Shown piece after piece: positions 1 through 51,812 of a stretch of DNA of 51,812 nt; the first letter of the stretch is position 1; each line of letters starts with the position of its first letter. The position numbers and the translations under genes were made by a program. The stretch is from Fibrobacteria bacterium AD312. Its GTDB lineage: Bacteria > Fibrobacterota > Fibrobacteria > Fibrobacterales > Fibrobacteraceae. The DNA lies in the NCBI GenBank assembly GCA_001462345.1, contig LIUM01000014.1, forward strand, positions 1-51,812. Direction: 5' to 3'. Below the pieces are notes generated by a model. The model made no database searches. It had not been told where the DNA came from and saw only the letters and a list, made by a program, of their open reading frames with translations.

Positions 1-718
1 AACAGCCATTCGAGCTAAGGCGAATGATTGTTTTGATGGTTTTTGGAAAATCTTTCATCGTTTAAGAAATGACGGCCATGTATGGAATCATAAAAGAGTC
101 TATCGAGTGTATAAGGAGTTAAAGTTAAACAAGCGGGTTCCACTTCGCAAGCGCCTACCAGCTCGCGTAAAGAATCCGCTGATCACTCCAAGTCATGAGA
201 ATATAACATGGTCGATGGACTTCGTTACAGATGTGCTACAATGCAATCGGAAATTTCGTGTGCTTAATATTATTGACGATTTTGATCGTGTTATCGTTGG
301 TCAAAAAGTGGCTCCATCAATGCCAGCGGAACGAGTAATACGATTTTTGGAGGAAATTATCTGGGAAAAGGGTAAACCCAATAATATTAGATGCGACAAT
401 GGGCCTGAATTCATTTCACATAAATTTCAAGATTGGTGTAAAGGCAATGATATCAAAATAATGTACACGCAACCAGGTTGCCCAACACAGAATAGTTATA
501 TAGAACGATTTAATGGATCTTATCGAAGAGCCGTTTTAGATGCATATATTTTTAGAACTTTAGATGAGGTAAGGGAAATAACAGAAAAATGGATTGAGTA
601 TTATAATAATGAACGCCCACATGATGCGCTAAATAATAAAGCTCCCATGCAATATCGTTTGGCAAAAACAGGATAATTTTGTAAACTTCAGATCAGTCCT
701 AAGAATGGGTAGCTGACA
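1..718 (+). mobile_element. IS3-family insertion sequence, 3' part only
   Basis: The window opens inside an IS3-family element. The transposase reading frame is open from base 2 and stops at 676. About 40 bases later the sequence GGGTAGCTGACA (707-718) looks like the end of a terminal inverted repeat, because its complement TGTCAGCTACCC has the TGT...ACCC start common in this family. The left end and any orfA lie outside the window, so the inverted repeat and target duplication cannot be confirmed. It lies 55 bases from the distal end of the attC array. Confidence 0.75.
2..676 (+). CDS. IS3-family transposase OrfB (5' truncated by window edge)
   Basis: This is the catalytic DDE integrase-fold subunit of an IS3-family transposase, probably made as an OrfAB frameshift fusion. 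The frame is open back to base 2; upstream of the first ATG (107) it still reads WNHKRVYRVYKELKLNKR, the usual HTH_21 region, so the real start is outside the window. The catalytic triad is visible as WSMDF (first Asp), RCDNGPEF (second Asp) and SYIERFNG (Glu). The C-terminal end WIEYYNNERPH is typical of the rve_3 region. The pattern is closest to the IS407/IS2-like subgroups. The catalytic part looks intact, so the copy may be active if the missing left part is present. Confidence 0.9.
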   Translation, partial: TAIRAKANDCFDGFWKIFHRLRNDGHVWNHKRVYRVYKELKLNKRVPLRKRLPARVKNPLITPSHENITWSMDFVTDVLQCNRKFRVLNIIDDFDRVIVGQKVAPSMPAERVIRFLEEIIWEKGKPNNIRCDNGPEFISHKFQDWCKGNDIKIMYTQPGCPTQNSYIERFNGSYRRAVLDAYIFRTLDEVREITEKWIEYYNNERPHDALNNKAPMQYRLAKTG

Positions 719-772
719 ATCTCCTGTTATCTGTTATTAACGGTATCAATCTAGATAATAATTTGATTATGC

Positions 773-853
773 ACCTAACACTTGCTTAACCTGCGGCGCA
801 GATTCCCGAGTTACCCTCCCGAACGCGCCGTCAGGTTCAAGCCGTTGTTAGGT
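773..853 (-). other. attC site 1 (81 bp)
   Basis: The outer cores are ACCTAAC (773-779) and GTTAGGT (847-853), which match the RYYYAAC/GTTRRRY consensus on both sides. The inner boxes pair as TTAACCTG-CGGCGC with GCGCCGTCAGGTTCAAGC; the right-hand arm carries the extra bases, which makes it the L'' side of a minus-strand site. The TAA stop of the upstream HEPN-like gene is inside the core. Confidence 0.9.
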
Positions 854-1552
854 TAATTCTTTTACCTTTTTTTGAAATACTATAGATAACGACTCAAGTA
901 TCTCATTTATAAAATTTTTAGTATTCTTCCAATGTAAAGTCAAATCATCAAAAACAGACCTATAATATTTTTTCCCAATTTCTGCCATTTGCACAGCAAG
1001 TTGATCAAGGTTATCTCTGCGCATAGCTTCCTCAGCAAAAGTAGCTACATGTGTTGATATCGCTTTTTCAAAATCATTCGTTAAATCAATTATTGAACGA
1101 GACTTTAATTGATTTTCATGTACAACTAAATTACGGTCCTCAGAATAATCGTTTATGTACAAAATCTTTCTGTATTTTTTAAATATCGCATTTAATTCAT
1201 CTGTATCAATGTTTTCATTTTGCATGACTGTTTCCATATTACAACTTTTTGTTGGTAACCCAAGCCTATAAACAACATTGATAAAATCAAGAACAATTTC
1301 GTTTAATGTAATAAATGTTATGTTATAATTTTTAATTACTATTCTTAAAAATTCTATAGACAAATTTGTTTTTATTGGTCCGTCCAATGAAATAGTTTTT
1401 AAAAGATAGTCAATCTCATTGAAAGTAATATCAAGTTTATTATTGACTGTCAAAACATTATTAATATATTTAGTTTCCCAAAAAAATTGTATTTTATCAT
1501 CCGGTATCGTACTTATTGTTTCAAGCATTTTACTATAAAAATAGTTCTTCAT
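848..1552 (-). CDS. Putative HEPN-domain protein (cassette gene)
   Basis: This 234-residue, helix-rich protein has no signal peptide or membrane segment. Residues 140-145 read RNLVVH, which fits the Rx4H motif (with Asn after Arg) that marks the active site of HEPN ribonucleases; helices lie on both sides. HEPN proteins are commonly toxins or defence effectors, but the assignment here rests on one motif. The ATG at 1552 is chosen because AGAGG lies 5 bases upstream; an upstream in-frame ATG at 1603 would read through the half attC site. The gene forms the last visible cassette: a half attC site precedes it and attC site 1 overlaps its stop. No second gene that could be an antidote is seen in the cassette. 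Confidence 0.6.
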   Translation of the reverse strand: MKNYFYSKMLETISTIPDDKIQFFWETKYINNVLTVNNKLDITFNEIDYLLKTISLDGPIKTNLSIEFLRIVIKNYNITFITLNEIVLDFINVVYRLGLPTKSCNMETVMQNENIDTDELNAIFKKYRKILYINDYSEDRNLVVHENQLKSRSIIDLTNDFEKAISTHVATFAEEAMRRDNLDQLAVQMAEIGKKYYRSVFDDLTLHWKNTKNFINEILESLSIVFQKKVKELT

Positions 1553-1578
1553 TTTTCCTCTCTTCGCCCGAAGGGTCA

Positions 1579-1600
1579 ATCCAACGTGAAGGTTAGCTGC
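1579..1600 (-). other. Half attC site (L'/R' arm only)
   Basis: On the minus strand GCAGCTAACC is followed by GTTGGAT (1579-1585), matching the right arm of attC site 2 (GCAGCTAACC...GTTAGCT). No matching left arm exists between here and the stop codon at 1630, which is only 29 bases away. The site therefore seems to have lost its R''/L'' half, fusing two neighbouring cassettes. Confidence 0.7.
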
Positions 1601-1629
1601 CAATTATTCATATTCTATTCATATTTTGA

Positions 1630-2169
1630 TTATTTGCATCTTAAATTTTCTATAAGTATTTTCTTCTTCTTTTTTCGTTCATCTAAATACACGAAACATA
1701 CATTTGTTCCTTCAAGAAATTTTTGCAAGTCATTTTTACTGAGAGATTTCGCTAACTTTTTTCTTTGTATTTCTCCTGGAGCAATATTAATTATTTCTAA
1801 ATCATCTTCTATTTTTACACAGCTGCCGACTATGCGTGCAGAATCTTCATCTTTTATTGGTGTGGAAAACAAAAACTGATTGCCTTTAAATACTTCTATT
1901 TTTGTATCTCTAACCCCAATCAATCTAGATGATTTATTATGAAAATCAATGACAATTTTAATGCATACATATTCAGGATTTTCGATTTTTTCAACGATAC
2001 GATAAGAACCTCCAACATCATATTTACCATACTCAATCTTCGAATCAATTAAATAACATTTTATTTTCCCCATTTTCGGAATCATCAACGTCATTATAGA
2101 GCCAACAAAAGCACCAACGACTGTACTTAAAATATTTTGCAACCAGTTTCCGTCCAAAAGTGTATGCAT
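1630..2169 (-). CDS. TM-anchored protein of unknown function (cassette gene)
   Basis: The 179-residue product has one hydrophobic segment at about residues 11-30 (LQNILSTVVGAFVGSIMTLM) followed by a soluble, beta-rich domain of about 145 residues, so it is probably anchored in the inner membrane with its soluble part in the cytoplasm or periplasm. The C-terminus is strongly basic (DERKKKKKILIENLRCK). The start has GAGGAC upstream with good spacing. I do not recognise a family. It is an integron cassette gene: attC site 2 lies beyond its start, while its own attC has been reduced to a half site, so it would now move only together with the HEPN-like gene. Confidence 0.7.
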   Translation of the reverse strand: MHTLLDGNWLQNILSTVVGAFVGSIMTLMIPKMGKIKCYLIDSKIEYGKYDVGGSYRIVEKIENPEYVCIKIVIDFHNKSSRLIGVRDTKIEVFKGNQFLFSTPIKDEDSARIVGSCVKIEDDLEIINIAPGEIQRKKLAKSLSKNDLQKFLEGTNVCFVYLDERKKKKKILIENLRCK

Positions 2170-2308
2170 AATTGAATCAGTCCTCGTTTATAAATTGAAT
2201 AGCATATTCAAATAGGATATAAATTCTTTTTAAAAAGAAATCACGGAATCCTAAAATATAAACGTTTAGATATTTTTTATAGCCCATTTTTTTACTTCTA
2301 TTATGTGC

Positions 2309-2393
2309 AGCTAACGTAAAGGTTAGCTGCGCTCGCTTCTAGAACCAGTTGTGCCGAGTTTCATGCGAGTGCCAGCTACACCGTTTGTTAGCC
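2309..2393 (-). other. attC site 2 (85 bp)
   Basis: Outer cores AGCTAAC (2309-2315) and GTTAGCC (2387-2393) enclose L-type boxes GGTTAGCTGCGCTCGC and GCGAGTGCCAGCTACACC, which pair with small bulges. About 73 of 85 bases match attC site 3, so the two sites are recent relatives. It lies 3 bases beyond the stop of the 54-residue gene. Confidence 0.9.
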
Positions 2394-2396
2394 CGT

Positions 2397-2561
2397 TTAT
2401 TTTTGTGATAAACCCCAAATGAAATTTTGTGTTTCACTTTGTATCCCTGAAAAATCCATCGACGTACATTCACTAAGATATGGTATCTCACCCCGTCTAA
2501 TATAAGGCAATATTCCCAATAACATCTTAGATAAAGATAATTGAACTAAAAGGCTTCTCAT
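2397..2561 (-). CDS. Small protein (54 aa), translationally coupled to the lipoprotein
   Basis: An ATG at 2561 overlaps the TGA stop of the lipoprotein gene (ATGA), and the frame runs 54 codons to a TAA at 2397, ending 3 bases before attC site 2. The product begins MRSLLVQLSLSKMLLGILPY and ends NFIWGLSQK; the first 20 residues are hydrophobic/amphipathic, with no charged acid. The exact fit between the lipoprotein stop and the attC core, plus the coupling overlap, argue that it is a real gene. No family is recognised. It may be a partner of the lipoprotein. Confidence 0.55.
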   Translation of the reverse strand: MRSLLVQLSLSKMLLGILPYIRRGEIPYLSECTSMDFSGIQSETQNFIWGLSQK

Positions 2562-3301
2562 TTCATTTTAACTACTTTTGAATTTTTAATATAGAACCAT
2601 GTATTCTCGGTTGTCTTCGCACCAAAAGAATTATTTCCTTCATACTTACATCTCACTACCCAAAATTCATCTGAAGGAATAACTTTACTCCATTCAAGAT
2701 ATTTAATTGAATTTTTATCTTTAGCGTTAGACTTTATATATTCTTCAACAATTTTTACGCTTCCATCAAAATCACTTTGTTCTGGCTTGGGCCCCACAGC
2801 ATTATTCGTCATTTCACGATTATTAAAATCATATTTACCACCATATTCTTCTAGGCTATAGAAACTCTTTTCTTTCTTTTTGAAAAAAGCCTTTAAGGCT
2901 TGAACACTAATATTTTTGTATTCTTCTTTGACGTTATATTTTGTTGAAATATCTTGAAGCATTCTTCTTCTCTTAGAATAGACTATTTTCTTTCCAATAT
3001 TATCACCATAAGATCCTTTAAGCTCATAATGAATTTCAATGTTATCGCAAGTATCGCTAAAAATAAATTTCTTCAACTCAGTCATTTCCGTTCTTTTCCC
3101 TTGCGACTCACCATTTACATTCATCTTCAGAGTTCCGAGATCCGCCTTACAATTCGTTTCTGGTGGAAATTCGCTCTGAACTTCAACTTTTTGTTCTTGC
3201 TGAATACCTTCGTTACTTTTAGAAGTTTGTTTAGGGACTTCTTTATTGCCACCGCAACCAGCAAGAATAATTACAGTGAGAATTAATGCTACTTTTTTCA
3301 T
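2558..3301 (-). CDS. Lipoprotein of unknown function (cassette gene)
   Basis: A 247-residue secreted lipoprotein: MKKVALILTVIILAGC is a signal peptide with lipobox LAGC and lipidated Cys16. After a Q/E/K-rich linker (about residues 17-45) comes a soluble domain with further Cys residues (NCKADLG, SDTCDN, VVRCKYEG) that could form disulphides. The C-terminal part (about 205-247) has alternating beta strands ending NTWFYIKNSKVVKMK. No known family is evident. It shares the cassette between attC sites 3 and 2 with the overlapping 54-residue gene. Confidence 0.8.
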   Translation of the reverse strand: MKKVALILTVIILAGCGGNKEVPKQTSKSNEGIQQEQKVEVQSEFPPETNCKADLGTLKMNVNGESQGKRTEMTELKKFIFSDTCDNIEIHYELKGSYGDNIGKKIVYSKRRRMLQDISTKYNVKEEYKNISVQALKAFFKKKEKSFYSLEEYGGKYDFNNREMTNNAVGPKPEQSDFDGSVKIVEEYIKSNAKDKNSIKYLEWSKVIPSDEFWVVRCKYEGNNSFGAKTTENTWFYIKNSKVVKMK

Positions 3302-3333
3302 CTACTTTACCTCAATTGGTTTTATTTTTATCG

Positions 3334-3418
3334 GGCTAACGTTTAGATTAGCTGCGCTCGCTTCTAGAGCCAGTTGTGTTGAGTTTCATCCGAGCGTCAG
3401 CTACATCGATTGTTAGCC
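3334..3418 (-). other. attC site 3 (85 bp)
   Basis: Cores GGCTAAC (3334-3340) and GTTAGCC (3412-3418) are perfect complements; inner boxes GATTAGCTGCGCTCGC and GAGCGTCAGCTACATC pair with bulged bases on the right arm. The TAA stop of the kinase gene (3413-3415) is inside the core. It is a close relative of attC site 2. Confidence 0.9.
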
Positions 3419-4441
3419 AAAGGTTGTATTCATTACTATGTTATTCATACAGGCAACGGCTTCAAGCTCGCAAATATTCTTTTTACATTTATCAGACTGC
3501 ATTCTCCCATTTTTTGAGAATTCTACAGAAATTACGCCACGTGCTGATCGCGATTTTTCCATGGTGTATGAATTGTGATTGTCTGCACCACTCCATTCAT
3601 CAGGAGAATTCTTATTCCACACGATGTTGTAACGAAGCTTATCTAGTGCCTGTCGCATTTCTAAAGCAGAATGAAAACGTTTAGTCAAAATTGGCGTACA
3701 TGCTTTTGATAGAATTCTCTTGATTTGCTGGGGAATATATGGCTGAAATCCGATTTTATTTAATAACGTTCCATTTGTGATGAGTTTTTGAGGATCCTTT
3801 TGGGAAACTACAATGCTATGCCAATCGCTCACTTGATTTACTAACCTAAATAATGTAATTCCAGAGGCATAAATATCTGTTTGAATTGTTGTTACATTTT
3901 TTGTGAGAGTTTCCGGTGCAAGATGCGAAACGTACCCTTTACCACTACCAATTTTCCCAGTTGGCACTGTCGCTAAACCAAAATCAGATAGCTTTGTCAC
4001 ACCACCAGAAACTAGAATATTTGCTGGCTTGATATCTCTATGTAAAAAGCCCTGGTTATGTGCGTATTCAAGCCCAGAAAGCATCGAACTAATATGACAT
4101 ATTGATTCCTTTACTGATAGAAATCGTTTTTCCATTTCGCTGCTTAAAGAACCGCCGTCTGCATATTCAAGATCTAAAACAACAACTTGTTTCCCATTTA
4201 ATTCCATTACATTTGCTTCATTAATCTGAACAATATTTTTATGCCGACACTTATCAAGAATATTAGCTTCTAGCAATGTGCTAAGTAATTCATCCGGCTT
4301 TTCTAGTTCAATTATTTTAATTGCTTTTCGCGCAGCAAGAGCCATATCTAAAGCTTCATACACATACCCAAACTGCCCATTACCAAGTTTTCTTAAAACT
4401 TTATATTTTCCTAATTGAAATGTCGTTGTCGGCAAATTCAT
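3413..4441 (-). CDS. Serine/threonine protein kinase (Hanks type; cassette gene)
   Basis: A 342-residue soluble eukaryotic-like kinase with all key motifs: glycine loop GNGQFGYVY (20-28), catalytic lysine in AIK (Lys42), catalytic loop HRDIKPAN (134-141), DFG (153-155) and APE (175-177). The kinase domain ends near residue 270; the last 70 or so residues have no recognisable domain, no TM segment and no PASTA repeats, unlike housekeeping PknB-type kinases. Its ATG overlaps the stop of the upstream RNase H-like gene (4438-4441), so the two are co-translated and probably act together. Together they fill one cassette between attC sites 4 and 3. The substrate is unknown. Confidence 0.92.
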   Translation of the reverse strand: MNLPTTTFQLGKYKVLRKLGNGQFGYVYEALDMALAARKAIKIIELEKPDELLSTLLEANILDKCRHKNIVQINEANVMELNGKQVVVLDLEYADGGSLSSEMEKRFLSVKESICHISSMLSGLEYAHNQGFLHRDIKPANILVSGGVTKLSDFGLATVPTGKIGSGKGYVSHLAPETLTKNVTTIQTDIYASGITLFRLVNQVSDWHSIVVSQKDPQKLITNGTLLNKIGFQPYIPQQIKRILSKACTPILTKRFHSALEMRQALDKLRYNIVWNKNSPDEWSGADNHNSYTMEKSRSARGVISVEFSKNGRMQSDKCKKNICELEAVACMNNIVMNTTFG

Positions 4442-4887
4442 AATTCAAGCCAACCTACAATAATTGAGTCTTTTTGAGTGATATCCCAATAAGGAGGATT
4501 TGTACCAAATATTTCATCGCATTTTTTATATAAATCAACACTTTTGTCCAAACCTAATTTTTTTTGTGTGAACTGCAGCTTATTATAGTCAACAACAGTA
4601 ATTCGCTTTTTCTTACATATCAAATTCAAAACACCTAGAGGCATGATCAAGCTGAACAATTGTTCTTTCTTTGGCCCCAGCGTAATTTTATAACACACCT
4701 TGTCTGGTTTATGCTTTTCAATTATGTCTAAGAAATTGGTTTCAAACCAATCCATTAATTCAGGCACATTGTCCAATGCTATGGTATTCAGTTTTTCTTT
4801 TAAAATTAAATTTGGCTTTATTTTTGTACCATCTAAAAGTGAATATCTTAATTGCCCTTTTTGCAACGCAATTCCAAGTATCTTCAT
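4438..4887 (-). CDS. RNase H/RuvC-fold-like protein (DUF3010-like; cassette gene)
   Basis: A 149-residue soluble protein. The N-terminus MKILGIALQKGQLRYSLLDG has the beta-strand/turn/strand look of an RNase H-like (RuvC/DUF3010-type) fold, and residues about 60-100 (KPDKVCYKITLGPKKEQLFS then a hydrophobic helix) resemble the following strand and helix of that fold. The usual first Asp of a RuvC active site is not present (GIALQ), so catalysis is doubtful. It is translationally coupled to the kinase through an ATGA overlap and precedes it in the cassette, so a kinase-target or kinase-regulator role is plausible. The fold assignment is tentative. Confidence 0.5.
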   Translation of the reverse strand: MKILGIALQKGQLRYSLLDGTKIKPNLILKEKLNTIALDNVPELMDWFETNFLDIIEKHKPDKVCYKITLGPKKEQLFSLIMPLGVLNLICKKKRITVVDYNKLQFTQKKLGLDKSVDLYKKCDEIFGTNPPYWDITQKDSIIVGWLEL

Positions 4888-4926
4888 TACTTTTCCTTTA
4901 ATAAAGTTTGCATGTATTCCTTCCTT

Positions 4927-5157
4927 TTGGCTAACGACAAGCTAACCTGCCGCGCAGTCTCCCGAGTTTCCTTTCAAGCGCCCCCGGACGAAACGGCTCC
5001 CGCAGACTATCAATCTACATTGTTTGCGGGGGCCGTGCAATGAGCCTCCAAAAACACTAAGCTTCATTGCCTCATTTCCGCAGCGTTTTTGGCGAAGGCG
5101 AATTGCCGGACGGAGGACGTGCCAATGTCGCGCGGTCTGGTTGAGCGTATGTTAGCC
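4927..5157 (-). other. attC site 4, enlarged (231 bp)
   Basis: Cores GGCTAAC (4927-4933) and GTTAGCC (5151-5157) and inner boxes CTAACCTGCCGCGC and GCGCGGTCTGGTTGAGCG pair as in site 1. The apical part is about 150 bases longer than in site 1 and holds two extra hairpins: 4993-5036 (ACGGC-CCCGCA against TGCGGGGGCCGT) and 5048-5092 (CCAAAAAC against GTTTTTGG). No internal R cores are present, so this is one site, not two. Confidence 0.75.
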
Positions 5158-5162
5158 ATTAA

Positions 5163-6242
5163 TTATTTAAACATCTCATTGATAATTACGTTCTTCATTC
5201 TTTTTAGTGATGCGGCAAAATCCGTAGCATTTATAAGAGCAGGCATTTCATCTCTGCGAATTCGAAGAAAAAGATTCTCCTTTCTTTTATTTTCAAAGGT
5301 TATATGATTGCTAAGCACAAACGTTTCAATATCATTTTTGGATTTATATAGAAGATTTATGATTTTAAGGATATATTCAAAAACGCCATTCCGGTCAATA
5401 TCAATATCTGAAGCCTTTAATGTATGGTATATATTTATCCAAGCCTCAGCTTTATCTTGATCAGCCAAAACATCTAAATAGACCAATCCATATTTTGTCT
5501 GCTTTTCATTTATAATGCTTTGCTCTTTTATCCCTCTAGTAAAAAGATAATTCGCAAGCATTTTAAATTCTTCTTTGCGATTAATTTTTGATTCATTAAC
5601 CACATCTTTTGCAAATGAGTTCTTGACTTGTAGCTTTTGCATTTCTGTCGTGATAGGAATAAAAGTTATTATCTTCAATAACACATAAATTATAAGGAAC
5701 GAAAGCAAATAAACAATTGTGCTATTGACATCTAAAGATCCAAGCCCCTTCTTGAAACCAATAAATATTGGATACCCCAATATTATAAAGAAACCTATCA
5801 ATATTCTTGTTTGTGTAAATAGGCCCAAATTTTTAATATATCGAAAATATGCTCTAATTCTTCCATATTTTGCAGGAACCATCTTTGTAGAAAAAATTGT
5901 ATGAATCTCGCCACGACTCCGATAGTAATCCAGTCTCACTTTTAAAAATATCACACAGAATCCAAAAACAAGAACAGCATCAAGTCTATTAAAATAAGGC
6001 CGCTGACCTTCCGCATCAGGGCCATTCAAATACAACGCCTTCATCGCAATAACAAAACAAAATCCTAAAGGAACCAAAATCAACTTTGAATACTCAGTGT
6101 AAACATCAATGAAAAGGTCCTTTGCGTATTCATAAGTTGTCGTTACAGCTTGATGGGCATATGTTATAGTAGCAAACGTCAGGCCAAAAAGAACACCCGA
6201 TATCTCAAGTACCATTTTTAAAAATTCAGTAGTAGTATTCAT
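5163..6242 (-). CDS. Multi-pass membrane protein of unknown function (cassette gene)
   Basis: A 359-residue protein with about five hydrophobic segments in its first 200 residues (for example LEISGVLFGLTFATITYA, LILVPLGFCFVIAMKAL, VLVFGFCVIFLK, ILIGFFIILGYPIFIGF, YLLSFLIIYVLLKIITFIP), followed by a soluble, helical, charged domain of about 160 residues, probably cytoplasmic. It is the only gene in the cassette between attC sites 5 and 4. No family is recognised. A membrane module with a soluble sensor or effector tail is a common layout in anti-phage proteins, but no motif seen here supports that directly. Confidence 0.8.
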   Translation of the reverse strand: MNTTTEFLKMVLEISGVLFGLTFATITYAHQAVTTTYEYAKDLFIDVYTEYSKLILVPLGFCFVIAMKALYLNGPDAEGQRPYFNRLDAVLVFGFCVIFLKVRLDYYRSRGEIHTIFSTKMVPAKYGRIRAYFRYIKNLGLFTQTRILIGFFIILGYPIFIGFKKGLGSLDVNSTIVYLLSFLIIYVLLKIITFIPITTEMQKLQVKNSFAKDVVNESKINRKEEFKMLANYLFTRGIKEQSIINEKQTKYGLVYLDVLADQDKAEAWINIYHTLKASDIDIDRNGVFEYILKIINLLYKSKNDIETFVLSNHITFENKRKENLFLRIRRDEMPALINATDFAASLKRMKNVIINEMFK

Positions 6243-6254
6243 ATTCCTTTATAT

Positions 6255-6545
6255 GGCTAACGTCGAGGTTACCCGCCCCGCATCAGGGCAACAAGGAGGG
6301 AGCCCAGGCGATTTGGTTTTCAGTTCGTATGTATGAGAAGATAGTCTAAATCGAACTGGAAACCAAGCAATGAGGTTCGAGCGACTTAGGGAGCAGGAGC
6401 TTTCCAGGACGCCCGAAGGGTGGCATGGAAACCCCTGCGAACTTAGGAGCGGCTTTTGTGCGAAGCACAAAACCGAAACCGAATTGCCGCCTGGAGCGAA
6501 CGACCTACGAGATGACCGCGGGGTCGGGTACACCGTTTGTTAGAT
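6255..6545 (-). other. attC site 5, enlarged and branched (291 bp)
   Basis: Cores GGCTAAC (6255-6261) and GTTAGAT (6539-6545) with paired arms GGTTACCCGCCCCG and CGGGGTCGGGTACACC close the site. Inside, CCAGGCG (6304-6310) pairs with CGCCTGG (6488-6494), and three hairpins lie within that stem: 6313-6366, 6393-6438 and 6450-6475. The TGA stop of the HNH gene touches the core. It is far longer than typical attC sites. Confidence 0.75.
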
Positions 6546-8053
6546 CATGATAAACATTTGCTCAATTCTCTTAAAATTCTTTGCATTTTAATTCTTTTAT
6601 TGTTTTCGTATAAAGTATCAGGAACGAGTGTGTAACAGCCTCTGATTTTAACATTATCTCCAAATTCTACATCGATCTCTATCCTTTCATCTTTTTTTAG
6701 ATACGCCTCACCATAATCTAATCCATTTACCTCCATAGATTTGATATGGGTGAGTTCTTCTTCTAGTTCGCAAATTTCAAGCTTAATGATATTAAATGGA
6801 ATAGCGATCTCAAACAGCTGATCCTCGTTTGGCCCATTACCAAATAATTCACCAAAATATTCTTTTCCCCCACCTTTGTTAATTCCAAAAATATGTGGAC
6901 ATGATCCACACATCCATGAACGATCAATTCTAATAGCCTGACTAAAAATTGGAGACCTTACAGATTGCTCTTGCTTTAGCCCTGCATTTTTAACTTGAAT
7001 ACTCTTTATAAATGATAATTCGCCAATGTATAATCCGTTATCACCAAGATCATCATCACATAAATCCATATATTGGCTTTCGCCAGATTTTACTGTATGA
7101 AAATCAACCATTGACTTTGATTTGCCTCTTAGCTCTAGATGTTTCATGTACAAACCAATTGGAATCAACAATAATTCTCCTGGTTCAATATCTAGATTTG
7201 GCAATTGAATTGTTTTAACAACATCTGAGAGTTCAAAGCCTGAAATCCGATTCTTTGGAATACACACATTGTATTCTGATATTGAAATCGGAGCATTGCA
7301 ATTATTTTGAATTGCACAAAATACAAATGAAACTTCTGGGATTTCATATCGTTCGTAATTTGATTCATCTCCGCACCCATATTCATTAAATCTGGCCAGA
7401 ATTAGGTCATGGCCACCATAAGCAACAATCTGTTGAGTAATCGCTGAAAACGGCGCTACGCTTGTTCTGATTTCTGCATCATCTAGTATTCTAGAATAAT
7501 ATTTTTGACCCCATTCCTCTTTCTCAATGAGCTTATTTCCAAACAATCCTTTATATTCTTCAAAAGAAGAATATTGCTGAATTGGCAACTCACCTTTATT
7601 TTCTGAATGCGCCATTTCATAATAATATTGCATATATGCCAATACATTATTATTAACAAGCTTTGCTCCTTCATAAGGAAATTGGCTTAGGTCGCCAGCA
7701 AACAATTCGCCAATTACATCTAGGTTTTCCGTTTTTAGATAGAATTGAGAAACAGCTGAATCATCATCTAGGATTCTATTATTTTTAATGAAAGCATAGT
7801 GGTTATCCCGATGTTTCCGAAGCTCACTCGGACTAAATTTCGACCCTTTAGGATGTCTAGGATTATAATGGCCGGCTCTTGAATGGCATTCCATGCATAA
7901 TGGTATCGCATTATCAAAGTCATCAGCCCCTCCATCTGCTTTCTGAATGATATGATGAACTTCTATTTCTACCGATTTAAATTTCGTACAAACACAACAT
8001 CTTCGTCCAGAAGCGACAAGGGCCTCTTCCTTCACATTATTTGGAAATCCCAT
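6545..8053 (-). CDS. HNH-domain protein with large uncharacterised C-terminal region (cassette gene)
   Basis: A 502-residue soluble protein. Residues 16-60 form an HNH nuclease module: CxxC at 19-22, VHHI (His33-His34), DDFDNAIPLC and a second CxxC at 53-56, giving the two zinc knuckles around the HNH core. The rest (about 90-500) is not a known family to me; it includes a Cys-rich stretch WMCGSCPHIFG near residue 390 and a beta-rich C-terminus. It could be a DNA-targeting nuclease with a sensor or specificity domain. It is the first cassette gene next to the promoter-like sequence at 8089-8117, so it should be the best expressed of the array. Confidence 0.85.
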   Translation of the reverse strand: MGFPNNVKEEALVASGRRCCVCTKFKSVEIEVHHIIQKADGGADDFDNAIPLCMECHSRAGHYNPRHPKGSKFSPSELRKHRDNHYAFIKNNRILDDDSAVSQFYLKTENLDVIGELFAGDLSQFPYEGAKLVNNNVLAYMQYYYEMAHSENKGELPIQQYSSFEEYKGLFGNKLIEKEEWGQKYYSRILDDAEIRTSVAPFSAITQQIVAYGGHDLILARFNEYGCGDESNYERYEIPEVSFVFCAIQNNCNAPISISEYNVCIPKNRISGFELSDVVKTIQLPNLDIEPGELLLIPIGLYMKHLELRGKSKSMVDFHTVKSGESQYMDLCDDDLGDNGLYIGELSFIKSIQVKNAGLKQEQSVRSPIFSQAIRIDRSWMCGSCPHIFGINKGGGKEYFGELFGNGPNEDQLFEIAIPFNIIKLEICELEEELTHIKSMEVNGLDYGEAYLKKDERIEIDVEFGDNVKIRGCYTLVPDTLYENNKRIKMQRILRELSKCLS

Positions 8054-8068
8054 TATGTACCTTCATTG

Positions 8069-8089
8069 ATCTAACACCCCATTTAACCC
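8069..8089 (-). other. Promoter-proximal half attC or attI-like site
   Basis: On the minus strand GGGTTAA (8083-8089) is followed six bases later by TGTTAGAT; the core GTTAGAT (8069-8075) matches GTTRRRY. Spacing and sequence resemble the right arm of attC site 1 (GGTTAAGCAAGTGTTAG). No left arm is found upstream, so it is either a decayed attC or the insertion point (attI-like). Its core is identical to the R'' core of attC site 5, as expected for the two borders of one cassette. Confidence 0.55.
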
Positions 8090-8117
8090 TTATATAAGAG
8101 TCATAATATAAACTCAA
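8089..8117 (-). promoter_or_regulatory. Putative cassette promoter (Pc-like)
   Basis: On the minus strand TTGAGT (8112-8117) and TATAAG (8089-8094) are separated by exactly 17 bases, a good match to a sigma70-type promoter. It points into the array; transcription would start near 8082 and run into the HNH gene about 30 bases later. This is sequence matching only. Confidence 0.5.
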
Positions 8118-8501
8118 AACAAACAAAATCGAGTTAAAAATTCACATCAAATCATATTTATTCACTAAAGCATTCTCAAAAACATTATAATAATGGGAAA
8201 TACAACCCAATAGAGCTGTCCGCATAATAGGAAAGGATAAAATTATTATCATGCGTAAACAGTACCTTTTGCAAAATAACGCCATCTATAAATCATTGTC
8301 GAGTAGGCGACATCGAGTCCCCTAGAATCTGACTGTAATTTGTAAGCATTTTCCCTATTTGGATTTGAATACTTTATTTCTATATTGCCGCGCACATCTA
8401 TTAGGGGATCTCAAAGCAACTCTTTTGCCTGGCAATCGGATCGGAACCAAGACTTCACTTTGGTTATGTATGTGTGAGTTCAGAAGATCCCGAAGGTCAT
8501 T
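8118..8501. other. Intergenic region between cassette array and helicase gene
   Basis: No convincing gene is seen. There is a 24-codon open frame at 8251 preceded by AAAGGA (MRKQYLL...), too short to call. Close to the helicase start, AACCAA (8445-8450) and TTGGTT (8460-8465) can form a small hairpin in what is probably the mRNA leader. No integrase gene or remnant is visible where one would be expected for an integron. Confidence 0.5.
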
Positions 8502-10322
8502 ATGTCAGAAGTTTTATTTAGCGATTTAGGCTTATCTAAACCCGTTCTCGATGCTGTTATTCATGCTGGTTATGAAACACCATCTCCAATTCAAGCAAAA
8601 GCAATCCCCGTGTTACTTCAAGGTGGAAACCTGTTAGGTACCGCTCAAACAGGTACTGGAAAAACAGCCGCCTTTACTTTACCTCTTTTATCGAGATTAA
8701 AGTTTTCAACAAACGGTACTCCTGCAATGCTTGTTTTAACTCCCACAAGAGAGCTCGCCATTCAAGTCGCAGAAGCTGTTCAATCATATGCAATTAAAAT
8801 GCCAAAAGTGCATGTTTTAGCTGTCTATGGCGGCCAAGATATTTCAATTCAATTAAGAGCTCTTCGCCGTGAAGCCTCTATTGTCGTAGCGACTCCAGGC
8901 CGATTAATTGATCACATGAAACGCGGATCTATTGATCTTTCTCAAATCCAAGCGATTGTTTTAGATGAAGCCGATGAAATGCTCGATATGGGCTTTATGG
9001 AAGAAGTAGAATCTATTCTTAAAGCAATCCCAGAATCAGCACAACGGGCTTTATTTAGCGCCACCATGCCCACTTCTGTTAAAAAGATTATTGACCGCTA
9101 TTTAGGTAAATATGAAGAAGCTTGTATTGAAAACAAAACCACTACAGTAGAAAACATTTCTCAGCATTATTTAATCGTTCGCCCTGAAAACAAAATAGAA
9201 GCATTGACTCGAGTTCTTGAAGGAGAAACTTTTGACGGCATGCTTATCTTTGTGCGTACCAAGCAAGCCACCGCGGAACTTTCAGAAAGATTAGAAGCTC
9301 GTGGTTTTAACGCTGCTCCTTTGAGTGGTGATTTAGCCCAGGCCATGCGCGAAAGAACCATTAATCGTCTTAAAACGGGCAAAATTGACATTGTAGTCGC
9401 AACTGATGTGGCTGCACGTGGTTTAGATGTCGATCGCATCACTCACGTGATCAATTATGATGTTCCATACGATACCGAATCTTACGTACATCGCATTGGA
9501 CGTACAGGTCGCGCCGGTCGTACAGGAAACGCTATTCTCTTCATTACTCCAAGAGAACGTCACCTTCTCAAAATGATTGAAAAGGCAACACGTCAACCGA
9601 TCTCTCAAATGGCTCCTCCAACAGGAGCTCAGATCAGTGAAAGGCGTATTAATGCATTTAGGCAAAAAATCGTCGAAACAATGGAGAAATCCAATCTAGA
9701 AGACTTTAAGCGTCTTATCGAAAATTTCGCAGAAGAATCTTCTGTTCCTCTAATCAATATTGCTGCTGCACTTACAGCACTCGCTCAAGAAGGCAAGCCT
9801 TTATTCCCTGAAATGGAAGAGCTCAAAGCGCCTCGCGATATGGAAAATAAATCTGGTCGTAAACGTTTTGAAGCAGAAGAATCTTTTGGTTTAAATCCTG
9901 ACGAGAAAAGGCGTATTCGCAAAGAAAGAAATGATGGTTTTGATGGCGTAGAAGAAGGTTTTGAACGTTATTACCTTGGTGTTGGACGCATGCACCATGT
10001 TTCTCCACGCGATATCGTAGGTGCTATTGCTGGTGAATCCGACATGTCTTCTGCAGATATTGGACGTATTAAACTTTTTGATAAATTCAGTACCGTAGAA
10101 TTACCTCAAGGGATTCCTGAACCCATTTTGCAAATTCTCGAACGGATGCATATTAGAAGTTTTCCTTCTAAATTCCGCTTAATGACTGCAGAGGCACCAC
10201 AAGAAAGAGAACGTTCTTTTAAATCTTCTTCTAGAGGAAACTTTGATAAAAGAGAAAAGCCGTTCCGTGAACGTAGTGGAGACAAGCCTTTCCGCAAGAC
10301 CCGCCGTTTTGGCAGGCACTAA
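8502..10322 (+). CDS. deaD: DEAD-box ATP-dependent RNA helicase (DeaD/CsdA-like)
   Basis: A 606-residue cytoplasmic RNA helicase, probably for ribosome assembly and RNA unwinding at low temperature. Motifs in order: Q motif (FSDLGL...TPSPIQ), Walker A AQTGTGKT (48-55), PTRELA, TPGR, DEAD (155-158), SAT (186-188), and HRIGRTGRAGR (330-340). A DbpA-type RNA-binding domain follows at about residues 490-565 (RYYLGVGRMHHVSPRDIVGA), which fits DeaD/CsdA/DbpA. The last 40 residues are Arg/Lys/Phe-rich (KPFRERSGDKPFRKTRRFGRH), a likely disordered RNA-binding tail. GAAGG lies upstream of the ATG. The 3' end overlaps the convergent aroC by 4 bases. Confidence 0.95.
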   Translation: MSEVLFSDLGLSKPVLDAVIHAGYETPSPIQAKAIPVLLQGGNLLGTAQTGTGKTAAFTLPLLSRLKFSTNGTPAMLVLTPTRELAIQVAEAVQSYAIKMPKVHVLAVYGGQDISIQLRALRREASIVVATPGRLIDHMKRGSIDLSQIQAIVLDEADEMLDMGFMEEVESILKAIPESAQRALFSATMPTSVKKIIDRYLGKYEEACIENKTTTVENISQHYLIVRPENKIEALTRVLEGETFDGMLIFVRTKQATAELSERLEARGFNAAPLSGDLAQAMRERTINRLKTGKIDIVVATDVAARGLDVDRITHVINYDVPYDTESYVHRIGRTGRAGRTGNAILFITPRERHLLKMIEKATRQPISQMAPPTGAQISERRINAFRQKIVETMEKSNLEDFKRLIENFAEESSVPLINIAAALTALAQEGKPLFPEMEELKAPRDMENKSGRKRFEAEESFGLNPDEKRRIRKERNDGFDGVEEGFERYYLGVGRMHHVSPRDIVGAIAGESDMSSADIGRIKLFDKFSTVELPQGIPEPILQILERMHIRSFPSKFRLMTAEAPQERERSFKSSSRGNFDKREKPFRERSGDKPFRKTRRFGRH

Positions 10323-11398
10323 GAATCAAATCTTTTTTGACGTAGCATGAGATCAGTGAGAACGAGAGCAGCCATGCTTTCTACTATCACTGGAGCTCTT
10401 AGCCCTACGCAAGGATCATGACGACCTTTTGCTTTTAAAATGCCGTTAGTTCCATCTCTGCCCGCCGTCTTTTGTTCTATTGCTATTGTAGCTGTAGGCT
10501 TAAAAGGCATACGACAAAAAATATCTTCGCCATTTGTAATCCCACCAAGAGTGCCGCCAGCATTGTTGGTACGGGTTCTATAGACGCCATTTTCACAATA
10601 TATTTCATCGTTATGTTCACTACCACGCATTTGAGAGGCCTTAAAACCAAGACCTATTTCAAAGCCTTTACAAGCAGGCAAAGAAAGCATTGCCTGAGCA
10701 AGTAGAGCTTCTACACGATCAAAAACAGGTTCACCAATGGATGCTGGTGGGCGACGAACTAAAAGAGAAACAACAGCACCAATACTATCATGATTGTCTT
10801 TGACGTCACTAATTGCTTTTTCAAATCGAACACTTGCTTCTGAATCAGGACAGCGAACAGGAGATGCTTCGATTGCATCATAAGTCACTTTATTGAGATC
10901 CACATGACTTTCTTCGGCGCCTACAGAAGAGACCCAAGCAATAATTTCTGTTCCATATCGAGTTTCTAAAATTTTTCGAGCAATAGCCCCAGCAGCGACT
11001 CGAGCAGCCGTCTCACGAGCAGAGCTTCTGCCTCCCCCACGATAATCTCGAAAACCGTATTTTAAGTCATAAGTCAAATCCGCATGACCAGGACGATACC
11101 ATTGAGTCATATCCGAATAATCATGGCTACGTTGATCTTCGTTAAAAATGATAAGAGAAATAGGTGTTCCTGTGGTTTTTCCATCAAAAACGCCAGATAA
11201 AATATCTACTCGGTCTGCTTCCTGACGTGGAGTGACCATTGCATTTTGGCCTGGCCGACGTCGATCCAAAAACTTTTGAATATCCTCTGCACAAAGAGGC
11301 ACCCCTGCAGGACAACCATCAATGACAGCACCAATTGCTTTCCCATGGGATTCTCCCCAAGTAGATACAGTAAACTCTTTTCCAAATATACTTGACAT
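10319..11398 (-). CDS. aroC: Chorismate synthase
   Basis: Converts 5-enolpyruvylshikimate 3-phosphate to chorismate, the last shared step to aromatic amino acids, using reduced FMN. The about 359-residue product has the family signatures: TWGESHGKAIGAVIDGCPAG near the N-terminus, RRRPGQ, the FRDYRGGGRSSARETAARVA stretch, and GGTLGGITNG plus PFKPTATI. I place the start at ATG 11398 (MSSIFGKEF), which matches the family N-terminus; two upstream ATGs (11404, 11422) are possible and no ribosome binding site decides between them. It is a single gene, convergent with deaD. Confidence 0.96.
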   Translation of the reverse strand: MSSIFGKEFTVSTWGESHGKAIGAVIDGCPAGVPLCAEDIQKFLDRRRPGQNAMVTPRQEADRVDILSGVFDGKTTGTPISLIIFNEDQRSHDYSDMTQWYRPGHADLTYDLKYGFRDYRGGGRSSARETAARVAAGAIARKILETRYGTEIIAWVSSVGAEESHVDLNKVTYDAIEASPVRCPDSEASVRFEKAISDVKDNHDSIGAVVSLLVRRPPASIGEPVFDRVEALLAQAMLSLPACKGFEIGLGFKASQMRGSEHNDEIYCENGVYRTRTNNAGGTLGGITNGEDIFCRMPFKPTATIAIEQKTAGRDGTNGILKAKGRHDPCVGLRAPVIVESMAALVLTDLMLRQKRFDS

Positions 11399-11504
11399 AT
11401 CCATAATATAATAAAAGGTCAAAATTAATAACTCTTTAAGAAAAGCGTCTTCTCTTATTTCAGATATTTTTTACTATGTTTTGGGAAGGTATCAAGGAGG
11501 AAGA

Positions 11505-12089
11505 ATGCAAAAGAAAGCATTCCTTTTTACAATTCTGACTCTGTTACTTGTAACGGAAGCATTTTCTCAAAAACTGGACCAGTTTGCTGGTATTTCTTTT
11601 GGTCTTAACAGACAAGAAGTGATTGAGGAAATCATGAAACTCGGTTATGACCCTTATGGTCAAGTTGGCTCGGCCAGCGATCGAGTTATTATTCCTGTGT
11701 ATATGCTCGCAGAACTCCCTGTTCAAGTCGATTTTCTTTTTAATAAAAATGAAAAATTTTATGCTTTTGAAATTAGAACTGGCCGTATGGAACAAATGCG
11801 ATTAAATAAGGTTTTTGAAGCTGTTGCCTATATGTCTGATCATTTTACTGTAAAATATGGAAAACCTTCAAAAGCGCCTTCCTTAAAAGAACAAGATATT
11901 AAGATGAATGTTCATAATATTTATCAAGAATGGTTTGGTGTTAAATTTTTAGATATTTATACAGCTATTATTCAAAAAGATGGACGTTTTTATACCATTG
12001 GTTCAGTCACTCACCGAACCCTTGCCAAAGAAAGAAATTCTGAAGGCAAAAAGAGCCCTAACTCTAAAGAGCGCCAACCAGTATTTTAA
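11505..12089 (+). CDS. Exported protein of unknown function
   Basis: A 194-residue protein with a classical signal peptide (MQKKAFLFTILTLLLVTEAFS, cleavage likely after AFS), so it is periplasmic or secreted. The start at 11505 is set by a strong AAGGAGG four bases upstream; the ATG at 11481 has none. The mature domain starts LDQFAGISFGLNRQEVIEEI, a pattern seen in small periplasmic proteins where a first strand is followed by a regulatory helix. The C-terminal 20 residues are basic and low complexity. No family assigned. It is divergent from aroC and convergent with the cytochrome gene. Confidence 0.75.
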   Translation: MQKKAFLFTILTLLLVTEAFSQKLDQFAGISFGLNRQEVIEEIMKLGYDPYGQVGSASDRVIIPVYMLAELPVQVDFLFNKNEKFYAFEIRTGRMEQMRLNKVFEAVAYMSDHFTVKYGKPSKAPSLKEQDIKMNVHNIYQEWFGVKFLDIYTAIIQKDGRFYTIGSVTHRTLAKERNSEGKKSPNSKERQPVF

Positions 12090-12103
12090 GTCTTACTACC
12101 GCC

Positions 12104-12583
12104 CTAATCAGGAGGTAGAGTTTGTGCAAATCCAGCAATATCAACGAGTTCCTGCAAAGAGAACTCATCTATATAGGCAAGCATCCCGCGTTTTTTATCC
12201 CCAAAATTCATCAAATACCAAAACGTAGGCATTTCATTTCTTGCTGTAGCCCCTAGGTAAGTGGCTTTTCTTTGGTTAGGCGTAAAATTAAATCGACGCC
12301 CATCATTACCATGACACGCCCCACAATTCGTGTAAAAGAGTTCTTCTCCACGTTTTAAATCGGCGCCTTTGATTTTTTTGTTTTCATCAAGCAAATTATA
12401 TATCAAATACGCCATACGAGCATCTTCTCTAGTCAAAGTATCTGCTTTTGACCCAGGAGCAGGCTTCTCCTTAACCGCATCTATTTTTTTTGTAGAATCA
12501 TTCGCAAACACTGTATTGCCAAGAAAAAAAGCATTCAATACAATAAAAGCAGAATACATCCAAATTTTTCCAGATACTCTCAT
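12104..12583 (-). CDS. c-type cytochrome (single haem)
   Basis: A 159-residue exported protein with an N-terminal signal or anchor (hydrophobic residues 9-27, ending VFA). The haem attachment motif CGACH is at residues 87-91, preceded by GEELFYTN, as in class I cytochrome c domains; Met118 (NEMPTFW) is a candidate axial ligand. It would carry electrons in the periplasm. It is a lone gene, diverging from the esterase gene with only 25 bases between starts. With hemH and nuoA elsewhere in the window it hints at a respiratory chain. Confidence 0.85.
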   Translation of the reverse strand: MRVSGKIWMYSAFIVLNAFFLGNTVFANDSTKKIDAVKEKPAPGSKADTLTREDARMAYLIYNLLDENKKIKGADLKRGEELFYTNCGACHGNDGRRFNFTPNQRKATYLGATARNEMPTFWYLMNFGDKKRGMLAYIDEFSLQELVDIAGFAQTLPPD

Positions 12584-12608
12584 AACACCAATTTATATTT
12601 TCTTTACC

Positions 12609-13682
12609 ATGAATAAAAGTTTACCCCTATTTTTCTTTTTCTTTATGATACTTAATATTTCTAATTCCTCTGCCGCTACGCTACTACCTAAAGACTCTTC
12701 TCTAATCGAATTCTATGGACGTTGGCTTATCGAAAATAACCAAGCCCGAACTAGCGCTCCAGGTGCAAGCGTCCAATTTTCTTTTGAAGGAACGTCTATT
12801 TATGCAGAAATAGAAGGCGAATCTTATTGGGTTGTTGAGATTGATGGCCATGAGCACTCTTCAATACTAACTGGAGTAAAACAAAAATACGCTTTAGCAG
12901 AAAACTTACCTACAGGGAAACACCAGGTTACTTTATCTAAAAAATCAGAAACACCCACAACAGAAATTACGCTCTTTTCTTTAAGCACAAACAAAGAAGG
13001 CGTTTTTACTAAGCCCAGGCGCCGTCCCAATCGCCGAATAGAATTTATCGGCGATTCGTTTACCGTAGGGTACGGTAACGAAGCAAAAAATGCAATGGAC
13101 GGCGATGTTTTTGAAAAGACAAATGCCACAAAAAGCTTCGCCTATCTTTTAGGAAAAAGCCTTCTCGCCGATATTCAAATCAACGCTTTTAGTGGAAGAG
13201 GGCTAGTTCAAAACTACGCCAACCACACTCCAGAATGGAGCGCCTTAAAATTGTACGAATACACGATTCCTGGCATTGCAGAAAAGCAGCCAAATGCCCC
13301 CCTTTGGGATTATAACAGTTGGCATCCTCATGTTATTGTAATTTTCCTTGGCATTAACGATTATCAAGGTGATTTTAGTCACACAAAACCTGCTGTATTT
13401 GACTCTGTTTATTCCGCTTTTTTAGACCAATTACGATCCAAACATCCTGGGGTTAAATTCCTGCTTTTAAGCACCAAAGTCTGGCCTGGCGATGACCTCA
13501 CTCCCAGAATTGAAGCCATCGTTCAAGCTCAAAAAGGAAAAGGATTCAAAGACATTGAATGTCATCTTATGACTTCAGAAAATACGGCCCTTGACGGTCA
13601 TCCAAGTGAGTATTCTCACCAAAATATGGCTAATCAAATTAGACCCATTATTGCTCGTCTTGGAAAATGGCTACAACGTTGA
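12609..13682 (+). CDS. SGNH-fold carbohydrate esterase, CE2-like (acetyl esterase)
   Basis: A 357-residue exported enzyme likely to remove acetyl groups from plant polysaccharides. It has a signal peptide (hydrophobic residues 5-22), an N-terminal beta-sandwich domain (about 30-140) and an SGNH hydrolase domain with FIGDSFTVGYGNE (nucleophile Ser150), the GIND block (IFLGINDYQ) and DGHPSEYSHQ (catalytic His) near the C-terminus. The two-domain order jelly roll then SGNH is that of CE2 esterases. The start ATG 12609 is chosen because the signal peptide begins there; the frame stays open upstream but would overlap the divergent cytochrome gene. Confidence 0.88.
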   Translation: MNKSLPLFFFFFMILNISNSSAATLLPKDSSLIEFYGRWLIENNQARTSAPGASVQFSFEGTSIYAEIEGESYWVVEIDGHEHSSILTGVKQKYALAENLPTGKHQVTLSKKSETPTTEITLFSLSTNKEGVFTKPRRRPNRRIEFIGDSFTVGYGNEAKNAMDGDVFEKTNATKSFAYLLGKSLLADIQINAFSGRGLVQNYANHTPEWSALKLYEYTIPGIAEKQPNAPLWDYNSWHPHVIVIFLGINDYQGDFSHTKPAVFDSVYSAFLDQLRSKHPGVKFLLLSTKVWPGDDLTPRIEAIVQAQKGKGFKDIECHLMTSENTALDGHPSEYSHQNMANQIRPIIARLGKWLQR

Positions 13683-13775
13683 TTTTCTGAGTATTTTATC
13701 GTTACAAAGAAGCCAGAATATTCTTTTTAATGTATCTTATGGTGATGTTGTAAGTGAGCTTAGAGAATTAAAACC

Positions 13776-15095
13776 ATGTTACAGAAGATTTTAGCCTTGT
13801 TCAGAATGAACATATTGATCTTTGCGTTACTGTCCATTACAGTGATTACTGTTTTGGTATATCGTAATGGTATGGATAAAATCTACAACATTAATCTCTC
13901 CAATTATCCTTATGTTATTCCAACAACAGATTCTGTCGATGGTGGAAAATCATCCATTAGCATGGTGCGCACGGATTCTTCCATTATTATTGACTATGAA
14001 TTAAAAGAGGGCTATGCCTACCCCTATGCAGGCATCCAGATTTTTCTAGGTGATGGAAAATCTCAAGGGAAAAATTTTGCCGAGTACGACAGTATTTTTT
14101 TATGGATTAAACCGAGAGGCGAGGGTTCTGTTCGACTATATCTTCGTGGATGGGATAGCACTATTTCAAAAATTGATGATCCTGTTTCTCTTAAATTTAA
14201 TGAACTTGAATTTTACCCTCTTGATGAAACTTATCCTGCAGTCTTTGTCCCCGAGGAATTTCGTGTCGCTAGCTGGTGGGTGGCTCAGCATAATGTAAAC
14301 GTACATCGTGCTAGAGTGGATTTATCAAATGTTCCTCTTATCGAGGTCCAAACTGGAACATCTGCTCCTCTCGGCTATGGCACCCTAGAAATCAAAGGTA
14401 TTTCTTTTAAGGGAAAAATCGTTTCTGAATTAAAAGTGGCTACAATTCTTGTTTCGATTTGGTTTATCACCTTCTTTATCATTCTTATCATTCGCTTCTT
14501 AGACTACAGTCGCGAACACGCTGCCAATAAGAGAAAAAGAGAAGAGCTCGAAAAGAACTTGAAAGCGTTAGAAATTGAAAAAGCAGATTTTGAAAAGCTC
14601 AGCAAAGAAGATCCTTTAACTGGCTGTCTAAACAGAGCAGGCTTTACGAGTGTTTTAACTCGCGAACAGGAACGCCTAAATAAACAAGGGCATCCTGTTT
14701 CCTTTGTAATACTAGATATTGATCATTTCAAAGACATCAATGACACTTACGGACACACCACTGGTGATGATGTTCTTTCGAATTTATCCAAATTAATTCA
14801 AAGCAAAATTCGTAATTCCGATGTACTAGTTCGTTGGGGCGGCGAAGAATTCGTGATTTTATGCGGAGATACTCCTCTTCAAAACGCTCAATTCCTTGCC
14901 GAAAAATTAAGACAAGCTATTGAATCTGCAGATTTAATTCCAGAACGTAAAATCACGTGTTCATTTGGTGTTGCAGAAATGATTCCAGATGAAGATGCAA
15001 AAAAACTTTTTGATCGAGCAGATAAAGCTCTCTACGCGTCTAAAGAATCAGGACGAAATAGAGTGACAAGTGCTTCTTTCAAAAAAACAAAGTAA
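13776..15095 (+). CDS. Membrane diguanylate cyclase with carbohydrate-binding-like sensor domain
   Basis: Makes cyclic di-GMP. The 439-residue protein has TM1 (about 12-29), an extracytoplasmic domain (30-220), TM2 (221-240), a coiled-coil linker (about 250-275) and a GGDEF domain with active site GGEEF (355-359) and the product-inhibition I-site RNSD (346-349) at the right distance. The external domain contains FAEYDSIFLWIKPRGEGSVR and ends YGTLEIKGISF, a pattern shared with the C-terminal domains of the two TIGR02147-linked lipoproteins here (LDSISFWAKGNG...) and with CBM11/CIA30-type beta-sandwiches. This suggests sugar or glycan sensing, which is inference. The next gene, a lipoprotein, starts 9 bases after the stop. 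Confidence 0.9.
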   Translation: MLQKILALFRMNILIFALLSITVITVLVYRNGMDKIYNINLSNYPYVIPTTDSVDGGKSSISMVRTDSSIIIDYELKEGYAYPYAGIQIFLGDGKSQGKNFAEYDSIFLWIKPRGEGSVRLYLRGWDSTISKIDDPVSLKFNELEFYPLDETYPAVFVPEEFRVASWWVAQHNVNVHRARVDLSNVPLIEVQTGTSAPLGYGTLEIKGISFKGKIVSELKVATILVSIWFITFFIILIIRFLDYSREHAANKRKREELEKNLKALEIEKADFEKLSKEDPLTGCLNRAGFTSVLTREQERLNKQGHPVSFVILDIDHFKDINDTYGHTTGDDVLSNLSKLIQSKIRNSDVLVRWGGEEFVILCGDTPLQNAQFLAEKLRQAIESADLIPERKITCSFGVAEMIPDEDAKKLFDRADKALYASKESGRNRVTSASFKKTK

Positions 15096-15104
15096 AAGAT
15101 CGTT

Positions 15105-15602
15105 ATGAAAAAAAATCTTTTTTTTCTCTGCTTATTTTTTGTTTTACTTGGCCTTTTATCCTCTTGTGCAAAAAAAGAACTGCTTTTTGTTCCTTTAAAA
15201 ATCGAATGGTTTGAATATAAAGGCGATTTATCAAAAATAGATCCAAGTCTTGTTCCTGCACCTGCTGTTGAAAATGATTCTACAGAAAATATTTGTTTTA
15301 TTGCTATGACGAAGATGCTGATGGAAGATCCTCTAATCCAATTACGCGCAGATCAAGGCGCCACTTTTGATGTTCAGTATTATCGTTACCAATATAAAAA
15401 AGAGGTCTCCATTCGCTTTTTAGGGCGCTTAAGTGAACCAGAAAAGCAAGAAACGCTAGAAACAAAGCCTATCGTTATTCCTCTTTTTCCAAAAGAAGAC
15501 ATTGGTGCTTGGACCGCTCGTTGTAATCCTAAAGGACAAATCAAAGATTTTGCCTTTAATGGACAAAAAACAAAACGCCAACGCCCACTAAAAGGGAAAT
15601 AA
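15105..15602 (+). CDS. Lipoprotein of unknown function, next to the diguanylate cyclase
   Basis: A 165-residue lipoprotein with signal peptide and lipobox LSSC (Cys21). The mature part has alternating strands and a basic tail (KTKRQRPLKGK). No family recognised. It lies 9 bases downstream of the diguanylate cyclase gene, so it is almost certainly co-transcribed and might modulate the cyclase's external domain, although nothing in the sequence shows this directly. Confidence 0.75.
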   Translation: MKKNLFFLCLFFVLLGLLSSCAKKELLFVPLKIEWFEYKGDLSKIDPSLVPAPAVENDSTENICFIAMTKMLMEDPLIQLRADQGATFDVQYYRYQYKKEVSIRFLGRLSEPEKQETLETKPIVIPLFPKEDIGAWTARCNPKGQIKDFAFNGQKTKRQRPLKGK

Positions 15603-15696
15603 GGATATTTGTTCTTTATCACTTGTTGTAAAAAGGAACAACACGCATCTTCCGTAAAAGGTTCTCTACCTTCTCTTTTTGAGGTAATTTTATAGT

Positions 15697-16530
15697 GTGA
15701 AGACTATTTTTGAATATACAGATTACCGTGAGTGGTTACGAGATGCCTTTGAAGAATTCAAAAGGCAGAAGACCGTTATTTCCTGGCGTTATATGGCAAT
15801 GAAATTGAATGCGGACCCTGGAAATTTACTTCGTATTTCTCAAGGAAAAATTCATCTAGCAACCACAATGATTATTCCCATGGCCAAATTCTTTGGCTTA
15901 AATGACAAAGAAACAGCCTTTTGGACGGAGCTCGTATATTTCGGACGTGCCAAAACCGATAAAGAAGCTCTTTCCCACTATGAAAAAATGCAAGTCTTAA
16001 AAGGCATCCCACTAAAAAGACTTGAAAAGAAAGAACTCGAATTTTACAGACATTGGTACTATAATGCCATCAGATCCACTATTGGCATTTGCAATTTCAA
16101 AGATGATTATTTAGGTTTAGCAGAGGCCTGCACTCCTGTGATTACAGAAAAGCAAGCAAAAGAAGCGGTTATTCTTTTGAATGCTCTTAAAATGATCAAG
16201 CAGGATGAGGGTGGTTTTTGGCGTGTGACGGATACATTTGTTAGCACAGGCGGCAACTGGCGGTCTGAGGCTGTTACTTGTTTTCAAAAAGAAACTATCT
16301 CACTAGCTAAAGAATCTCTCGACAGGCATCACGCTTCTCTTAGGGATATTAGTACCGTGACGATGACTTTTAACATTGATGACATTTCTTTAATTCGAGA
16401 AAAAATTAAAGAATTTAGAACTGAACTTTTGAGACTCTCTCAAGAGGGCTCTAATGATAATGCCGTATTTCAACTCAATGTACAAATGTTCCCCTTAGCC
16501 ATAGTAAAGAAAATAAAGGAGAAGTCATGA
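15697..16530 (+). CDS. TIGR02147 family protein, copy A
   Basis: A 277-residue soluble protein of the TIGR02147 family, known mainly from Fibrobacter and relatives; its molecular role is not established. The N-terminal part (FEYTDYREWLRDAFEEFKRQ) and the segment YMAMKLNADPGNLLRISQGK look like a helix-turn-helix, which suggests a regulator. Near the C-terminus are the family motifs TGGNWRSEAV, ESLDRHHASLRDIST and FQLNVQMFPL. A GTG start at 15697 is used; GAGG lies 12 bases upstream, so the start is moderately sure. Its stop overlaps the start of the following lipoprotein (ATGA). Confidence 0.9.
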   Translation: MKTIFEYTDYREWLRDAFEEFKRQKTVISWRYMAMKLNADPGNLLRISQGKIHLATTMIIPMAKFFGLNDKETAFWTELVYFGRAKTDKEALSHYEKMQVLKGIPLKRLEKKELEFYRHWYYNAIRSTIGICNFKDDYLGLAEACTPVITEKQAKEAVILLNALKMIKQDEGGFWRVTDTFVSTGGNWRSEAVTCFQKETISLAKESLDRHHASLRDISTVTMTFNIDDISLIREKIKEFRTELLRLSQEGSNDNAVFQLNVQMFPLAIVKKIKEKS

Positions 16531-17666
16531 TGAAAAATCAATTGCTTCTACTTTTATCTACACTACTTTGGTTTTCTTGTTCTACACCAGAAGACCCTGT
16601 TTCTGGTGGTCCAGGAAGCGAAACTACAAATGGAATTGTGGCACAAATTTTTGATTCCAAAGGAAACCCTGCCGCTAAAGCTGGTGTTACTCTTCGTCAT
16701 GTAAATTACGCTCCTGATTCTGCTTCGCTTTTTGAAGAAGTGATTATTCCAGATTTATTCACTGACTCTCTTGGATTTGTTACAATCGACTCCATTGACG
16801 ATGGATCGTATCGAATTACCGTGGAACAAAATGGCGAGATGCTTTCTAGAGAAATTAAATTTAAGGATTCCCTTGATTTAGGGGAAATGCATTTGAAAAA
16901 AACAGGTTCCTTTAAAGGTTCTATTGCTCTACCTTCTAAATCCAAGTTTGGTTGGGTTGGTATTTATGGCCTTGATATTCTTGTAAAGACAGACTCTCTT
17001 GGTAATTTTGCTTTGCCTGAATTGCCTCCTGCTGATGACACTCTTTCTCTCTACATCCGAAACGAATCCTTTACAGATACTCTTCGAGAAAAAAATATTT
17101 TCATCAAACCCAATTCTGATGAAGTTGAATTCAAGGGTATGACGCTACAAGATTTTGAAAGAACTTCTTATGACTATTGGTACATCACTCCTGATACCAT
17201 CGGAGCCGTTCTTAATTCACCATCTTCATTCCCAGAAGGTATTGTCTATGATAGTACCAGAGAATCAAATGTGTTCCATGCTTCTTATCAAATGGGATTA
17301 GGTTGGTCTTGGGTTGTTATCGGCACATCTATAGAACAAGGGCCTCTTAACTTTTCTCAACTAGATTCCATTTCTTTTTGGGCAAAAGGAAATGGTCTTA
17401 TTAGAGTACAGCTTGAAAACTGGACCGTATTCAGCGAGCTTGAAGGGACTAATTTAAAGACCTATACTCCTTACAAATTGCTTACAGAAGACACCTGGGA
17501 ACATATTGTTATCAAGCCTGAAAATTTCTGTGAAATTGATGATGTATACACCGAATGTGACTCTTGGGAAACAACTAAAAGAAGTGTTCAACAAATTCAC
17601 TTTTTCCTGAATTCTGGATCGTCTATATACTTAGATGATATAACGCTTTATGGCATTAGATTCTAA
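16527..17666 (+). CDS. Lipoprotein with carboxypeptidase-regulatory-like and CBM11/CIA30-like domains, copy A
   Basis: A 379-residue surface lipoprotein: signal peptide with Cys18 (WFSC), a linker VSGGPGSETTN, then a beta-sandwich like the carboxypeptidase regulatory domain (about 30-130; VAQIFDSKGNPAAKAGVTLR), a second short sandwich, and a C-terminal galactose-binding-like domain (about 215-379) with LDSISFWAKGNGLIRVQLEN and YLDDITLYGIRF. It overlaps the TIGR02147 gene by 4 bases. The second module at 31.6-33.6 kb encodes a product of the same length, lipobox position and domain order. It likely binds polysaccharide at the cell surface. Confidence 0.85.
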   Translation: MMKNQLLLLLSTLLWFSCSTPEDPVSGGPGSETTNGIVAQIFDSKGNPAAKAGVTLRHVNYAPDSASLFEEVIIPDLFTDSLGFVTIDSIDDGSYRITVEQNGEMLSREIKFKDSLDLGEMHLKKTGSFKGSIALPSKSKFGWVGIYGLDILVKTDSLGNFALPELPPADDTLSLYIRNESFTDTLREKNIFIKPNSDEVEFKGMTLQDFERTSYDYWYITPDTIGAVLNSPSSFPEGIVYDSTRESNVFHASYQMGLGWSWVVIGTSIEQGPLNFSQLDSISFWAKGNGLIRVQLENWTVFSELEGTNLKTYTPYKLLTEDTWEHIVIKPENFCEIDDVYTECDSWETTKRSVQQIHFFLNSGSSIYLDDITLYGIRF

Positions 17667-17711
17667 AGATTTTTATTTTGAGATCCTCTGAAATTAAATA
17701 TCTTTAGTCTT

Positions 17712-18599
17712 ATGCAAAATTTGGAAAAAGAAACCGCTTTCGCCTCAAAATATTTATCTCAAATAGCAAAAAAAGCCGAGATAAAATTTAACGAGCACTT
17801 ACCTCCTTCTACAGACGTTCCTAAAAATCTTCATGAAGCCATGCGTTACTCCATGTTTGCTGGTGGTAAACGTCTTCGTCCAGGTCTCGCTTATGCAGCC
17901 TTTGAATTGTTTGGTGGTAAGGATGAGTCTATTTGGTATGCCACTAGTGCTCTTGAAATGCTCCACACATTCTCATTAATTCACGATGACCTTCCTTGTA
18001 TCGATAACGATGATTATAGACGAGGAAAAGAAACTGCCCATAAAAAATTTGGAGAAGGCACTGCCGTTTTAGCGGGCGACGCTCTATGCATTTTAGCGTT
18101 TGAACTAATTGCACAAACAGAAAAAAATAAACCCATTCAAACCTTAGCCAAAGCATTAGGTAGCTACGGGATGATTGGAGGTGAAATCACAGATATTGAG
18201 TGTGAAGGGAAAAAAGTTGATTTAGCAACAGTCGATTATATTCATTATCATAAAACTGCAGCCTTAATTGAAGCCTCTCTTATGATTGGCGCACAGATGG
18301 CTGACGCTTCAGAAAAAGATGTTTTAACTGTTCAGCGTTTTGGAAAAGCCATTGGGCTAGCCTTTCAAGTCGTAGATGATATTTTAGATATTGTATCCAC
18401 TACAGAAGAACTCGGTAAAGATGCTGGCTCTGATGAAGAAAAAGGGAAAGCAACATACCCTGCTGTGATTGGTCTTGAAGCCTCGCGTCAAAAAGCATTT
18501 GATCTTTATAAAGAAGCCATTGCTGTTTTAAAAGAATTACCTGGAGATACGAGTGTTCTTCAATCGATTGCTGCATTTATTATTACTAGGGTAAATTAA
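17712..18599 (+). CDS. ispA: Farnesyl/geranylgeranyl diphosphate synthase (short-chain polyprenyl synthase)
   Basis: Condenses isopentenyl diphosphate with allylic diphosphates. The 295-residue product has both aspartate-rich motifs: DDLPCIDNDDYRRGK and VVDDILD, plus GGKRLRPGLAYA at the IPP-binding region and KTAALIEAS. Length and motif spacing fit bacterial IspA-type synthases. The stop overlaps the dxs start by one base (TAATG), so both isoprenoid genes are co-expressed. Confidence 0.95.
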   Translation: MQNLEKETAFASKYLSQIAKKAEIKFNEHLPPSTDVPKNLHEAMRYSMFAGGKRLRPGLAYAAFELFGGKDESIWYATSALEMLHTFSLIHDDLPCIDNDDYRRGKETAHKKFGEGTAVLAGDALCILAFELIAQTEKNKPIQTLAKALGSYGMIGGEITDIECEGKKVDLATVDYIHYHKTAALIEASLMIGAQMADASEKDVLTVQRFGKAIGLAFQVVDDILDIVSTTEELGKDAGSDEEKGKATYPAVIGLEASRQKAFDLYKEAIAVLKELPGDTSVLQSIAAFIITRVN

Positions 18600-20467
18600 T
18601 GGTTTTAAAAGATATCCACTCTCCTAAAGACATTAAAGGTTGTTCTGTAGAAGAATTAAGTGAACTGGCAAAGCAAGTTCGTGAAAAAATTATCAGCCAG
18701 ATTGCAAAACATGGTGGACACTTAGCTTCTAGTCTTGGTGTCGTAGAATTAACCATTGCATTACATTATGTTTTCAATACTCCAGACGATATATTAGTTT
18801 GGGATGTCGGTCACCAAGCTTATGTTCATAAACTTTTAACTGGTCGATACGATCAATTTGAAACACTTCGTCAACAAGGTGGATTATCGGGTTTTCTAAA
18901 ACGATCAGAAAGTCCTTATGACGCCTTTGGTGCAGGTCACGCTTCCACATCCATTTCTGCTGCACTTGGTTTTGCTGTTGCTAGAAACCACCTTAAGAAA
19001 AAGCACAATGTCGTTGCCATTATTGGAGATGGTTCCATGACTGGTGGAATGGCTTTTGAAGCACTAAACAATGCTGGTATTTCTAATGAGAATATGACCA
19101 TTATTCTCAATGATAACAAGATGAGCATATCTCCCAATGTGGGAGGCGTATCCAAATACCTCAATAGAATTATTTCTGATCCTATCTATAATAAAGTACG
19201 TGTAGATGTAGATAAATTAATGTCTCGTTTGCCAGGCGTTTTAGGCTCTCGATTTAGAGATTTATTTCTTGCTACAGAAAATGCAGCTAAAAGTGCTTTG
19301 AAACCTGGTCGCTTCTTTGAAGATCTTGGAGTTCGCTATTTTGGGCCGATTGACGGGCATGATTTAAATGAAGTGATTCAAATCTTAGATCGCGTTAAAA
19401 ATTTCCCTGGCCCATGTTTAATTCATGTACTAACAGAGAAAGGACGGGGACTCGACCTTGCTGAAAAAAATCCATGCAAATGGCATGCCTCCGTTCCTTT
19501 TGATCCAGAAAGCGGACTTCCCTTAAACAAAAGCAATGCGAACAAATCTCTAACATCCATATTTGGAGAGACTCTTTTAGATCTTGTAAAAAAAGACAAT
19601 CGCATTCTTTGTATTACAGGAGCTATGGCTAGTGGCTGTGGCTTAAACATTGTAGAACAAGAATTGCCAAATCGTGTTATTGATGTTGGCATTGCAGAAG
19701 AACATGCAGTGACTTTTGCTGCAGGGCTTGCCTGTAACGGTATTATTCCTGTGGTAGCCATTTATTCTTCTTTTATGCAACGCGCTTATGATCAAATGAT
19801 TCATGATGTAGCGTTACAAAATCTTCATGTTGTTTTTATTCTTGATCGAGCTGGTTTAGTTGGTGCAGATGGCCCCACTCATCATGGTTCTTTTGATTTG
19901 TCTTTCTTAAGAACCATACCAAAAATGACGATTATGGCTCCCTCCGATGAAAATGAATTACGCGATATGGTAACAGCTGCAATCGATATGCCTGGCCCTG
20001 TCGCTATTCGCTATCCAAGAGGAAATGCCTTAGCCAGTGAATTAAATTCTGAAGTAAAAACAATTCCTATTGGTAAACCCGTAATCATAGAATCGGGTTC
20101 AGAGATATTACTTCTTGGAGCAGGATTTATGCTGCAAGAATTAAAGAAAACGGTTTCTATTTTACGAACTCAAGGAAAGAACCCCACTTTAGTTGATGCT
20201 CGTTTTATTAAACCTCTTGATGAAAACGCTTACGAAGAATTATTAAAAACGCATTCTATCGTCGTTACCTTAGAAGATAATACTCTTGTTGGTGGTTACG
20301 GTTCTGCGATTGCCGAACTCATGAGCGATAAAGGATACACTTCTCACAAAATACTTCGGTTTGGATTACCTGATGATTTTGTGGAACACGGCGATGTAAA
20401 CGATTTATATAAACAATTAAAAATAGACGGCGAATCCGTTGCACAAAAATTGATGGAAATATTATGA
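18599..20467 (+). CDS. dxs: 1-deoxy-D-xylulose-5-phosphate synthase
   Basis: First enzyme of the MEP isoprenoid pathway; condenses pyruvate and glyceraldehyde 3-phosphate with thiamine diphosphate. The 622-residue sequence shows the N-terminal GGHLASSLGVVELT and WDVGHQAYVHK, the ThDP-binding GDGSMTGGMAFEALNNAG, the family motif DRAGLVGADGPTHHG and a transketolase C-terminal domain. Length is as usual. It is coupled to ispA (1-base overlap) and to the methyltransferase gene (4-base ATGA overlap). Confidence 0.97.
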   Translation: MVLKDIHSPKDIKGCSVEELSELAKQVREKIISQIAKHGGHLASSLGVVELTIALHYVFNTPDDILVWDVGHQAYVHKLLTGRYDQFETLRQQGGLSGFLKRSESPYDAFGAGHASTSISAALGFAVARNHLKKKHNVVAIIGDGSMTGGMAFEALNNAGISNENMTIILNDNKMSISPNVGGVSKYLNRIISDPIYNKVRVDVDKLMSRLPGVLGSRFRDLFLATENAAKSALKPGRFFEDLGVRYFGPIDGHDLNEVIQILDRVKNFPGPCLIHVLTEKGRGLDLAEKNPCKWHASVPFDPESGLPLNKSNANKSLTSIFGETLLDLVKKDNRILCITGAMASGCGLNIVEQELPNRVIDVGIAEEHAVTFAAGLACNGIIPVVAIYSSFMQRAYDQMIHDVALQNLHVVFILDRAGLVGADGPTHHGSFDLSFLRTIPKMTIMAPSDENELRDMVTAAIDMPGPVAIRYPRGNALASELNSEVKTIPIGKPVIIESGSEILLLGAGFMLQELKKTVSILRTQGKNPTLVDARFIKPLDENAYEELLKTHSIVVTLEDNTLVGGYGSAIAELMSDKGYTSHKILRFGLPDDFVEHGDVNDLYKQLKIDGESVAQKLMEIL

Positions 20468-21978
20468 CTGACGAAAATAAACCAGCAAAAAGAATGGTGA
20501 AATCCACATTAAATCGCAAATTTGGCGTGAGTGAAAATGTGGCAGACAAAGGTTTCGGGAGACGTCCTGAAAGAGAAGATCGTTCTTTTGGTGAAAAACG
20601 TTCCTTTGGAGATCGCAAACCGTTCGGTGAAAAACGTTCTTTCGGAGATCGTAAACCTTTCGGTGAAGAACGGTCCTTTGGGGATCGTAAACCTTTCGGT
20701 GAAGAACGTTCCTTTGGGGGTCGCAAACCGTTCGGTGAAAAGCGTTCCTTTGGGGATCGTAAACCTTTCGGTGAAGAACGTTCCTTTGGGGATCGCAAAC
20801 CGTTCGGTGAAAAGCGTTCCTTTGGGGATCGTAAACCTTTCGGTGAAGAACGTTCCTTCGGAGATCGCAAACCGTTCGGTGAAAAGCGTTCCTTTGGGGA
20901 TCGCAAACCATTTGGTGAAAAACGTCCTTTTGGAGATCGTAAACCTTTCGGTGAAGAGCGTTCCTTTGGAGATCGCAAACCATTTGGTGAAAGACGCCCC
21001 TTTGGAGATAGCAAACCGTTCGGGAATGATCGCCCTTTCGGAGACCGAGGACGTCGTCCTTCGTCTCGTCCATACGAAGTATGGCAAGATAATCAAACAG
21101 AACCACAAGAACCTATTTATAGACAAAAGCCTGTTTCTGAAGAACCCGTTGTTTTTGAAAATGATGTTGAACTAGATGTAGCCACCATTGATGCAGAACC
21201 AACTACTCCACCATGGTTTAAAAAAATTCTTGCATTAACCACAGACAAAGGTAGAGAGCGCGAAGGGAAATTTTTAGCTGAAGGGATTCACGTTATTCAG
21301 GAGCTAATGAATCACCATGCCGATTTAATAGAATCTGTTTATTTTGTTGAAGATTTTAAAGATGAAAATCTTATCAATGAGATCAAAGCCAAAGAAATTA
21401 GAACTCATGATTTACCTGCCGATTTAATGAAAAAGCTTTCCACAACGGTGACTACTCAAGGCATTCTCGCCATTTGCCGCATTGCAAGTACTAAGCCTGA
21501 TTACGATAAAAGCCGTAGTGTTTTAACTCTCGTGGACGCCATTCAAGATCCAGGAAATTTGGGTGCATTATTCCGTACGAGTCTTGGATTTAACTCCTCT
21601 GGAATGATTCTAGGAAAAGGAACCGTTAGCCCATTTAACTCAAAAGTAGTTCGTGGTTCTTCGGGTACTTTTCTAAGAGTTCCTTTTGAAGCGAATGTGG
21701 ATTTGATTGAGCAAATTAATTTCTTAAGACAAAAGGGCTATACTATCGTAGCAACGGATTTACATGCCAAGCAAACATTAAGCGATATCGTTCCACGAAA
21801 GCTTAAAAAAATCGCTTTCTTAGTTGGAAACGAAGGCGCTGGCACCAAATCCTACTTGATTGAAATTGCAGATGAATCTGTTCGTATCCCAATGAATAAC
21901 AATCTAGAATCGTTAAACGTCGCTGTAGCACACGGCATTCTTTCTTATGAAGTGGCTCAACTACAAAAGGATATGTAA
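20464..21978 (+). CDS. TrmH/SpoU-family RNA 2'-O-methyltransferase with repetitive N-terminal extension
   Basis: A 504-residue protein. Residues about 40-200 are a low-complexity array of the 12-residue unit RSFGDRKPFGEE, rich in Arg, Lys, Phe and Gly. The C-terminal half (about 245-504) is a SpoU methyltransferase: substrate-binding part (LTTDKGREREGKFLAEGIHV), motif 1 DAIQDPGNLGALFRTS, motif 2 FLVGNEGAG and motif 3 IPMNNNLESLNVAVA, which form the knotted SAM site. The target is probably 23S rRNA or tRNA ribose. The repetitive part is likely disordered and RNA-binding. The start overlaps dxs (ATGA). The target cannot be told from sequence. Confidence 0.92.
   Translation: MTDENKPAKRMVKSTLNRKFGVSENVADKGFGRRPEREDRSFGEKRSFGDRKPFGEKRSFGDRKPFGEERSFGDRKPFGEERSFGGRKPFGEKRSFGDRKPFGEERSFGDRKPFGEKRSFGDRKPFGEERSFGDRKPFGEKRSFGDRKPFGEKRPFGDRKPFGEERSFGDRKPFGERRPFGDSKPFGNDRPFGDRGRRPSSRPYEVWQDNQTEPQEPIYRQKPVSEEPVVFENDVELDVATIDAEPTTPPWFKKILALTTDKGREREGKFLAEGIHVIQELMNHHADLIESVYFVEDFKDENLINEIKAKEIRTHDLPADLMKKLSTTVTTQGILAICRIASTKPDYDKSRSVLTLVDAIQDPGNLGALFRTSLGFNSSGMILGKGTVSPFNSKVVRGSSGTFLRVPFEANVDLIEQINFLRQKGYTIVATDLHAKQTLSDIVPRKLKKIAFLVGNEGAGTKSYLIEIADESVRIPMNNNLESLNVAVAHGILSYEVAQLQKDM
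20581..21050 (+). repeat. In-frame tandem repeat, 36-bp unit (coding)
   Basis: About 12-13 degenerate copies of a 36-base unit encode RSFGDRKPFGEE-type segments inside the methyltransferase gene. The unit is a multiple of three and has no stop in any frame, so long spurious open frames appear on both strands here. Differences between copies are mostly synonymous or K/E and S/P swaps, which indicates selection on the protein. Confidence 0.95.
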
Positions 21979-21981
21979 AAA

Positions 21982-22848
21982 ATGAATTCTCAGAACTTCT
22001 CTAGTTTTTTAGAAAATCGTTTAGCCAAGAGCGGCAATCCTATTTGCATGGGAATGGATCCTGTTTTGGAATTAATCCCAATAGAAGGGACTCCTGAAGA
22101 AAAGATTAAACGATTCTATTTTGAAATTCTAGAAGAAGTTCTTCGTCGAGGAGTATCTCCTGCGGTTATCAAACCTAATAGTGCGTACTATGAATGCATT
22201 AGCATTGAAGCTTTAAGAGTTCTTCAAGAAATCATCAAGGCTTATCAAGCTGCAGGAATTCCATCCATTTTAGATGCGAAACGTGGAGACATTGGTAAAT
22301 CAAGTGCCGCTTATGCTCATGCTGCATTTAATGTGTTTGGCGCCGATGCCGTTACCGTTAGCCCTTGGATGGGTAGCGATTCTGTAGCCCCATTTTTACC
22401 AAAAGATGGAAACAAAGGCGTTTACGCTCTTTTAAGAACAAGCAATAAAGGGGCTGCTGACTTTCAGGATTTACCTATTAAAGAAGGGAGTACTGCTTTT
22501 TTTGCTGTGGCTAAAAAATTAATGGACTGGGATAATGGTAATTTAGGTGCTGTCGTTGGCGCCACTCACCCAGAAGAGCTTGAGTCCATTACTCGCTTTT
22601 TTGTGGAACACAATCACGAGATTCCGTTTCTAATTCCAGGTGTATCTATTCCAGGCGTCCCTGGAGGTCAAGGCGGCGACGCTAAGACCGTTTTGAAAGC
22701 GATTAATAATGGCGGTGGTAAAAGACATTTTCACGTTTTAAATAGTTCTAGCGGGCTGAATTTTGCCTGGCAAGCAAAAGGAACTCCAAATGCGTTCGCT
22801 ACTGCTTGTGTAGATGCATTAGAGAGGCTTGCTGATAGTTTAAGGTAA
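21982..22848 (+). CDS. pyrF: Orotidine 5'-phosphate decarboxylase (type 2)
   Basis: Last step of UMP synthesis. The 288-residue length and the motif DAKRGDIGKSSAAYAHAAF match the longer type 2 PyrF; other family stretches are CMGMDPVLELIP at the N-terminus, AVIKPNSAYYE, and LIPGVSIPGVPGGQGGD at the phosphate-binding loop. It starts 3 bases after the methyltransferase stop, in the same plus-strand run. Confidence 0.95.
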   Translation: MNSQNFSSFLENRLAKSGNPICMGMDPVLELIPIEGTPEEKIKRFYFEILEEVLRRGVSPAVIKPNSAYYECISIEALRVLQEIIKAYQAAGIPSILDAKRGDIGKSSAAYAHAAFNVFGADAVTVSPWMGSDSVAPFLPKDGNKGVYALLRTSNKGAADFQDLPIKEGSTAFFAVAKKLMDWDNGNLGAVVGATHPEELESITRFFVEHNHEIPFLIPGVSIPGVPGGQGGDAKTVLKAINNGGGKRHFHVLNSSSGLNFAWQAKGTPNAFATACVDALERLADSLR

Positions 22849-22869
22849 ATACATAGGAGAATTACTACT

Positions 22870-23652
22870 ATGCGTTTTATCATATCTATTCTTTGTTCTG
22901 TAATCATTATTACAATAGCGTTTCTTTTTTCTAAACCGCTACCAGATACTGGTTTAAATGAAAGCTTTTTACCTAAAGCAAATTATGTCCGTTATATTTC
23001 TGTAGGTCATGAAGTCACCGCTTCTGGGTTATTTTGGATAAGAGGGCTTATTGATTTAGGGGGAAGCTATTTAAGTGGCGAAGAGTACGCTTATTTAGGC
23101 CATGTTGGCGAATTATCTACACAACTAGATAGCCTATTTTATACGCCTTATTATTTTGTTGGAGGCGTAACCCCAATTAGCTCCAAAGACACTTCCGATT
23201 TTTCTGTGATGCGACGAGCTCATCGTGTATTCCCTGAAGATTGGCGTCTTGCTCTTTATTTTGCGATTCGACTAGCCAATGGCCCATTTAAGAATAATGC
23301 CGAAGCTGCTGAAGTGATGCGCCCCTATTCAACAAGTAGTGACACTTCTATGCCAGAATATATTCGCACCATTTATCGGACGTTTGAAATTGGCGCCATG
23401 CAAACGGAAATTGCAGTAAAAACGATTATAGAAGATTGTGTTAAACCTGAATACAAAGGATTCAAAAAAAGTTTTTACGGCAAAGCCATTCGTGTTTTAG
23501 GCTATAATCCTCTTGAATCACGCCCTGAAATAGAAGAAATTAAAAAAACTATCGATGGGGTCATTGAAATGAAAATGCACCCACAATATGCATACGAAAG
23601 GCTACTTCGATTAAAGAAAGAAACTGAAGAAGTTGAAGTTTCTAAGGAATAA
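22870..23652 (+). CDS. Membrane-anchored protein of unknown function, TPR-like
   Basis: A 260-residue protein with an N-terminal TM segment (about residues 3-20) and a helical domain outside the cytoplasm. Stretches such as VFPEDWRLALYFAIRLANGP, AAEVMRPYS and YAYERLLRLKKETEE resemble TPR-like repeats found in small membrane-anchored proteins of related phyla, but no clear repeat can be drawn. AGGAG precedes the ATG. It is the last gene of the ispA-dxs-pyrF run and overlaps the convergent TPR gene by 11 bases. Confidence 0.7.
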   Translation: MRFIISILCSVIIITIAFLFSKPLPDTGLNESFLPKANYVRYISVGHEVTASGLFWIRGLIDLGGSYLSGEEYAYLGHVGELSTQLDSLFYTPYYFVGGVTPISSKDTSDFSVMRRAHRVFPEDWRLALYFAIRLANGPFKNNAEAAEVMRPYSTSSDTSMPEYIRTIYRTFEIGAMQTEIAVKTIIEDCVKPEYKGFKKSFYGKAIRVLGYNPLESRPEIEEIKKTIDGVIEMKMHPQYAYERLLRLKKETEEVEVSKE

Positions 23653-24424
23653 GCTTTTCACTTCTCTTTTGATTATTTGGTAAGCCCATCAATTCAAAAG
23701 CCTGCGCACTTCTTTTGATAAAGTCCTCTGCTTCAGAGTTCCTTTTTTGTTTCAAAGCAATTTGTGCACGATAAAATAAAATAGTCGCAGAGATATAGCT
23801 GTTGTTTTCTCTTATCGCTTTTACTGCTGCGTCAGCATATAAAGAATCGGCCTCTGAAAGGCGCCCTTCAAAAAAAGCTGCTTGAGCAAACATCAATACT
23901 ACAGAAGCTTTATGACTAGGCAATTCGTTTTTTGCTTTCTTATAAAGAGGTTCAGCCTCATGATTCTTTTTTAAGGCCGTCAAAGCTAAAGCTTGTTCTC
24001 TCCAAAAATAACCTTGTAACAAATCAGGAGTTTCATCAAGCATTTCTTCTGAAACAGTCTTAGATAATCGAATGGTCTCATCATAACGTTCTTGTGCATT
24101 CGAAAGCGCCATCTTAGCCTGTACCAGCGCAACAATAGAAGCTGTATCTAAAGCGTCTTGCCGTATAATAGACAACAGAGAATCCGCTAAAGTAAAGTCT
24201 AAACTCTGCGTCCGAATTTGTGCCATCATCATTAAAACCCGACCTTCCGCTAACAAATCGGATTCTTTTCGAGTCGCTAAAAGAGCTTTTTCTAATTGAC
24301 TATAACTTTTAGCAAATCGGCCAGCTTCTAGGGATTTTTTTGCTCTATAGGCAAGGACTCCTGATTCAGAACTCCATACCATACTTACAATAATAAAAAA
24401 GAAGACAAATATGTTTTTTACCAT
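23642..24424 (-). CDS. Exported TPR protein in the Mla-type operon
   Basis: A 260-residue exported protein: signal peptide MVKNIFVFFFIIVSMVWSSES, then TPR-like helical pairs across most of the length (AYRAKKSLEAGRFAKSYSQL, LLATRKESDLLAEG, EPLYKKAKNEL, SEADSLYADAAVKA, RNSEAEDFIKRSAQAFEL). It overlaps the end of the mlaD-like gene by 7 bases, so it is the last gene of that operon and may assemble with the MCE protein. The ATG at 24424 is preferred over 24484 because the signal peptide begins there. Confidence 0.8.
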   Translation of the reverse strand: MVKNIFVFFFIIVSMVWSSESGVLAYRAKKSLEAGRFAKSYSQLEKALLATRKESDLLAEGRVLMMMAQIRTQSLDFTLADSLLSIIRQDALDTASIVALVQAKMALSNAQERYDETIRLSKTVSEEMLDETPDLLQGYFWREQALALTALKKNHEAEPLYKKAKNELPSHKASVVLMFAQAAFFEGRLSEADSLYADAAVKAIRENNSYISATILFYRAQIALKQKRNSEAEDFIKRSAQAFELMGLPNNQKRSEKLIP

Positions 24425-25377
24425 AATGTCTCCACAACAAATGGAACAGTATCTTTTTTCGGGATAGAGCGTCGAATAATCCACATATTAGATATACCCG
24501 CTATAAGATCTTCTGCACTTTGTAAAGTTTGTTCTCCATTTCCAATAAATTGATCTAAAGATACAGTAACGTTTCCTAAATCGCCAACTAATCCATCCAT
24601 TCTAAAGAGAACTGTATCTAATGAGGTAAACGTACGATCTAGTTTTTGAGGAACATCTTTCATATCAGTTATTAAAACCGTGACGCCACCAGCAATTGTA
24701 TCCAAACGATCAAATAAACCAGGCATTCTTAATTGAAGCAGATTAATAATTTTTGTTCCTGCAAAAGTAATCTGATCTAGTCGAGTAAGCTGTTGATTGA
24801 GATTATCATATAACAGTCTTGAACCTAACAAGGCTCCTAAAGTGGTCCCCGTATCCATAGCCATTTCAACAAGAGTATCTGCTGCATCAATAAGTACGTT
24901 AACACGATTGAGTAATTCATTGGTGGTTTCTAAAACTGTTTCTAAATCTTGAGCTTTTCCTGCAGGTAAATAATCACCATCGTTTAAAATACGACCCTTT
25001 CCTTTTTTCACCTCAATATTAATCACACGAGCAGAAATCACGTTTTGATCTCGAATAGCAAAAACCATCGCACTATCGGTAATCCAGTTTTTGTATTCTG
25101 AACGGATGGTAAATTCCATTCGAACGCCAGATTCTTGTATATACATATCAGAAATACGGCCAACATCCACACCACTAATCTGAATTTTGGTTCCTGTATG
25201 TAATCCTAAGGCTTTTTCAAAATTACTGTACAGTTTATATTCTTCAACTCCAATCATTCCCGATGTAGATAGTTTGGTGTAGAAAGTAATACCAAAAACA
25301 ATAACAGCAACAGCAAAAAACACACCAACTAATAAGCCAGATAATTCCGTCCAATTGATTTGCTTGACTATCTTCAT
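24418..25377 (-). CDS. mlaD: MCE-domain substrate-binding protein of an Mla-type lipid transporter
   Basis: The 319-residue protein has one N-terminal TM helix (about 12-33) and an MCE domain (about 38-120; KLYSNFEKALGLHTGTKIQI then SGVDVGRISDMYI), followed by a long helical part (about 140-300) with regularly spaced TLVEMAMDTGTTLG- and LDRTFTSLDTVLFRMD-like helices that would form a tunnel or needle. It binds phospholipids in the periplasm for transport between membranes. The MlaF gene lies upstream with a 165-base gap, longer than other gaps in this operon; a 16-base palindrome sits in it. Confidence 0.92.
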   Translation of the reverse strand: MKIVKQINWTELSGLLVGVFFAVAVIVFGITFYTKLSTSGMIGVEEYKLYSNFEKALGLHTGTKIQISGVDVGRISDMYIQESGVRMEFTIRSEYKNWITDSAMVFAIRDQNVISARVINIEVKKGKGRILNDGDYLPAGKAQDLETVLETTNELLNRVNVLIDAADTLVEMAMDTGTTLGALLGSRLLYDNLNQQLTRLDQITFAGTKIINLLQLRMPGLFDRLDTIAGGVTVLITDMKDVPQKLDRTFTSLDTVLFRMDGLVGDLGNVTVSLDQFIGNGEQTLQSAEDLIAGISNMWIIRRSIPKKDTVPFVVETLW

Positions 25378-25445
25378 TTAAGAGCCTCTCCTAGCGTCAA
25401 CCAAAGACATAAGCCCAAAATTTATGGGAATAAAAGCAACAATCC

Positions 25446-25461
25446 TCTTTGTTAACAAAGA
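25446..25461. promoter_or_regulatory. 16-bp perfect palindrome between mlaF and mlaD
   Basis: TCTTTGTTAACAAAGA is its own reverse complement and lies in the only sizeable gap of the mla run. It could be an operator or a short hairpin. No known binding site is matched. Confidence 0.3.
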
Positions 25462-25542
25462 ACAAGAATATGCTGTTGCTTCCAAATGGCTTAATATGGT
25501 TTCTTTTGAGATAATCATAGACTATATAAATTATATAAAAAT

Positions 25543-26370
25543 TTACTCTTTTGCTTGTAAATCTCTAAAAAGCTCTTCCGCAATAGGTTCATTTGATTTT
25601 TGCCAATAATCAAACGAATGTGGCTCTGTTAGTGTTTTATTTTGTAAAAAAACAATGTTGCATCCTAGTTCCTTAGCGATTAATAAATCATGCGTTACAA
25701 TAATAATAGACGTGTTAAATAACTTTCGCATGTTATCAATCAAAGGCAATAAATTACGCCTGTTGTAATTATCTAACCCAGAAGTAGGCTCATCCATCAA
25801 AAGCAATTTAGGATCCATTGCCCAAGATCTAGCAATGGCAACTCGTTTTTGCATTCCCGTACTCAACATATGTGGGAATAAATCCGCTTCATGGCGTACT
25901 CGCATTAAATCAAGAGCCATATTCACCTTATCCTCTATTTCCGCTTCTGTTCCCATGCCATGATAACGTAAAGGTAAAGCAACGTTATCTCGAACCCGTA
26001 AATTGGAAATAAGGGCTCCATTTTGAAAAACAAGCCCTACTTGACGACTAGCAATTTCAAGTGCATCATGGCGTTCTATAGGGATATGTTCTCCAAAATA
26101 ATAGAGAGTGCCAGACGTTGGTTTTGCAAGACCAGCTATAATTCTTAGAAAAGCACTTTTACCTTGACCAGAAGCTCCGCCAATACAAATCGTCTCGCCC
26201 AATTTTACACTTAAATTGACACCTGAAAGAATTTCTTTTCTATTGTCTTCAAGAACAACTCCCGATAAGCCGCTCCAGTTTAAAAAACTTTGAGACCTAA
26301 CTCTTCTACGACTCATCATTTCACTATAACTAAAATGCAAGTCTTTTATTACTAGTGCCATTTCAATCAT
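25543..26370 (-). CDS. mlaF: ABC transporter ATPase of Mla-type lipid transport
   Basis: The 275-residue ATPase has Walker A GGASGQGKS, Q-loop LVFQNGALI, Walker B LLLMDEPTSGLD and the H-loop VTHD. The signature, usually LSGGQ, reads LSTGMQKRVAIAR here, with Thr in place of the first Gly; MlaF-type signatures often read LSGGM. The first 35 residues include an insert (RRRVRSQSFLNWSGLSG) between the first strands. Its start overlaps the mlaE stop by one base (TAATG). Confidence 0.93.
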   Translation of the reverse strand: MIEMALVIKDLHFSYSEMMSRRRVRSQSFLNWSGLSGVVLEDNRKEILSGVNLSVKLGETICIGGASGQGKSAFLRIIAGLAKPTSGTLYYFGEHIPIERHDALEIASRQVGLVFQNGALISNLRVRDNVALPLRYHGMGTEAEIEDKVNMALDLMRVRHEADLFPHMLSTGMQKRVAIARSWAMDPKLLLMDEPTSGLDNYNRRNLLPLIDNMRKLFNTSIIIVTHDLLIAKELGCNIVFLQNKTLTEPHSFDYWQKSNEPIAEELFRDLQAKE

Positions 26371-27242
26371 TATATTATTTTTGAAATCTCCCCAAAATAT
26401 TGAAAAATATAAAATGAAGACAAAATCACATCAAAAATAACGATATACAAGAAAGAATAAATCACCGAACGCGAAGTGGCTTTTGGTACCTGGCGAACAT
26501 CTTTACGAATAGCGAGTCCTTGATAGCTAGCATTAGTGATAATGATACAAGCAAAAATGACTGGCTTCACGATGACTAAAATAAAATCTGTCATAGTTAA
26601 AGACTGAAGTATGGCTGTAGAAAGATAGGCCCAACTAATCTGAACATTTAACATGTCACCAACAAAATAAATCAATAATTTAGCCATTAAAAAGCCCGCA
26701 CAAATACCACTAAAACTAAATAAAATGGTCATTATCAAAACAGCAAAAATACCACCAATCAGCGCGGGCATTACTAAATAGCGAATAGGATCTACTCCCA
26801 TTGTGGCTAATGCATCCACTTCAGAATTAATGGCCATACTTCCAATGTAAGTAGTTAAAGCAGCACCACTTCGACCAGCAATTAAAAAAGCGGTAAATAT
26901 AGGTCCTAGCTCTCTAATAATCACTATCACCATCAAATCACCCACCACATCAGAAAAGCCCACTTTATTCATCATGGTTATCACTTCAATGATAATCACG
27001 GTGCCAAAAAGAGTGGCGACTACAAAAAGGACTGGAAAAATTTCCACCCCAGTAAAGAAAATCTGATTGATGACATTTTTTGAATCGGACTTAAAATTTT
27101 TCTTTCTTGAAAAAACAGAAGCAACTGTTTTAACAAATAAAGTAAACTGTTGGCCTGGTGTTGATGATAAAAAAAAGACCCCCAGCAGATAAAAAAGTCT
27201 GCCTGGAAGAGTTAGTTTTTTATATACAACATTATTTTTCAT
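26370..27242 (-). CDS. mlaE: MlaE-family ABC transporter permease
   Basis: The inner-membrane permease of the lipid transporter, 290 residues with about five TM segments. The family core GPIFTAFLIAGRSGAALTTYIGSM followed by NSEVDALATMGVDPIRYLVMP is clear. It starts 2 bases after the engB stop and is coupled to mlaF. Confidence 0.95.
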   Translation of the reverse strand: MKNNVVYKKLTLPGRLFYLLGVFFLSSTPGQQFTLFVKTVASVFSRKKNFKSDSKNVINQIFFTGVEIFPVLFVVATLFGTVIIIEVITMMNKVGFSDVVGDLMVIVIIRELGPIFTAFLIAGRSGAALTTYIGSMAINSEVDALATMGVDPIRYLVMPALIGGIFAVLIMTILFSFSGICAGFLMAKLLIYFVGDMLNVQISWAYLSTAILQSLTMTDFILVIVKPVIFACIIITNASYQGLAIRKDVRQVPKATSRSVIYSFLYIVIFDVILSSFYIFQYFGEISKII

Positions 27243-27243
27243 T

Positions 27244-27852
27244 TTACTCTTTAATCACATTCAATAGCTCAAACCAAAGAGAATCAAGGCCAAATTTTGA
27301 AACAGCACTTACCGTAATAGGAGGGGTAGGCAAATCAAATTTTTCTTGTATTAACTTTTTATTCTTACTTAATTCAGACTGATTGACCTTATCTCTCTTA
27401 CTCGCGACAATTAACACAGGCACACCCGTTTTTCTTAATTCTTCTACCGTATGTAAATCCATCGCTGTACCTGCATGTCGAATATCTACCAAATAGACTA
27501 CACCCCGTAAATCTTCTGCATTTTCAATATAATTACGAATTGAATCTGCCATAAGATCTCTTTGTTTAATACTCACCTTAGCAAACCCTACACCAGGTAA
27601 ATCTACAAGAAAAAAAGCCTCATTAACCTTAAAAAAATTTATTTCTCTTGTTTTTCCAGGAGTTGCACTTGTTTTCACTAAGTTTTTCTCACCCATTAAG
27701 GCATTTAACAACGTGGACTTTCCCACATTAGAACGCCCTAAAAAGGCGATTTGAGGTAAACGTTCTTCGGGCAAATCTTTTAAATCCACTGCGCTTTTTA
27801 CAAATAACGCAGAGAAAATTTGCATATTTCCAACTATTTTTACTTCACTCAA
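27244..27852 (-). CDS. engB: Ribosome-biogenesis GTPase EngB/YsxC
   Basis: A 202-residue small GTPase required for 50S subunit assembly. G1 is GRSNVGKSTLLNAL, the G2 Thr is in KTREINFF, G3 is DLPGVGFA and G4 is SKRDKVN. Length is typical. It overlaps recR by 4 bases and is followed directly by mlaE. Confidence 0.96.
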   Translation of the reverse strand: MSEVKIVGNMQIFSALFVKSAVDLKDLPEERLPQIAFLGRSNVGKSTLLNALMGEKNLVKTSATPGKTREINFFKVNEAFFLVDLPGVGFAKVSIKQRDLMADSIRNYIENAEDLRGVVYLVDIRHAGTAMDLHTVEELRKTGVPVLIVASKRDKVNQSELSKNKKLIQEKFDLPTPPITVSAVSKFGLDSLWFELLNVIKE

Positions 27853-28442
27853 AATAATACTCTCCCCTCAAAAGCCCTTAACATGGTGATTTCATCTACA
27901 AATTCCAAATCACTTCCCATAGGAATTCCGCGTGCTAATCTAGAACGTTTGATGGATGTTCCCTCTAAAAGGCGATCAATCAAAAGAGCCGTGCTCTCAG
28001 CTTCAGGGCTTGAACCAAGAGCGAGTATCAACTCTTGAAACCCTTCTTTTTTCACGCGTTCAATTAAAAAAGGAATATGCAACGTCTCTGGCCCTACGCC
28101 ATCTAGAGGAGAAAGTACTCCACCCAAAACGAAATAAAGCCCTTGAAACACACCTGATTTTTCAAATGGCAATATATCCGATGACTTTTCGACAACGCAT
28201 ATCGTTTTAGCTTCTTTTCGCATGTTACAAACGGAACAAATATCACCTTCTGTAAATACAAAACAACGGCTACACGGTTTCACTCGTTCCACGGCTTTTA
28301 AAATACTCTCTGAAAAACGAACTGTTTGCTCGCGTGGACGAGATAAAATATGATAGGCTAAACGACGAGCCGTTTTATTCCCTATGCCAGGGAGGCTTGA
28401 AAATTCAGCAATCAATTCTTCTAAACTAGGTGGTTCAATCAT
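27849..28442 (-). CDS. recR: Recombination protein RecR
   Basis: The 197-residue RecR takes part in RecFOR loading of RecA at gaps. It has the N-terminal helix-hairpin-helix (ELIAEFSSLPGIGNKTARRLAYH), a four-Cys zinc finger (CSRCFVFTEGDICSVC), a Toprim domain (CVVEKSSDILPFEKSG) and a C-terminal family end. Overlaps: 8 bases with the upstream EAL/HDOD gene and 4 with engB. Confidence 0.96.
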   Translation of the reverse strand: MIEPPSLEELIAEFSSLPGIGNKTARRLAYHILSRPREQTVRFSESILKAVERVKPCSRCFVFTEGDICSVCNMRKEAKTICVVEKSSDILPFEKSGVFQGLYFVLGGVLSPLDGVGPETLHIPFLIERVKKEGFQELILALGSSPEAESTALLIDRLLEGTSIKRSRLARGIPMGSDLEFVDEITMLRAFEGRVLF

Positions 28443-29664
28443 CCATTATCCATATATAAGCGTCATGTATACACTGTGTCAATAAATCTGGAGACAGAGC
28501 TAATTCTTTTGAACAAGCGAGTATCTCTCTTTGTAAATCTAATTCAACAGCGTCTGCTAAGCGCAATAACAAACCTAATCGTCCATTTTTATATAAAAGA
28601 GCCTCTTGAATATCCTTATCTACCGATAAAGATGGTAAAATATTCTGAAAAGGCATTTTAAATAAAGCATCCATACGACTCATCAAACCAACAATAAATG
28701 CTTTAGCAGAGAAATCACTTTTTGGATCAATAGCCTTACCTAAATTTTCAAGAAACCGAGCTCGATGAGTGGCATTTTGGAATAAAGGAGACGATTGTGG
28801 TGATTCGCCCATTTCTGGACGAGCATATAATAACAAAAGAAGCCAGTGGTTGAGATGATCAACACCTATCTGATTCAGCGCTTCTTGTATAGTCATTAAA
28901 GGCTTCTTAAAAGAATTTGAGGAATTTAAGTAACTTAATAATTTATGAATCAGCTCTGGGTAATTTTCAAAAGCCCTCGAAATCTCATCTAGACTTGACT
29001 CCGACTTTAATTTTTTTAATAAATCCAAAATCGCTGCCGTTGTGGAATCCATTTTTCGAGTAGTCACAAGTTCTGGCTTTGCAAAAAAGAAACCTTGAAA
29101 AAAGTCATACCCTTCTTTTAAGCATTCCTGAAAATCAAATTCTGTTTCTACTTTTTCTGCTAAAATAGAAATACCTTTAGCCTTAAAATACGCAGCAGCT
29201 AAAGCTCTGTTTTTTGGAGTATTCTCCACGAGATCCATTTTCACATAAGAAATATATGGGAAAACTGGAGCCCACTGCTCTATTGTTTCTGGCGTATAAA
29301 CAAAATCATCTAAAGCCAATTGAAAACCCTTTTTATGATACTGCTCTAGAGCTCGTATGATGGCTTCATCTGGGGTTACTGTCTCTAAAATTTCTAGAAC
29401 AAACCGATCTGGATTAAGCAAACAAAATAAATTATCACAAAGCATTTCACGACTACAATTAACAAAAGCTTTATGATTTCCAATGAGTTTAGATAAGCCA
29501 ATGTTGTTTAGAACGTTTTCAAGTACTTGAGCCGTGGCCTGAACACCATTATGAATTACAGCCGATTCACTTAAAGGAGAATCTCTAAACAATAATTCAT
29601 AGGCAAATATTTTTCCGTTTCTATTTAAAATAGGTTGTCGAGCAAGATATGCTAACGTTTCCAT
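28435..29664 (-). CDS. EAL-HDOD domain protein (YuxH/CdgJ-like)
   Basis: A 409-residue cytoplasmic protein with an N-terminal EAL-like domain (about 1-205) and a C-terminal HDOD domain (about 205-400). The N-terminus YLARQPILNRNGKIFAYELL is typical of the YuxH/CdgJ family; the EAL motif is ELL, the catalytic DDF block is kept (LALDDFVYTPE), but the usual EGVE motif reads EKVE. Phosphodiesterase activity is therefore doubtful, and a signalling or scaffold role is more likely. It lies between hisG and recR, with short gaps or overlaps. Confidence 0.88.
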   Translation of the reverse strand: METLAYLARQPILNRNGKIFAYELLFRDSPLSESAVIHNGVQATAQVLENVLNNIGLSKLIGNHKAFVNCSREMLCDNLFCLLNPDRFVLEILETVTPDEAIIRALEQYHKKGFQLALDDFVYTPETIEQWAPVFPYISYVKMDLVENTPKNRALAAAYFKAKGISILAEKVETEFDFQECLKEGYDFFQGFFFAKPELVTTRKMDSTTAAILDLLKKLKSESSLDEISRAFENYPELIHKLLSYLNSSNSFKKPLMTIQEALNQIGVDHLNHWLLLLLYARPEMGESPQSSPLFQNATHRARFLENLGKAIDPKSDFSAKAFIVGLMSRMDALFKMPFQNILPSLSVDKDIQEALLYKNGRLGLLLRLADAVELDLQREILACSKELALSPDLLTQCIHDAYIWIMDD

Positions 29665-29673
29665 ATTACTCTT

Positions 29674-30513
29674 TTAAATGCGAGCTGATTTAATTCCAAA
29701 TAGCAAAACGCTACGACATCCCATGTCCCATAATTTATCCATAATCTGATTGGCATCATCTTGCTTAACCATTGCCTTTACTGCATACCAATCTTTACCA
29801 TGCAGCTTAGAGATGGTAGGAGCATCTAGCCCTGGAGTAATATCACAGGCCATTGAAAGAAGTTCTGCAGGTACATTATACTCTATCATCATATAGGACT
29901 GAGCAACAAGCTTGCCTTCAATACGACGAATCAGAGTGTGAACTTCTGCTTCATATTGTTTTTCTGGATGACAAAACAAAGCGGCATTACTTTTAAAAAG
30001 AGGCTCGCCAAGAATACGCAGTCCGGCTTGTTTTAAAGTAGTTCCTGTTTCCACAACATCCACTACGGCATCAGCAACACCTAAGCTTACAGAAATTTCA
30101 ACGGCACCCTCTAATTCAACAATATTCATTTTCTTTTTATAAAAATGATTTACAATGCCAGGAAAACTCGTTGCAATACGACTGTTTTTTAATTCGGCAA
30201 GCTCTTGTATTGAGCTTTCGTTTGGAACGGCAGCACAAAGCTTAGAAGCTCCATAAGGCAAATCCAAGACCTTCACTGCAGGGCTTTCTGCTTCAGCATT
30301 AAAATCAATCCCTGTGATTCCAGCATCAATGATACCACACCCAACATACATTGGAATATCGCTTGGACGCAAAAAGAAAAATTCAATTCCATTTTGAGTA
30401 TCTACAGAGGTTAATGTCTTATATGGTTTATTGGCTTTATAACCACAGGCTTTGAGAAGTTCCTGAGTTGGTTCAAAAAGCATACCTTTGTTAGGAAGAG
30501 CAACTTTAATCAT
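29674..30513 (-). CDS. hisG: ATP phosphoribosyltransferase, long form
   Basis: First step of histidine synthesis, joining ATP and PRPP. The 279-residue length and a C-terminal regulatory domain (about 210-279; DANQIMDKLWDMGCRSVLLF) show the long HisG form, which works without HisZ and is feedback-inhibited by histidine. The N-terminus MIKVALPNKGMLFEPTQELL and GIIDAGITGIDF are family features. Coupled to hisE by a 4-base overlap. Confidence 0.95.
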   Translation of the reverse strand: MIKVALPNKGMLFEPTQELLKACGYKANKPYKTLTSVDTQNGIEFFFLRPSDIPMYVGCGIIDAGITGIDFNAEAESPAVKVLDLPYGASKLCAAVPNESSIQELAELKNSRIATSFPGIVNHFYKKKMNIVELEGAVEISVSLGVADAVVDVVETGTTLKQAGLRILGEPLFKSNAALFCHPEKQYEAEVHTLIRRIEGKLVAQSYMMIEYNVPAELLSMACDITPGLDAPTISKLHGKDWYAVKAMVKQDDANQIMDKLWDMGCRSVLLFGIKSARI

Positions 30514-30770
30514 AATTTTTTATAAACCTCTTCAAGAGTTAATCCTTTTTCAGCCATCATCACGGCGACGTAATATAATACTTGTGATAATTCTAAGGCT
30601 TGATCGTCTTTAGTTTCAAAACGAGCAGCCATCCAAGATTCCGCTGCTTCTTCCACTAATTTCTTCCCAATCGCATGAGCCCCTTTACGAAATAATTCGG
30701 TCGTTCCTTTTCCTTCTGGCATCTCTTTTTTGCGACGACAAGCAAGTTCGTACATTTCTTCAAAAGTCAT
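30510..30770 (-). CDS. hisE: Phosphoribosyl-ATP pyrophosphatase
   Basis: The 86-residue MazG-like HisE acts right after HisG. Conserved helices with KLVEEAAESWMAARF and QVLYYVAVMMAEKGLTLEEV carry the metal-binding Glu/Asp residues. It is the first gene of the minus-strand run; the HisI domain is absent, so cyclohydrolase must be elsewhere. Confidence 0.94.
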   Translation of the reverse strand: MTFEEMYELACRRKKEMPEGKGTTELFRKGAHAIGKKLVEEAAESWMAARFETKDDQALELSQVLYYVAVMMAEKGLTLEEVYKKL

Positions 30771-30910
30771 AAAAATCCTTTATTTTTTAACTTTTACAAT
30801 ATAGAAAAACAACGAATCCAGCTAAACGAAAAGGGCATTCGCTTCTATAAAAAAGAGCCCCTTTCATCTTCTTTTTTCTGGTTTACTTTGTAATTCCTTA
30901 CACGGTTTCG

Positions 30911-31591
30911 TTATTCTTTCATTGTTTTTACTCGATATAGAGTCTGACCGCTTTCATAATACTTGCGTTCAAAAGCAGTTTCTGGTTGTTTTGGAATCCA
31001 TTCTTCTAAAAAAGGCGTGAAATTCATTTGCAAGTATTGAAAGCCCACCCGAGAAGCTTCTAAAAATTCTTCTGCATAAATCTTCCAATTCGTACGAAGT
31101 TCAATATTGGAACATAACTGAAGTAACGTTGGAAAAATAGGATGCGCATGAAAACGACGCCCTACTTGTGATTCTTTGGGCCAAGGATTTGGATAATATA
31201 AAGCGTGAAAAAAAACATCAAGCTTTTCAGCATAAGCAAGGCGCCAAAAGTCAAGCAATTCGGCCTGTAAAAAAAGAAGGTTTGTAGGTTGATTCTTGTT
31301 CTGCGTTTTAGATAATCGACATATGGATTTATCTATTCCAATCACTGGATGGTTAGGATATTTTGCAGCAAGAACAAAAGAACTTTCTCCACAACCACAA
31401 CCAGAATCTAAAATGACTGGCTGTGTAAAAGCTTGAGTGAAATGAACGGCCTGCTTAAAAGCCTCTATTGTATGAGCCGCATAAGGCCTTTGGTATGTTG
31501 TCTGAAAATACTTCAGCACTGTTTTTTCCAAATCAGAGACAATCTCTTTTTGATTGGAAACCACTTGCCTAACGGTATTATGTGTTGGCAT
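30911..31591 (-). CDS. trmB: TrmB-like tRNA (guanine-N7)-methyltransferase
   Basis: A 226-residue SAM-dependent methyltransferase with motif I LDSGCGCGES, IGIDKSICRL at motif II and the family block YYPNPWPKESQVGRRFHAHP, which matches the PWPK-x-RR-H-P region of TrmB. The second half continues WKIYAEEFLEASR in place of the more usual T-D strand. It should make m7G46 in tRNA. It begins 3 bases after the TIGR02147-linked lipoprotein gene. A possible terminator-like hairpin lies downstream (about 30824-30868). Confidence 0.85.
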   Translation of the reverse strand: MPTHNTVRQVVSNQKEIVSDLEKTVLKYFQTTYQRPYAAHTIEAFKQAVHFTQAFTQPVILDSGCGCGESSFVLAAKYPNHPVIGIDKSICRLSKTQNKNQPTNLLFLQAELLDFWRLAYAEKLDVFFHALYYPNPWPKESQVGRRFHAHPIFPTLLQLCSNIELRTNWKIYAEEFLEASRVGFQYLQMNFTPFLEEWIPKQPETAFERKYYESGQTLYRVKTMKE

Positions 31592-31594
31592 TAA

Positions 31595-32734
31595 TTAGAA
31601 CCAGAGCGCTTCTTTTGAAAGCCCAATTAATTCGATATCATCTAATGCAAATGTCGAAGAAGATGTCATGATCCATGAAATCAATCGTATTTCTTTTAGT
31701 ATTGTAGAATCCGAACTAAGATCACTTACAGCGAACGCTATACGAGTCCATTCTGAAGGCAATTCAAAAATCTTCTCTGGCCATCTAGTATTCAGGCTAA
31801 TGTCTTCGACACCAATTAATTGGAAATAAACGGTTCCTGAGCCCTTAACCTTAAATGCAATTGAATCTAAAGCGGTTAAATCGTATAGAGAGGATTTGCC
31901 TCCTATTTGTACTCCGAAATTGACCCAAGGATTCGTCGCCATTTCTGGCACAGTAACAGTAAAAGCGACATACTGAGATTCGTCTTTAACTAAAGGGAAT
32001 GTACTAATTAAGGAGTCATCAAATAAAACTTCTACCTCTTCATGGGCACTTACAAACCACCACCCCGTAGAGTCTCCTACATAAGGAGCAAAACGATGAT
32101 GTGTATTTAAATCTTCAAAATCTTCCAATAATAGCCGTTCTGTTTCTTCAACAAAAGGAGAAGGAGCCACAGAATCTCCAGGGATCAAATTCGCATAAGA
32201 ATAATAAAGAGAAGTATTGTTGCCTTGAGAAAAAACAAAGGAAGCGGCTCCTGCTGGAAGAGAATCAATAGAGAAAAAACCATTCGCATCTACAACGGCT
32301 CGATGACGCATTCCTTGAATAGCGACACTGCCTGCCGAAGCAAACCCAACAGAACCTTTTACTGTCGAAAATGCTTTTAATGTATCTATCCCTCTATTGA
32401 AAGAACTAGAATCCGAAACCATTGCCCTAAATTGAAGAGCCCCTGATGCATCTGCTACTTCTACGGTATAAGACCCAACCGCTAAATCAGTCAAGGTAAA
32501 ACGCCCTTCATTATCTGTCACTGCAGTCACCAACGCTTCTTCAGAAGAAGTAATAGAATTGGATGGCATTACATACACACGAGCAGCCACCGCTGGCGAT
32601 TGATCATTCCTTAAAATCTGAGCCGTAATAGCATTGCCAGCTTCTGTGCCAGAAGGTCCTCCACCAGCAACATCCGAAGTACATCCAAAAACAGATAAAA
32701 GTATAGTTCCCAATAAGAAGAGATTCCGCATCAA
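31595..32734 (-). CDS. Lipoprotein with regulatory-like and CBM11/CIA30-like domains, copy B
   Basis: A 379-residue paralogue of the lipoprotein at 16527, identical in length, with lipobox Cys18 (VFGC) and the same linker signature (AGGGPSGTEAGN). A carboxypeptidase-regulatory-like sandwich (about 35-115; AQILRNDQSPAVAARVYVMP) precedes a second sandwich and a C-terminal galactose-binding-like domain (about 200-379) with LDSIAFKVKGSGTVYFQL and FALDDIELIGL. Overlaps the TIGR02147 gene by 4 bases. Probably on the cell surface. Confidence 0.85.
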   Translation of the reverse strand: MMRNLFLLGTILLSVFGCTSDVAGGGPSGTEAGNAITAQILRNDQSPAVAARVYVMPSNSITSSEEALVTAVTDNEGRFTLTDLAVGSYTVEVADASGALQFRAMVSDSSSFNRGIDTLKAFSTVKGSVGFASAGSVAIQGMRHRAVVDANGFFSIDSLPAGAASFVFSQGNNTSLYYSYANLIPGDSVAPSPFVEETERLLLEDFEDLNTHHRFAPYVGDSTGWWFVSAHEEVEVLFDDSLISTFPLVKDESQYVAFTVTVPEMATNPWVNFGVQIGGKSSLYDLTALDSIAFKVKGSGTVYFQLIGVEDISLNTRWPEKIFELPSEWTRIAFAVSDLSSDSTILKEIRLISWIMTSSSTFALDDIELIGLSKEALWF

Positions 32735-33582
32735 GAAACCTCCTTAGGATCTGAAGACGACGGATTTTCAACCACCTCTGATAAGGGAAACATAGAAACA
32801 TTTAAAGCATAGACACGATTGGCGTGTTCTGATCTTTTCGCAAATTGAAGTAATCCACGCCTAAAATCCTCAATTCGCTGTTTAAATTCGGGAATATCCG
32901 CTTGATCTACTGTAAATACAATTGAAGAAACATCTCTTTCTGCAATAGAATGACGATCTAGTGATTCTTGAGCAAGCTCTAAAGTACGCCTATGAAAATC
33001 ACGAACAGCACTACTTTTTACTTCTCCGCCAGTCGTCACGATTTGTTGCGTAATATTCCATCCACCATGACCATCTTTTTCAATTAACTTCAATTGTTTT
33101 AATACTTCAAGAGCATTACGAGCATCATTTTGAGAAATTGGAGGATTCAAATGATTTGCAACAGCATGCAAATCAGAAGTATTTTCACTAATGCCAATTA
33201 ACGCTCTAAGAGCCGTACAAGCCCAATTGCCAAAATACATGAACTCAGGGCTCGTTAAAACACGTGCTTCCATTTCTCGAAGCTCCATTAAACGACAATA
33301 GAGTTCAGATAAAGAAGACTTAGCTTTTGTCTTACAAAAACGATATAAAACTCTAAAATATTCTGCTCGACGATCATCAAAGCCGCATAATCGAATAAAT
33401 GCAGGCAAAGCCTCTTCATTTAAGTGGCCTTCTTTCTGAAAAACACGAACAAGCCAAGCAGGATCTACCCCTGTTTTTTGACCTAAATAGCGATATGAAG
33501 TAAAACGGTTATCCTTTTTACTTTCAACAAACCAATCCTTTAAGAATTCTCGGTATTCTAAATAGTCTAAAACATCTGGCAT
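32731..33582 (-). CDS. TIGR02147 family protein, copy B
   Basis: A 283-residue paralogue of the copy at 15697. Shared features are the N-terminal LDYLEYREFLKDWFVES, the HTH-like part YLGQKTGVDPAWLVRVFQKE, TTGGEVKSSAV, ESLDRHSIAERDVSS and VYALNVSMFPL. Identity between copies is clearly partial, so the duplication is old. A strong promoter-like sequence lies only 9-37 bases upstream, so the mRNA should be nearly leaderless. Function is unknown; regulation of the coupled lipoprotein is a reasonable guess. Confidence 0.9.
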   Translation of the reverse strand: MPDVLDYLEYREFLKDWFVESKKDNRFTSYRYLGQKTGVDPAWLVRVFQKEGHLNEEALPAFIRLCGFDDRRAEYFRVLYRFCKTKAKSSLSELYCRLMELREMEARVLTSPEFMYFGNWACTALRALIGISENTSDLHAVANHLNPPISQNDARNALEVLKQLKLIEKDGHGGWNITQQIVTTGGEVKSSAVRDFHRRTLELAQESLDRHSIAERDVSSIVFTVDQADIPEFKQRIEDFRRGLLQFAKRSEHANRVYALNVSMFPLSEVVENPSSSDPKEVS

Positions 33583-33590
33583 TCTTATAA

Positions 33591-33619
33591 ATTATACAAA
33601 TGTAAGACAATCTTTACAA
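33591..33619 (-). promoter_or_regulatory. Promoter of the TIGR02147 copy B module
   Basis: Minus strand: TTGTAA (33614-33619), 17-base spacer, TATAAT (33591-33596). Transcription would start near 33584-33585, only two or three bases before the ATG at 33582, so the transcript would be leaderless or nearly so. Confidence 0.6.
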
Positions 33620-33745
33620 TCTTGATAAGAAAAAGGCTCCCTTTCGTTGTTCTTTGTTCAACACTTCTTTACTTAAAAAAAAGCAATGTTCTCATCTCAG
33701 TATCATTAAAAAGTATGTTGTTTGAATCCTAATATCCCAAAACCT

Positions 33746-33784
33746 ATAAGCTCCGAGTCCCGTGCTTGGAGCTTATATTTTTTT
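33746..33784 (+). terminator. Rho-independent terminator on the plus strand, with no plus-strand gene upstream
   Basis: ATAAGCTCC (33746-33754) pairs with GGAGCTTAT (33768-33776) and is followed by a T-run; on the opposite strand no T-run follows. The only gene to its left (TIGR02147 copy B) is on the minus strand, so the terminator may end a small RNA from about 33620-33776. No open frame longer than a few codons lies there and no plus-strand promoter is convincing. Confidence 0.5.
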
Positions 33785-33855
33785 AAGCGGCGTATTGTTC
33801 TTAAATAAACGCCACATTCCATGCTCTTTTATTTAATATTCCTTATTTTGAACAA

Positions 33856-33889
33856 AAAAAGGCTCTTGTTTTTTAACAAGAGCCTTTTT
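33856..33889 (-). terminator. Bidirectional-looking terminator after the outer-membrane protein gene
   Basis: GGCTCTTGTT (33861-33870) and AACAAGAGCC (33875-33884) form a perfect 10-bp stem with A-run and T-run flanks. It lies 32 bases past the stop of the beta-barrel gene. Confidence 0.85.
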
Positions 33890-33920
33890 CAAAAAAAATG
33901 CTATAGGAGCTTCTTATCTT

Positions 33921-34508
33921 TTATAAAAACCAGTAAGTTCCACCTAATTGCAATTGAAGATTTTTAGCTTCACCAAAATCGTCACTAACAAGAGAGGTTA
34001 AACCCATTGCTACACGAAAATTCAAGTCTAGCTTAGGCATAACAGTAAAACCAGCACCAGCGGCGAGCCCTAATTCAAATGTTTCAAGAACATCGATTTC
34101 ATCAGAACCTAAATCCATTGAAACTGTAGCACCACCAAGTTCATCAACATCTGTTTCCATTTCAGAACTTAATAGGAAAGCAACCGTAGGACCGACTTCA
34201 AGGAAAAGCTGTGGCATTACATTTACACGCAAAAGTACTGGGATGTTAATAGCCATAGTTGTCCAAGTCACGTCATCATCAGAGGCACGACGCATTTCGA
34301 AGTCAATTTCAGGGGCTAAATCAAGCATAGGAATAAGAGTGAATTTTGCTGCAACACCAGCATTTACGCCTAGGCCCCATGGCACGTCTTCATTATCTTC
34401 ACCAATAGTGGTTCCAAAATTAAGAGCTAAGTGACCGCCCACATTTTGTGCAAAAGAAGTTGTTGCTAGCATTGCAAGAACCATGAATGACATAAGAATT
34501 TTGTTCAT
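33921..34508 (-). CDS. Outer-membrane beta-barrel protein
   Basis: A 195-residue protein with signal peptide (MNKILMSFMVLAMLATTSFAQ) and a small barrel: repeated amphipathic strands such as GGHLALNFGTTIGE, GLGVNAGVAAKFTL, LLRVNVMPQLFLEVGPTVAFLL and FELGLAAGAGFTVM. The final residues LQLQLGGTYWFL end in an aromatic C-terminus typical of barrel-insertion signals. It resembles the porin-like OMP_b-brl families. It is a single gene with its own terminator. Confidence 0.88.
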   Translation of the reverse strand: MNKILMSFMVLAMLATTSFAQNVGGHLALNFGTTIGEDNEDVPWGLGVNAGVAAKFTLIPMLDLAPEIDFEMRRASDDDVTWTTMAINIPVLLRVNVMPQLFLEVGPTVAFLLSSEMETDVDELGGATVSMDLGSDEIDVLETFELGLAAGAGFTVMPKLDLNFRVAMGLTSLVSDDFGEAKNLQLQLGGTYWFL

Positions 34509-34778
34509 TATTTAATCTCTTTTGATGTAAATTAATAAGATAAAGATAACTAAAAAAAAGTTTTTTACTTTTTAAAAAAATTGCATATCGCTATGCGACC
34601 CTCAAGCATTACGCTTTGATTAGATGAATCCCCTTCAAATGTTCTTAAAGTTTTTATAAGTATTTCAAAAAAACATTCCAAGTATAAAAATCAGATTAAT
34701 AATCGTTGCCCATTTTTTATAAAAAAAAGATTAAAAAAAAAGCCCTCTATAGGCATTGAATCCTTTGTATTTAAAAAG
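34509..34778. other. Intergenic region between outer-membrane protein and 6S RNA
   Basis: Very AT-rich. It should hold the promoter of the beta-barrel gene. A small GCATA-TATGC hairpin near 34585 followed on the minus strand by a T-run, and a short hairpin with a T9 run at about 34732-34753, could act as further terminators behind the 6S RNA. No open frame of merit. Confidence 0.4.
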
Positions 34779-34943
34779 AAAAAAGGCATCGCCAGCGGAC
34801 TTTACGCTCGAAGCTACTTTTCTGTAAAAGATAGCAGTGCTTTGCAAATTGTTTTTCGTATCAAAGATACGCCTAAACAACATTACAAAAACAACGAGCT
34901 GAACGAATCTTGTTAGATCGGGCATAACACCGCGGGATGCCAT
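34779..34943 (-). ncRNA. ssrS: Likely 6S RNA
   Basis: Minus-strand RNA of about 160 bases whose ends pair: GGCATCCCGCGG (34930-34941) with CCGCTGGCGATGCC (34785-34798), then TTATGC with GCGTAA further in, and a terminal hairpin CGTATC-TTT-GATACG near the middle, followed by a T-run (34779-34784). The result is a long rod closed at its ends with an open central part, as in 6S RNA, which holds RNA polymerase in stationary phase. Its position directly downstream of zapA is the arrangement known from many bacteria. A 70-codon open frame across it is a shadow. Confidence 0.65.
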
Positions 34944-34988
34944 TAATAATATACCCTTCTTTCAGAGAAAAAACAAGCTCTTCAAATA

Positions 34989-35303
34989 CTACAATGAGGA
35001 AGATTCTTCCTCTAACATACTAGCTAAAATTCCTGCTGTTTTTTGGCTTTCTTGATAGTAAATGTGAGCTCTTTTTAAACGCCGACGAGTATCAAATAAT
35101 TCAGAGGCAATATCCATCGCCATTAAAATCAATTGCTTACGAATTTCTAAACGAGAATTAGCCTTAAGGTGGTGTTCCATCTTTTTTGTGACAAAATTGA
35201 CAATTTCTTCTATTTCCGCATCGTTTAGATCGGTTTGTATTTGGAATTTTTCTTGCCCTACCGTTACACGAACGGAACGAACGTCTTGATCCGAAGTGTT
35301 CAT
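34989..35303 (-). CDS. zapA: Cell-division protein ZapA-like
   Basis: A 104-residue protein with a beta-strand N-terminal part (VRVTVGQEKFQIQTDLND) and two long helices (VTKKMEHHLKANSRLEI and ILMAMDIASELFDTRRRLKR), as in ZapA, which bundles FtsZ filaments. A coiled-coil gene upstream and the likely 6S RNA downstream support the assignment. Confidence 0.85.
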   Translation of the reverse strand: MNTSDQDVRSVRVTVGQEKFQIQTDLNDAEIEEIVNFVTKKMEHHLKANSRLEIRKQLILMAMDIASELFDTRRRLKRAHIYYQESQKTAGILASMLEEESSSL

Positions 35304-35350
35304 AAGCTACCTCGTTCCTAAACCAAAAGGATCAGTGGCTTGTCGCCACT

Positions 35351-35728
35351 TTAAGAGAAAAAATCGCTTTGCGGCGCCTCCTCTTGCTGTTCATTTGGAA
35401 CAGAAGAAGAATCTTGCTCTGAAGGAGCGATAGAAATTTCCGTGCCAAGTTCTGCTTCAATCGTACTTAATAACTGTTGAAAACGTTCTTGTGCTAATTG
35501 AATTTCATCTTCTTGACTTTTTACTGTATCGTTTAAGGTTGTTAGCTCAACGCTACGTTCTTCTAAACTACTTTTCAAAACAGCAATTTCATCGTCTTTT
35601 TGCGCTAAAACAGACTCAAAACTATCGACTTTTGATTGCAGTTGTGCTTTTTCTGCTTTTAAAACGCGAAGAACTTCTAGTACCCTTTCTACCTTTTGAG
35701 ACAAAAGATCAATATTTTCCAAATTCAT
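35351..35728 (-). CDS. Coiled-coil protein, ZapB-like
   Basis: A 125-residue protein of which about residues 5-95 form one continuous coiled coil (VLRVLKAEKAQLQSKVDSFE, LKSSLEERSVELTTLND), followed by an acidic Ser/Glu/Gln-rich tail ending QSDFFS. GGAG lies six bases before the ATG at 35728. It sits 47 bases upstream of zapA in the same direction, so a ZapB-like role at the division site is likely; sequence alone cannot prove homology. Confidence 0.65.
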   Translation of the reverse strand: MNLENIDLLSQKVERVLEVLRVLKAEKAQLQSKVDSFESVLAQKDDEIAVLKSSLEERSVELTTLNDTVKSQEDEIQLAQERFQQLLSTIEAELGTEISIAPSEQDSSSVPNEQQEEAPQSDFFS

Positions 35729-35834
35729 TCCATACTCCAATTAATAGAATTTCTTTTCTCCATATTCTAATATAAAATAGTTAAAAATAAAGAAGGCATA
35801 CTATTTTTTTATTTAGCTTTATCCTATCCTCATT

Positions 35835-37679
35835 ATGAAAACAATTACCATAGAAGAACGACTATCTCAGTTACCTGTAAAACCAGGCGTTTATATTATG
35901 AAAAACGCTCATGATGAGATTATTTACATTGGAAAAGCAAAGATTTTAAGAAATCGCGTCCGAAGTTATTTTGATGGACGAGAAAAAATTGGCCATCGAG
36001 CGGCCAATTTAATGCTTCCTCACATTCAAGATATCGAATGGATTATTACTGAAACAGAAGCAGAAGCTTTAATTCTAGAAGCTACTTTAATACGGAAACA
36101 CACGCCCGTTTACAACGTACGTCAAAAAGATGATAAACATTTCCCTTACCTAGTGCTTACGATTCGAGAGGCGTTTCCAAGACTTATTTTAACCCGTTCG
36201 ATTCGTCCAGATGGAAACCTTTATTTTGGCCCCTTCTTAAATAGCCGTGCGATTCATCAGCTTGTGGATATTGCAGCACGCTTATTTCATATAAGAGAGT
36301 GCCATTTAAGACTACCCGCCAAAGAACCCCTTCGTCCTTGTCTTAATTACCATATTGGGCGTTGCAGTGCTCCTTGTGCTCACCTATGTACGGAAGAAGA
36401 ATATCGTAAAGGGGTTCATGAAGTCACGTTACTACTTGAAGGCAAGAGAAACGATTTAATTGCTGAATGGGAGCACGAAATGGACGAAGCTAGCCAAAAG
36501 CTTGACTTTGAGACGGCTTCCAAAAAAAGGGACGCTATTCTTGCATTAAAAGCACTCCATTCACGTCAAAAAGCGGACGCCTCAGACGCCTCTTTAACAC
36601 TTGATGTTATTTCTGTAAAAAGAAATAAAAAGGTGGCAACCGCTGTTATTTTAGAATACCGAGCAGGAGTTTTCTTTGGCCGTCGGCATTTTAATTTAGA
36701 ATGCAATTTAGAGCAAAGCGAATCTGAAATTTTACAAGAAATGATCGGTTCTTGGTATTTTGATAGCGAAGTCATTCCCAAAGAAATTGCCATTGACACG
36801 GATCTCCCTGAAGACCATACCTTGTTAGAAGAAGCTCTTTCAGCACAAGCAAATCATAAAGTATCTATCATTAAACCTCAAAGAGGAGAAAAACTAGGCT
36901 TCTTAAAATTAGCTGGAGCCAATGCAGAAATGCTTTTAGTTGAAATGATGGCCTCTGCTCAAAAATATGATGATGTTGAGCAAAGCGTTTTTACTTTACA
37001 AAAAGAACTTCAATTAAAAAACACCCCCTTTCGTATGGAGTGCATAGACATATCTCATTTAGCCGGCACTCATACAGTCGCGAGTCTAGTCTCTTTTAAA
37101 AATGGAAAGCCCGATAAATCAAATTACCGTAAATTCAAGATCAAGAATGTCTCTGGAGTCGATGATTTTGGGAGTATGAGAGAAGTGCTCACTCGAAGAA
37201 TAGAACGGTTACACCAAGAGAACCTTCCCATGCCTGATTTGTTTGTGATAGATGGAGGAAAAGGGCAAGTGGAAGCGACCGCAAGTATTCTTAGAGAACT
37301 GAATGAAGCAGACATTCCTTTAATTGGCTTAGCAAAAAGGCTTGAAGAAATTGTGTTCCCTGGAAACACTCCATCCATCATTTTACGTCGACAAAATCCT
37401 GCTCTGCAATTACTGCAAAAGATTAGAGACGAAGCACATCGTTTTGCAATTACTTATCAAAGGTCTAAAAGAAACTTGGATTTACAAGTGGAGTGGCTCG
37501 CTATACCAGGCATAGGCCCGTCAACAAAGAAAAAAATTCTTTCAAAATATCGTCAAAGAGAAGCCTTTTTAAATGCTCCAAAAAAAGATTTGGAAATACT
37601 TCTTGGAAAAAAAAGAAGCGACTCTGTTTTTGAAAAAATTAGTGAATACAAAACAAAACCCCATTCTAAAAAAGAATGA
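35835..37679 (+). CDS. uvrC: Excinuclease ABC subunit C
   Basis: The 614-residue UvrC makes both incisions in nucleotide-excision repair. An N-terminal GIY-YIG nuclease (GVYIMKNAHDEIIYIGKAK), a Cys-rich stretch (CLNYHIGRCSAPCAHLC), a UVR helix (MDEASQKLDFETASKKRDAI), an RNase H-like domain with the ECIDISHLAGTHTVASLV and VIDGGKGQVEA blocks, and a C-terminal helix-hairpin-helix (LAIPGIGPSTKKKILSKY) appear in the usual order and length. Single gene, divergent from the coiled-coil/zapA pair. Confidence 0.97.
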   Translation: MKTITIEERLSQLPVKPGVYIMKNAHDEIIYIGKAKILRNRVRSYFDGREKIGHRAANLMLPHIQDIEWIITETEAEALILEATLIRKHTPVYNVRQKDDKHFPYLVLTIREAFPRLILTRSIRPDGNLYFGPFLNSRAIHQLVDIAARLFHIRECHLRLPAKEPLRPCLNYHIGRCSAPCAHLCTEEEYRKGVHEVTLLLEGKRNDLIAEWEHEMDEASQKLDFETASKKRDAILALKALHSRQKADASDASLTLDVISVKRNKKVATAVILEYRAGVFFGRRHFNLECNLEQSESEILQEMIGSWYFDSEVIPKEIAIDTDLPEDHTLLEEALSAQANHKVSIIKPQRGEKLGFLKLAGANAEMLLVEMMASAQKYDDVEQSVFTLQKELQLKNTPFRMECIDISHLAGTHTVASLVSFKNGKPDKSNYRKFKIKNVSGVDDFGSMREVLTRRIERLHQENLPMPDLFVIDGGKGQVEATASILRELNEADIPLIGLAKRLEEIVFPGNTPSIILRRQNPALQLLQKIRDEAHRFAITYQRSKRNLDLQVEWLAIPGIGPSTKKKILSKYRQREAFLNAPKKDLEILLGKKRSDSVFEKISEYKTKPHSKKE

Positions 37680-37731
37680 GGCTTGGCTTAAATATTTAAA
37701 GAAAATAATACGATGAATTTTTGTTGTATTG

Positions 37732-38646
37732 CTAATTCTTCACGCAACGAACACTAAATCCCTTCATTTTATTATCCTTTTGGAAAAATAGAGCTGGATC
37801 AGCAGCATAGTCAGAGTCTGGATTCTTTTGAACAAAGATAAGAGCACACTGATCACTACTACAATTTTGATTGTCTGAACTTTCGATTGGTCCATCCACC
37901 CAATGAAAGCCCATACCATCAACAAAATTATAAGTATTATTATTCATACGGCCCGCATAAAGCCATAGGAATGTAGGCTCGGCCATGGCTTCTTCAAACT
38001 CAGCTCTTGTTGCGATATGCCAACCGCCAGGACATGCCGACTGAGCAGCCTCATACGTATATAAACGCCCGTAAACATCACAATTTGTTTCATTATCTTG
38101 ATAACAGAAACTACCTGCGGCTGTGGCATAATTTATGGATTGAGCCATCCATGTTTTTCCATTTAAGGAAGTCAATTCATACTGTTGCTCATCTCTTTTG
38201 TCTATCATAACGCCACCTTCAATCACAGCGTCTTGCTGTGAAGAGGACGATAAAATAACAACTGACGAAGAAGAAGGAATAACAACCACCGAAGAAGAAG
38301 AGGGCTCTTCTGAAGAAGAGGATGACGTTGGATTATCTTCACAACCTTCTGTAAAACAGAAAACGCCACTGCTATAGTATGGATAATCTACCCATACAGA
38401 AGAACTGCTAGATTCTGGTGGATTTTCACTTGAAGACGATGAGTTTACTACTGTTCCACTACTGGACGATTTATTTGTCGTCACAGAACTGCTAGATGAA
38501 GATTTCGTTGAAGAAGAAGAGGTAACAACCTCTGTCGAAGAAGATGATTTTGACTCGCTCTCTTCTTCTGGTTCGCTTTCAAAAAGACAAGCACTTAATA
38601 AAAGAGCTAAACTCAACAATAAATAACTCAATATTTTCATTTTCAT
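37732..38646 (-). CDS. FISUMP-domain lipoprotein with serine-rich linker
   Basis: A 304-residue lipoprotein (signal MKMKILSYLLLSLALLLSAC, Cys20). Residues about 25-145 are long runs of Ser with Thr, Glu and Pro, a flexible linker seen in many Fibrobacter surface proteins. The C-terminal domain (about 150-304) is FISUMP (TIGR02145): DKRDEQQYELTSLNGKTWMA, NCDVYGRLYTYEAAQSACPG then GWHIATRAEFEEAM, and the final FSVRCVKN. Single gene, divergent from nuoA. The ligand is unknown. Confidence 0.93.
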   Translation of the reverse strand: MKMKILSYLLLSLALLLSACLFESEPEEESESKSSSSTEVVTSSSSTKSSSSSSVTTNKSSSSGTVVNSSSSSENPPESSSSSVWVDYPYYSSGVFCFTEGCEDNPTSSSSSEEPSSSSVVVIPSSSSVVILSSSSQQDAVIEGGVMIDKRDEQQYELTSLNGKTWMAQSINYATAAGSFCYQDNETNCDVYGRLYTYEAAQSACPGGWHIATRAEFEEAMAEPTFLWLYAGRMNNNTYNFVDGMGFHWVDGPIESSDNQNCSSDQCALIFVQKNPDSDYAADPALFFQKDNKMKGFSVRCVKN

Positions 38647-38713
38647 GCCTTTAAAAATACATTGTTATTGAAAAATAACTATTCTCTATTGACTTTTTTA
38701 CTATTTTTACAAT

Positions 38714-39106
38714 ATGAATAATGTTTCCATTTTTGATACCACATTTGCTGTGACTATTCTCACAATAATTGCACTTGCAGTGCCATTTATTCTTCTTTTT
38801 GCAAACTGGCTTCTTCATCCAGGGCGCATTAAACGCACTCTTATCAAAGGTTCTGCTTATGAATGCGGATTGGCTCACGTTTCAGGAACAGCCAACGATC
38901 GCTATCCTGTAAAATACTACTTAGTGGCCATGCTATTTCTTGTTTTTGATTTAGAAGTAGCCTTTCTTTACCCTTGGACAATTCAGTTCCTAAAGGGTGG
39001 TTGGGATCTCTTCTTTATTCTTCTAGGGTTCTTATTTATTTTGGAAGGTGGCTATTTTTACCTTTACAGAAAAGGCGTTTTAGACTGGGCTACATTAAAA
39101 GACTAA
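38714..39106 (+). CDS. nuoA: NADH-quinone oxidoreductase subunit A (solitary)
   Basis: The 130-residue subunit has three TM helices and the NuoA signature: IKGSAYECGLAHVSGTANDRYPVKYYLVAMLFLVFDLEVAFLYP split across the second helix, with YECG, the RY(P)VKYY stretch and FDLEVAFLYPW all present. The gene stands alone: a convergent Omp85-like gene follows and a FISUMP gene precedes, so the other 13 subunits must be elsewhere. Confidence 0.93.
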   Translation: MNNVSIFDTTFAVTILTIIALAVPFILLFANWLLHPGRIKRTLIKGSAYECGLAHVSGTANDRYPVKYYLVAMLFLVFDLEVAFLYPWTIQFLKGGWDLFFILLGFLFILEGGYFYLYRKGVLDWATLKD

Positions 39107-39110
39107 GTAT

Positions 39111-40187
39111 TTAAAACGCTTCCCGAATATAAATACTCATTCCCAAGTGTTTCCCATCGATTAAAGAAAAATCACAGCGCGCAAAAACGCGCTCTTTTTT
39201 GTTTAAAGCTAAACGACCACCAAAGCCAAAGGCATGATGCCATTTTTCTCTATATAACGCGCCAAAATAAGGGCCCACTTTTGTTGTTTCATAGAAGATA
39301 GTTCCAGCCAAACGCCAAAAAAGTGGTCGGCGTAATTCGGCCTGCCATACAAAAGACTGTCGATCCCTAAAAACACCCCGTTCCACGCCTCGAAAACGCT
39401 TTGTTCCATCTGACATAGCAAGCTGATCAAAAGGAACATCCCCAAAAGACATTTGATAGAGAGCCCCAAGAGCAAGAGACGTTCTCCAAAACAAATACGT
39501 ATACCCTCTTAAATCCAGCTCTTGAAATATAAAAGAAGGGCCTCCAAGAGCCTTGTTGTAAAAGACTTGCTTCCAATAGGCGTAAAATCCATGGGAAGGT
39601 AAATTGGGATGATCTCTAGTATCTAAAGACAAGGAATAGCCTAAACCAGTACGCGGGCCTCCTGTTGAAGATGGCTCCTCTATCCCATTATCTTTGAATT
39701 GAAAATCAATATCACAGTACTCCATATGAACTATGATACCGTATTTCAAAAAAGACAAAGCGGCTGGTAAAAAAAGCTTTGTTTCAGCAGGAATCTTTAA
39801 TTGATAACGAGTCATGTCATAAGACAAGAATTCATCAAAATTAGGATGATTACCGATTCCAAAGTAATGAGCGACCCAATCCCAATAGACTAATTCCATA
39901 TCTATATGAACTTGCCCATGAAATAAATATAAGTCTGGAGACGCCATCAGTTGCATCTGCTTTCTTGTCGTACCAAATGCACCCAAGTCAAGCGATGACC
40001 CAGGAAGACCTTCGGCCTCGGGTTTAAAGAAAAGCAAAGCAATCGCACCATACTGCCATTTTGTTTCTTCAGAATACCCTAAAACAGGCAATGCGCTAAA
40101 GCGTTGAAATTCTTTTGCTTTGAGAAGCGAAGGGCTACTCAACAAAAGCAATAATCCTAAAAAAGTCACATTTATAATTTTTGACAC
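39111..40187 (-). CDS. Omp85/surface antigen D15-like outer-membrane protein
   Basis: A roughly 358-residue protein with a signal peptide (VSKIINVTFLGLLLLLSSPS...) from a GTG at 40187; an ATG at 40229 is possible but would lie deep within hemH and precede the signal peptide. The rest is a 16-strand-like barrel with repeated aromatic, glycine-rich strands; the segment TKRFRGVERGVFRDRQSFVW near residue 265 matches the RGxR/RGY-type motif of D15 barrels. No POTRA domains are present. It overlaps hemH by 16 bases. Confidence 0.75.
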   Translation of the reverse strand: MSKIINVTFLGLLLLLSSPSLLKAKEFQRFSALPVLGYSEETKWQYGAIALLFFKPEAEGLPGSSLDLGAFGTTRKQMQLMASPDLYLFHGQVHIDMELVYWDWVAHYFGIGNHPNFDEFLSYDMTRYQLKIPAETKLFLPAALSFLKYGIIVHMEYCDIDFQFKDNGIEEPSSTGGPRTGLGYSLSLDTRDHPNLPSHGFYAYWKQVFYNKALGGPSFIFQELDLRGYTYLFWRTSLALGALYQMSFGDVPFDQLAMSDGTKRFRGVERGVFRDRQSFVWQAELRRPLFWRLAGTIFYETTKVGPYFGALYREKWHHAFGFGGRLALNKKERVFARCDFSLIDGKHLGMSIYIREAF

Positions 40188-41146
40188 GGTAAATCCAAAG
40201 CGATTTGATTTGCAAAATCGGATATCCATTTTGAAGACGCATTAAGACACGGCACTCTTTGCCATTCTAAACCACCAGCCTCTAAAAAAATCTTTTTTGC
40301 TTCTATATCTATTTCATGAAGTGTTTCTAAATTATCTACAGTAAAGGCGGGGCAAACGACAATCACTTTGGCTGCCGCTTTACCTAAAGCCTTTAACGTT
40401 TCTGTTGTTGACGGGCCTAACCATTCTCCTAATCCAAATCGGCTTTGATAAGAGACCTTAACAGAAGAGCCTAATGCTTTTTCTAATGCTAAAACGCTTT
40501 TCTGACAATCACTTTCATAAAGATCTCCAAGACATATTCTTTTTTTTGGCATGCCGTGCCATGAAATGAGAATGGTATAAGAAGAATCTTTTTGATAAGG
40601 TCTAATAGAATCGGCCACATTCTCAATCCACGCAGAATGTTCGGCAAAGCCATGGCAAACACAAAAATGCAATGATGGATATAAGCCCTGAACTTCTTTT
40701 AGTTGATCTAAAGAAGCTATCGAAGTGGCTCCAGAACGTTGTGGATAAAGAGGAATCACTCTAACTTGAGTCACTCCTTCTCTAACAAAATCATCTAAGG
40801 CTTCTGAAATAGAAGGAGAAGCTCCATATTGAAAAGCATAACGCACTACAGCACGATTATGCAATTCCGCTTGCACCCCCTCTGCAAATTGCCTGGTATA
40901 GGTAATTAACGGCATTTCTTCGACACCTTGGGTTTCACACATTTCCTGGTACTTTAACGCCGACTTTGCTGCTCGACTAGGAGCGATAAAATATCGAAGC
41001 AAGGGTTTCCAAATGAAGGGTGGTGCCCCAACTGTGTGAGAATCGCCTAAAAATGAAAGCAAATACTCTTTAACGTCATCCCTTCCAGATGATTTCGGAG
41101 ACCCTAATTGTATAAGTAAAACGCCTTCTTTCTTGTAACTATCCAT
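40172..41146 (-). CDS. hemH: Ferrochelatase
   Basis: Inserts iron into the porphyrin ring at the end of haem synthesis. The 324-residue product has GVLLIQLGSPKS at the N-terminus, the catalytic His within ILISWHGMPKKR, the conserved YQSRFGLGEWLGPST and the Glu-containing LETLHEIDIEAK. No other haem genes are nearby. Product haem could serve the c-type cytochrome at 12104. Confidence 0.95.
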   Translation of the reverse strand: MDSYKKEGVLLIQLGSPKSSGRDDVKEYLLSFLGDSHTVGAPPFIWKPLLRYFIAPSRAAKSALKYQEMCETQGVEEMPLITYTRQFAEGVQAELHNRAVVRYAFQYGASPSISEALDDFVREGVTQVRVIPLYPQRSGATSIASLDQLKEVQGLYPSLHFCVCHGFAEHSAWIENVADSIRPYQKDSSYTILISWHGMPKKRICLGDLYESDCQKSVLALEKALGSSVKVSYQSRFGLGEWLGPSTTETLKALGKAAAKVIVVCPAFTVDNLETLHEIDIEAKKIFLEAGGLEWQRVPCLNASSKWISDFANQIALDLPCQKL

Positions 41147-41240
41147 AAAAGCCTTTCTAATTAAATAAAATTTAACTTTTTCAAAAAAATAAAATTTTAT
41201 ATTTTATGAAATCTCAAAAATATCTAGCTCGAGGAGAACC

Positions 41241-42695
41241 ATGGATATTAAAACCAGAATTTCGGAATTACTCCGTTTATTGTCAAAAGACCTATTTGAC
41301 CGAGAAGCTATTTTTGAAACCACCTTCTTATCCCTTTTTACAGAACAACCCGTATATATTTATGGTCGCTCTGGCTCTGGGAAAAACATTATTGCAAGAC
41401 GAGCCATTCAAATGTTTCGAGACATCAATGTTTTAAGTTTTGCAAAAAGATACCAAGAAATCCCCAAAAATTTAGAAAACTATCAAATTGTTTTTTTTCA
41501 AGGCTTTGATAGCAAAAATCCTTTGTGTCATAATTTTGTGAACATCATCATTCAAGAGAAAGCTGCTCGTTCTTTAATCATGACTAGTAAAGAACGTCCT
41601 GAAGCATCTCTTACCGACGCAGGAATTGCAGATCAGGTATTATTTATTCTCACATTACCAGAAACCTTTTCTGTAGAATCTCTTCAAAAACTACTTAAAG
41701 AAAACGTCAACATCAATAATAATATTATTGTTCCTGCTGACCTTCAGATTACTAAAGAAGAACAAATAGAATGGTTAAATAAAATTCAAAAAGTGGAGCT
41801 TTCTGACGACTCTTTGAAAATGATTGCTCAAATTGCTGGATGTTGCAACGAGAATCAGATTTATGTTTCTATTCAAAAATGGATTGCCTTTTCTTTAATC
41901 ATCAAAGCAATCGCCTTTTTTAATGGAAGGGATCAAACAAACATTACAGACACCTTCTTTTTAGGTACGCCCATTTGGATTCGAAAAGTACAAAACGAAT
42001 CTATTACTTCTTGTTTTAAAAATAGTCTTTCCGTTTGGCTACATAATAAAATCCCCTTGTTAGCCAACTTAGATGATTCTCTAGTTGAATTACAGCAAGA
42101 AGTGGAACATGCTATTCATGCCAATGGCGATGTTTACGAAACTATTTTATTTAATAATATTGAGTGCATTCAATATACAATTACAATCGCTGGCGAATCG
42201 ATTCCGCTATATGCACCAGCAAGCTTTATTGGCACCAATCAAGAATTCAATCCCTACAATGAACTTAAACAAAAAGAAAAACGTGTGATATGTAATTTTA
42301 TGGGAGATAATGTTTGTCGAATCTCTATTGATTCTTCCGCAAAAAAAACGGGCCTTAGAGCTTCCACTAATGCTTCTGCAGGGAAAACATTTGAACCCTT
42401 TGCCAAATTACCAGCAAGAGTTCTTCGAATAAACGATGAAGAAAAAATCAAAAAGAATAAGGTACAACTTGAAGAATTAAAACAAAAACTTATTTCCACT
42501 GTAGAAAAAAATGCAAGTGCAATGATTGAATTTAAGGAACTCTATAAAGACGTGAAAACCAATAAAAACAATCTCTTCTTAAATAAAGATTATTTTATTT
42601 TTCTTCAAGAAGCAATTCAAAAACAATTCACAAAAATTAGTGAACAGATTCAAGTTTTGAAATCATTGCAAGAAGCCTTACAAAAAAAGCAATAA
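41241..42695 (+). CDS. RavA-like AAA+ protein with degenerate ATPase motifs
   Basis: A 484-residue protein that follows the RavA plan: MoxR-type AAA+ domain (about 1-175), then DLQITKEEQIEWLNKIQKVE and a helical lid (WIAFSLIIKAIAFFNGRDQT), a beta-rich triple-helical/LARA-like middle part, and a C-terminal coiled coil (about 395-484). Walker A reads GRSGSGKN (42-49), with Asn replacing Ser/Thr, and the Walker B position reads IVFFQGFD, without the Asp-Glu pair. ATP hydrolysis may be lost. No VWA partner (ViaA) is adjacent. A strong GAGGAG precedes the start. Confidence 0.8.
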   Translation: MDIKTRISELLRLLSKDLFDREAIFETTFLSLFTEQPVYIYGRSGSGKNIIARRAIQMFRDINVLSFAKRYQEIPKNLENYQIVFFQGFDSKNPLCHNFVNIIIQEKAARSLIMTSKERPEASLTDAGIADQVLFILTLPETFSVESLQKLLKENVNINNNIIVPADLQITKEEQIEWLNKIQKVELSDDSLKMIAQIAGCCNENQIYVSIQKWIAFSLIIKAIAFFNGRDQTNITDTFFLGTPIWIRKVQNESITSCFKNSLSVWLHNKIPLLANLDDSLVELQQEVEHAIHANGDVYETILFNNIECIQYTITIAGESIPLYAPASFIGTNQEFNPYNELKQKEKRVICNFMGDNVCRISIDSSAKKTGLRASTNASAGKTFEPFAKLPARVLRINDEEKIKKNKVQLEELKQKLISTVEKNASAMIEFKELYKDVKTNKNNLFLNKDYFIFLQEAIQKQFTKISEQIQVLKSLQEALQKKQ

Positions 42696-42781
42696 TTTGT
42701 TTTTCAAATAGGCTATAAATATATCGTCATCGTTCGTGAGCTTTAAGAACCTGTATATACAGAATAAAATTCAAAGTGTAA

Positions 42782-43579
42782 TCACGAATCCATTTTTAGA
42801 GAAGTTTTTTCTTCATTCGAATTTAATAAAATCTTTTTAGGCTTTTTACGCATAAAAAGAAGCTGCGCCATTAACACATAAAAAATAGCTAAAGCTACTG
42901 TTCGCACTAAAACAATAACGGCACCTAGAGACAAAGTTAAAAAAAGACTTACCGAAGTTATTTCATCAAACATCGTTTTTATCTCTGAAGCCATTGATTC
43001 ATAATCAAAAAAAGATAAGCCTAAAAATTCCCATATAAAATCAGGCGTGATGTTTTCTGTGAGAGAAAAAAAGACACGAAAGCCGCTGTAATCAAAAACC
43101 TGAGCGAATACAAAAGCAAAGCCTATCCATAAAAAAACTGTTTTTCGTTCTGACTTGGCTTGAATCAATAAATAGATACCAATGCTTATGTTTAATAAAA
43201 TTCCTATACTAAAACAGGCAAGCCAAAATGTATAAGCCGCTTCAGAGATTGGTTCTATTGAAAAAAATATCGTAGCGATGGTTAAAAAGGCAAATAAAAT
43301 AAAATTCGATTGGACTAGGAAATTAAATGTTTTTAAGGTGTGATTTTTAAAAGAAATTCTTAAAAGCAGCGCTTTCAACAAAAAAAGATTACCCGCAAAT
43401 AATACCAAAAAGAAAAATGCATACAACAAATCAAATGCTGTATAAAAAAAAGAAAAAAGGTCTAATCCTATTTCTAAACGAACAATAAACAACCCAACAA
43501 AAATAAAGGTTAAAAAAGGCATCACCAATGTGGAGATTAAACCTAAAAATAATGGCATCTTATAATTTGAAGGGGTCAT
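42782..43579 (-). CDS. Multi-pass membrane protein of unknown function
   Basis: A 265-residue protein with about six TM segments (for example LFLGLISTLVMPFLTFIFVG, FDLLYAFFFLVLFAGNLF, FNFLVQSNFILFAFLTIATI, GILLNISIGIYLLI, LFLTLSLGAVIVLVRTVALA) and a basic C-terminal tail. The fold is not recognised. It overlaps the GroES-like gene upstream by 4 bases, which suggests a functional link. The DUF2975 family has a similar shape, but I cannot claim membership. Confidence 0.75.
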   Translation of the reverse strand: MTPSNYKMPLFLGLISTLVMPFLTFIFVGLFIVRLEIGLDLFSFFYTAFDLLYAFFFLVLFAGNLFLLKALLLRISFKNHTLKTFNFLVQSNFILFAFLTIATIFFSIEPISEAAYTFWLACFSIGILLNISIGIYLLIQAKSERKTVFLWIGFAFVFAQVFDYSGFRVFFSLTENITPDFIWEFLGLSFFDYESMASEIKTMFDEITSVSLFLTLSLGAVIVLVRTVALAIFYVLMAQLLFMRKKPKKILLNSNEEKTSLKMDS

Positions 43580-43950
43580 TCTATACCTAAATCAGTGAGA
43601 TCATCTCGAAAAACTAGTAAAATGGCATTTTGATTCACCACCACGAATTTTTCATTGTTTATCTCTAGTTCTAGTTCATTATTATGTAAATAAAGTGCTT
43701 GATCACCTTCTTTTACTTGCAAAGGCAAATAATTTACTGTGTCTGATTTTTCGTGTAAAAATGAATCAGAGTCTGGATTTGAAGGCAAAGGATACCCAGG
43801 GCCTACTTTTATCACAACTCCTGTGTGTACAGCATCTTTTTCTTTTACACTTGGAGGCAAATATAGGCCACTTCCTGTTTTATTCGTTGTTGCCATAGGC
43901 TTTAAAAGAATACGATCACCAATCATCACTAAATTTTTAATACTTTCCAT
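43576..43950 (-). CDS. Divergent GroES-like co-chaperonin
   Basis: A 124-residue protein with the GroES fold pattern: VMIGDRILLKPMATTNKTGSG-LYLPPSVKEKDAVHTG-VVIKVGPG, then strands and a final NAILLVFRDD. It is longer than canonical GroES (about 97) because of an insert PLPSNPDSDSFLHEKSDT in the roof region, and the C-terminus is extended. Canonical GroES/GroEL genes are presumably elsewhere. Second of two ATGs (43950) is used since AGGAC is better spaced. Coupled to the membrane protein gene. Confidence 0.85.
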   Translation of the reverse strand: MESIKNLVMIGDRILLKPMATTNKTGSGLYLPPSVKEKDAVHTGVVIKVGPGYPLPSNPDSDSFLHEKSDTVNYLPLQVKEGDQALYLHNNELELEINNEKFVVVNQNAILLVFRDDLTDLGIE

Positions 43951-44015
43951 CATGTCCTAAAATTAGTATTTAAATACTAAATAAACCTTTTAGTTTTTTT
44001 GCTTATATTAATATT

Positions 44016-44936
44016 GTGTTTTTTATTCGTTCAGCCATCATTCTTATCCTTGTTATAGGAGCCCTCTTTTTGTTTTCTGCAAAAGGACGAGCCGTTTTTA
44101 GGCTTTTTAAGAATTTTTTTCATGAAAAACCAGCCTACATTAGCATTCCTATTTTAATTTTTATTCTATTAACGACTTTGTTCTTTTTTGATCCTAAGCC
44201 CACTTTAAATTCAGACTTTGATCTAAAAAGACAAAGTCAAATTCAAGATTCTCTTATTCTTGATTTTACTGAACACACTATTCTGAATCTGGCCGAAAAG
44301 ATCCACATGGAAGTAGACTCTCAACTTAATCTAAGCTTGATGAGGCCAGAACTTATTTACGTCCTTCCTACCTCATTAAACACATTTAATAATATTACCC
44401 GTAAAAAGGAAATGCCCCTCTTATATCGAATAGATAGTTCCTCTTTTTCATTAAAAGCGGAGGGATTTGGCACGTTTAAGAATAGAGGTTATCGAATCAA
44501 AAAGGCTCTTCAAAAGAAACTTGGCAACGATTATATCGTTTCTTTTTTTGTTCCAAATGAAATCAAAGTACAATACAAAGGCTACCCTTGGAATATGGAA
44601 CTAAAATTATCTGTTCCTCTTCTAAAAATAGCCCTAGAAGAAGAAATAGATCCAGCTCTATTAATGTCTTTAACCAAAAATCACGAAGGATTTATTTCTC
44701 TTCAACAAACACCTGATTTAAATCGTTTTAGAAACTTGGCGAAAAAATTAAAAAGTCGATTAGAGGAGCATTCTTCTATGGAAGACGCTCTGGCTTCTAT
44801 TTACTTTAATTCAACGTCTCCAAAGGATTTACCCTTAAAATGGTGGAAACAGCCTCTTGCTCGAAACTGGGTTCATCAGGTCTTTATTGATGCGCAAATC
44901 TATCGAGACTACGGTTTTACGTTAGAAGACCCTTAA
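44016..44936 (+). CDS. Membrane-anchored protein with weak lytic-transglycosylase-like part
   Basis: A 306-residue protein beginning with GTG at 44016, with two N-terminal TM helices (about 2-22 and 44-64) and a large domain outside the cytoplasm. Residues about 208-228 (IALEEEIDPALLMSLTKNHEGF) resemble the helix carrying the catalytic Glu of SLT-type lytic transglycosylases (..GIDPALLLALIRQESGF), but later SLT motifs are not visible. It may be a remote or inactive peptidoglycan-binding homologue. Divergent from the GroES-like gene. Confidence 0.6.
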   Translation: MFFIRSAIILILVIGALFLFSAKGRAVFRLFKNFFHEKPAYISIPILIFILLTTLFFFDPKPTLNSDFDLKRQSQIQDSLILDFTEHTILNLAEKIHMEVDSQLNLSLMRPELIYVLPTSLNTFNNITRKKEMPLLYRIDSSSFSLKAEGFGTFKNRGYRIKKALQKKLGNDYIVSFFVPNEIKVQYKGYPWNMELKLSVPLLKIALEEEIDPALLMSLTKNHEGFISLQQTPDLNRFRNLAKKLKSRLEEHSSMEDALASIYFNSTSPKDLPLKWWKQPLARNWVHQVFIDAQIYRDYGFTLEDP

Positions 44937-45069
44937 ATTGTCTTTTTTTGACCGTTTTAAAACATTTTTTTCTTTAATTTGCTTTAAATCGTATTTTTTT
45001 TTACATTTTCTAACAAGTTATCATAAAGAAAAGCAATCGCTGGGAAAAAAACCTCAGCAAGGAGAAAAA

Positions 45070-45207
45070 ATGATAAATAACCAAAGTCGCCTTGTGCGAA
45101 GAAACAGGCAGTATGAGCCTGAAAATACCTGGAATCGAGACTTCACTTATGCAAATAAGCAAAAAATAAAAGGAAGTAACGAACCATGGTGGTACGACGA
45201 AAAGTAA
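45070..45207 (+). CDS. Small basic protein (45 aa) of unknown function
   Basis: An ATG at 45070 with a strong AAGGAG upstream opens a 45-codon frame for a basic, aromatic protein (RLVRRNRQYEPENTW...KGSNEPWWYDEK). The frame stays open back to 44938, but the upstream part has no ribosome binding site and is T-rich. A terminator follows at 45226. The composition (Arg/Lys, Trp, no Cys) suggests RNA or ribosome binding; the next gene is an ABC-F ribosome-associated ATPase. Not in any family I recognise. Confidence 0.6.
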   Translation: MINNQSRLVRRNRQYEPENTWNRDFTYANKQKIKGSNEPWWYDEK

Positions 45208-45225
45208 TTAGAGTTAGTATCTGAC

Positions 45226-45255
45226 AAAGCCTCGGCAAAATTTGCTGGGGCTTTT
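45226..45255 (+). terminator. Rho-independent terminator after the 45-residue gene
   Basis: AAAGCC-C-GGCAAA pairs with TTTGCTGGGGCTTTT over a short loop and ends in TTTT; it lies 18 bases after the stop of the small gene and before the ABC-F gene. Confidence 0.75.
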
Positions 45256-45293
45256 GAATTTTAAAATCTCGAATATAAAACTATATTTGCGTC

Positions 45294-47141
45294 GTGATTC
45301 AAATTCAAAACATATCAAAAGATTTCGGTTCTCAGACTCTATTTAAAGAAGCTGGTTTTTTAGTTGCTCCTCTCGAACGCGTTGGCGTTATTGGGCGCAA
45401 TGGTTCAGGGAAGTCCACTCTATTTAAAATTATTCTCGGTGAAGAAGACTTAGATGGCGGCAGCATTTGCATTCCCAAAAATTATACCTTTGGACATTTA
45501 TCGCAGCATATTCACTTTACATATCCTACGGTTCGCGAAGAAGCTTGTTCGGTTCTTCAAGAAAATGAAGAAGGCTGGCTCGAAACCCATAAAGTGGAGG
45601 CAATCCTTTTCGGGCTAGGCTTTGATGAAGAAAGCATGGATAAAAGTCCATCTCTCCTTTCTGGTGGATTTCAAATTCGATTAAATCTCGCTAAGGTTCT
45701 TGCCTCTGAACCTAAAATGCTTTTACTAGATGAACCTACTAACTATCTTGATGTTGTTTCTACGCGCTGGCTTTCGCGCTTTCTAAAGCAATGGAAAGGA
45801 GAGCTTCTATTAATTACTCATGATCGCCATTTTATGGATTCTGTTTGTACTCATACTGTAGGAATCCACCGGCAGAAGATGCGTAAAATTCAAGGCACTG
45901 TACAAAAATTAAAAGATACCATTGCTGAAGAAGAAGAAGTTTTTATACGCACCCAAGAAAACGAAGCTAAAAAAAGAGAACAATTAGAAAAAGTGATTGA
46001 TAAGTTTCGCTTTAAGGCAAGTAAAGCAGCCATGGTGCAATCGAAACTTAAAACAGTGGCAAAACTTGGGCCAATAGAACGCTTATCTCACGAAAGGAAT
46101 TTAGACTTTTCCTTCACTGAAGCTCCTTTTCCTGGCAAAAGAATGCTTCAAATTAAAAATCTTTCCTTTGCTTATCCAAACGGGCCTCAATTAATAGAAG
46201 ATCTTTCTATCGAAATTTTCAAAGGGGATCGTATTGGAATTATTGGCCCTAACGGCAGAGGAAAAACGACTTTACTCAATTTGATTGCAAATGAATTAAA
46301 AACATGCAACGGACAAATTGAATATAATCCTAACATAAAAATCAATTATTTTGGACAAACAAATATCAACCGCTTGAATTTAGAAAATACTGTTGAAGAA
46401 GAAATTCAAACAGCGGTTCCAGACTCTTCTCGTGGCAGAGCTCGTAGTCTTGCAGGGCTAATGATGTTTTCAGGGGATACGGCGTTAAAGAAAGTACGCG
46501 TGCTTTCAGGTGGCGAACGTAGTCGCGTTCTTTTAGGTAAAATACTTGCAACCTCATGCAATCTTTTGCTTCTTGACGAACCCACAAACCATTTGGATAT
46601 GGAGTCTATTGAAAGTTTAATCGATGCTCTTGAAGACTATGAAGGCACTGCCATGGTAGTCACTCATGATGAAGAATTACTTCATGCTTTTGCTAATAGA
46701 CTCATTGTTTTTGATCAAGGGATATGCTTTTCATTTGAAGGTTCTTATCAAGACTTCTTAGAAACCATTGGCTGGAAATCAGAAAAGAAAGAAGCCATGA
46801 CTTCTTTACCTCTGGCTCAGACAGAAAAAAAAGAAACGGTTGTTCCTAATAAAGAAAACAGAAAGGCTCGTGCAGATTATATTGCTGAACGATCTCGTTT
46901 ATTAAAGCCTCTAGAAAAAGAACTCTCCCGTATAGAAGAAGCGATAAAAAGGCAAGAAACTCACGCCGCCGAGCTTGAAGAAAAACTGGTATTAGCTTCG
47001 GAACAAAATAATGGAGAGCTTATCACTTCTCTAGCCAAAGACCTTGACGAGAATAAAAAACAAACAGATCATCTCTATGATTCTTGGGAAATCGCCTCAG
47101 CGAATCACCAAGAGGTATCTGCTAAATACCCCTTGGATTAA
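45294..47141 (+). CDS. ABC-F family ATPase (Uup/YdiF-like)
   Basis: A 615-residue soluble protein with two ABC ATPase domains: Walker A GRNGSGKST and signature LSGGFQIRL in the first, GPNGRGKTT and LSGGERSRV in the second, both with DEPTN(Y/H)LD Walker B. The linker between them is long, charged and helical (about 190-280), as in translation factors, and a C-terminal coiled-coil (about 520-610) resembles Uup/YdiF. No TM parts, so it acts on the ribosome, not in transport. The start is GTG 45294. It follows the terminator of the small gene and is convergent with the fibro-slime gene. Confidence 0.93.
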   Translation: MIQIQNISKDFGSQTLFKEAGFLVAPLERVGVIGRNGSGKSTLFKIILGEEDLDGGSICIPKNYTFGHLSQHIHFTYPTVREEACSVLQENEEGWLETHKVEAILFGLGFDEESMDKSPSLLSGGFQIRLNLAKVLASEPKMLLLDEPTNYLDVVSTRWLSRFLKQWKGELLLITHDRHFMDSVCTHTVGIHRQKMRKIQGTVQKLKDTIAEEEEVFIRTQENEAKKREQLEKVIDKFRFKASKAAMVQSKLKTVAKLGPIERLSHERNLDFSFTEAPFPGKRMLQIKNLSFAYPNGPQLIEDLSIEIFKGDRIGIIGPNGRGKTTLLNLIANELKTCNGQIEYNPNIKINYFGQTNINRLNLENTVEEEIQTAVPDSSRGRARSLAGLMMFSGDTALKKVRVLSGGERSRVLLGKILATSCNLLLLDEPTNHLDMESIESLIDALEDYEGTAMVVTHDEELLHAFANRLIVFDQGICFSFEGSYQDFLETIGWKSEKKEAMTSLPLAQTEKKETVVPNKENRKARADYIAERSRLLKPLEKELSRIEEAIKRQETHAAELEEKLVLASEQNNGELITSLAKDLDENKKQTDHLYDSWEIASANHQEVSAKYPLD

Positions 47142-47145
47142 AGAA

Positions 47146-50100
47146 TTATTTATTTCGTTTTATTCCAAAAGAAGACGTTTCGTCTTTTTTATCAACAAGG
47201 TGTTCGCCAGCTTGTATTTTAAACTTTAACCGAGAAATGTAAGCTCCTGTTCCTGCCTTTCGGCCTTTCTCACTTCTCATATTCCAGCCTAAATAAATAT
47301 TCCCTGGATTTTTAGAACAATCTCCATTAAACACATCATCAGTACAACTAATCTTGTCTTTAGAGGAATTAATATATTGACCTAGATTAGTGAAGTAGAA
47401 TATCTCATATTCTATAAAGATTTCGCTTTTTAATACATCAGGATATGTTAACAGTAATTCATTCAAATCATATCGAATTAAATGACCTGGAAGCCCCATC
47501 TCTTTTTCGGCGTTCTTAAACGTTTCTGTTAAAGGGAATGCTTTTACCACTACAGGATCTAAAGAATCCGTATTTCTTGTTTCTGAATCCACAATAATCA
47601 ATTCAGTTGCATCTACCGTTGTAAACTGTTCTCCAATAATCCGTACATAAGGATTATTAATATGAGGATAGTTTTGGCTTAGATCACGAGCGACACCAGG
47701 GGCAAATCGCACGCTATCTCCCACAATTGGAAGTACTGAATTTTCATTTGCTATAAAAATAAGATCATAACGTTTGCCATTTGAATTTCTTGTTTGACTT
47801 CTTATTTCTAAAGAACCAGATACTTCAACACCCTCTCGCCAGACCTTAAATTCTAAAATACTATCCATTGAAATACTTGTCGTGTCAAGAGATTCACTAA
47901 ACGTCAAAGACAATTGACTTAAATTTTCTGCTTTTGGAGTAATAAACGCATTAGTAATAATTGGACCGATTCTGTCAGAAATCACTCCTGTGACTCGCAT
48001 TTTTTGCACGATACCAGAATCAATTCCTTCATTAGGTGTATATGTAAACTGCGTTTTAGAACTCCCTTTATATATTTCCTTTTCTAATCCAGTAAAAACA
48101 ATATCTATTAAAGAATCTGCTTTTATAATAATTGAAGAATCTTGAATCTTACTTATCAAATCGTCTGCTTCAATATTATGCCAAACAGAATCGCCGAAAA
48201 ACCATGATAAAGAATCTGGAATATCATCATTTATTAAAGGCGTACTATAAGTAAGAATCAAACTATCAGGAACGCCATCTCCATTTCGATCATGCATTTC
48301 AGCATCCTTTGGATAAGGAACTGGAGGCTCTTCCATATTAATTGGAATGGTTAAAGCATTATCTACTGAAGCTCCAGAAATTTTTACAGAACCATTGACT
48401 ATTGTCTTTAAACCCATTACATAGAACGTGGCATAACCTGTCGAATCCATCTCTATAGAAGAAACAGGGAAATCATTTTCATTCAAAAATGAAATCGAAT
48501 CCAATGATTCTAAGTTTATTTTAGAGAAACAATCCGTACAAACAATGGAGTCCATATAGAGCACCACTATCCTGACTTTATATGGAACAAAAGCCATATT
48601 GCCAACAATCACATCGTTAGAATCCAATTTGTTGCCTAGAGAATCGACAAAAGCAATGGAAGGCAATGGATAAGCAGGTACAGTAAAATACACTTCAGAG
48701 GATTGAGATAAATCAGAAGCTAAATAAAAACGTAAAATATAAGTTCCTGGCTGTAACGCTCTTTTCATCACAATCGCATTTGTGTCAATAACAAAACCAG
48801 CCATGTTTTCATTTACTACTATTCCACCATAACTTAAGCCTGGATTCAAAACAACACCTTCAGGATCCAATGAATTGCCATACAACAAGAAAACAGATTG
48901 AGCCTCTGTAGTATCAATTTTTGTGACACTAGAAATATCACAACTAATCGATTCATCCATTAATAATTGCAAAATCGAAAATTCAATCGTTCCATTCGCT
49001 GTAGGTACTTGTACAGGGTAATACGTCTTCTGTGTTTGCAAATTAATTGAAGTACGCATTTTAAAATTCGAGCCAGTCGCATTCCGTTCAGAGAAGAAGA
49101 TATGGAAAGGATACGTTTCTCCTTCAGTGAGCCCAAGCGTATCTAAATTGACAGCCCCTTCCACAGGAGAGTGACAACCACCAATATCAACCACTAGCTT
49201 GTTATCAATAAATACCCATACATCATCATCTCCACGAAATTCAAAATACTGCCCTCGAATGTATTGGAATTGAGCTGAAATTTTCATGGAGAAACTATAA
49301 TTATGTTTAGTACCTGAAACATCCCAATCAAATTTTGGATTTAGTATAGTTTTTGCAGAATCTAGATATTGAAAATTATCTAATGGGAAAAATCCGCCTT
49401 CTGGACTAGATTCAGAAATGTCCGCTAACCAAAAACCCTCTGCATCTAAACTTAGATCTATATCTCGACAAGTGGCATTCGTATATTCCTTACCAGTAGC
49501 ATCTGTTGCTAAAGGAACAGGTATAAACCATTTATCAATTTCTCTACCAGCAGAACATGATTGCCAAGGAAACACTAAAGAATCCACACGCATAGGTAAT
49601 CCTGAACTACTCAATGTATCTTGAACCATACCAAGAACAACACCTGTACAGGTACTATAAGTCTCTGTTCCTATAGTTACAGTAGTATAAGCATTACCTT
49701 CATAGATACGACCGAAATCAATATCAACACTATCTGGATTAGCTTCACCAGCCCAATCTAATAACATGGCAGAAATTTTTAAAGTAGGACAAATTCCTAG
49801 ACGATTGGGGTACATGAAATCTAGACGAGGACCACTATTTGAAACTGGATACGGATAAGCCCAAACAGTATCAAAGATTGAGATTAATGTATCAAGAACA
49901 ATTGGAGTGATAGAATTAGTCCCTTCATTTCCATACAATTCCATCCCAAAAGTTTGCTTAAATAAAACGTCCCAAGAATCCGTGTGCTTATAATAAGTCC
50001 CTTGATACCAGCCACAAGTATCCTTCGATATAGGCCCCATTTTAACGGTATCTCCGCCAACTAACATAGATGGAGACATATTATCCCATGGACTCATTAG

Positions 50101-51261
50101 TCTAACTGTCTTTGGCTCTAAAGGATAAAAGATCACTTCCACAGTAGAATTATTTTTTGGAAACAACCACGCTTCATAAACACCTTGAGGAAACATCGAT
50201 GAAATCATCGGTCTTGTAGCATCCGTAAAGTGTGTTACTTGAGGCCATTCATTTTGTTTTCTATAGAAATTAAAAACAGAAGAAGGGGACGTCCAATTCG
50301 CAGAAGAAACTGTTGCTGGAGAAAATGAATAATGCCACCAATATGGATATTCTCCTGTGGAATCCATTATTGTAGGCTGATTAAGAATATTGTTTCCTAC
50401 CGAAATAAAAACAGCACTATCTTTATAAGTGGAATTATTTCTCCATGGATGATAAACATGTAAAACTCTTGTAGAATCAAAACATGTTCCTAAAGAACCC
50501 ATTGTTTCACTTGGCGTAGGTGTTAAATCTTCTGAATTCACATACACTGTATCTAAAAGAGGAAGATAAGAAGATAAATCAATTAAATTCGATTCTTTAT
50601 CAGGATAAACTAACCAAGAGGCATGATTGCGTTGAAAATAAACTAGAGGTAAGAGATTATCTTGTTGCATTTTTGGAGTAATCGCACCATAGAACCAACC
50701 ACATTTTGTAGGATCATCATTTGAAAAACGCATTAATACGGTGTCTGCACCAAAAATCATTTGAGGCAAAGCTTTATTACCCCATGGACTTTTGAACCAT
50801 ACAATTTTTGATCCAGGAGCCATGAATGATTTTGAATATGAATTATCTGTAGTATTTGTATAAAACCATACTTCTATATCAGTTCCAAAAGTTTCTGCCA
50901 TGGTGAGTTTATAAGCAGTACCACCCGCAGAGACCCAAGAAACACAATTATTGTTGTTGTAATTATTATCAGCTGTATTTGGACAAGCCTTTATATCATA
51001 ATTCATCCAATCCTGAAAATCACCAATATTTTTATCCCACGTATAAGAAAACCAACCGTTTCCTTCATCGGTCATAATTGTCGTAGATGTTTCACCAAAT
51101 CCAGGATTATAGCCTCCACCAGCTCCACCTAATACATGAGGAACATAATCTGCCTTTGTAGGATCATCTCGCCAAGGCGATTGCAAATGCAATGTCAAAG
51201 TGGCATGAACAAAACCACTACAACATAAGATTAAAAATATACCCCAAACACATCGTTTCAT
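47146..51261 (-). CDS. Secreted fibro-slime/PA14-like adhesin with N-terminal SPW repeats
   Basis: A 1371-residue exported protein. Signal peptide MKRCVWGIFLILCCSGFVHA; then four repeats opening with a SPW-like motif (LQSPWRDD, FKSPWGNK, VYHPWRNN, LMSPWDNM) over about residues 24-460; a fibro-slime/PA14-like domain (about 560-745) with FEFRGDDDVWVFIDNKLVVD and GGCHSPVEGAVNLD; Ig-like domains with a calcium-binding-type segment DRNGDGVPDSLIL (about 1000); and a C-terminal FlgD-like domain ending LGWNMRSEKGRKAGTGAYIS... as in many secreted Fibrobacter proteins. AAAGGAG precedes the ATG. In Fibrobacter, proteins with this domain occur in the fraction that binds cellulose, so a role in adhesion is likely. 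Confidence 0.9.
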   Translation of the reverse strand: MKRCVWGIFLILCCSGFVHATLTLHLQSPWRDDPTKADYVPHVLGGAGGGYNPGFGETSTTIMTDEGNGWFSYTWDKNIGDFQDWMNYDIKACPNTADNNYNNNNCVSWVSAGGTAYKLTMAETFGTDIEVWFYTNTTDNSYSKSFMAPGSKIVWFKSPWGNKALPQMIFGADTVLMRFSNDDPTKCGWFYGAITPKMQQDNLLPLVYFQRNHASWLVYPDKESNLIDLSSYLPLLDTVYVNSEDLTPTPSETMGSLGTCFDSTRVLHVYHPWRNNSTYKDSAVFISVGNNILNQPTIMDSTGEYPYWWHYSFSPATVSSANWTSPSSVFNFYRKQNEWPQVTHFTDATRPMISSMFPQGVYEAWLFPKNNSTVEVIFYPLEPKTVRLMSPWDNMSPSMLVGGDTVKMGPISKDTCGWYQGTYYKHTDSWDVLFKQTFGMELYGNEGTNSITPIVLDTLISIFDTVWAYPYPVSNSGPRLDFMYPNRLGICPTLKISAMLLDWAGEANPDSVDIDFGRIYEGNAYTTVTIGTETYSTCTGVVLGMVQDTLSSSGLPMRVDSLVFPWQSCSAGREIDKWFIPVPLATDATGKEYTNATCRDIDLSLDAEGFWLADISESSPEGGFFPLDNFQYLDSAKTILNPKFDWDVSGTKHNYSFSMKISAQFQYIRGQYFEFRGDDDVWVFIDNKLVVDIGGCHSPVEGAVNLDTLGLTEGETYPFHIFFSERNATGSNFKMRTSINLQTQKTYYPVQVPTANGTIEFSILQLLMDESISCDISSVTKIDTTEAQSVFLLYGNSLDPEGVVLNPGLSYGGIVVNENMAGFVIDTNAIVMKRALQPGTYILRFYLASDLSQSSEVYFTVPAYPLPSIAFVDSLGNKLDSNDVIVGNMAFVPYKVRIVVLYMDSIVCTDCFSKINLESLDSISFLNENDFPVSSIEMDSTGYATFYVMGLKTIVNGSVKISGASVDNALTIPINMEEPPVPYPKDAEMHDRNGDGVPDSLILTYSTPLINDDIPDSLSWFFGDSVWHNIEADDLISKIQDSSIIIKADSLIDIVFTGLEKEIYKGSSKTQFTYTPNEGIDSGIVQKMRVTGVISDRIGPIITNAFITPKAENLSQLSLTFSESLDTTSISMDSILEFKVWREGVEVSGSLEIRSQTRNSNGKRYDLIFIANENSVLPIVGDSVRFAPGVARDLSQNYPHINNPYVRIIGEQFTTVDATELIIVDSETRNTDSLDPVVVKAFPLTETFKNAEKEMGLPGHLIRYDLNELLLTYPDVLKSEIFIEYEIFYFTNLGQYINSSKDKISCTDDVFNGDCSKNPGNIYLGWNMRSEKGRKAGTGAYISRLKFKIQAGEHLVDKKDETSSFGIKRNK

Positions 51262-51812
51262 TGGCTGACACTCCTTTGGTTAGCCTATATACAATACACT
51301 CAGTTTAAAAATAGGATTCTTATTATTAAATGAATACTTTGTGAGAATAAAAACAATAAAACGTTGTCATTATATCTACAGAAAGCCCTATCTTCTAAGT
51401 ATATTCCCAAAGAAATGGAATAAGAAAAAAGAGCAAATTGAAGTGATTTGAATCAAAATTAAACAACGTAAAAATATGTCGTAAATTAGGTGTAGAAGTA
51501 ATTGATTTGAATGAGAAATATCCCTTTATGAAAGGGCTATAGGTCACGAATTCTTTGCATTTATATAGAAAAAAGTGCAAGAAAGAAATAATTAATCAAA
51601 TGAACTAAAAAAATCAAGAAAAGGATAATAAATTTCTCGCTTTGTTATATAAGAGGCTTATATAAAACTTCCTTTAATGTTTAAGGAACGGATTCACTGA
51701 CGAGTGAATTCATCATCAAAAGGGATATTTTTTAGCATTAATAGCTAAACGAAAAAGTTCAATTGCTGAAAGATTTGTAGAAAAGACAAAAAAAGGGATT
51801 TAAAAAAAGAAG
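51262..51812. other. Non-coding region at the end of the window
   Basis: No convincing gene is seen; the one open frame (51395-51580, minus) has no ribosome binding site and a low-complexity product. Two inverted repeats are clear: TTATATAAG-AGG-CTTATATAA (51645-51665) and ATTCACT-GACG-AGTGAAT (around 51690-51708). The first lacks a proper T-run on either side. Confidence 0.4.

Follow-up and report, generated by a model that had tools for sequence, protein, structure and literature searches.

A predicted pseudo-RuvC partner of a 933W Stk-like kinase in an integron cassette: a candidate two-gene anti-phage switch

What does a complete protein kinase do in a bacterial integron cassette, and what is the role of the small gene that overlaps its start? 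Both genes lie in a contig of Fibrobacteria bacterium AD312, in a stretch of 51,812 nucleotides that we analyzed as a whole and call the window. A first reading of the letters (the sequence-only reading) had proposed that the two genes form a candidate defence system. The features of the window and of the host genome that bear on this proposal are the following.

107-676, plus strand: IS3-type transposase OrfB (domains rve and rve_3), located where the cassette array ends
848-1603, minus strand: cassette gene, 251-aa protein of no clear family
1630-2169, minus strand: cassette gene, 179-aa apparent membrane protein
2558-3301, minus strand: cassette gene, 247-aa putative lipoprotein
~3335-3418 (84 bases), minus strand: attC-like site with GGCTAAC...GTTAGC ends that closes the pair cassette and holds the kinase stop codon
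3413..4441, minus strand: second gene of the pair, soluble kinase of the 933W-Stk / type I RM-linked clade, 342 aa
4438..4441, minus strand: ATGA shared by the stop of the small gene and the start of the kinase
4438..4887, minus strand: first gene of the pair (the small gene), predicted pseudo-RuvC (RNase H fold), 149 aa, ATG start
~4929-5158, minus strand: long attC-like site with GGCTAAC...GTTAGCC ends, on the promoter side of the pair and part of the preceding cassette
5163-6242, minus strand: cassette gene, 359-aa apparent membrane protein
6545-8053, minus strand: cassette with a 502-aa HNH endonuclease (Pfam HNH, 1.5e-10)
C11:94342-95028 and C43:31049-31279, host genome: fragmentary or broken integrase matches, one with an internal stop

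The sequence-only reading had placed two genes with a 4-base overlap at 3413-4887, which is exact. The overlap can be read directly in the sequence as ATGA, and the junction reads ...GAATTATGAATTTG... Such an overlap suggests that small gene and kinase are translationally coupled, and the overlaps in relatives are near-identical. A stretch that resembles a ribosome site, AAAGGA, lies just 5' of the small-gene ATG.

The two genes fill one integron cassette, as had also been claimed. The attC-like sites on either side both fold as cruciforms: the site at ~3335-3418 on the plus strand (z=-3.2), the site at ~4929-5158 with paired ends (z=-3.2). The former shares 87% identity with another site, at 2310-2393. 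Further attC-like sites lie at ~772-857 (z=-5.9) and ~6255-6546 (z=-6.2); folding was tested on five sites. Two of the sites, 4929-5158 and 6255-6546, are unusually long (230-290 bases) and contain strong internal hairpins, for example GCTCCCGCAGAC...GTTTGCGGGGGC.

All cassette genes from 848 to 8053 are on the minus strand. Four of their proteins (848-1603, 1630-2169, 2558-3301 and 5163-6242) have no Pfam match above the cut-off. The HNH protein, two places upstream of the pair, has weak PADLOC matches to type IV restriction and to DpdF. This could possibly be another defence cassette. The host genome (2.83 Mb) carries 24 matches to the "Fib_succ_major" family TIGR02145, from which a Fibrobacterota relative would be deduced; of 14 control genomes, one (a Bacteroides) has the family as well. 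In the host genome matches to an integron integrase are either below the TIGR02249 cut-off or broken; the best reaches 140 of 265 bits and has an internal stop. As far as the available contigs show, the cassette cluster thus looks integrase-less. Because the integrase matches are only fragmentary, the pair cassette may be an old passenger.

Residues 13-257 of the kinase form a complete domain of the Hanks type (Pfam Pkinase, E=1.2e-40), and the protein shows the motifs GNGQFG at residue 20, AIK at 40, HRDIKPAN at 134, DFG at 153, APE at 175 and DIY at 189. Hydropathy over 19 residues is at most 1.05, hence there is no membrane helix. PASTA domains are absent according to Pfam, and the NCBIfam PASTA kinase model gives 124 bits with a cut-off of 450. 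Pfam, motifs and hydropathy therefore agree with the earlier description of a kinase that has all catalytic motifs but neither membrane nor PASTA parts.

Less can be read from the small protein directly. It matches no Pfam family and only weakly resembles the NCBIfam RuvC model (E=0.0014). DUF3010 (PF11215), tried as its identity, gave no match at E up to 1, and the family scan of its own genome was empty. An AlphaFold2 (AF2) model built from 37 homologues, however, reaches a pLDDT of 87.2 and a pTM of 0.84 (a model without alignment, pLDDT 54, was set aside). In a Foldseek search of the PDB, the top 12 matches to this model are all RuvC, from Deinococcus, E. coli, Thermus and Pseudomonas (TMq 0.73-0.82, E 1e-10 to 6e-8). 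The profile of the small-protein family also matches Deinococcus RuvC at 3.5e-7. The small protein is thus predicted to fold as RuvC. The RNase H/RuvC-like look noticed earlier is borne out by model, structure search and profile, and the structure prediction that had been suggested for the 149-residue protein does not yield a different fold.

The active site tells another story than the fold. The catalytic D-E-D-D of RuvC, present in 14 of 14 RuvC proteins of the host phylum in our alignment, reads A-K-T-D in the small protein of the window. In relatives linked to RM operons it reads R-K-K-D (18/18). Phage-type relatives (n=18) carry R, R or K, mostly E, and E; they keep at most two acids and never the first two. 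Hence in all 36 relatives the first two catalytic acids are replaced by R and by R or K, and in the window by A and K. The window protein also lacks a Glu that is conserved in the relatives and has Ala in place of their conserved first Arg. The first catalytic Asp is missing, as the sequence-only reading had stated, and Ala stands there; this was an understatement, since two of the other three acids are gone as well. The label of an RNase H-like enzyme did not hold up, and with most of the catalytic set lost the protein is better called a pseudo-enzyme. By its residues it is a pseudo-resolvase, predicted to have kept the fold and lost the cutting. In nearly all members it is basic residues that replace the first two positions of the acidic metal site, and we infer that the resulting basic pocket possibly holds a phosphate or an acidic partner.

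Is the pair unique to this cassette? The small protein alone as a query found no relatives in the genome, plasmid, phage and viral collections, only its own genome, because it is too divergent. Single-sequence matches within the phylum (E 0.006-0.9) were noise. Matches of an 8-row small-protein profile in the host family were RuvC rather than more copies of the pair; the ones that were looked at have IDPG and all catalytic residues. The productive route led over the plasmid matches of the kinase and an inspection of the genes next to them. The two best, from Methylocystis parvus and Novosphingobium resinovorum, both lie inside type I restriction operons, and the gene immediately before each encodes a "hypothetical protein" (153-155 aa) that starts with MK[IV]LGFR. 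In BLASTP the window small protein aligns with these upstream proteins end to end, including a shared ...YW...D[AS]I...W end (3e-7 for Novosphingobium, 5e-4 for the other). Other matches of the kinase were Stk genes in immunity regions like that of phage 933W, each preceded by a gene of 152-154 aa, and one more was a pair in an SPbeta-like Bacillus phage. The phage small protein belongs to phrog_3875 of PHROGs, a "RuvC-like Holliday junction resolvase" (E=7.8e-91). Since the members seen lack the first two catalytic acids, we question this label; on these residues, the name probably misleads automatic phage annotation. The Stk pair has matches in 224 of 5,426 complete E. coli genomes, and in 222 of these the match covers most of the pair.

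The relationship of the window pair to these genes can be tested with profiles from which the window was left out. Its small protein scores 34.6 bits over the full length (E 2.6e-9), while 500 shuffles score at most 5.1. Its kinase scores 222 bits, while 19 control kinases, including PknB-like kinases of the host family, score at most 159. The relationship is therefore not chance, even though the identity of the small protein to its relatives is only ~22%. A 7-row alignment had suggested a shared C-terminal tail of the kinases, but against an HMM of this tail the window kinase scores 3.0 bits, no better than shuffles (up to 3.5).

In a maximum-likelihood tree of 43 pair kinases and 19 controls, the window, RM and phage kinases come together on a 99/95 branch. 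The RM group and the phage group are each supported at 100/100. The window kinase stands apart from the PknB-like kinases of the host family and, with its long branch, makes up a third deep lineage, whose depth within the clade is unsure. At residues 134-136, kinases of RM-type and phage-type pairs are of the non-RD kind and read HND or HFD; the window kinase has the canonical HRD. From profiles and tree, membership of the window pair in a two-gene family of 933W-Stk-like kinases and pseudo-RuvC proteins appears well supported. The sequence-only reading had not recognized the pairing and took it to be new. Relatives do exist, in a family that includes 933W Stk, published as an abortive-infection kinase, but we found no description of the partner.

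The pairing itself is strict. Scanning one genome per prokaryote species with three aligned small proteins yielded 18 loci, in all of which (18/18) the kinase lies directly 3' of the small gene. It also adjoins the small gene in 48 of 48 loci on viral contigs. Seen from the small gene, a kinase is the neighbour in 66/66 cases, a count of loci that includes near-identical copies and not of independent events. The reciprocal scan with the kinase gave 66 loci as well, of which three were other kinases (at most 61 bits vs at least 243) and one starts at a contig edge. In the remaining 62 assessable loci, again counted with near-identical copies, the small gene always adjoins the kinase (62/62). 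Four of these escaped automatic detection and were read by hand: three frameshifted kinases (L165, L168 and L208) and one over-long ORF call (L195). The coupled loci span Pseudomonadota, Bacillus phages and the window genome.

The surroundings of the pair differ between lineages. In 15 of the 18 genome loci the pair is part of a type I RM operon, where hsdS precedes and hsdR follows it. The order, which varies slightly, is hsdS-like, hsdM, (GIY-YIG), hsdS, small gene, kinase, hsdR and SprT. Loci of this kind belong to the following series:

L047, L048, L075-L092: type I RM operons with GIY-YIG nuclease, pseudo-RuvC, kinase and SprT-type protease

The accessory gene prrC occupies the same slot inside the type I RM operon EcoprrI. 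In two loci (L086 and L088), kinase and hsdR are separated by about 1 kb of extra sequence. Three of the 18 genome loci are without RM genes in the flank. Read by eye, one pair (L084, 220-2074) adjoins an apparent cytosine methyltransferase and a Vsr-type nuclease, and another (L091, 8535-8927) lies beside guaA, followed by a DUF4917-like ORF. The 48 loci of the phage lineage show no linkage to RM operons. The search near defence genes that had been proposed for the pair thus led to prophages, SPbeta-like phages and type I restriction operons, and to no housekeeping unit.

What, then, could the pair do? The kinase of phage 933W offers a lead. As reported in PMC6356687 and PMC3681748 where they cite Friedman 2011, Stk is activated by infection with phage HK97 and excludes it; without infection it is reported to show little activity (PMC3681748). 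Lysogens of Stx phages express stk from pRM (PMC3430580). Stk kinship and the type I RM and prophage contexts of the relatives support the earlier idea of a candidate defence system; for the window copy itself, phage resistance is a prediction.

We propose that the cassette is a two-gene anti-phage switch, in which the pseudo-RuvC senses and the kinase blocks the infected cell (abortive infection). We consider this proposal likely, with considerable room for doubt. An obligate RuvC-shaped partner that is encoded just 5' of the kinase is a natural candidate for sensing the trigger or for silencing. Unable to cut, it would act as a sensor or regulatory subunit. Its shape could bind branched DNA (replication or recombination intermediates), a RuvC-like resolvase of the phage or another phage recombination protein. 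Phage RuvC-like resolvases have been linked to abortive infection through AbiD1 (PMC3710099), which makes it plausible that the partner mimics a resolvase and acts as bait, or binds junctions. Coupled expression would set its ratio to the kinase, and the pseudo-RuvC would hold the kinase silent. During infection the trigger would bind, and the released kinase would phosphorylate itself and host or phage proteins. The infected cell would then no longer support phage growth. Sensing, silencing, target and the activity of the window copy are all parts that we infer.

In Alphaproteobacteria the embedded pair may also act as a backup once a phage has overcome restriction, because it sits between hsdS and hsdR, in the slot of PrrC in EcoprrI. 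A bolder generalization, which we offer tentatively and would not bet on, is that the RuvC fold with its basic pocket generally senses the junctions formed when phages recombine or replicate, or phage resolvases, and switches a kinase. The same module would then have been built into prophages, integron cassettes and type I RM operons, in the last as a backup to restriction, and exclusion by 933W Stk would really be the work of two proteins.

Other readings of the same facts have to be weighed against the switch. PrrC is a guard that the RM enzyme keeps inactive until a phage inhibitor of restriction sets it free (PMC2610378, PMC12707154). By analogy, the pair might chiefly sense that a type I restriction enzyme is inhibited and then shut the cell down, with the window copy acting in trans for a restriction enzyme of the host. 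The position of 15 of 18 genome relatives in the PrrC slot speaks for such a role, and the host genome does contain three HsdR genes. But this would leave the 48 phage loci, three of the 18 genome relatives and, judged by the ORFs of the window, the window pair itself without an RM operon to guard. The best-studied member, Stk, is moreover triggered by HK97, with no RM system reported. We therefore regard guarding of restriction as an unlikely main function. The arrangement of the genes would also suit an addiction module, in which the free kinase is toxic, the small protein merely neutralizes it, and cassettes and prophages are stabilized with no phage trigger involved. The small gene comes first, the 4-bp overlap couples the two, the pairing is strict and the contexts are mobile. 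However, a RuvC fold is no usual antitoxin, the fixed residence in RM operons suggests a shared task, and Stk, reported to be little active until HK97 infects (PMC3681748), does have a trigger. A toxin-antitoxin system consequently seems improbable to us.

Two further readings concern only one of the partners. The small protein could be a working RuvC-like nuclease that is switched by phosphorylation; its fold is clear, and PHROGs names the phage version a resolvase. The A-K-T-D of the window, the invariant R-K-K-D of the RM type and the phage proteins, none of which has the first two acids, make this very hard to believe. The kinase, in turn, could be an ordinary signalling kinase with a chance neighbour, as kinases of such a fold are common in the family of the host. 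This we judge the least credible reading: the genes are coupled in every locus of both scans, the kinase does not group with the PknB-like kinases of the host family, and the pair was not found in 167 other genomes of the phylum. The two-gene switch remains the reading that we prefer.

For 933W Stk, both the type of kinase and the exclusion of phage have been described before. In the open-access literature, with subscription papers outside our search, we did not find descriptions of the coupled pseudo-RuvC partner, of its catalytic loss or of the RM-embedded and integron lineages. The same literature yielded no paper that joins a RuvC-like protein, a kinase and type I RM, and no function for the small protein of any relative. 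Stk is described in the cited papers as a phage-activated kinase, and no sensor subunit is mentioned there; the dead RuvC partner would be a concrete candidate for one. If so, the second part of a phage-defence switch has largely been overlooked. The analysis also shows that type I restriction operons can harbour a kinase module, in a manner that recalls PrrC.

How does the pair compare with named systems? PADLOC matches of the window kinase to the defence-annotated kinases PD-T4-6 and MAD6 proved non-specific and were rejected. The window kinase scores 140 bits against PD-T4-6, and four controls (three from the host phylum, one plasmid) score ~257-320 bits. Against MADS6 of NCBIfam it scores 115 bits with a cut-off of 460, and no MAD-family PADLOC match occurs in the neighbouring cassettes. 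The match is that of a generic kinase domain, and controls score up to about twice as high. RuvC shares fold (TM ~0.8) and length with the small protein, which in contrast lacks the D-E-D-D set and has an obligate kinase partner.

PrrC of EcoprrI is likewise an accessory shut-down gene in a type I RM operon and shares its slot with the RM-type pairs. Yet it is an anticodon nuclease that works with an ABC ATPase and has no homology to kinase and pseudo-RuvC, and the window pair lies outside any RM operon. Closer are the RM-embedded pairs of Methylocystis, Novosphingobium, Defluviimonas, Sinorhizobium and others, which have the gene order and overlap of the window. The small protein of the window is closest to theirs (30% identity to Novosphingobium). 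These pairs are flanked by hsdS and hsdR, and a gene for a SprT-type protease follows downstream, whereas the window pair stands alone.

The named system to compare is the module of 933W Stk and its upstream gene (PHROG 2361 and PHROG 3875). Published tests of it, as cited in the sources above, concern the kinase alone. It differs from the window pair in sequence (~27% identity for the kinase and ~12% for the partner in the alignments used), in its HFD motif where the window has HRD, and in its place in a prophage immunity region instead of an integron cassette. Nevertheless, both share gene order and overlap, both reside on mobile elements, and both combine a soluble kinase of ~350 aa with a partner of ~150 aa that has a predicted RuvC fold and is without the first two catalytic acids.
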